The notes beneath the pieces are model-generated. The model saw nothing but the letters and a program-made list of their open reading frames with translations. It made no database searches and had not been told where the DNA came from. DNA of 28,439 nucleotides from a virus. Below, one piece after another: positions 1 through 28,439 of this stretch; position 1 is the stretch's first letter; each line of letters opens with the position of its first letter. The DNA lies in IMG/VR virus record IMGVR_UViG_3300021364_002298, positions 1-28,439 of that record. One strand, 5' to 3'. A program made the translations under genes and the position numbers.

Positions 1-17
1 AATGAATTATATTGTAC

Positions 18-47
18 ATTATAGTTTGTGTTATTCTTTTTTGCACG
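18..47 (-). promoter_or_regulatory. Putative phage promoter reading out of the left window edge
   Basis: On the minus strand CGTGCAAAAA (47-38) is followed after 14 bp by TATAAT (23-18). This has the geometry of the promoter signature seen at 3121-3150 and 16468-16497, with 7 of 10 upstream bases matching and the CGTG core intact. It overlaps the end of the 74-aa gene and points left, so its gene would start outside the window. The call rests on pattern and spacing only. Confidence 0.4.
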
Positions 48-255
48 CATTATTATACCACTCGATATATGCTCTTGCAATTTCTGCTAAATGCTCTCTT
101 TTTAAAACAAAAGATAATTTGTTGCCGCAATCAGCATTTGCAATGATATTTGCATTTTTAGGATTAATAATTTCTATGCCAGCTATGTCTTCTTCAAAAA
201 CATCACCAAAAACATGCGTGCTTTCATTATGCCATATAGTAAACTTAGTGCTCAT
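31..255 (-). CDS. Hypothetical protein, 74 aa
   Basis: I do not recognise this small protein. It begins with ATG at 255 and overlaps the end of the upstream 85-aa gene by 11 bp, a typical tightly coupled phage arrangement. The N-terminal half is rich in beta-forming residues and looks like a small sheet (residues about 3-50). The C-terminal 25 residues look helical (KREHLAEIARAYIEWYNNA). It has a single Cys near residue 43 and another near the C-terminus, and no signal peptide or membrane segment. It is the last gene of the run that starts with the divergent thyX, so it is probably co-expressed with the glycosylase and deoxyribosyltransferase. No function is assigned. Confidence 0.6.
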   Translation of the reverse strand: MSTKFTIWHNESTHVFGDVFEEDIAGIEIINPKNANIIANADCGNKLSFVLKREHLAEIARAYIEWYNNACKKE

Positions 256-502
256 CTTTAACCTTTTTTAAAATAGCAACACCTCCAGGGATGAGATGTT
301 TTTGTCCTTCACTAATTACTTCAAAAATTCTATAGAAGTTTAAATCTTTTTTTATGCTTGATATTACACCAAAAATTGGTTTTTCATTTGAGAAGAGCCA
401 AGATACTTCTACTAAATCGTTTTTTTTAAGTTTTCTTAGTTCTTTTTTAGTCTGATATGGTTCTATTAAAATATCATTTTCTTCTATCATTTTAGTACTC
501 AC
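245..502 (-). CDS. Hypothetical protein, 85 aa
   Basis: The protein is unrecognised, small and mixed charge. The middle (KKNDLVEVSWLF ... FGVISSIKKD) reads like a small beta-barrel of SH3 or Tudor type, which is inference from pattern only. The start is uncertain. A GTG at 502 directly abuts the TAA of the upstream 91-aa gene and gives MSTKMIEEN. An ATG at 490 gives a version four residues shorter and has a GTGAG sequence upstream as a possible Shine-Dalgarno. The 3' end overlaps the next gene by 11 bp, which supports translational coupling. Confidence 0.55.
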   Translation of the reverse strand: MSTKMIEENDILIEPYQTKKELRKLKKNDLVEVSWLFSNEKPIFGVISSIKKDLNFYRIFEVISEGQKHLIPGGVAILKKVKDEH

Positions 503-778
503 TTATTTAATAACTTCTAAGATATCTTCGTCATAAAAAACAAACATACTTTTAGAGCCTGTAATACCTTTATAGAATCCTCTCGGGTAATTACTCGAGA
601 CAAAAAGCAAAGGAATAACATAACACGAATTTTCGCTGTTCTTTTTTACCTTTAACAAAAAAGATTTTTGAAACTTAAATGTTCTTACAACACTTTTCTT
701 TTTAAGTACATCTTTTTCAGAGTAGTGTTTGTAGTTTAAAGTATCTTTAATAGTCCAGAATTTTTTCTCATATTCCAT
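503..778 (-). CDS. Hypothetical protein, 91 aa
   Basis: The protein is unrecognised, Lys-rich and basic in its first 48 residues, followed by a hydrophobic strand-like stretch (CYVIPLLFVSS) and an acidic tail (FYDEDILEVIK). The ATG at 778 lies immediately after the TAA of the glycosylase gene. A clear AGGAG Shine-Dalgarno lies inside the glycosylase 3' end about 6 bases upstream, so the two are co-translated. No membrane helix long enough to span a bilayer is evident. The position behind a DNA glycosylase hints at nucleic acid work but proves nothing. Confidence 0.6.
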   Translation of the reverse strand: MEYEKKFWTIKDTLNYKHYSEKDVLKKKSVVRTFKFQKSFLLKVKKNSENSCYVIPLLFVSSNYPRGFYKGITGSKSMFVFYDEDILEVIK

Positions 779-1576
779 TTAGACTCCTATTGTCTGTCGT
801 TCTTTGACCCAATGAGTTGTTCTCTTATCTAGAGTTTCTTCTTTAATTACATTGTGGCCATTATAGTCTTTACTTCTACCATAAACAACAAATCCTGTAA
901 CTGCATTACCCTGTTCTTGATCAAACGTATAGTAGTCTTTTATTGATGCACCTTGCTCTGCATATGATTTTCTTATCACGAAAAGAATCGCTTTGTACAA
1001 TGTTTCTATATTTGTGTCAGTTAAATCTTTTATTGTAGCATGTGGATTAATCCTAGAATACCATAAAGATTCTGCCTTGATATAATTTCCAATACCAGAA
1101 ATTACTTTTTGATTCATTAATACACTACAAACATTCTTTAAATTATGCTTTCGAAGCCTGTCGGTAAACACTTTTAAAGCAGGAGGATTTGACAGCATGT
1201 CTGGGCCAATAGACTTGAGTTTTTTAACTAAATCATCATTACTTTTAACATGTACTGTACCAAAGTTTCGAATGTCATTAAAGTAAAGACTTTCGTTGTC
1301 TGAAAAATGAAATGATAGTCTGGTATGCTTTGTTTTGTTTTTTGACCAATTACCTGTCATACCTAAAGTATTAAACATTATAACATCTTCAAAATCAAAC
1401 CATATAAACTTTCCTTTACAATTTACGCTTTTTAAGTTTTTGTTTTTAAATACAGAAACATCGAAAGGTTTCTTTTGATATCTTCCACTTTCAATTTTAA
1501 CGTAGTCGATTGTTTTTCCTTGAAAGTTTTGATTTATTTTGTTGACAAATAGTCTTACTTCAGGTCCTTCTGGCAA
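779..1576 (-). CDS. Fpg/Nei-family DNA glycosylase/AP lyase with a zincless finger
   Basis: This is a bifunctional base-excision enzyme that removes damaged bases and cleaves the resulting abasic site. The N-terminus is PEGPEVR. In the family Pro2 is the Schiff-base nucleophile and Glu3 the acid, so the protein must start here. The start codon is therefore TTG at 1576, supported by AGAGG five bases upstream. Lys56 in CKGK matches the conserved catalytic-site lysine. The helix-two-turn-helix is residues 155-170 (NQKVISGIGNYIKAES). The usual C-terminal zinc finger keeps its frame (VYGR at 231-234, R252, final Q261) but has no cysteines, as in the known zincless fingers of NEIL1 and mimivirus Nei1. 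Length, 265 aa, is normal. It lies between the deoxyribosyltransferase and small unknown genes. Substrate preference cannot be read from the sequence. Confidence 0.9.
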   Translation of the reverse strand: MPEGPEVRLFVNKINQNFQGKTIDYVKIESGRYQKKPFDVSVFKNKNLKSVNCKGKFIWFDFEDVIMFNTLGMTGNWSKNKTKHTRLSFHFSDNESLYFNDIRNFGTVHVKSNDDLVKKLKSIGPDMLSNPPALKVFTDRLRKHNLKNVCSVLMNQKVISGIGNYIKAESLWYSRINPHATIKDLTDTNIETLYKAILFVIRKSYAEQGASIKDYYTFDQEQGNAVTGFVVYGRSKDYNGHNVIKEETLDKRTTHWVKERQTIGV

Positions 1577-1581
1577 TTTAA

Positions 1582-1586
1582 CCTCT
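1582..1586 (-). promoter_or_regulatory. Shine-Dalgarno AGAGG that fixes a TTG start
   Basis: AGAGG on the minus strand is followed by five bases and then TTG (1576-1574), the only start that leaves Pro at position 2 of the glycosylase. The site overlaps the TAG stop of the upstream deoxyribosyltransferase gene (1587-1585), so the two genes should be translationally coupled. Confidence 0.75.
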
Positions 1587-2034
1587 ATTCAATATCTCTG
1601 TCATATGGTTCGTTTGGTAATTCACCTGATTCAATTACTCTATCTAGATAGTCTTCTAGCTGTTCAAAAGAAGTACAAACCTTAATACCACTTCTAGCAA
1701 GCATTAGGTTAAACTTTGCACCTTCAGGCAAGCCAGCACAAAAATAAACAATAGGCACATCACATGCATGTGCATATCCTGCTTCCCAAATAGTTCCAAT
1801 ATCCTTGTCACGAGTATTAACGACTAAAAAGTCTGCTGTTTTGATATGGTGTAAATTACCTGAAAATGTTTCATCTTGTACAGATCTAGGTGCATCTGGC
1901 GGGCATACAAAAATCCTGCGAGGAGACGCTAGATCAAAATGATCTGATCGTGTATCAAAAATAGATTCTAGTTGTGTTAGTTCTTCTGCTTGTGTAGGAT
2001 TAAACCATCCGCTTGCTAAATAAATCTTTTTCAT
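1585..2034 (-). CDS. Nucleoside 2-deoxyribosyltransferase-like protein
   Basis: The 149-aa protein resembles the nucleoside 2-deoxyribosyltransferase family (PF05014), which cleaves or exchanges the base of 2'-deoxyribonucleosides or nucleotides. The N-terminus KKIYLASGWF is the family's opening strand and loop. The segment DKDIGTIWEAGYAHA (residues 76-90) holds the family's active-site signature, with Glu84 as expected nucleophile. DFLVVN (68-73) is the preceding strand. The start is ATG at 2034 with AAAGGA upstream, just after three repeated elements. It follows the divergent thyX and precedes the glycosylase, which suggests nucleotide salvage, pool cleaning or base modification. It could equally be a hydrolase of modified nucleotides, because the family contains both activities. 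Confidence 0.8.
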   Translation of the reverse strand: MKKIYLASGWFNPTQAEELTQLESIFDTRSDHFDLASPRRIFVCPPDAPRSVQDETFSGNLHHIKTADFLVVNTRDKDIGTIWEAGYAHACDVPIVYFCAGLPEGAKFNLMLARSGIKVCTSFEQLEDYLDRVIESGELPNEPYDRDIE

Positions 2035-2046
2035 TAAAAAGGTCCT

Positions 2047-2111
2047 TTTGTAACTGTTTTTCTACGTTTTTAACTGTTTTACAACAAAGCTTATTATTTG
2101 TAACTGTTTTA
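2047..2111. repeat. Three helically phased copies of TAACTGTTTT
   Basis: The 10-bp core TAACTGTTTT occurs perfectly at 2051-2060, 2071-2080 and 2101-2110. The copies are mostly extended by a preceding TTTG or TTTT. Start-to-start distances are 20 and 30 bp, two and three helical turns, so all copies face the same side of the helix. They fill the 74-bp gap between the divergent thyX stop and the deoxyribosyltransferase start. The last copy overlaps the thyX stop codon, and the first lies just upstream of the next gene's Shine-Dalgarno. Operator, replication iteron or RNA-binding sites are all possible. Confidence 0.75.
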
Positions 2112-3080
2112 AAACTCATTATCGAGTTGCTGCTTAATTTGATTTACAGCGTTTACATCATCATTCCACATTCTTGTAAAGATCTTTTCTTCACCAGACT
2201 TATTGCCATTAATCTCTTCACGACGACATGAATAAATAGAATCTTTTTCATTGAATTCAAACAAATCGTTTTTAGGCTCTGGGTGATAAAGGTTTGTTCC
2301 ACGAGATGTAAATGTACCATCAGGTAATTCAACACGGAAAGTGCGAACATAATGCATATCTGGCTTTTCAAAGTTTAAACATGTAGAAACTTCTGGAATT
2401 GCTGTGCAGACAATTTTTGCAATACGCGTTGCAATAATATTGTCAACTTCTGGCTGAATTTGTACATCTTGACGTTGTCTAATAAACCCAATTAAGTCTT
2501 TAAGATTAAAACGTGCAACATAAAAAGTCTCTAGAGACTTAGGTAAAATAACTCGAGCATCCATAAGTGATACAACGCGTGAGTCTACCATGTCAGCATA
2601 AAGTTGTTTTGCTGCAGCTGCAACTTCCATAAACCGATGATGAAAGTCTGAGTTTTCTACAGACTCAGGTACTAAAACATTATCGTTTCTAAGATCTCTA
2701 TCACCTGTACATTGCGCTGCAAATGAACCGGCTCGATGTCTAATTAAATGAGTAACAGTTTGTGTATCAATTCCGCTAATCTTAAAAGTAAATCCTAGAC
2801 ACTCCATTGGAGTAGGAAGTGCCCTAAAGTTAAGTACGTCTTGCAAATTAAGTGAAGCTTCCTCAGGTGTTGCATTTTCAAATGCTGTTTCAGAAGGCGT
2901 GTCGGCCCAAGTTGCTTTTGTCATGTGCCAAGCAATTTTTTGTGCCTGCTCTCTTGTAGGGCCATCGATAAGTTCAATATTAAGTGATTCTAAGTTGTTA
3001 ATGTAATGAGTAACAGGAACTTGATCAAATTTAAGTTCCATAGGGAGTGTGACTTGTTTAAGATCATTATTGATTGGCAT
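2109..3080 (-). CDS. thyX: Divergent ThyX-like flavin-dependent thymidylate synthase
   Basis: The ThyX family uses FAD, NADPH and methylenetetrahydrofolate to methylate dUMP. Here LIRHRAGSF (112-120) matches the start of the ThyX motif RHR-x7-S, but the motif Ser is replaced by Cys124 and the usual NExS-RY part is AAQC-GDR. The second family block is visible at 175-212: ARVILP, then a tyrosine-containing helix, FNLKDLIGFIRQRQ and a Q-x-x-x-E pattern. The protein is 323 aa, longer than the 239-aa canonical ThyX at 6190-6909, with about 80 extra residues after the core. ATG 3080 has GGAG five bases upstream and a promoter at 3121-3150. It may still make dTMP, or act on another pyrimidine nucleotide. 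The family call is firm, the substrate is not. Confidence 0.85.
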   Translation of the reverse strand: MPINNDLKQVTLPMELKFDQVPVTHYINNLESLNIELIDGPTREQAQKIAWHMTKATWADTPSETAFENATPEEASLNLQDVLNFRALPTPMECLGFTFKISGIDTQTVTHLIRHRAGSFAAQCTGDRDLRNDNVLVPESVENSDFHHRFMEVAAAAKQLYADMVDSRVVSLMDARVILPKSLETFYVARFNLKDLIGFIRQRQDVQIQPEVDNIIATRIAKIVCTAIPEVSTCLNFEKPDMHYVRTFRVELPDGTFTSRGTNLYHPEPKNDLFEFNEKDSIYSCRREEINGNKSGEEKIFTRMWNDDVNAVNQIKQQLDNEF

Positions 3081-3120
3081 ATATTCTCCAAATAAATTGA
3101 TTGTTATTTAATACTTTCAT

Positions 3121-3150
3121 ATTATACAATACAAGTTTAAAATTTACACG
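3121..3150 (-). promoter_or_regulatory. Promoter of the divergent thyX operon
   Basis: On the minus strand CGTGTAAATT (3150-3141), 14 bp, then TATAAT (3126-3121). The identical 10-mer, spacer length and hexamer recur upstream of ssb. GTGTAA to TATAAT spacing is 17 bp, the normal sigma70-type distance, although the upstream box is not TTGACA. The predicted start is near 3114, giving a leader of about 34 bases before ATG 3080. It sits in a 74-bp gap between genes. Confidence 0.7.
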
Positions 3151-3154
3151 CAAA

Positions 3155-4078
3155 TTAAAACTTAATATTGTTTAAATCTTCTAAATTAAAGTGACTAATG
3201 TTTTTGTGAGATAAGTCTTTATTGTAAGCTGTTTTTGGTACTAAGACATTTACGTCATGCGTTGCATATTCCATCGCATGTTTAGGACTGTCGTCTATAG
3301 CTACAACTAAGTTTCCTTTTAAATAAAAGTCTTTTTTAGAAACCCAGATATATTTTTCTGCTGCAAATCCTATGTTATCGAACGGAATATTATTTCTGGC
3401 TAGCCAAAGATAAGTTTGGTATTTGCATTTTAAGTTATGCTGGGGACGTGATGTTAAAAGTTGAATGTAATATCCATCTTCTCTAGCTAGCTGCAAAAAA
3501 TTAGACATCGTCTCAACTGCAGGAATGTTTAATAACTCATTTTCAGAAATAAACTTTTCAAAAACACCTTCTGGGCTATAACCGTGGTCCTTTACTTCTT
3601 TAGAAGAATAATAAGAAGTACTGTTAGGATCAATATAGATATTGTAAGTTTTATTTAACCAACTATTAAAATACGCTCTAAACTTACAAAGAACGTCATC
3701 TATATCAACTACTACAACTTTTTGTCCTTCTAAAGGTTCTGAAAAAGAATTATTTATCTTAAGATGTACATCTCTTTCTTCGAACGAGTCAATAAATTCA
3801 TTTGCACTAATTTCATATAAATTCATTATCGCAAGTAAGTACCTAAATACGTCTATCGAGTTATAGACTAGTTTGTCTCTATCAAATGAGAAATTAGACT
3901 TATCAAATATTTTATAGTTGCAAGAAGAAATTATTTCTGTAACTTCAGAATGCATCGCTAAAGTTAGCGTTTTTAGCATTTCTTCTTTTTCTTTTGGCGA
4001 CATTTTATCTTTGTTATAAAAAAGGTTTGAAAATTTTTCTTGCTGTTTAAGTAAGTTTTCTATATTTTTTTCTTTCAT
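3155..4078 (-). CDS. MazG-like domain fused to HAD-family 5'-nucleotidase
   Basis: Two parts are visible. Residues about 30-105 are helical and resemble all-alpha NTP pyrophosphatases (MazG or dimeric dUTPase type): E45-x-x-E48, then N73-x-x-D76 followed by a hydrophobic helix and NEFIDSF. The second acidic motif has Asn where Glu is usual. Residues about 118-307 are a HAD phosphatase: VVVVDIDDVL with nucleophile D125 and acid/base D127, LLTSRP (207-212) as motif II and VVAIDDSP (258-265) as motif IV. This resembles cytosolic deoxynucleotidases (NT5C type). Converting dNTP to dNMP and then to nucleoside in one chain is inference. The start is ATG 4078 with a weak AAGAA, overlapping the upstream gene by 32 bp. 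The HAD call is firm, the MazG call moderate. Confidence 0.75.
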   Translation of the reverse strand: MKEKNIENLLKQQEKFSNLFYNKDKMSPKEKEEMLKTLTLAMHSEVTEIISSCNYKIFDKSNFSFDRDKLVYNSIDVFRYLLAIMNLYEISANEFIDSFEERDVHLKINNSFSEPLEGQKVVVVDIDDVLCKFRAYFNSWLNKTYNIYIDPNSTSYYSSKEVKDHGYSPEGVFEKFISENELLNIPAVETMSNFLQLAREDGYYIQLLTSRPQHNLKCKYQTYLWLARNNIPFDNIGFAAEKYIWVSKKDFYLKGNLVVAIDDSPKHAMEYATHDVNVLVPKTAYNKDLSHKNISHFNLEDLNNIKF

Positions 4079-4448
4079 TAATAAATTCTTTTTTGTTCGG
4101 GTGTAGTTCTGATAGCAGATTCTTAAGAGACTCTATTTGATGAGGCTCTCTAAAATTATCAGCTAAAACGTTAATTATAATATTTGTATCTAATGGCTGC
4201 ATTGTCATATTAGTTTCTAACATCAATGCAAACATAATAAGCATAGGTGACATTAAACCTACTTGTGCATCATTAGCTGTAGTGTCATAAGCATCTCTTC
4301 CAGCTTGAATTTTTTTTCGAAAAAGTTCTATTGAATTAAATATATCATTCCACTTTGTAGGGAGTCTAGAAGCTTTCATTAATAGCATTTTAGCTTCTGC
4401 TGCAGTGTCAATTGATAGTTGCTTAGTTTCTTCTTCTTCGTGTTTCAT
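4047..4448 (-). CDS. Hypothetical protein, 133 aa
   Basis: The protein is unrecognised. It starts with an acidic segment (KHEEEE), followed by predicted helices and a Met-rich hydrophobic stretch (GLMSPMLIMFALMLETNMTM, residues about 64-83) that is long enough to be a buried or membrane-associated helix but includes a Glu. The C-terminus is basic (KKEFINERKKYRK). ATG 4448 overlaps the TGA of the upstream gene as ATGA, and its own end overlaps the HAD fusion gene by 32 bp. These couplings tie it to the two MazG-like enzymes on either side of the pair. No function is assigned. Confidence 0.65.
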   Translation of the reverse strand: MKHEEEETKQLSIDTAAEAKMLLMKASRLPTKWNDIFNSIELFRKKIQAGRDAYDTTANDAQVGLMSPMLIMFALMLETNMTMQPLDTNIIINVLADNFREPHQIESLKNLLSELHPNKKEFINERKKYRKLT

Positions 4449-5098
4449 ACTTTAAGCCTTTCTATTAAACTTTTTAGCTTTTTAAAAATATGTATGTCAA
4501 AATATTTCTTATTGTAAGCTTCACTTAAAGACTTTAACATGTTTATGCTTTTAACTATAGATATTGTCTTGACAACTTCGAAGTTAGTATCTATTTCTAC
4601 ATGTACATTGTTGTTAATATTTCTTTCTAAAACATTTCTATTTACAGCATACTGTAATTCTTTTGAAATTACACTAATTATATCAGATTTTATTTCGTTA
4701 AAGCTTGACATATTTGAATGTATTTCACATTGTATATCAACTTCTCCTTCATCTTCTTTGCTGTTATGATCATACATAAAAGATTTTCTGTCGTAATAAA
4801 TTTTGTGCTTATTCGAATTTTTAATTTTAGCGTTAAGTGTTATAGAAAAGTCTGTTAAAAGTGTAAGAGTATGAACAAAGCTAAACTTTATATTTTTAGT
4901 TGTTATTACATAGTCTAAGTTAGTCGACGTAAAAATTATAATATCATTATCAATATAGATTGTCAAATAAAATTCTTCTGATATTCCTAGTGCGTAAAAA
5001 ATATCTGCTTCTATTTTTGACCAGATTTCAAAAACTAAACTAGACGCTCTAAATTTTTCGTTTAGAAAAATGTCTAATTCGTTTTTGAAATTAAGCAT
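4445..5098 (-). CDS. Hypothetical protein, 217 aa
   Basis: The protein is unrecognised, Asn/Ile/Lys-rich and probably alpha/beta. Residues about 40-95 alternate hydrophobic and polar residues as in several beta strands (YLTIYIDNDIIIFTS, IKFSFVHTLTLL). Residues 125-217 look mostly helical with a basic end. No catalytic motif, signal peptide or clear membrane helix is seen. ATG 5098 lies two bases after the MazG-like gene's stop codon, and the end overlaps the next ATG as ATGA. It is co-translated with the flanking nucleotide-metabolism genes, which is the only clue to its role. Confidence 0.65.
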   Translation of the reverse strand: MLNFKNELDIFLNEKFRASSLVFEIWSKIEADIFYALGISEEFYLTIYIDNDIIIFTSTNLDYVITTKNIKFSFVHTLTLLTDFSITLNAKIKNSNKHKIYYDRKSFMYDHNSKEDEGEVDIQCEIHSNMSSFNEIKSDIISVISKELQYAVNRNVLERNINNNVHVEIDTNFEVVKTISIVKSINMLKSLSEAYNKKYFDIHIFKKLKSLIERLKV

Positions 5099-5100
5099 TG

Positions 5101-5490
5101 CTAGTAGCCTTGTTCAAGTCTAGCTTTAATAATTCTATCCTTCTTTAAGAAAGCATTATAAAATTCATCTACATCAACACCAATAAGAATCATTAAAGAA
5201 AAAAAGTAGTTAAACGCATCAACTATTTCTTCTAAAAATTCATCGCGATCAATTTCAGGCATTTCTGTCTGACGGTGTGGTTTCCAGTTTTTTAAGTGCC
5301 CTAATGCTTCAAACATTTCTTCTACACCTTTAAGTGCTGTTTCTCTACACGTAACTTGTGCTTTTTTTGTTGAAAGATCTACAGGCCAGTCTGGATATGT
5401 ATCTTGAAATTTATCTTTAATTAAATACATGAATTGTTCTCTTTTTTGAAAGATATCGTTAAGCATGTCTTTAGATAAATTTTTAGACAA
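5101..5490 (-). CDS. MazG/dUTPase-like all-alpha NTP pyrophosphatase
   Basis: The 129-aa protein has the two acidic motifs of all-alpha NTP pyrophosphatases, which use Mg2+ to split an NTP into NMP and PPi. They are E58-x-x-E61 in GVEEMFEAL and E88-x-x-D91 in EEIVDAFNYF. These are followed by the family's next helix (GVDVDEFYNAFLKKD) and a basic end with K122 and R124. The pattern is closest to dimeric dUTPase/dCTPase-like members, but the substrate is uncertain. The start is TTG 5490, preferred because AGGAG lies 8 bases upstream; the next ATG would be 24 bases further in. A trimeric dUTPase also exists at 11483-11995, so this enzyme may take another dNTP or give a second route to dUMP. Confidence 0.75.
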   Translation of the reverse strand: MSKNLSKDMLNDIFQKREQFMYLIKDKFQDTYPDWPVDLSTKKAQVTCRETALKGVEEMFEALGHLKNWKPHRQTEMPEIDRDEFLEEIVDAFNYFFSLMILIGVDVDEFYNAFLKKDRIIKARLEQGY

Positions 5491-5498
5491 AATATATT

Positions 5499-5503
5499 CT
5501 CCT
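5499..5503 (-). promoter_or_regulatory. Shine-Dalgarno AGGAG supporting a TTG start
   Basis: A full AGGAG lies 8 bases before TTG (5490-5488). No comparable site precedes the next in-frame ATG (5466), so the rare TTG is taken as the start of the MazG-like gene. Confidence 0.65.
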
Positions 5504-5505
5504 AA

Positions 5506-5745
5506 TTAGTCTTGTTTGTTTAAATTCTTATTAGCGTTTTCTAACATTTTATCAATACTTAAATCAAAAGTGCACGCATAATCATCTTCTAATGTCATTG
5601 CATTTAAGTCACTACTTTCATCACATGTCATTCTAACCATTCTTAAATGATCAATAATGTCAGTGCCAGTTAAAAGTGAGACTTGTATAATCTTTGCAAT
5701 ATGTGCAATAGTGCTGTCGTGTAAATTAAATACTTTATTTTCCAT
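5506..5745 (-). CDS. Hypothetical protein, 79 aa
   Basis: A small acidic protein of unknown function. The first 40 residues look like an amphipathic helix and turn (TIAHIAKIIQVSLLTGTDIIDHLRMVR), and the rest is acidic with two Cys. There is no membrane segment. The ATG at 5745 has AGAGG a few bases upstream, overlapping the end of the 124-aa gene. It lies between that gene and the MazG-like pyrophosphatase in one apparent operon. The compact helical look would suit a small regulatory or adaptor protein, but nothing shows it. Confidence 0.6.
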   Translation of the reverse strand: MENKVFNLHDSTIAHIAKIIQVSLLTGTDIIDHLRMVRMTCDESSDLNAMTLEDDYACTFDLSIDKMLENANKNLNKQD

Positions 5746-5754
5746 TTTTCCTCT

Positions 5755-6129
5755 TTATAGTATCATAGGTCTTCTTTGTAATTTTTGGTTAACAATATCA
5801 TTGTCATGTTCCATTACTTTAATCATGTCAACACCTTCAACAGACTTAAGTAATTGTGCAACACGTTTGAGTTTATTGTCTGCAGATATGTACTTTGGAA
5901 TATAAGAAACATTAAGTTCTACTATTCTATGTCCGTTATTTGTAACGGGTTCGCTAATGGGTCTAGTTTGTCTTACTGTTACAATTCCTTCAAGAGCTCT
6001 CATGTCTGTCATTATATCAAGGACAGTCGGGTCTTCTCTTTCTTCAATCATAATTCTACATCTAACTAGCGTATTAACTAGATCTTTATGCCTTTCAAGC
6101 AAAAGTCTTCTGTCTTCTTCTATAATCAT
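5755..6129 (-). CDS. Hypothetical protein, 124 aa, possible ferredoxin-like/ACT-like fold
   Basis: I do not recognise a named family. After a charged N-terminal helix (residues 4-30), the order of segments is helix (TVLDIMTDMRALEGI), strand (VTVRQTRP), strand (HRIVELNVSYIP), helix (ADNKLKRVAQLLKSVEG) and strand (VDMIKVMEH). This alpha-beta-beta-alpha-beta order is typical of ferredoxin-like or ACT-like domains. The phrase pattern 'ALEGIVTV' followed by 'SVEGVDMIKV' looks like a duplicated helix-to-strand turn. ATG 6129 has AGAGG upstream and a promoter candidate at 6170-6199, so it is probably the first gene of its transcript. Confidence 0.6.
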   Translation of the reverse strand: MIIEEDRRLLLERHKDLVNTLVRCRIMIEEREDPTVLDIMTDMRALEGIVTVRQTRPISEPVTNNGHRIVELNVSYIPKYISADNKLKRVAQLLKSVEGVDMIKVMEHDNDIVNQKLQRRPMIL

Positions 6130-6169
6130 TATTAACCTCTATAAAAAGTATAATAATAATTATGGATCA

Positions 6170-6199
6170 ATTATACAATTTTTTTGTAATTAATGCACG
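6170..6199 (-). promoter_or_regulatory. Promoter candidate for the 124-aa to HAD-fusion operon
   Basis: On the minus strand CGTGCATTAA (6199-6190), 14 bp, then TATAAT (6175-6170). CGTG-N20-TATAAT matches the thyX and ssb promoters exactly, while the rest of the upstream box is diverged. The predicted start near 6163 leaves a leader of about 34 bases with AGAGG before ATG 6129. The upstream box overlaps the end of the canonical thyX gene. Confidence 0.5.
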
Positions 6200-6909
6200 C
6201 CTTTTATATTTCTATACGCACTGACAGTGACTGGCCATAACTCTGTAATAATTTCTAACATTTTTTCAGCTAGTACTTGAATTTCTACTTGAGCACCTTC
6301 ATGCATTCTCAAGTCAATAAATTTTAAAATATTGTTAAGATTAGCAGTTGCATAATATTCAGTATAAAGATTTTGAGGCAAAATACCTCTTGCTTGCTCT
6401 TTGCAAACTCCAGCATCAATTAGTTTATCAAATAATTTAATTGATTCTCTATGATGCATCTTTATAATTTCACTAGCATTTTTAATCATAGGCACAGAAC
6501 ACATTTCAGTATCGATCGATATTTCTGGATTAAAGGTCTCTTCTCTCTCAGAAGCTTGTCTATTACTCTTATGCTGCGTTCTTAACATTTCTGTTTCATA
6601 AAACTCTAAATTAACGTCTGTATATCTTCTGCTAATTTCGTTATATGACCATGTTCTGTGCCTATGATGTTGACTACGAACAAATAGAGGCACTTTAATT
6701 CTAAATGTTGCAATATTATGCTCGAGTGTAGAAGTGTGCTTATGTCTAATTAGATAATTGATAAGTTTTTCGTCTTTTGAGTCTAGTTCATCTTTTTGTA
6801 CACCAAAAGAAACTCTAGCAGAGTTAACAATTGTTATGTCCTCACCCATAAATTGAACTAGTTCAACCTTACCAATATTGTCATCATATAAAAAATGTTG
6901 TTTATTCAT
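6190..6909 (-). CDS. thyX: Flavin-dependent thymidylate synthase ThyX
   Basis: A canonical ThyX of usual length (239 aa), converting dUMP to dTMP with FAD, NADPH and methylenetetrahydrofolate. The signature RHRTWSYNEISRRY (residues 83-96) fits RHRxxSxNExSxRY fully, with Ser93 in the RHR-x7-S position. SFGVQ and TSTLEHNIATFRIKVP upstream are family blocks. ARGILP (173-178), TEYYATANLNNILKFIDLR (183-201) and AQVEI (206-210) complete the nucleotide-binding part. It is followed closely by the 124-aa gene and preceded by the amidase. A divergent paralogue lies at 2109-3080, so this copy probably carries the standard activity. Confidence 0.95.
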   Translation of the reverse strand: MNKQHFLYDDNIGKVELVQFMGEDITIVNSARVSFGVQKDELDSKDEKLINYLIRHKHTSTLEHNIATFRIKVPLFVRSQHHRHRTWSYNEISRRYTDVNLEFYETEMLRTQHKSNRQASEREETFNPEISIDTEMCSVPMIKNASEIIKMHHRESIKLFDKLIDAGVCKEQARGILPQNLYTEYYATANLNNILKFIDLRMHEGAQVEIQVLAEKMLEIITELWPVTVSAYRNIKGVH

Positions 6910-6916
6910 ACTACCC

Positions 6917-7714
6917 TTATGAAAAATTTCCGTCTAATCCGTGATATAGTTTTTCTGCCCATGGTATGACATCCCACTTTTTTGCTGAAATGTTATGGTG
7001 TCCAACAATGCTAAACTTTGCTGCATCTCCTACAGCATATACTTCATTATCTTCACAAATTGGCTTCCCATCTAAATGTGTTGCTTCTCTTAAAGCTTGC
7101 AAAAAGTCTCTGCTTAATTCAGCCAGCTCATCACCAATCATTACCATTTCTTTTCCTTGAACTCTAGGATCAGAAATTGTACAGCTTTCTTCAATATATG
7201 CATCAGGATACCAGCTTTGTGTCTTTTCCCAGTACTTAACATCTGGGTGCATGCATATGTCAATACCAATAGAATGTTTATTAAACTTACCTGCATGGTA
7301 TGCTACTAAACCTGTGTCTAAACATTGCAATATTTCGTACTCGTTTGTTTTGTGGTTTTTACCAATTAAAAAATGTGATGAAACATGCCTTCCTCTTGCC
7401 ATGTTAAAAACGTTATAACAGTGCCTAGTATTTAAACCACCCCAGTGTACACAAATTGTAGAAGGATCTGACTTTCTCTTATACCAGTTTTTTGTTCCAT
7501 CGTCTAGTTCATAGAGAGGTGCTGACCAATCTACTGAAAGTTCACAGTTAATTGGTACAACCTTTCCCATATGTAAAATAACTGGTGAGTCAAAATACTC
7601 CTGGACTTTTTTGTGCGTTGCTGGGCCATAAACACCATCTGCAGTAGCACCTACTTCTTGTTGAAGCTCTTTTACATAGCTTCTATTCTGATTTAATGTT
7701 GTAAACTGTTCCAT
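6917..7714 (-). CDS. N-acetylmuramoyl-L-alanine amidase with peptidoglycan-binding domain
   Basis: The likely endolysin cuts the amide bond between muramic acid and the stem peptide. Residues about 11-43 form a peptidoglycan-binding motif (VKELQQEVGATADGVYGPAT). The catalytic domain is type 2 amidase (PF01510): TICVHWGG with H90, VSSHFLIG (111-118), AYHAG (138-142), GIDICMHP and GHHNISAKKWD (238-248), where H239 or H240 and D248 complete the zinc site with H90. The length of 265 aa is normal. There is no signal peptide, so export would need a holin, and none is seen here. It sits among nucleotide-metabolism genes rather than in a lysis cassette, so a virion-associated role is an alternative. 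Confidence 0.88.
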   Translation of the reverse strand: MEQFTTLNQNRSYVKELQQEVGATADGVYGPATHKKVQEYFDSPVILHMGKVVPINCELSVDWSAPLYELDDGTKNWYKRKSDPSTICVHWGGLNTRHCYNVFNMARGRHVSSHFLIGKNHKTNEYEILQCLDTGLVAYHAGKFNKHSIGIDICMHPDVKYWEKTQSWYPDAYIEESCTISDPRVQGKEMVMIGDELAELSRDFLQALREATHLDGKPICEDNEVYAVGDAAKFSIVGHHNISAKKWDVIPWAEKLYHGLDGNFS

Positions 7715-7746
7715 AATTTACCCTTTCTTGTTGACTTGATTATATA

Positions 7747-8349
7747 TTAGTCTAAATCAATATCTACAGAAACTGTTGCCTTTAACCTTGGAACTCTTAG
7801 GTGTTGAACGATTCCATGCTCTAAAGCTTCATCTGCGTCAAGGAACCAATCAGCGTGTCCTTTGTCGTGAATAAGTTTAGTAAAATAGTCATCAGGTTTG
7901 CCACAATTTCTTGCCATCATTTGATAAACTTTTTTATTCAATCTTTCAGATTCTCTAGCATCTGCCTTTAATTCCTCAACTTTGCCAAAAGCAAAACTAG
8001 CAACATCGTGAATCATTAGCGTCGCATCTTTATCCATAAATCGCAAACCGTCTGATCCAAAAGACGAAAGAATTGCACCGCATGACATAGCCTTTCCTTG
8101 CACAATAGTTGCTACTGGAATTGTAGAAGATTTAATAGATGAAATCATGGACATAAGAGAGTAAACTTGCCCTCCATATGAATCAATAACTACTGGTACT
8201 ACTTTTTGTCCAGTATTCTGTGCTAAAGACATCGCAGTTGAAAACTCTGTTGCAGATTCTTCATTAAACTCATTTACTACAATAATAATAGGATCTTGTC
8301 GAAGTTCAATTGTTTTAATTTTAGGTGAAATATCCGTTAAAAAATTCAT
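7747..8349 (-). CDS. clpP: ClpP-like serine protease
   Basis: The 200-aa protein has the ClpP/crotonase fold signature. The oxyanion strand is VVIDSYGGQV (53-62), the nucleophile S89 lies in GKAMSCGA, H114 in LMIHDV, and the acid is probably D167 in ADWFLDADEALEHGIVQ. In phages such proteases process proheads, or they may act as a phage ClpP. This one is not beside capsid genes, so the role is open. The length suits a single ClpP protomer with a short unusual C-terminus (VPRLKATVSVDIDLD). ATG 8349 has only a weak AAGGG upstream. A promoter candidate precedes it at 8384-8413, making it first of a clpP-amidase-thyX transcript. Confidence 0.88.
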   Translation of the reverse strand: MNFLTDISPKIKTIELRQDPIIIVVNEFNEESATEFSTAMSLAQNTGQKVVPVVIDSYGGQVYSLMSMISSIKSSTIPVATIVQGKAMSCGAILSSFGSDGLRFMDKDATLMIHDVASFAFGKVEELKADARESERLNKKVYQMMARNCGKPDDYFTKLIHDKGHADWFLDADEALEHGIVQHLRVPRLKATVSVDIDLD

Positions 8350-8383
8350 ATATTTTAAATACCCTTGTTTGTTTATTTTTAAT

Positions 8384-8413
8384 ATTATAAAAGTTAGATT
8401 AGTAATTTATAAA
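8384..8413 (-). promoter_or_regulatory. Promoter candidate for clpP-amidase-thyX
   Basis: TTTATAAATT (8413-8404), 14 bp, TATAAT (8389-8384) on the minus strand. The TAAATT half and the spacing match the signature, and 7 of 10 upstream bases agree, but CGTG is lost. It lies in the 70-bp gap after the thioredoxin gene, with a predicted leader of about 28 bases. The upstream box lies in an A/T palindrome AATTTATAAATT. Confidence 0.5.
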
Positions 8414-8419
8414 TTAAGA

Positions 8420-8662
8420 TTAAAATTCTCTTAAATTATTTAGTGACATAGCACCAGACTTCCTGCTAACTTCTTTTCCATCAACAACTTTTACAAATGT
8501 AGGTACGTTTAAAACTTTAAACTCAGTTGCCATTTCCATATTTTCAGTAATATCAATCATTCGAATGTTTAATTCACTTTTTACTGATTCATTTAACTGA
8601 CTTTTCATTGCTCTACATGGACCGCACCAAGGTGCACTAAAAAATAAGATTTCTGTATTCAT
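8420..8662 (-). CDS. trxA: Thioredoxin
   Basis: A compact 80-aa thioredoxin with the active site APWCGPC in its first 20 residues and the cis-proline loop NVPTFVKV. It transfers electrons to disulfides, and its position directly behind nrdB and nrdA points to the C-terminal cysteine pair of NrdA as its partner. A longer reading frame from 8692 adds ten residues overlapping nrdB. ATG 8662 is preferred because AAGGAA (8672-8667) precedes it by four bases and it leaves the standard first strand TEILFFSAPW. It is shorter than the about 105 aa of bacterial thioredoxin, being trimmed at both ends, as phage versions often are. Confidence 0.92.
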   Translation of the reverse strand: MNTEILFFSAPWCGPCRAMKSQLNESVKSELNIRMIDITENMEMATEFKVLNVPTFVKVVDGKEVSRKSGAMSLNNLREF

Positions 8663-8666
8663 ATTG

Positions 8667-8672
8667 TTCCTT
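8667..8672 (-). promoter_or_regulatory. Shine-Dalgarno AAGGAA choosing the internal thioredoxin start
   Basis: AAGGAA lies four bases before ATG 8662-8660 and overlaps the nrdB TAA stop (8673-8671). It supports the 80-aa thioredoxin over the longer frame starting within nrdB. Confidence 0.7.
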
Positions 8673-9633
8673 AAAAATTTTCCCAGCCCCATGAGTCTCC
8701 GCTCATGCCATCGGCGTTATAATCTGTTACTGTTCCTTCGAAGAAATTCTTAAACGAATCTCCGTTAATAATCCAATCTAACCAATCAAGTGGATTATTT
8801 TTTACTTTAAAGTTAGGTTTAAGACCAAGCTGAATTAAACGTCTGTCTGCCAAATATCTAATATAAACTTTAACTTCTTCCTTGTCTAAACCTTCAATGT
8901 CACCCATTTCATATGCTAAGTCAATAACTTTATCTTCTAACTTAACAGCTTGTCTATACATTTTATAAATAGACTTTTTAAATTCGTCATTAACGATTCT
9001 AGGGTGTTCTTTCATATATTCTCTAAATAATTGAGTCATTCCTTGAACATGCATTGTCTCGTCGCGAATTGACCATTCAACAATTTCACACATTCCTTTC
9101 ATTTTGCCAAATCGCTGGTAATTAAGCAACATGACAAAAGCTGAAAATAGACTCATGCCTTCGTTACATGCAGACTGTGCAAGAGCTAGTCCTAAGCCTT
9201 TTTTAGTACTAACATCATTTTGCTGCATAAATTCAATTTTATCGCTCATTTGTTTGTACTCTAAAAAAGCACTATACTCTTCTTCAGGAAGTCCTAATGT
9301 ATCATTAAGCAGCGCGTAGCTTCTTTGATGCGTACCTTCACGATTTGCAAATGAAAGCAGCATGCTTCTTATTTCGTTGTTTTTAAATTTTGGTATAAAC
9401 AAATCACAATAGTTTCCGCCAACCTGTACATCACTTTGTGTAAAAAGTCTTAGAATCTGTGTAATGTGATTTTTTTCTTCGGCAGAAATCTTTCCACCTT
9501 TCCACTGATTTACATCTTCAGCCAGCTTAGCTTCCCAGCTTCCCCAGTGAATCTTCTCATGAGACTCTGCTATTTCCATAGCCCAAGGATACATAAACGG
9601 CTTATATGTAGTATTGTATTTTAATAATGACAT
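8671..9633 (-). CDS. nrdB: Ribonucleoside-diphosphate reductase class Ia beta subunit
   Basis: The 320-aa NrdB carries the diiron-tyrosyl radical cofactor used by NrdA. All expected ligands are visible: D68 (SDVQVGG), E99 and H102 with the radical tyrosine Y106 (REGTHQRSY), E158 (CNEGMSLF), E192 and H195 (RDETMH). The retained tyrosine argues for a class Ia-type enzyme rather than the tyrosine-less Ic type. The acidic/aromatic C-terminal tail (SGDSWGWENF) is of the kind that docks on NrdA. It is slightly shorter than the E. coli protein (376 aa). It lies between nrdA and the thioredoxin, with two tandem AAAGG elements before its ATG. Confidence 0.97.
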   Translation of the reverse strand: MSLLKYNTTYKPFMYPWAMEIAESHEKIHWGSWEAKLAEDVNQWKGGKISAEEKNHITQILRLFTQSDVQVGGNYCDLFIPKFKNNEIRSMLLSFANREGTHQRSYALLNDTLGLPEEEYSAFLEYKQMSDKIEFMQQNDVSTKKGLGLALAQSACNEGMSLFSAFVMLLNYQRFGKMKGMCEIVEWSIRDETMHVQGMTQLFREYMKEHPRIVNDEFKKSIYKMYRQAVKLEDKVIDLAYEMGDIEGLDKEEVKVYIRYLADRRLIQLGLKPNFKVKNNPLDWLDWIINGDSFKNFFEGTVTDYNADGMSGDSWGWENF

Positions 9634-9641
9634 AAACTTTA

Positions 9642-9662
9642 TAACCTTTGTTTAACCTTTGT
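9642..9662. repeat. Tandem 11-bp repeat in the nrdB leader
   Basis: TAACCTTTGT occurs at 9642-9651 and again at 9653-9662. In the mRNA this gives ACAAAGGTTA twice, so two Shine-Dalgarno-like AAAGG sequences stand about 11 bases apart before the nrdB ATG. The block fills most of the 34-bp nrdA-nrdB junction. It may give a choice of ribosome docking sites or bind a regulator. Confidence 0.5.
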
Positions 9663-9667
9663 AATAA

Positions 9668-11470
9668 CTATCCTTGACAACTTAAACAATCGTCAGGATC
9701 TGCAAAGTCTTGAAGCTTATCTTGTTCAACTTTTTGACTAACCTTTTCTGCAGAAGCACCAGCATTAGTTCTTAAGTAATATAAGCCTTTTAATTTCTTT
9801 TTCCATGCTCTAACGTGTACAGCATTGACATATGACTTAGGTGTACCTGCTGGGAAGAAAAGGTTAATGCTTTGACCTTGACATATAAACTCTTGTCTAT
9901 CACCAGCGTGATCTACAATCCATCTTTGATCTAATTCAAATGCAGTCTTAAAAACTTGTTTATGCCAATCAGACATCCAATCTAAATGTTGCACAGATCC
10001 TTCGTTTAAGATAATTGAAGTCCACTGATCTTTGAGCCATTGATCTTTGTCTTGTACTTCTAATTCATCAGCATATGTTCCTATAACTTTTTCTAATTGT
10101 GCATTTTTAACTAAGTAAGATCCCACGCGAGTTCTATGTGTATATGCATTTGATTTCCACGGTTCAACTGAAGGTGAAGTACATGCGATAATAGAAGAAT
10201 TTGCATTTGGTGCTATAGCTAGCAAATGAGAGTTTCTTACACCGTGACCAATTGCATCAGGGCATTCTCCTTTTAATTCAGCCAACTCTGCTGTCTTCTG
10301 TTTTGCTTTTTCTTTAATATCCATAAATATGGTTTTATTTGCTGCAATAGCAATTCCTGATTCAAACGGGATATTCTTTAATTGCAAGTAAGCATGGAAT
10401 CCCATTGCACCTAGTCCTAGGCTTCTTTCTAAAGAAGCAGATCTAATTGCATTTGATAGGCTTGCTGGTGCATTTTCAATAAAATAAGTAATTACATTAT
10501 CTAGATATTCAATTAAATCACCTACAATTGATGAATCTTTCCACTCATCGTATTTTTCTACATTTAAAGAGCTAAGACAACAAACTGCTGATCGATCTTT
10601 TGAAGTTGCAAGATGAATCTCGTTGCACAAGTTGCTTCCATGAATTTTAAGACCTAAGTCTTTTTGAAATTGTGGTAAGTGTTTATTTGCTTCGTCAATA
10701 AAATTGATATAGGGCTCTCCAGTTCGAAATCTAATTTGAAGAATTCTTTGCCATAGTTTTCTTGCGTTAATTGATTCTCTAGTAGAACCGTCATCAGGAT
10801 CAACCAAGTTCCACTCTTCATCATTCATTACTGCTTCCATAAACTCATCTGTAATATTTACAGCGTTGTTTAGATTAAAGCACTTGCGATTAACATCGCC
10901 TCCAGTCGGTACTCTAATGTTTAGAAACTCTAAGATATCAGGATGCGAGATATCCATATAAGCTGCGTATGAGCCTTTTCTAGTTTTACCTTGACGATAA
11001 GCAGTCATATCACTATCAACTGTTTTTAGAAAAGGAATAGGCCCAGGTGAAATAGAGCTGTTTGATCTTACATGACTCCAGTGACCGCCTACTCCACCTC
11101 CTTTAACACTCATCCAGCGTAATTCATCAGAGTGAGATATTAATCCTTCTAGACTATCGTCAACATAAGTAAGAAAGCAAGAAATAGGCATGCCTCTTGA
11201 CTTTTGATTAGGCTTTGGCGCGTTTGATAATATAGGACTTGAAAACATAAACCAGCCTTTAGACGCGTAATCATAGATTCTTTGAGCTAGTTCTGCATTT
11301 TTCTTTTCACTAGTATCACCTGAGAATGCTACGGCTGCTCTTGCAAAGCTTTCTTGCGGTGAAGATTCATCGTCACTCATGTAATAGTCTTTAAGTAGAT
11401 TCTTTGCAAAGTCTGATAAATTGCTGTCTCTTTCTAAATCTATAGTTACACCATAGCATTGTTTTTTCAT
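9668..11470 (-). CDS. nrdA: Ribonucleoside-diphosphate reductase class Ia alpha subunit, no ATP cone
   Basis: NrdA reduces ribonucleoside diphosphates to dNDPs. Catalytic residues are present: C98 (ISCFLT) and C297 (VCCLSSLN) as the redox pair, N280, C282 and E284 in SNLCNE, radical-transfer tyrosines Y564-Y565 (LKGLYYLRT), and the C-terminal shuttle pair C595 and C598 (DCLSCQG) served by thioredoxin. With 600 aa it is about 160 shorter than E. coli NrdA. It starts almost directly in the catalytic domain, so the N-terminal ATP cone for dATP inhibition is missing. This should free the phage enzyme from feedback shut-down. ATG 11470 has AAGGA upstream. It stands 12 bp downstream of dut and is followed by nrdB. 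Confidence 0.97.
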   Translation of the reverse strand: MKKQCYGVTIDLERDSNLSDFAKNLLKDYYMSDDESSPQESFARAAVAFSGDTSEKKNAELAQRIYDYASKGWFMFSSPILSNAPKPNQKSRGMPISCFLTYVDDSLEGLISHSDELRWMSVKGGGVGGHWSHVRSNSSISPGPIPFLKTVDSDMTAYRQGKTRKGSYAAYMDISHPDILEFLNIRVPTGGDVNRKCFNLNNAVNITDEFMEAVMNDEEWNLVDPDDGSTRESINARKLWQRILQIRFRTGEPYINFIDEANKHLPQFQKDLGLKIHGSNLCNEIHLATSKDRSAVCCLSSLNVEKYDEWKDSSIVGDLIEYLDNVITYFIENAPASLSNAIRSASLERSLGLGAMGFHAYLQLKNIPFESGIAIAANKTIFMDIKEKAKQKTAELAELKGECPDAIGHGVRNSHLLAIAPNANSSIIACTSPSVEPWKSNAYTHRTRVGSYLVKNAQLEKVIGTYADELEVQDKDQWLKDQWTSIILNEGSVQHLDWMSDWHKQVFKTAFELDQRWIVDHAGDRQEFICQGQSINLFFPAGTPKSYVNAVHVRAWKKKLKGLYYLRTNAGASAEKVSQKVEQDKLQDFADPDDCLSCQG

Positions 11471-11482
11471 AAATTTTCCTTT

Positions 11483-11995
11483 TTAGTCTGAGCTTCCAAC
11501 CATACCTTCTTTTCTCTTGGAAGCTTGTGATAAATTTAAGTATTCGTCTTCATTTATTACTTCAAACTCGTTATCACATTTAACTACAACCAACTGAAAG
11601 GGTAGTTTGTTTTGTTTGAAAATTGTAGCTACGCTACTTCCTATGTTAACGCAATTGACAAATATTTCTCCTGTATATCCTGCATCAATAACGCCAGCTC
11701 TTACTTTAAGAGTCGACTTAACAATTGACCCTCTTTCTTGAATAAGACCAACGAAACCCTTTGGAATAAGGACTCTAATTCCTGTCGGAATCAGACATTT
11801 ATTAAGTTTGTCTTCACTTATAGCTCTTGATGACGACTCATAATTACAGGGATAAATAACTATGTCTTGATCAGACGTATTAAATAAATCTAATCCAGCA
11901 CTCTCTCCATTATATGCAGGGACATAATCTTTTACATCAATATTATGTTGACTTAAAACTTTTTTTAATTCGCTATTTACTGTGAGTTTAGTCAT
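11483..11995 (-). CDS. dut: Trimeric dUTPase
   Basis: Dut hydrolyses dUTP to dUMP and PPi, keeping uracil out of DNA and feeding ThyX. The five family motifs are seen in order: I SAGLDLF (32-38), II QERGSIVKS (86-94), III GVIDAGYTGEI (101-111) with catalytic D104, IV LPFQLVVVK (131-139) and a variant V RKEGMVGSSD (161-170) where the usual RG-x-GGFGSTG is less regular. The 170-aa length is a little above normal because of an insertion around residues 50-68. Its ATG lies within the last codons of the helicase gene (8-bp overlap). The variant motif V may change kinetics. Confidence 0.92.
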   Translation of the reverse strand: MTKLTVNSELKKVLSQHNIDVKDYVPAYNGESAGLDLFNTSDQDIVIYPCNYESSSRAISEDKLNKCLIPTGIRVLIPKGFVGLIQERGSIVKSTLKVRAGVIDAGYTGEIFVNCVNIGSSVATIFKQNKLPFQLVVVKCDNEFEVINEDEYLNLSQASKRKEGMVGSSD

Positions 11996-13364
11996 CTTTC
12001 TTGTTGACCTCTTTCCATTTTTCTCTTAATTTATTTTTCATATCATTATTGTCTTGTGCTACAGCCTCATTTAGTGTTAAAGAGCTTTCGTCCAAGATTT
12101 CAAATTTTGATTTTGCAGTATCAATATTAATCGGAAACAATAAACCATCTCGACCTGCACGATTCTTTGCTACAAAAATACGTCCAGTACCTTCAGACTT
12201 CTCCATAGGCTTTCTACTAATTGACAATACAACGTCTGCAACTTGCGCTTTACCATATGACTCGCCAAGATTTTCCAGTCCTACGATGTCAGACTTTGAG
12301 GAATCTTTATTTGCTTGAGATGCAGTCCAAATTGGAATATTTAAATCAACTGCAAGATTTCTTAATTCTGTGTAAATAAGCTTTAACTCATGACGTAAAG
12401 AATCGTAAGCTCTTGAAGACTTCATTACATCAGCATAGTCAACTGTAACTAGACTTGGCTTAAAACCTTTAAGCGTTAATTTCTCAATGTGATTTCTTAG
12501 TGTAAGCACTGATGCTGATCCAGTTGGATATTCCTTAATGATAAGCTTTCCTAACTCCATGTTTGCGTACTTATCAACTACTTCTCTTTTGCGTTCAATA
12601 ACTTCGTTTGAAGGAATGTTGCACAAGTTAGAATCATATCGCTTACCAGTTTCATGTTCTGAGAGCTCAAATGTATAGTGAATAACGTTTTTACCAGCTC
12701 TCATAGCTGCACAACCCATAGCAACTAAGAAGTGAGATTTACCTACACCAGTATTTGCTGCAATAACACCTAGCTCACCTCTACCTAGACCACCTCTAAG
12801 AATATCTTGCTGATCTAGTCTATCTAAACCTGTTGGACATACCTGTCGATTTATTTGTACAAATCTTGCCTCAATGTCGTCAAAGAAGTCATGTCCTGTA
12901 GTGTTAGGCATACCAACTGAGATTGCTGTTTTCATGATGTTCATTACAGATTCGTACTTCTCTGTTTGAATTAATTCTACACTTTGTTCAAGTGCCTCTT
13001 TAAACGCTTGTCTCTTGCAAAAGTCTAAAGACTTATCTTTAACATATTGTAGGTCACCAACATCTGGATTTGTTTTCATCCTATGAAGATACTCAATAAT
13101 TTGATCACGAAGAACTGCATCCTTTGACTTAGATAAGTCTTCTTTAATGATTGTAATCAAAATAGTCAAGGTAGGAAATGTTTTATACTTCTTGTAATAA
13201 GAGAAGTATTTTTCGCATAGGAAACAAAGATACTTTAGATCAAAGTATTCTGGATTGACTACTTCAATCATTTGACCAGACCATGTAGTATCAGTCAACA
13301 TTCCTTGAAAAACCTTTTCTTGAAATGCTTTCCCAAATTTTGAAAAGTTCTTTTCTAAACTCAT
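11988..13364 (-). CDS. dnaB: Replicative DNA helicase, DnaB/gp41-like
   Basis: A hexameric 5'-3' helicase that opens the fork. Residues about 1-170 are a helical N-terminal domain, and 175-430 the RecA-like ATPase. Walker A is AANTGVGKS (202-210), Walker B is SLVTVDYAD (304-312), the sensor glutamine lies in TASQAN (347-352), and an arginine-finger-like RKP and AKNRAGRDG (399-407) follow. The length (458 aa) matches DnaB and T4 gp41. The ATG at 13364 overlaps the end of the nuclease gene closely, with GAGGA upstream. The gene order helicase, nuclease, recombinase, SSB makes the role secure. No primase domain or primase gene is seen in the window. Confidence 0.95.
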   Translation of the reverse strand: MSLEKNFSKFGKAFQEKVFQGMLTDTTWSGQMIEVVNPEYFDLKYLCFLCEKYFSYYKKYKTFPTLTILITIIKEDLSKSKDAVLRDQIIEYLHRMKTNPDVGDLQYVKDKSLDFCKRQAFKEALEQSVELIQTEKYESVMNIMKTAISVGMPNTTGHDFFDDIEARFVQINRQVCPTGLDRLDQQDILRGGLGRGELGVIAANTGVGKSHFLVAMGCAAMRAGKNVIHYTFELSEHETGKRYDSNLCNIPSNEVIERKREVVDKYANMELGKLIIKEYPTGSASVLTLRNHIEKLTLKGFKPSLVTVDYADVMKSSRAYDSLRHELKLIYTELRNLAVDLNIPIWTASQANKDSSKSDIVGLENLGESYGKAQVADVVLSISRKPMEKSEGTGRIFVAKNRAGRDGLLFPINIDTAKSKFEILDESSLTLNEAVAQDNNDMKNKLREKWKEVNKKDD

Positions 13365-13365
13365 A

Positions 13366-14331
13366 TTATGTTAATGTCCTCATGTTAGATTTAATAGATA
13401 GCAGAAATGAATGAACGTCAAAAGAGTTTAAACCTTGACTATTTAAGATTTTCATTATTTCAAATTTGTTTATTTTTTCTTCTTTGTTGTTTAATTGATA
13501 GTTGATTTTTTTAACTTGATCAGCACTTATCATTGCAGAGTCTAGATACATAAGTTTCCAATTCTTGGTTATGTTATGAGATTCAGCAACAATGTTTTTA
13601 TATAGTTTTAAAGTGCTGCCGTTTTTATCTTCTTCCTCTGACCTGTTTATTATATCACTTATAGTTACATCTTTACACGTACTTAATTCTGGGAATCTTT
13701 TTGACATAACTTTGAAGCCGGCTCCTTTGACACCTTTTATTCCGTCACTCTGATCTCCACTAAAACATCTTGTAGTACAGAAATTATTTGGTGTCACGTT
13801 CCATTTCTCTAAAACATACTCTTTATCTATGATCTGTTTTTTGTTTGGACTCCATATTTTTGTCGTATCATTTATTAACTGATAATAGTCTTTGTCTGAT
13901 GTCACAATTAATTTTTCTACGTCATCTTTTTTAGTCGACGTCAAATATGCAATTACATCATCAGCTTCACAATCATTTACATAGATTTGTGTAACAGGTG
14001 TTTTATAAAGAATGCTGACAAGTGTTTTTAGTTGCCAATTTCTATTGTCTTGTGTATCAGGTATGTCTTCATTATATTCACTTCTGTTTAATCTTACAGG
14101 TCGTCTACCTTGTTTATAATTAGGGTCAATATTGCGTCTTCTTACAGACCCGCCACCTTCCCAAACTACTACTATTTTACTAGGCTTAAACTTTTCAGAC
14201 AGATGCTGAATATTTCTTAGCATACCAAAAATGCCCCCACACAGCTGTCCATTTAAGGACTTTGCTGGATTGGCGGCAAAATGTCTCATAAAAACGTTTA
14301 AGCCATCAATATAAATTTCTGGCTTGTTCAT
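13366..14331 (-). CDS. 5'-3' exonuclease / flap endonuclease (RNase H-like, FEN)
   Basis: The protein resembles T4 RNase H, T5 FEN and the 5' nuclease domain of Pol I, which remove RNA primers and flaps. Metal-binding acids: D9 in YIDGLN, E122, D124 and D125 in NDCEADDV, D146 and D148 in TSDKDYY, D193 and D196 in FSGDQSDGIKG, followed by the helix-hairpin-helix VKGAGFK. The arch-region pattern R-x-x-x-DPNYKQGRR (66-77) is conserved. Length is 321 aa, within the range for stand-alone phage enzymes. Since the phage polymerase here has no nuclease domains, this gene supplies the primer-removal function separately. It lies five bases downstream of recA. Confidence 0.95.
   Translation of the reverse strand: MNKPEIYIDGLNVFMRHFAANPAKSLNGQLCGGIFGMLRNIQHLSEKFKPSKIVVVWEGGGSVRRRNIDPNYKQGRRPVRLNRSEYNEDIPDTQDNRNWQLKTLVSILYKTPVTQIYVNDCEADDVIAYLTSTKKDDVEKLIVTSDKDYYQLINDTTKIWSPNKKQIIDKEYVLEKWNVTPNNFCTTRCFSGDQSDGIKGVKGAGFKVMSKRFPELSTCKDVTISDIINRSEEEDKNGSTLKLYKNIVAESHNITKNWKLMYLDSAMISADQVKKINYQLNNKEEKINKFEIMKILNSQGLNSFDVHSFLLSIKSNMRTLT
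13649..13679 (-). promoter_or_regulatory. Weak internal promoter candidate within the nuclease gene
   Basis: CGTGTAAAG (13679-13671) and TATAAT (13654-13649) lie on the minus strand, but the spacer is one base longer than in the other copies (CGTG-N21-TATAAT). It is inside the nuclease coding sequence and would start transcripts about 280 bases upstream of the helicase. Chance occurrence in A/T-rich coding DNA is a real alternative. Confidence 0.25.
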
Positions 14332-14336
14332 ATTCT

Positions 14337-15557
14337 CTAACTATTAGCTAACATCTCGAATGCGTCTGAGTGCACATCCATCACTTGCTTTGCAACTTCT
14401 TCTACTTCTGAGTAACTCTCAGGGTCGATATCTGGGTCGTCTGTTTGATTCTTTCGAATCATTGCTTTTTCTAGCAGCTTATCAATCCAAGGACCATGAA
14501 TGTCATCATTTATGAGTTGATCAAAGTCTGCTTTATAGAATTTCTTGTCGACAATAAGTTCCCCTTCTGGTGAATATACAATTAAGTTTTTCCAAGCACC
14601 AGATCCAGAAACCTCAATACCGTACCCGTCAATTGTTTCTTGGCCGTGTTTTCTAAGTAAGTCAAATATTTGTTCATGCTCTTTAATACCTTTACCAAAG
14701 TGAATCTCAAATTGACAAGACCTAAATGGCGCTGATACTTTGTTTTTAATTGTTTTTGCAGACACATTAATTCCAATTGGCTCTTTATCTTTATTTAAGA
14801 TTTGCGAACCAGCACCTAACTTAATTCTTACTGAGCTGTGAAATGGTATGGCCATGCCTCCAGGCGTTGTAGTAGGATCACCATATAATACGCCAACTTT
14901 TGTTCTAATCTGATTTAGACAAACCATAAGAACCTTTTCGTTAGCAATAACTCCAGTAATCTTACGCATTCCTTTAGAAATAGCGCGTGCTTGAAGACCA
15001 ATACTCTCTTTTTCGTAGTCACCTGTTAACTCTGCCTTAGGTGATGTTGCTGCAACAGAGTCCCAAATAATAGTTACTGGTACGTCTTTGTCCATTGCTT
15101 TAGCCTTAATAATAGTCGACTCAGCAATTGAGAGTACTTCTTCTGTACAATGTGTATCAACGTATACAAATCTCTTAGTAATGTCAACACCTAATGCTCT
15201 TAGGTTTTCTACACTTGTAGCGTTCTCTGTATCAATGTATACAATAATTCCACCCATTTGCTGTGTAGACTTTGCAATTTGTGTAGCAATATGAGATTTA
15301 CCAATAGATGGTGGACCAAATATCTCTACAATTCGACCTTCAGGAAGACCACCATCTCTTTGATTAGAGATAATATAGTCTAACTGTTTTGACCCAGTAC
15401 TTATCCATCGCTTAACATGTGTAGGAGAATCATCTGTGCTTAAGTTATAAGCAACGCGAGTGCCTCTTTCTTTGTTAAGACTTTTAATCAGGTCAGACGT
15501 AAAGTCGTCTAATGGCTCTTTAGCTACAGGCTCTTTGACCGCCTTTTTTCTTGGCAT
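14337..15557 (-). CDS. recA: RecA/UvsX-type recombinase
   Basis: The 406-aa strand-exchange ATPase forms filaments on single-stranded DNA for recombination-dependent replication and repair. Walker A is GPPSIGKS (81-88), the catalytic glutamate is E111 in YIDTENA, Walker B is VTIIWDS (161-167), the glutamine switch lies in CLNQIR (213-218), and loop L2 follows (PTTTPGGMAIPFHSSVRIKL). N-terminal residues 1-30 are charged and linker-like. The sequence reads closer to bacterial RecA than to T4 UvsX. ATG 15557 has a full AGGAG upstream. It lies between ssb and the nuclease, in the expected replication-recombination cluster. Confidence 0.95.
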   Translation of the reverse strand: MPRKKAVKEPVAKEPLDDFTSDLIKSLNKERGTRVAYNLSTDDSPTHVKRWISTGSKQLDYIISNQRDGGLPEGRIVEIFGPPSIGKSHIATQIAKSTQQMGGIIVYIDTENATSVENLRALGVDITKRFVYVDTHCTEEVLSIAESTIIKAKAMDKDVPVTIIWDSVAATSPKAELTGDYEKESIGLQARAISKGMRKITGVIANEKVLMVCLNQIRTKVGVLYGDPTTTPGGMAIPFHSSVRIKLGAGSQILNKDKEPIGINVSAKTIKNKVSAPFRSCQFEIHFGKGIKEHEQIFDLLRKHGQETIDGYGIEVSGSGAWKNLIVYSPEGELIVDKKFYKADFDQLINDDIHGPWIDKLLEKAMIRKNQTDDPDIDPESYSEVEEVAKQVMDVHSDAFEMLANS

Positions 15558-15588
15558 TGTTTATTTTCTCCTAAAATGTTATTTGTTA

Positions 15589-16395
15589 TTAAAGACTTTC
15601 GAGATCAGCAAATGCGTCATCTAATGAGCTATATTTGCCGCTAATTGCATCTGGCGAGTTATCATCATGAGAACTAGAACTACTAGTAGAAGCATTTGAT
15701 GCGGAGCCGCCTCTCGTTGTCTCTGTAGAGCTATCTTCGTCGTCACCGTTTAGCCACTCATTAACAACTCTCTCAAGCTCTTCATATGACTTAAGTTCAA
15801 ACATGTCATTTACATCTGGAATATTGTCAAGCCAGTCCTTCATCTTTGAAGAGTCCTCAGACAGAGGTGAATCCTTACCTCGAGGTCGTACGTCAGTTGT
15901 AGCCCACATTTTTCCTGGAGCCTTTGTACATGTCACACGTACGTCACGCCCCTCATTAGGATCAGTGATATCACCGTAGTCCTCGTCAAGCATGTAGTTC
16001 AAAAGTGTTTGATATACTTGCTTTCCAAATGCCCATAAGCGTACACCTTTATCCTCTTCACCTCGAACGATGACAGGTGCGTAACATCGCATTTTAGGGT
16101 ATAGTTTCTTAGCTAGCTCGTAAGACTCTTTAGAACCTTCGTCACGAAGCTTTGTAATTAGCTCTTGAATAGGGTCAGCTTTGCTAAACTGGTAAGGTGC
16201 AAGAAGTCCAGGGTTGTTTCCGATGTTGTAGTAAAACATTAGCTCTTTAAAAGGTTGTCCATCATTATTAGGATAAGCAAGAAGACGTACAGTTGTTTCG
16301 GAGCCTTCCTCAGGTCGCCACATTACGTTTTTACGTGAATTTTGTCCACTAATTTGATTAAGTTTCTTACGGATTGCTGCTAGATCAATAGCCAT
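15589..16395 (-). CDS. ssb: Single-stranded DNA-binding protein, gp32-like
   Basis: The layout matches T4 gp32. A basic N-terminal segment (IRKKLNQISGQNSRKNVMWRP) suits cooperative binding, and an OB-fold core covers about residues 25-200. A flexible, Ser/Thr/Asp-rich linker (215-250) leads to an acidic tail ending DDAFADLESL, the protein-interaction tail. The gp32 zinc ribbon cysteines are not seen; only C104 and C156 are present. The fold is therefore the zincless version found in many gp32-like proteins. ATG 16395 has AAAGGAA upstream and a long leader from the promoter at 16468-16497, consistent with a highly expressed, separately controlled gene. By eye its codons look more G/C-rich than the structural genes. 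Confidence 0.88.
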   Translation of the reverse strand: MAIDLAAIRKKLNQISGQNSRKNVMWRPEEGSETTVRLLAYPNNDGQPFKELMFYYNIGNNPGLLAPYQFSKADPIQELITKLRDEGSKESYELAKKLYPKMRCYAPVIVRGEEDKGVRLWAFGKQVYQTLLNYMLDEDYGDITDPNEGRDVRVTCTKAPGKMWATTDVRPRGKDSPLSEDSSKMKDWLDNIPDVNDMFELKSYEELERVVNEWLNGDDEDSSTETTRGGSASNASTSSSSSHDDNSPDAISGKYSSLDDAFADLESL

Positions 16396-16425
16396 ATTGA
16401 TTCCTTTCTAATTGTTTAATTTTTA

Positions 16426-16458
16426 ATTGGTAATATTTAATTTGTGTTTTAAACCAAT
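16426..16458 (-). promoter_or_regulatory. Possible stem-loop in the ssb mRNA leader
   Basis: ATTGGT (mRNA sense, 16458-16453) can pair with ACCAAT (16431-16426) across a 21-base A/U-rich loop, ending about 19 bases before the AAAGGAA Shine-Dalgarno (16407-16401). T4 gp32 represses its own mRNA by binding a structured, A/U-rich leader, so an autoregulatory site is conceivable. The six-pair stem alone is weak. Confidence 0.3.
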
Positions 16459-16467
16459 CATGATGTC

Positions 16468-16497
16468 ATTATAATATGATTAATTCTAATTTACACG
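16468..16497 (-). promoter_or_regulatory. Promoter of ssb
   Basis: On the minus strand CGTGTAAATT (16497-16488), 14 bp, TATAAT (16473-16468), identical in both boxes and spacing to the copy before the divergent thyX. It lies in the 129-bp gap, the longest in the window. The predicted start near 16461 gives a leader of about 66 bases before ATG 16395. Confidence 0.7.
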
Positions 16498-16524
16498 TTA
16501 AAGTTAAAATTTTAATTTTTATTT

Positions 16525-17271
16525 TTAAACCCAGTCCATATCAGGTCCGACGTACCTATCGTCGTACATTTTATCAAACCTAGGTTTTTCCATAGCTAAA
16601 ACATCATAAGGAATGCCTAAACTATGTAATTGTCCTGAAATTAGTTCTCGGTCTTTTTCAGGTGCTGCTGTATATATCACTATAAAATTATAGTCGTGAT
16701 AATATTTTTTAAGTTTTTCAATCATTTCATAACGAGGAATAACTGTTCCGTCGTCTTGTTCGTCTACTAATGTTCCATGAAAATCAAAAGCTACGACTTT
16801 TCTGCTTTTATCTTTTTTAACTGGCTCGTTATTTATAACAGTGTCTTTCATAAAATAAGGTCTAAGAATCATTTCAACTGAGTTGTGTAAAAGTGTCTCT
16901 AACCTTGTTGCTTCATTTTCATCTATATCTAGTTCAAAAGGCAAACTAACATTTATTCCTACATCTTTAGGCTCTATATGAGTATTAAATATAGCACCTG
17001 ATGTTAAACAAGGTGTTTGATTTTGTTCTTGAAGTTTTTTTCTTTTAGCTGGTCCATTTTTCAAATACCAAGAAGGGGACTTGGTCTTTTTATTTTTCTT
17101 TTTATAAGCTGCATTCGATTTACTTCTTCCACTTCGATACTTAACTTTTCCAGAAGGTCCAGCACCTAATGGCGTAGCTACACCTCCAATTGCACCTACG
17201 CCACTAAATTCATTAAGCTCAGCTTCATCTAAGAGTTCTTCTAGAATTAAGCAGTACAACTCAGTATTCAT
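16525..17271 (-). CDS. HAD-like phosphatase domain with basic N-terminal region
   Basis: Residues about 155-248 are a HAD-fold domain: VVAFDFHGTLVD with nucleophile D163, IVIYTAAP (197-204) as motif II, and K229 plus DKMYDDRYV (233-241) as motifs III and IV. The second Asp of the usual DxD is His165, an unusual change at the acid/base position. Residues 1-95 are not HAD: an acidic start, a Gly/Ala/Pro stretch (GVGAIGGVATPLGAGPSG) and a strongly basic part (KYRSGRSKSNAAYKKKNKKTK) that could bind nucleic acid. A polynucleotide phosphatase or a nucleotide phosphatase is possible, and I cannot choose. Its Shine-Dalgarno AAAAGGAAC is buried in a hairpin at 17275-17320. Confidence 0.7.
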   Translation of the reverse strand: MNTELYCLILEELLDEAELNEFSGVGAIGGVATPLGAGPSGKVKYRSGRSKSNAAYKKKNKKTKSPSWYLKNGPAKRKKLQEQNQTPCLTSGAIFNTHIEPKDVGINVSLPFELDIDENEATRLETLLHNSVEMILRPYFMKDTVINNEPVKKDKSRKVVAFDFHGTLVDEQDDGTVIPRYEMIEKLKKYYHDYNFIVIYTAAPEKDRELISGQLHSLGIPYDVLAMEKPRFDKMYDDRYVGPDMDWV

Positions 17272-17274
17272 AAA

Positions 17275-17320
17275 GTTCCTTTTGATATTATTTTATATTT
17301 TATATATATCAAAAAGGAAC
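17275..17320 (-). promoter_or_regulatory. Hairpin masking the Shine-Dalgarno of the HAD gene
   Basis: GTTCCTTTTGATAT (17275-17288) and ATATCAAAAAGGAAC (17306-17320) are inverted copies, 14 pairs with one bulged base, around a 17-bp A/T loop. In the minus-strand mRNA the 5' arm contains the TGA stop of the HD-like gene and the 3' arm contains AAAAGGAAC, six bases or fewer before ATG 17271. The stem would hide the ribosome site until a ribosome finishes the upstream gene. There is no U-run after the stem, so a terminator is unlikely. Confidence 0.7.
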
Positions 17321-17914
17321 AGTATATATTCCAGCAACTTTATCTAGCTCATCTTTAATTACAGCTTCGTGTGCTAGTGTTAAGACAGTTGCTAATCTAG
17401 ACTTATGACCGCCATAAAATTTGCTCTCTTCACTTCCTGGATCTCTTAATAACATTATTGCATTCCACTCTTCCCAAGATAAACCAACATTATAATGTTG
17501 AAGTAGATATAGCGTCATATCATTAATTTGATATTTAGGACAGTCTTCGTTCCAGTCAAAGTATTGACCTAGTTTTTCTTTATGCCATTCAGACTCTGTA
17601 TCTTTAAATCGATTTTGTGATAGCGTACCAATTCTGCCTAAGATTGAAAGTAATGAACATCGAATAATTGTCTTCTTATATATACCATAATTTAAAGCAT
17701 CTGATATTTTGTTTGCAACTTTTGCAAGTTCTAATGCATATTCAACAATTCCACCTATTCCACAAAATGCTTCTTTTTCTCTTTGTGAATAAGATGTCAT
17801 TAATATTCTTTCTCCTTCTTTTTCAATAAGATTATTAATGCTCTCATCTTCTAATTTATTAAGAAGCATTTCATACTTTGACCAAAGTGTCTCTATGTCT
17901 CTTTCTTTATACAT
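17309..17914 (-). CDS. Degenerate HD-domain-like protein
   Basis: The 201-aa protein has the outline of an HD phosphohydrolase but lacks its metal ligands. GGIVEYALELAKVANKI (54-70) matches the first HD helix, with Y59 where His is expected. SLLSILGRIGTL (87-98) matches the family's LLHDIGKIG element, with S90-I91 in place of the His-Asp pair. ESEWHKEKLGQYFDWNEDCP follows, then LTLAHEAVIKDE (178-189), where the last ligand Asp would be. I infer a catalytically dead HD fold serving a binding or scaffolding role, perhaps for the polymerase whose gene overlaps it (TAATG). Family assignment is by pattern only. Confidence 0.5.
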   Translation of the reverse strand: MYKERDIETLWSKYEMLLNKLEDESINNLIEKEGERILMTSYSQREKEAFCGIGGIVEYALELAKVANKISDALNYGIYKKTIIRCSLLSILGRIGTLSQNRFKDTESEWHKEKLGQYFDWNEDCPKYQINDMTLYLLQHYNVGLSWEEWNAIMLLRDPGSEESKFYGGHKSRLATVLTLAHEAVIKDELDKVAGIYTVPF

Positions 17915-18963
17915 TAATATGTCTCCGATAATTTAGCTGTTTCTACTGGAAAATTTCCTAATAAAGGGCAGTTATAACCTTTGTCAGTTATGTTTTTTAA
18001 TTCTTCTATATACTCATTTTTGACATCTAAAACTAAAGCATCATGAATAATAAAAATAGGTTTACACAAATCTTTATCTATTTTTTCTACTAATTCTGAA
18101 AAATATGTCAGAGCAACATCGACTGCTGTAGATTGTATGTAGTTGTTTATCAGTTTGTTTGATTGTGTTTCTTCGATATTCCATATTGGTCGACCAAAAA
18201 AGTTGTTTCTGCAGCCAATATCATTAACAACGTCAGCCTTTTTTAATATGCTTTCTAAATCAAAGTATTCTTTAGTAGCATTTAAGACACTGTCACTTCT
18301 TTCCTTAGAAAGACCTTCAATTTGCGAAGAAGATCCATATAGAGTAGAGATTATGCCTCTTTTTATTATTACTCTATCAACTTCAAAATCGAGTGATGCT
18401 GAAATTTCGCTGTATATATCGTCAGATGATGATTTGCCATTTATGCTTCTTATGACTCTAGGTTCTAAATTTTTAAAGTCTACATATAATAGATCACCAT
18501 CGTAATTCCATCTACTTTGAAATATTTTTCTACATCTAGCTGGGAGTGTTAATATATTAGGACTGTTTTTATTATTAACTAATCTACCTGAAACTGTTTT
18601 TACTTGATCATATGATACTATATTTGAAAAACCATTTTTAGGTTTAAAAGAATTTAAATTGCTCAATATTGATTCATTTTTTTCTAATTCTTTAAAAACT
18701 TTATAAGATATTAAATTAATCTTTGCTGCATTTAAAGAACTAAATATTTTTTGCTGATTATTATATCTCTCTATATAGTTTAGAGACATATCTTTTTCTA
18801 CCAAGACTTTGTTTGCCTCTTCAATATCAGACATGTAATTTTCTAAAAAATGATCAGGCAATATTAAACTAATGTCTAATATATTAGAACTATTAAACAT
18901 ACTAATAAATTTATTCCATTTTTTAGTATTTTGTATTTTAAATAACTTATATAAATTTCTCAT
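17914..18963 (-). CDS. polA: Minimal family A DNA polymerase, no exonuclease domain
   Basis: Only the polymerase part of a Pol I-type enzyme is present (349 aa). SGRL (125-128) corresponds to the primer-contact TGRL element. Motif A is YVDFKNLEPR (160-169) with metal ligand D162. Motif B is R197, K201 and Y209-G210 spaced as in Pol I R754, K758, Y766, with Ile205 at the Phe762 position. The NNYIQSTAVDV block (273-283) matches the conserved Q motif. Motif C is IIHDALVLDV (305-314) with D308, but Ala309 replaces the usual Glu. The first about 120 residues must serve as thumb. No 3'-5' or 5'-3' exonuclease domain exists. ATG 18963 has no Shine-Dalgarno and lies at the predicted transcription start. 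Confidence 0.88.
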   Translation of the reverse strand: MRNLYKLFKIQNTKKWNKFISMFNSSNILDISLILPDHFLENYMSDIEEANKVLVEKDMSLNYIERYNNQQKIFSSLNAAKINLISYKVFKELEKNESILSNLNSFKPKNGFSNIVSYDQVKTVSGRLVNNKNSPNILTLPARCRKIFQSRWNYDGDLLYVDFKNLEPRVIRSINGKSSSDDIYSEISASLDFEVDRVIIKRGIISTLYGSSSQIEGLSKERSDSVLNATKEYFDLESILKKADVVNDIGCRNNFFGRPIWNIEETQSNKLINNYIQSTAVDVALTYFSELVEKIDKDLCKPIFIIHDALVLDVKNEYIEELKNITDKGYNCPLLGNFPVETAKLSETY

Positions 18964-18969
18964 AATACG

Positions 18970-18999
18970 ATTATATTATGACATAGTAAAATTTACAAC
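18970..18999 (-). promoter_or_regulatory. Promoter of polA, predicted leaderless transcript
   Basis: On the minus strand GTTGTAAATT (18999-18990), 14 bp, TATAAT (18975-18970); 8 of 10 upstream bases match the signature, with identical spacing. The polA ATG begins six bases after the -10 box, where transcription would start. The promoter occupies the 38-bp gap that separates the structural from the replication module. Confidence 0.65.
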
Positions 19000-19001
19000 T
19001 A

Positions 19002-22000
19002 TTATTGTTGATCCAATTTAAAATCTTCTAAATTAATAAAACTATTTAAAAAAGTTTTCCACTCAATAACGATTCTTTGATATTCTAGATCAATATAATA
19101 TTTCTCTTTCTTTTCTTCGACTTTTTTTATGCCTGATATTACATCAAATTCAATTCCTGAAGTAGAAACTATTAGAGATCCCGGTTTAGTGTAAAGATGC
19201 ATGTGTGAATATTTTGATTTTCTTTCAACTTCTAGTTTAAAGTCTTCATATGATGCCTTTATATCATTAATCAGTATTTTATATGACTTATTTAATTCTT
19301 TTACTGCCGCCATCGTTTTAAAAACAAAGTCTCTATAATCTTTAGTCATGACTAGCATATTAAATTCATTTAAATCAATAAACTTTTCAAATGTTTCTAC
19401 TAGCTTTGTTCTTTCAAACAAATCCCAATCTAAAATCAGATTTTTTTCAATTTCAATACCAGCAGTACTGTTTAAACCTTTATATTGAAAACTTATTTGA
19501 AGCTTTAAACTTATAAAATTGTTTAATTCTTTTAAAAATTTATCATTATCTGTTGTATTAACAATAAAGTCTATGTCATTTTTTATTATTTTATTACTTT
19601 CTGATTCATCAGAAAGAAATAATTGTTTATCATTTATTTTTAAATTAGATAATTTTTGTAGAAAAACTTGTGCCCTTTTGCGTTTAACTACTTTACTTTT
19701 TGCTTCTTCTCCAAGCTGAGCTTTGTTTATTTTATTTTTAACAAAAGCAAACTTATTAGAGTCTCTTAAGAGGTCAATTTTCAAATTTATTTTTTTATCT
19801 TTTGCAATATCATTGTTTAAAGACATCCATAAATTAAAACTAGGAGAATCTTCATTGTACTGATTGTCTTTTTCTATCCATGCGATATTTCTATAAGAAG
19901 GAAGCACGTTGAGATTTAAAGAAACTTCTAATTTGTCTTCGTCTTCGCCTAATGTAAATGTAATAGTCTTGTTTTTTATTATTCTTCTGCTTCCAATTTC
20001 ATCTCCTGAGTTTGAGTAATTTAATATATTAATTTCAGTTATATTTTCTTCAGCTTTAATCGGCTTATTAGGTCTTAGTATGTCACCTATTGCTCGAGAA
20101 AGGGTATTAGCTGCGTTTTCATATTTTCCGTATACATCGCCGTAAGAAAGAGTAAGTTGAGTTGTAAATTTTCCGGGTGATAAGTCATGTTTTATTCCAG
20201 TTACAGCATATGCATTATCTATTGTAGTACCTGTTTCAAAATCTAAAAAGAGATACTGCGCAAAGTTAACAAAAGGACAACCATACATTGTTACTGTTGC
20301 CTGTGAAGGTAAAACTCTAAGTGGCAAGTCTTTAGAAAAACTTACTTTTGCTGCTATTTGTCGCTTATTATCAGCAGCTCTTTCAGATCTAGTTAGATAA
20401 ATAGTATTAAGTTTAGCTTCATTTACAGTAGAAATTGAAGCTTCAATTATACCAGAGTTTTGTGTACCATATGTTATTGAAGGCATTATTTTTTTAAAGC
20501 TATTTTTCATGCCTTCAACTTTAAATTGTCCAGATATTTCATAAATACCTTCTGATATTTCTACAAGGCCTCCTTCTTCTATTAAATCTTGTATAATTGA
20601 CCAGCTTCTATTATAAAATTTTTGTCGATTTATTTTATGTATATTATTTTTTATTTCTGCTAACTCAGCCTTTTCTTTTATCGTTAGCTTTTTCTTTTTA
20701 CGTTTACGCTTACTTTTATCAGTTTCTTCAGTATTTTGCTCTTTGATTTCAATATATCCTGAATTATATTTTTGTCTTTCTTTATTAAGTTGCGTACTTG
20801 CTGCTATAATTCCTCTATCGTAAAAATCTTTCATTATAGTATTAATTGAGCCGAAAGGATTGTCATTTTGATCAAATATCGATATTCTTGATATTGTCAT
20901 ATTATAGTCTGTTTTTTTAGTTAATGTGTCAAATGTAAAACTTATTTTCGGCATAACAAATCTAACATCATCTATTGACTTTGAACTTTCTCCTGAATTT
21001 ATACCGTCTTCTTCTGAGCGAGCTAAATCTGAGTATATCTTTGAAAGTCTTTTACTTACGTTTAATTGCTGTGTATCTTTTTTGTAAACTGCTTCTACAT
21101 TTCCTGTTTTTGGGTCAACCTTGTAAAAGTCGCTTAGGCCGTAACAAACGTTTGTTCTAGTATTTATAAATCTATTTATTACTTGAGATATTACTGATTC
21201 GAGTGTAAAAGAAGCACCTTCTTCAAACAGAGAATTTAAAAATACTCTTAATTCTAGTCTAGGAATAAGTATAGAAGAAACGTTCATGTTAGAAAATAAA
21301 CCACAATTTTCATTACAAGTGTAACTAATAATTTGTATTTCATTAAATTTTCCAGTTGAACCTAAATGTGTTCCAACTAAACCAGACACAAAAGCCCCAA
21401 AAGTTACGAACTTGTCAAAGCCTCCTCTACCTAATCCTTGATAAGGAACACCTTCAGTTTTTACTTGTCGATTAAGCATAATTTTTTCATACATTGCACA
21501 CCACTCTGTATTAATAAAAGGATCTATTTCGTCTATGCCTCCCATTATTTTGTTTATCAAAGCGTTCTGTGTAGCAAGCAACTCGCTTTTTTTATTAATT
21601 GTAGTATCTGTTACTTTATTAACGTACGCAGACAAAGCTTTGATAAAATTATAAAATTCATAACCATTTACAATTTCCGACGAACTTAAATTAAAGCTTT
21701 TTAAGTCTGTTACACCAGACAAAGATATTAAAGGAGTATCACCTAAAATATAAGTGTTATTTGTCTTAGGGTCTAGTTTATCTAAAGATCTAATCAGGCT
21801 TTGCATAAGATTACTAAGCGTACCTCTAGAGTTATTAAGAAGCTGTTGCAATTCGTTTTCTTTTTTAATTTTTTTTATTTGTTTATCAATACTTTTTTTA
21901 AGTTTTTTAAAACTTTTATTAAAATTATCATAATTTTTTTTTAATCTTGCTATATTTTCAAATGTCAACTCTTCTAAAGACTTTACTTCGTTTGTTACTA

Positions 22001-23738
22001 GTCTTGTTTCATCTTTGATTAATTGAGTTATTTTTTCTGTAATTGTTTTGTACGATACACCAGCTGTGGCACCATCAACTACATGCAAAACACCTTTTTT
22101 ATTTAAAATTGACAATGTTTCTAGATACTTTCTTTCAGCAAACAAGATAGAGTTAACATTTAATAGACCGGGTGGATCAGAATGCAACTTTACACTTCTT
22201 ATATCAACTGGTCCACGCATTGCAATAGATAAGTCTATGTTAACTTGACCTGTATTGTCCATAGAAAAAGATGAATTAGTTATAATATATTTTTCTGTTA
22301 CTCTACTATTGTCTAAAAACTTTCCTAGGTAATTTGTAGAGTCACCTTTACTTGTTTTACCGTCAACATGACGCCAACCGTATTCTATCGCAATTTCAGC
22401 ACCGAAAGAACCAAACAAGTCTGGTTTGACAAAAGGCGCAATGTCAACCATTCTAGTTCTATCATGAAGTATTAGTGAAAGCTTGCCGGTCTTAAAAGAC
22501 AACAAGCCTTGTGTAGGAGCAACATCTATACTAAAATTTTTTATTGTCATAAAAGGTCTAGTAATATCGTGTACAGAGTTTGATCTGATAAAATTCATAT
22601 CAGTGTTAAAAGTGTTATTAGAATTATGTCCTATAAACTTTTCTCCAAAGTTATTTATAGTTTGTGGCATTGTAAAAGCTGAAAGATTTGTTCCTACTGC
22701 AGATTGCTTTTTTTGATCTTCTCCACTACCTACTACTCTAGTAAAGTTTGCTTCAAGAGTTTTATACACATCTGTAGTAGCATCTTGACTTATTGGCGTA
22801 CCATCAAAAAATTGTGTTATTGATGCAGTTTTATATATTTTTGTACTAGTTTGTGATTCTATAAAAGAAGGTAAAACAAAAACAGCACTTAAATAAGGTT
22901 GACATTTGCTTAACTCTACGGTACTTAACAAATTAAAGAATGTAGCTAGCTCCAAGCTGTTTCTTGTACCTGCTCTAATGTTAGGATTATCCATTAAAAT
23001 ATAAGCTAGACTTGGTTTTTCTTTTGTAGCAGCACAAATATAATTTGCATCATTTACTGCGTTAATAATATGTTTTTTTCTAGCATCAGCAGCACCTGTA
23101 ACTTTAGCTTTAGAATGCGTTATTTCTTGCATAGTATACAATGCTCTGCCCTCACCATTCTCTAACCCAGTATCTTTAAAAAGTTTATCAGCTTTTTTTT
23201 CATTCATCATTCCGTATCTGGAATAATGATTCCACCCTCTGCTTTCCCCTACAACATCAGGTCTTTTTTTTAGAAGCATACAAGGAAATTCACATTTATC
23301 GATTTCACTTAGTTTTACTTTTTTGAAAGTCTGTTGTTGCTCTGACTCAGATGAACCCTTAATAGGTGACATGTTTCCTCTAAAACTCCAAACTTTTTTA
23401 GTCTTTTCAGATATTTTATTATTATAATCATCATGAATAATTGTCATAAAAGAAGTAAGATATTTTAAAACATTTTTAGCTTTTGTTTCATCATCTCCAC
23501 AGTAATTTTCATATACTTTTTCAATCATTTCATTTACAGTTATTGCTTCTGTTGTTATTGACTGAAATACATCTGTTATTGCTTTAACAACATCTTCGTC
23601 GCTTGCAGCTTTTTTATCGTCTTTATTTGTTGATTGAGATAATAACTCTCTTACTACGTCTTCGTTAGACATAATATTTGTATATTTGCTAATATTAGCT
23701 TCTCTTAAATAGTTTATAAAAGTTTTATCTTCAGCCAT
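19002..23738 (-). CDS. Very large baseplate hub-like structural protein, 1578 aa
   Basis: This is probably a tail or baseplate component. Residues about 395-510 hold the most family-like block (APTQGLLSFKTGKLSLILHD, FGSFGAEIAIEYGW, ITNSSFSMDNTGQVNIDLSI), whose wording recalls large hub proteins of marine and jumbo myophages. I assign it by pattern, not by a named domain. Residues about 565-636 are a Lys/Glu-rich predicted coiled coil. A basic segment lies at 1008-1030 (KSKRKRKKKKLTIKEKAE). The C-terminal third is charged, with many short strands. No enzymatic motif was found. ATG 23738 overlaps the stop of the LysM-like gene as TAATG. Such size and composition argue for a multi-domain virion protein. 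Confidence 0.6.
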   Translation of the reverse strand: MAEDKTFINYLREANISKYTNIMSNEDVVRELLSQSTNKDDKKAASDEDVVKAITDVFQSITTEAITVNEMIEKVYENYCGDDETKAKNVLKYLTSFMTIIHDDYNNKISEKTKKVWSFRGNMSPIKGSSESEQQQTFKKVKLSEIDKCEFPCMLLKKRPDVVGESRGWNHYSRYGMMNEKKADKLFKDTGLENGEGRALYTMQEITHSKAKVTGAADARKKHIINAVNDANYICAATKEKPSLAYILMDNPNIRAGTRNSLELATFFNLLSTVELSKCQPYLSAVFVLPSFIESQTSTKIYKTASITQFFDGTPISQDATTDVYKTLEANFTRVVGSGEDQKKQSAVGTNLSAFTMPQTINNFGEKFIGHNSNNTFNTDMNFIRSNSVHDITRPFMTIKNFSIDVAPTQGLLSFKTGKLSLILHDRTRMVDIAPFVKPDLFGSFGAEIAIEYGWRHVDGKTSKGDSTNYLGKFLDNSRVTEKYIITNSSFSMDNTGQVNIDLSIAMRGPVDIRSVKLHSDPPGLLNVNSILFAERKYLETLSILNKKGVLHVVDGATAGVSYKTITEKITQLIKDETRLVTNEVKSLEELTFENIARLKKNYDNFNKSFKKLKKSIDKQIKKIKKENELQQLLNNSRGTLSNLMQSLIRSLDKLDPKTNNTYILGDTPLISLSGVTDLKSFNLSSSEIVNGYEFYNFIKALSAYVNKVTDTTINKKSELLATQNALINKIMGGIDEIDPFINTEWCAMYEKIMLNRQVKTEGVPYQGLGRGGFDKFVTFGAFVSGLVGTHLGSTGKFNEIQIISYTCNENCGLFSNMNVSSILIPRLELRVFLNSLFEEGASFTLESVISQVINRFINTRTNVCYGLSDFYKVDPKTGNVEAVYKKDTQQLNVSKRLSKIYSDLARSEEDGINSGESSKSIDDVRFVMPKISFTFDTLTKKTDYNMTISRISIFDQNDNPFGSINTIMKDFYDRGIIAASTQLNKERQKYNSGYIEIKEQNTEETDKSKRKRKKKKLTIKEKAELAEIKNNIHKINRQKFYNRSWSIIQDLIEEGGLVEISEGIYEISGQFKVEGMKNSFKKIMPSITYGTQNSGIIEASISTVNEAKLNTIYLTRSERAADNKRQIAAKVSFSKDLPLRVLPSQATVTMYGCPFVNFAQYLFLDFETGTTIDNAYAVTGIKHDLSPGKFTTQLTLSYGDVYGKYENAANTLSRAIGDILRPNKPIKAEENITEINILNYSNSGDEIGSRRIIKNKTITFTLGEDEDKLEVSLNLNVLPSYRNIAWIEKDNQYNEDSPSFNLWMSLNNDIAKDKKINLKIDLLRDSNKFAFVKNKINKAQLGEEAKSKVVKRKRAQVFLQKLSNLKINDKQLFLSDESESNKIIKNDIDFIVNTTDNDKFLKELNNFISLKLQISFQYKGLNSTAGIEIEKNLILDWDLFERTKLVETFEKFIDLNEFNMLVMTKDYRDFVFKTMAAVKELNKSYKILINDIKASYEDFKLEVERKSKYSHMHLYTKPGSLIVSTSGIEFDVISGIKKVEEKKEKYYIDLEYQRIVIEWKTFLNSFINLEDFKLDQQ

Positions 23739-24040
23739 TATCGACCTTCTTTTAATCTTAGTACATCTTCTAATACAGGAATATACAACACAATACTGTC
23801 ATCGTTAACCTCACCTTTATTAGCAGCACCTGCACCAATACCTAAAGGCCATCTGATTCCACTGGCAGCTGCTATTATCCACCAGTTCAAACCGTTGCCA
23901 TAATATTCTTGTGCATAATGATCAAGTCTTCTCCCATCAGCTATTACTGTTGTAAATTTTATTGTACCATTTTCTACTGCATAGTAAATAGCTGATGTTA
24001 AATTTGGAATGCCACCTAATCTACTAATATATTCAGACAT
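23738..24040 (-). CDS. LysM-like baseplate protein, gp53-type
   Basis: The 100-aa protein carries a LysM-like module of the kind found in contractile-tail baseplate proteins (T4 gp53 and phage P2 gpX-like small hub proteins). The diagnostic part is GRRLDHYAQEYYGNGLNWWI (36-55) followed by IAAASGIRWPLGIG and LYIP (85-88): turn, helix, WW pair, second helix and closing strand. The first 30 residues form two short strands. It is flanked by the 1578-aa and 931-aa proteins, the usual company of this family. The Shine-Dalgarno AAAGGA precedes its ATG. Function in baseplate assembly is by family analogy. Confidence 0.75.
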   Translation of the reverse strand: MSEYISRLGGIPNLTSAIYYAVENGTIKFTTVIADGRRLDHYAQEYYGNGLNWWIIAAASGIRWPLGIGAGAANKGEVNDDSIVLYIPVLEDVLRLKEGR

Positions 24041-24058
24041 GTCTTATTATCCTTTAAA

Positions 24059-26854
24059 CTAATTAGGGTCTTTATACTTCTTTTTATTTAAATGATCTAA
24101 CAATCTATATTTTGCCATTGCAAAATCTCTTCCAGAACCAGTATAACTAAAGTCTGCTGGATCTCCAAAAAATTCGTTATTTATTCTGCCAACGTTATAA
24201 ACAGGTGCACGCAGCATACCTCTATGATCTAACCCTGGAGGAATGTCATGTATAGGTGCAAAGTTAATTGTTAACTTTACTAACATAGGTGCTTTAGAAC
24301 CTATTCTGCTAGTCTCCCAGTTAACTTCATTATAATTGACGTCTAACTGAGTTATAAACCCAGCTAAACCTTTACTCATTCCGCTTTCGTATGACTTAGT
24401 TATAGGATTATTGCTTTTTCCATCTTTTGTAGGAGCCATCAAATCTTTAGCCGGACGAGCTGACGGGCCACTAGCAGGTTCACTTCTTTTCTTTAACATT
24501 ATTTTTGATGCATCTGCAACAACTTTTATTGTTTTAGATAAAGGTATGTCTGGAGGCAATTTCAGTAAGTCAGCTGCTGAAAGTTCCTTGTAAGCTGTGT
24601 TGTCTATCTCAACAACATAAAAGTCGCCCACTTTATCATGAACTTTATGTATTTTTACAGGATGATCTACAGATATTGATCTAGGGGCTACTAACTGTGA
24701 GGTAGCGTTTGGTGCTAAGTCTACTCCTTCGTCACCGTTATCTGTTCTATAATGCCCTGCCATAAGCTCAAATTCATTTGTTTCTTCGCCGGAAAAATCT
24801 ACGACGTCACCAGTTCTTTCACCTACACCATGAAGTCTAGAAAGATTTGTTCTACTGTAATTGCTCTTTATTACATCACCAACTCTAAGTCTTATAAGTG
24901 GTGAAGCAGTTGGTACTTGTGTAAAAGGGTACTTAAAATCTCCATCACTTGCGTCTAAACCACCAGACCATTGTGGATAAACCATTGCGACTATTTTATT
25001 AACTTGATACCACATTAGGTCATGATCCGCCTCAGAAGTTGCTGCCAATGTAAAAGACACATTAACATTTCTTGTTGTCTTAACGTAAGTACGAACATCA
25101 TCAATTCTACCAAAACCACTTGAAGCATTATACTCAGGATTAAAAGAGTCTGTTATGCTATCAATAAAAGCATGAAATGATATAATTTCATTTGTTCTAA
25201 TATCATGAAAGTAAAAAGGCATATACTCTGCCTCTAATACTGCTTCTATTTCTTTAACAGCATACTCAGGTATTCTTCTTTCTTCTTGATGTATTTTATA
25301 AAAGTTTTGTGTTAAATCCTTACCTAAAGAAAAAGACTTTTTACCGTTTGCAGCTAAAGCTCTTTTAAGTGAAGGATGTAAAGAAAATAGTTGAGGCAAT
25401 GCTCTAATTCTAGTTGTTTGACCGGGCTTTTTGTTTTGTGTTATTTTGTGGCCAAAGTCTCCATCTGAATGTTTTTGCTGCCAATTGTATACAGCAGTAT
25501 CTTCTTCTGGTGCACTATCAGGTAATTTCACGCCTATAGATTCTAAGAGGCCTTTAGCTGCTGCTTTAATTGCTTTGCTTACATCGTCATCTTTGTCCTC
25601 TAGTTTTTTATATTCCGGATCATTAAAATAGTCAAATATATCTTGAGAAAATGCTTTCCCGTCATCACCAGCAAAAATCTTTATTCCGTAATCTATATGT
25701 CTATTTGATCTTAAGGCAGAGACTCTACTTTGTGGAGAATCTTTTTCTCTTCCTCTAAGATAAGAGTCGTCATAAACATATTTTTTAATAAGCTTTAAAC
25801 CTATTTGCATTCTTTCAATAAAGAATTTTGTATAATAATAATTTAAGTCTGTAAAAAAGTCTAACACCGAGCCTTCTTTTTCTTTTGCTTTATATAAAGT
25901 TTTCTCTTCCCAGTATCTTTCCTGATAAAACTTTCTAAATAAAAGGTTTGCTCTATTTTGAACAGTTTGGTTTGTAGCTGCTGAAACTACTATTTTTACT
26001 GCAGCATAAGCAACTATAGCTAACTCACTTGCAACAATAATTATACTTTTATTATCACCCATGGTAGTTAATGAACTTATAAAATCTAGATCATTCATGT
26101 CAGTTGTTGTATCTTTTATAATTTCATCAAAGTCTATAAGAGAGTCTGGTGACATCCATTCAGCAAATCCTACAAAAAATGCAGTAGTTCTTTCAAATAA
26201 ATTTGAATTATCATGAGGATAATTTAATACATTGTAAATGTATCTTGTAAACAAATCATATTCAGTATAATCGTATTTTCCTACTCTAAGATTAAATCTC
26301 TCAGCAGTTCTATTTTGTTGCCCATTAGCAAATGTAAGTAGTCTGTTTGCAAGTATAATGACTTCTACTATAGCAATTTGTGCAACAACTTCTGCTAAAT
26401 AAGAGAACATAGCGGCAGTAAGGTCTGAACCATTGTCAAGGTCACTGTCGAGCTTTACTCCTCCGAGCATTTCAAACTCATCGGCAAAAACTCTTGGTTT
26501 GTTAGCATCGTTTGGATCACGCGAGTTGTTTCTTACATCAGAATAAGAATTAAATGACTTAAAAGATTTTAGACTTTCTCCAGGGTCATTTCCATCTGAA
26601 TCTTTTACAAAGCCGAAACTATTAATTCGTGGTAAGTCTTTAACAATTGAATTATAGTTGTCATCTTCAATTAATTCTGTGCCTAATGTACCTAAACTTA
26701 TACTGCCAGGTGCTACAGCATCATAAATTTCAGGAGGATTAATCTCTTCAGCATTAGCAGGAGGATTTTGCTCTAAATCAACGTCGTCGACGCCATTGCT
26801 GTCGTTATATTTTGATACTGTGCCATCTGGATTGAGAATGTATTTGTTTGACAT
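24059..26854 (-). CDS. Large baseplate/tail structural protein, 931 aa
   Basis: Residues 545-630 contain a block typical of large myophage baseplate proteins: PFYFHDIRTNEIISF, ITDSFNPEYNASSGFGR, VKTTRNVNVSFTLAATSEAD and IVAMVYPQW. It is followed by a second conserved piece around 650-662 (SPLIRLRVGDVIK). Two long hydrophobic stretches lie near 145-175 (AEVVAQIAIVEVIILANRLL) and 270-293 (IIIVASELAIVAYAAVKIVV). They could be buried helices or segments that insert into a membrane during injection. The N-terminal 140 residues are acidic and Asp/Asn-rich. No enzyme motif was seen. It lies two bases after the 85-aa gene and 18 before the LysM-like gene, so all three should be made together. Confidence 0.65.
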   Translation of the reverse strand: MSNKYILNPDGTVSKYNDSNGVDDVDLEQNPPANAEEINPPEIYDAVAPGSISLGTLGTELIEDDNYNSIVKDLPRINSFGFVKDSDGNDPGESLKSFKSFNSYSDVRNNSRDPNDANKPRVFADEFEMLGGVKLDSDLDNGSDLTAAMFSYLAEVVAQIAIVEVIILANRLLTFANGQQNRTAERFNLRVGKYDYTEYDLFTRYIYNVLNYPHDNSNLFERTTAFFVGFAEWMSPDSLIDFDEIIKDTTTDMNDLDFISSLTTMGDNKSIIIVASELAIVAYAAVKIVVSAATNQTVQNRANLLFRKFYQERYWEEKTLYKAKEKEGSVLDFFTDLNYYYTKFFIERMQIGLKLIKKYVYDDSYLRGREKDSPQSRVSALRSNRHIDYGIKIFAGDDGKAFSQDIFDYFNDPEYKKLEDKDDDVSKAIKAAAKGLLESIGVKLPDSAPEEDTAVYNWQQKHSDGDFGHKITQNKKPGQTTRIRALPQLFSLHPSLKRALAANGKKSFSLGKDLTQNFYKIHQEERRIPEYAVKEIEAVLEAEYMPFYFHDIRTNEIISFHAFIDSITDSFNPEYNASSGFGRIDDVRTYVKTTRNVNVSFTLAATSEADHDLMWYQVNKIVAMVYPQWSGGLDASDGDFKYPFTQVPTASPLIRLRVGDVIKSNYSRTNLSRLHGVGERTGDVVDFSGEETNEFELMAGHYRTDNGDEGVDLAPNATSQLVAPRSISVDHPVKIHKVHDKVGDFYVVEIDNTAYKELSAADLLKLPPDIPLSKTIKVVADASKIMLKKRSEPASGPSARPAKDLMAPTKDGKSNNPITKSYESGMSKGLAGFITQLDVNYNEVNWETSRIGSKAPMLVKLTINFAPIHDIPPGLDHRGMLRAPVYNVGRINNEFFGDPADFSYTGSGRDFAMAKYRLLDHLNKKKYKDPN

Positions 26855-26856
26855 TT

Positions 26857-27114
26857 TTATTTATCCTTGATAATTTTATCATTATCTTTCATAAAGTCTT
26901 GCAGAGACAAACCTCGTAAACGAGAGAACTTGGATTCATCAATCTGTCCTTCAGCAAGAGACTTACCGATTGAGTTAAGTTCTTTTTCAACAATTTCATT
27001 AAACATATTTAAATATTCTTCTTCAGACTTTCCAGTCTTCTCAGCAAATGCCTTGCACATAGCTTTATCAATTCCTAGTTTTGCAATTATATCTCTTACA
27101 TTTAATGTTTTCAT
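26857..27114 (-). CDS. Hypothetical protein, 85 aa, in the structural operon
   Basis: An unrecognised, mostly helical and charged protein (KMCKAFAEK-like helix, then SEEEYLNMFNEIVEKELNSI and a final basic helix). It has a single Cys, and no signal peptide or membrane helix. It sits between two large virion proteins, and its stop is two bases from the next ATG, so its expression is tied to them. A small assembly chaperone or tail accessory protein is a reasonable guess from size and position alone. An AGAGAG sequence precedes ATG 27114. Confidence 0.6.
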   Translation of the reverse strand: MKTLNVRDIIAKLGIDKAMCKAFAEKTGKSEEEYLNMFNEIVEKELNSIGKSLAEGQIDESKFSRLRGLSLQDFMKDNDKIIKDK

Positions 27115-27128
27115 AATGTTTCTCTCTA

Positions 27129-28439
27129 TTAACTTCCTGATGGTTGTACAATTTCTGTTGTCGGCATAGAATTATCGCTACCTATATTAAAGCACCTTGA
27201 CCCAATTGCCTCAGAAGCAAGACTAAATACGCCGTTTGTATATTCAGGCATTCCTAATATTCTAACTAGATTATTCTGTGCCATTAATTTCATTAATTTA
27301 TCTATTATCTCTTTTGTAAACACAAAGTCTGACGTTACCTCAAAACCTTGCTCTTCTAATTTCTTTTTAATTGCATTAATCTTGTTACATTGCTCTTCAG
27401 CTTTTTGCTTTGTCAACTTATTAGTATTATTTGTTTGAATTTTTGCTGCGCCTGAGTAGTTTGATGATGCAATTGTCGTAGCAGAATTTTCTTCACCAAA
27501 CAACTTAGGCAAGCTAACTGAGTCAAGTAAGTTATTTAGTATCGATTTACTTTCATTTATATTGATATATTTGTTTAAATATTCTAAATCTTGTGTTGTC
27601 TTTACACCTTTTGGACTTCCTTTAGTCATTTCTTTGCCCGGCTCATCAGGTTTTTCTGGCATTAAAAGTTTTGCTTGCTCTGCTAACGCTGTTCTTTTTC
27701 CATGCTTTATGTGATCTTTAAAAATTTGTTGATAATAAGGGCTACTTGCAAAACTCCCATTTTCATGTTCAGGAGAAATAATGTTAATTTTATTATTTTT
27801 TGATTTTTTAGCAGCTGCAGTTATTTCTTCTCCATAATTTGACCAAAAAGATCTAAAGTATATATTGTCAAAGTGATTTGAAAAATCATCTCCATCCAGC
27901 AATCTAGGTATAATTTTTCCAATTAATTTTTCGTCTAAATATTCATCAAATTCTCTTGCGTGCGTTATAGCAGCAGGTTCTTCTGCTGTTAACCACTCGC
28001 TTACACCTTGAAATATTTTATAGCCTGCGTAAGCTGCTGCAGCTGTCCCTAAAGCTACTCCTGTTACAACATTTACACCTGGAATCGCAGCTAAAAAGGG
28101 TAAAACTGATGCAGCTGCGGCAGGCATCGCAATCATACCAGTAGCTAATCCTATACCTGTCGCAGCAGCTGCTCCTCCTCCCACCCATGCTCCAATTTCA
28201 CCCGGCGTGTCACTTATTGTACTGAAGTCTTGTGCATTTATCTGGCTTATAGAAGACAAGTCTCTTCCCTTATACTGACCGTCATTTATTCCTTGCATAA
28301 TAGTTGCTGTTTGTAGAGCTACATTTCTAAAGTCATCCTCAGTATTTCCTTCTTCTACAAACCTAGTTTTAAGGCCTTCTATTGCTGTTTGAAGTTTAGC
28401 TTTTTGACCCGGGTCTTTTACAGTTGAAGCTTTATCTCT
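27129..28439 (-). CDS. Structural-module protein, partial (5' end beyond the window)
   Basis: The reading frame stays open from 28298 up to the window edge (47 more codons), so the ATG at 28298 is probably internal and the true start lies outside. At least 436 residues are present. A strongly hydrophobic Ala/Gly-rich region follows the 28298 Met by about 35 residues (VGGGAAAATGIGLATGMIAM, then AAAASVLPFLAAIPGVNVVT and VALGTAAAAYAGYKIF). These are two or three helices of membrane-inserting type. The remainder is charged and helical, with no known motif. Its place ahead of baseplate genes suggests a virion or tail protein, perhaps one contacting the host membrane. Confidence 0.65.
   Translation of the reverse strand, partial: RDKASTVKDPGQKAKLQTAIEGLKTRFVEEGNTEDDFRNVALQTATIMQGINDGQYKGRDLSSISQINAQDFSTISDTPGEIGAWVGGGAAAATGIGLATGMIAMPAAAASVLPFLAAIPGVNVVTGVALGTAAAAYAGYKIFQGVSEWLTAEEPAAITHAREFDEYLDEKLIGKIIPRLLDGDDFSNHFDNIYFRSFWSNYGEEITAAAKKSKNNKINIISPEHENGSFASSPYYQQIFKDHIKHGKRTALAEQAKLLMPEKPDEPGKEMTKGSPKGVKTTQDLEYLNKYININESKSILNNLLDSVSLPKLFGEENSATTIASSNYSGAAKIQTNNTNKLTKQKAEEQCNKINAIKKKLEEQGFEVTSDFVFTKEIIDKLMKLMAQNNLVRILGMPEYTNGVFSLASEAIGSRCFNIGSDNSMPTTEIVQPSGS

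Follow-up and report, generated by a model that had tools for sequence, protein, structure and literature searches.

A recurrent GTGYAA/TATAAT promoter signature in uncultured phages, and an apparently split sigma factor as its possible reader

Promoter-like sites in a 28-kb phage fragment

The sequence analysed here (the window) is a stretch of 28,439 nucleotides, IMG/VR virus record IMGVR_UViG_3300021364_002298, and is a fragment of a phage. Two different thyX-like genes are found in it, at 2109-3080 and 6190-6909. The sites considered below are the following:

16468..16497, minus strand: predicted ssb promoter; -35 box GTGTAA 16496-16491, 17-bp spacer, -10 TATAAT 16473-16468; the 5' base C is at 16497
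16426..16458, minus strand: ssb leader element with the pairing arms ATTGGT 16458-16453 and ACCAAT 16431-16426; putative conserved RNA structure
3121..3150, minus strand: predicted promoter of the second thyX (2109-3080); GTGTAA 3149-3144, 17 bp, TATAAT 3126-3121
18970..18999, minus strand: probable promoter of a short polA-like gene (17914-18963); TTGTAA 18998-18993, 17 bp, TATAAT 18975-18970
6170..6199, minus strand: possible promoter of gene 5755-6129; GTGCAT 6198-6193, 17 bp, TATAAT 6175-6170
18..47, minus strand: possible promoter at the window edge, across the stop codon of gene 31-255; GTGCAA 46-41, 17 bp, TATAAT 23-18
8384..8413, minus strand: doubtful promoter of clpP (7747-8349); TTATAA 8412-8407, 17 bp, TATAAT 8389-8384

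An initial annotation of this DNA had described CGTGTAAATT-N14-TATAAT as a two-part promoter signature occurring identically before ssb and thyX. Both exact copies (16497-16468 and 3150-3121, minus strand) are indeed present, against 0.00 expected from 100 dinucleotide shuffles. A position weight matrix (PWM), trained solely on relatives and then scored on the window, gave 24.2 for the ssb site and 24.9 for the thyX site, far above everything else, the chance level in the window being 0 hits at a score of at least 18, about 0.25 at 12 or more and 1.45 at 9 or more. The lesser copies reported in the same annotation are also there as described, with TATAAT at the spacing of the exact copies: GTTGTAAATT before polA (18999-18970, an 8/10 match), TTTATAAATT before clpP (8413-8384, 7/10), CGTGCATTAA at 6199-6170 and CGTGCAAAAA at 47-18. 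The last of these scores 12.2 and its downstream gene lies beyond the window. The polA copy, at 9.2, is weak alone, the copy at 6199 falls below the PWM cut-off and the clpP copy is missed by the matrix; judged by these scores and the expected counts, none of the three is significant within the window alone. All six copies share the minus strand with the genes and occupy gaps or overlap stop codons, which agrees with the codirectional arrangement originally proposed. GTGTAA-N18-TATAAT also occurs once within the exonuclease gene (-10 at 13654), where it is probably due to chance.

Comparison of orthologues shows that the box is retained before thyX, gene 5755-6129 and polA, often in a better form than in the window. 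GTGTAA-N17-TATAAT is found upstream of the second thyX in the related contigs G002, G003, G004 and G005 as well, GTGTAA-N17 with a TATAAT-type -10 precedes the orthologues of gene 5755-6129 at L009 and L011, and GTGTAAATTT or TTGTAAATT occupies the equivalent place before polA in most relatives. The clpP orthologues keep the box only in part, and this copy is doubtful.

Identity and geometry of the box in relatives

The region upstream of ssb was compared among about 75 homologues from viral contigs. GTGTAAA is found near TATAAT in almost all of them while the surroundings diverge, and only the most remote homologues show it weakened. When the distance between GTGTAA and TATAAT was counted, 17 bp was observed 64 times (many of these being ssb homologues) and 18 bp 19 times, with at most 5 occurrences at the other distances tested; TTGACA at 17 bp before TATAAT did not occur in the same count. 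This spacing peak indicates a sigma70 geometry with GTGTAA in the place of the -35 element. The -10 is thus the canonical TATAAT within the canonical 16-18 bp (peak 17, some 18), and the -35 is GTG[TC]AA instead of TTGACA; the combination TTGACA-N16-18-TATAAT stays at background in 27 contigs of relatives (6 matches, 5 in the control).

Unbiased logos lead to the same box. When every upstream TATAAT of G003 and G004 was aligned, GTGTAA emerged at 17 bp, and in the more distant group of contigs encoding protein A (described below) the logo gave GTG[TC]AA at 17 bp together with an extended -10. The main box of G047 and G038 is GTGCAA (17 and 11 matches, counted without controls). In the dialect of G028 (15 matches) the core TGTAAA stands 18 bp rather than 16 bp from TATAAT. 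An early-type array of this contig (L322-L336, 7-45 kb) carries TCTGTAAAAA ... TATGGTATAATA followed by a conserved CTATAA. On the strength of these alignments, the box is GTGTAA, with a variant GTGCAA and a common core TGYAAA, placed 17 bp (in the GTGYAA frame) before a consensus TATAAT. The motif first framed as CGTGTAAATT-N14 is real, and it is better read as GTGTAA-N17-TATAAT, a sigma70-type geometry with a GTGCAA variant. That it recurs as a promoter signature, has an upstream box other than TTGACA and marks transcription units is strongly supported by the relatives, the logos and the orthologues.

The ssb leader also contains a conserved element. In the leaders L014-L058 a conserved hairpin exposes a loop ATTGG that pairs with a downstream CCAAT, a putative H-type pseudoknot. 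Among the relatives, 4 of the 6 pairs of stem 1 are changed on both sides, and stem 2 is 98% paired. The leader of the window (16467-16396, minus strand) keeps the ATTGGT/ACCAAT arms and has no obvious stem 1. An Rfam search near ssb gave no match. The arrangement recalls T4 gene 32, which carries an autoregulatory pseudoknot.

Distribution and genomic context

The search of relatives that the initial annotation had recommended yielded 26 exact matches in G003 (239.5 kb) and 33 in G004 (211 kb), with 0 and 1 in the respective reversed controls. Although about 95% of both sequences is called coding, the sites are mostly in gaps, and most of them face, in the same direction, a start codon 25-90 bases away, about 50 bp being typical. 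An even spread through coding sequence, named in the annotation as the observation that would speak against promoters, is therefore not what is seen. In each of the two contigs, 33 of the 41 GTGYAW sites are no more than 130 bases away from a start, a proportion that is about 20% for all TATAAT sequences. Each contig also possesses a block of about 30 kb in which copies precede small genes at intervals of a few hundred to a few thousand bases. The array promoters of G004 (88-100 kb) share a conserved sequence, CATAAGG, in the predicted transcript start region directly after the -10. G001 (133 kb), a close relative of the window, has three GTGTAA copies, before ssb, the orthologue of gene 5755-6129 and thyX, all beyond 113 kb, and the class was not seen through its structural-gene region. 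The small-gene arrays and the placement of GTGTAA in G001 fit a class devoted to early and DNA-metabolism genes.

On a larger scale, 45 contigs (4.85 Mb) chosen for encoding the sigma-like protein A or its partner B gave 107 matches, as opposed to 1 in the reversed control. These matches occur in 33 of the 45 contigs, some of them near 54% GC, and some contigs that encode A have no match. Since these contigs have a common ancestry and were themselves retrieved by means of A or B, the association between box and sigma is not an independent one. The class is absent from 35 T4-like contigs with gp55 (1 match, 6 in the control). In the near group, and in part of the distant one, a promoter of this class usually stands before the A gene too. 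At L213-L217, upstream of this gene, a GC-rich inverted repeat such as GCGCAG-GTGTAAC-CTGCGC holds the -35 box in its loop; this repeat may be the terminator of the gene before it.

Could such sites arise by chance in AT-rich DNA, or from coding constraint? TATAAT is common in the DNA of the window, and in the AT-rich group the box at the A gene overlaps conserved codons of the upstream gene. The reversed and shuffled controls, however, are near zero and refute this explanation, the sites are codirectional and mostly in gaps, and the class extends to non-coding positions and to phages whose GC content is about 40% or higher, so that it can be considered as extremely improbable. The signature almost certainly represents a real promoter class, common to many uncultured, mostly marine phages, whose contigs span about 27% to 54% GC. 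From its genomic positions, the class is the predicted promoter of early and DNA-metabolism units, namely ssb, polA, thyX, the small-gene arrays and, usually, the phage sigma gene.

A sigma factor apparently divided between two genes

The initial annotation had suggested an alternative or phage-modified sigma as reader of the box, and a concrete candidate was found in the relatives. Searches by sigma region detected two proteins, A through region 2 and B through region 4. Protein A (about 250 aa) is RpoD-like, comprises regions 1.2 to 4.1 and ends with LLTPKEEKIIRLRFGI and a short tail. Protein B is encoded by a separate ORF of 82-88 aa (about 85 aa), with a Cys-rich N-terminus followed by FTLQEIGDLFGITRMRVCQIEK, which corresponds to region 4.2. 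Pfam assigns regions 1.2, 2 and 3 to A and region 4 to B. On one and the same PHROG sigma profile, A covers positions 478-692, and two B proteins cover 693-726 and 692-725. A stops after region 4.1 in 75 of 80 loci, over a GC range of 0.23-0.59; the other five have a full region 4 of bacterial type. B was recognised directly at 15 loci and in more large contigs by profile search, and it is present in 7 of the 9 A-encoding contigs above 200 kb. Both proteins are encoded in the same contig in G003, G004, G018, G028, G031, G047 and G051, the regions of one sigma being divided there between two genes of one genome, as in a two-protein sigma. The RNA polymerase sigma factor of these phages thus seems, from these alignments, to be split into two proteins.

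The structure model of A (pLDDT 78) agrees with the sigma subunit of solved holoenzyme structures; the AlphaFold model of B is of low confidence and too poor for use. In the B proteins, cysteines and a helix, TRMR[VI]CQIEK, are invariant. Compared with TRERIRQIE of the aligned RpoD sequences of solved structure, this helix differs at the positions that correspond to E585 and R588, the residues of RpoD that set -35 specificity (PMC2613000).

Neither A nor B is encoded in the 28-kb window. G002, a close relative of the window, encodes A, and the sample behind the close relative G001 also gave the A/B contigs L182 and L156, as judged from contig names. Among the cultured phages of the collection, tblastn found no match to B, and the sigma factors of S-H34 and MaAM05, the cultured phages inspected, retain region 4.2. 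A split phage sigma and a pelagiphage promoter motif were also sought in the open literature, where no paper was found.

Searches for late promoters, host and cultured relatives

An EM motif search upstream of structural genes returned AT-rich patterns only. Upstream of genes in G001-G005, the sequences TATTTATA and ATATTTAT show enrichment, TATTTATA without clear context; they could constitute a late promoter element. The T4 late promoter TATAAATA was rejected as a candidate, its counts being about equal to those of the reversed control, and phmmer searches of six relatives gave for gp55 a non-significant score only (E 0.046, in a 48-codon frame).

In the species-genome collection, the only related UvsX (L146, PBIO01000013.1) belongs to a Halobacteriovorax bin, of which two phage-like contigs (G017 C16 and C25) carry the promoter class. 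This is a mere hint at Halobacteriovorax as host. In Mel-JY01, the nearest cultured carrier of ssb, GTGCAA-N16-18-TATAAT was not found, GTGTAA having been looked for upstream of a few genes only.

Which polymerase reads the box

The split sigma may be the reader of the two-part signal. Besides the presence of the box in phages that encode A or B, it is favoured by the way in which the two proteins adjoin along a single sigma profile, by the lack of region 4.2 in most A proteins, by the presence of B in most of the large A-encoding contigs, and by the helix of B, which is altered at the positions of -35 specificity. The course of events could be as follows. In the first rounds, host sigma70 would start these promoters by means of their perfect -10 and standard spacing, and A and B would be made. 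Core polymerase would then associate with A (regions 1.2-4.1), which would read TATAAT, and with B, whose Cys-rich part and region 4.2 would read the upstream box. Together, A and B would take the place of the host sigma and prefer the phage box to TTGACA, and transcription would shift from host to phage promoters. The statement as a whole, a promoter class coupled to a takeover by a polymerase carrying A and B, has in our estimation a nearly even chance of being correct, this reader included. Taken by itself, the proposal that an RpoD-type sigma is interrupted within region 4 and has its region 4.2 on a small Cys-rich protein, with a new -35 specificity for TGYAAA and the box standing 16 or 18 bp from the -10 according to lineage, is put forward tentatively, as somewhat less than an even prospect.

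Several observations do not favour A and B as reader. The helix of B is constant across the box dialects, and the idea that it covaries with the dialect was rejected on this ground. The core TGTAAA of G028 lies 2 bp further from the -10. In RpoD, R584 contacts position -31 and E585 position -33, and R588 affects -33 (PMC2613000); these known contacts give no simple prediction of GTGTAA from the helix of B. Moreover, the early arrays and the A gene itself carry the promoter, so a reader is needed before A exists. The weak contact prediction, the constant helix and this early requirement make host sigma70 alone a serious rival. The host factor, on a polymerase perhaps modified by the phage in the manner of T4, whose Alt protein modifies alpha, would read these sites as early promoters, GTGTAA being the early -35 dialect of the lineage and A and B serving another stage, such as late genes.

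The early promoters of T4-type phages provide a precedent, with a -35 GTTTAC at -36 to -31 and a -10 TATAAT that are read by host sigma70 (PMC1524935). As in the present class, a non-TTGACA box and TATAAT recur before early genes of a large phage, and lineage-specific variants of the box are known there, comparable to the dialects described above. The small-gene arrays fit early reading and, like the sigma gene, need a reader ahead of phage proteins; no copy of the class was observed among the structural genes of G001; and GTGTAA has T, G and the final A in common with TTGACA. However, GTGTAA/GTGCAA is situated at -35 to -30, one base nearer the -10 than GTTTAC, and unlike T4 the relatives encode an RpoD-like split sigma, while the phmmer searches of six relatives gave no gp33, MotA or AsiA and no significant gp55. 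With contigs of about 27%-54% GC, hosts of differing genomes would each need a preference for GTGYAA instead of TTGACA. In the candidate host bin (4.9 Mb), only 4 of 11 matches lie outside the two phage-like contigs, and the searches revealed no late promoter that could be attributed to A and B. Reading by host sigma70 alone is consequently regarded as a considerable possibility, although not the expected outcome.

The initial annotation had also considered host sigma70 assisted by a phage activator. A MotA-like protein bound to the upstream box would recruit host sigma70 to TATAAT, and B could be this activator rather than a part of sigma. T4 middle promoters consist of a MotA box, TGCTTtA-N11-13-TATAAT, and resemble the present class in combining TATAAT with an upstream element in the -30 region before DNA-metabolism genes, the box sitting here about where the MotA box sits. 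A core found 16 or 18 bp from the -10 according to lineage is more easily accommodated by a separate protein, and B is small, with a DNA-binding helix-turn-helix. Against this, both the box and its spacing differ from those of T4, B matches RpoD region 4.2 specifically, and the regions that B lacks are exactly those of A. MotA, AsiA and gp33 were not found by phmmer in six relatives, a single-sequence search in which divergent copies could be missed. An activator of this type is thus unlikely, and of the earlier suggestion it is host sigma70 itself that stays in contention.

The split sigma can finally be compared with known systems in which sigma function is shared or phage-encoded. SigO-RsoA of Bacillus subtilis is a two-protein sigma (PMC10141391) in which, as with A and B, the larger protein carries sigma2/sigma3 and the small one sigma4. 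The A/B pair is instead cut inside region 4 (4.1/4.2) and borne by phages; its larger member is RpoD-like and includes region 1.2, and its smaller member has a Cys-rich part in addition. Among phage-encoded factors, T4 gp55/gp33 and SPO1 gp33/gp34 work as pairs. T4 gp33 is described as an analogue of sigma, and the regulation of middle and late genes in SPO1 is ascribed to gp28 and gp34 (PMC9429907). A and B share with the T4 and SPO1 factors a sigma function encoded by the phage; they have no significant similarity to gp55/gp33 and span together one RpoD-type sigma, from region 1.2 to region 4.2.

This class of promoters supplies a readable code for abundant uncultured phages, so that the sequence alone suffices to call their transcription units. 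Should the split sigma indeed read the box, these phages would take over transcription with -10 and -35 recognition provided by separate proteins, and the system would bear on how the exchange of sigma region 4 may redirect the polymerase.
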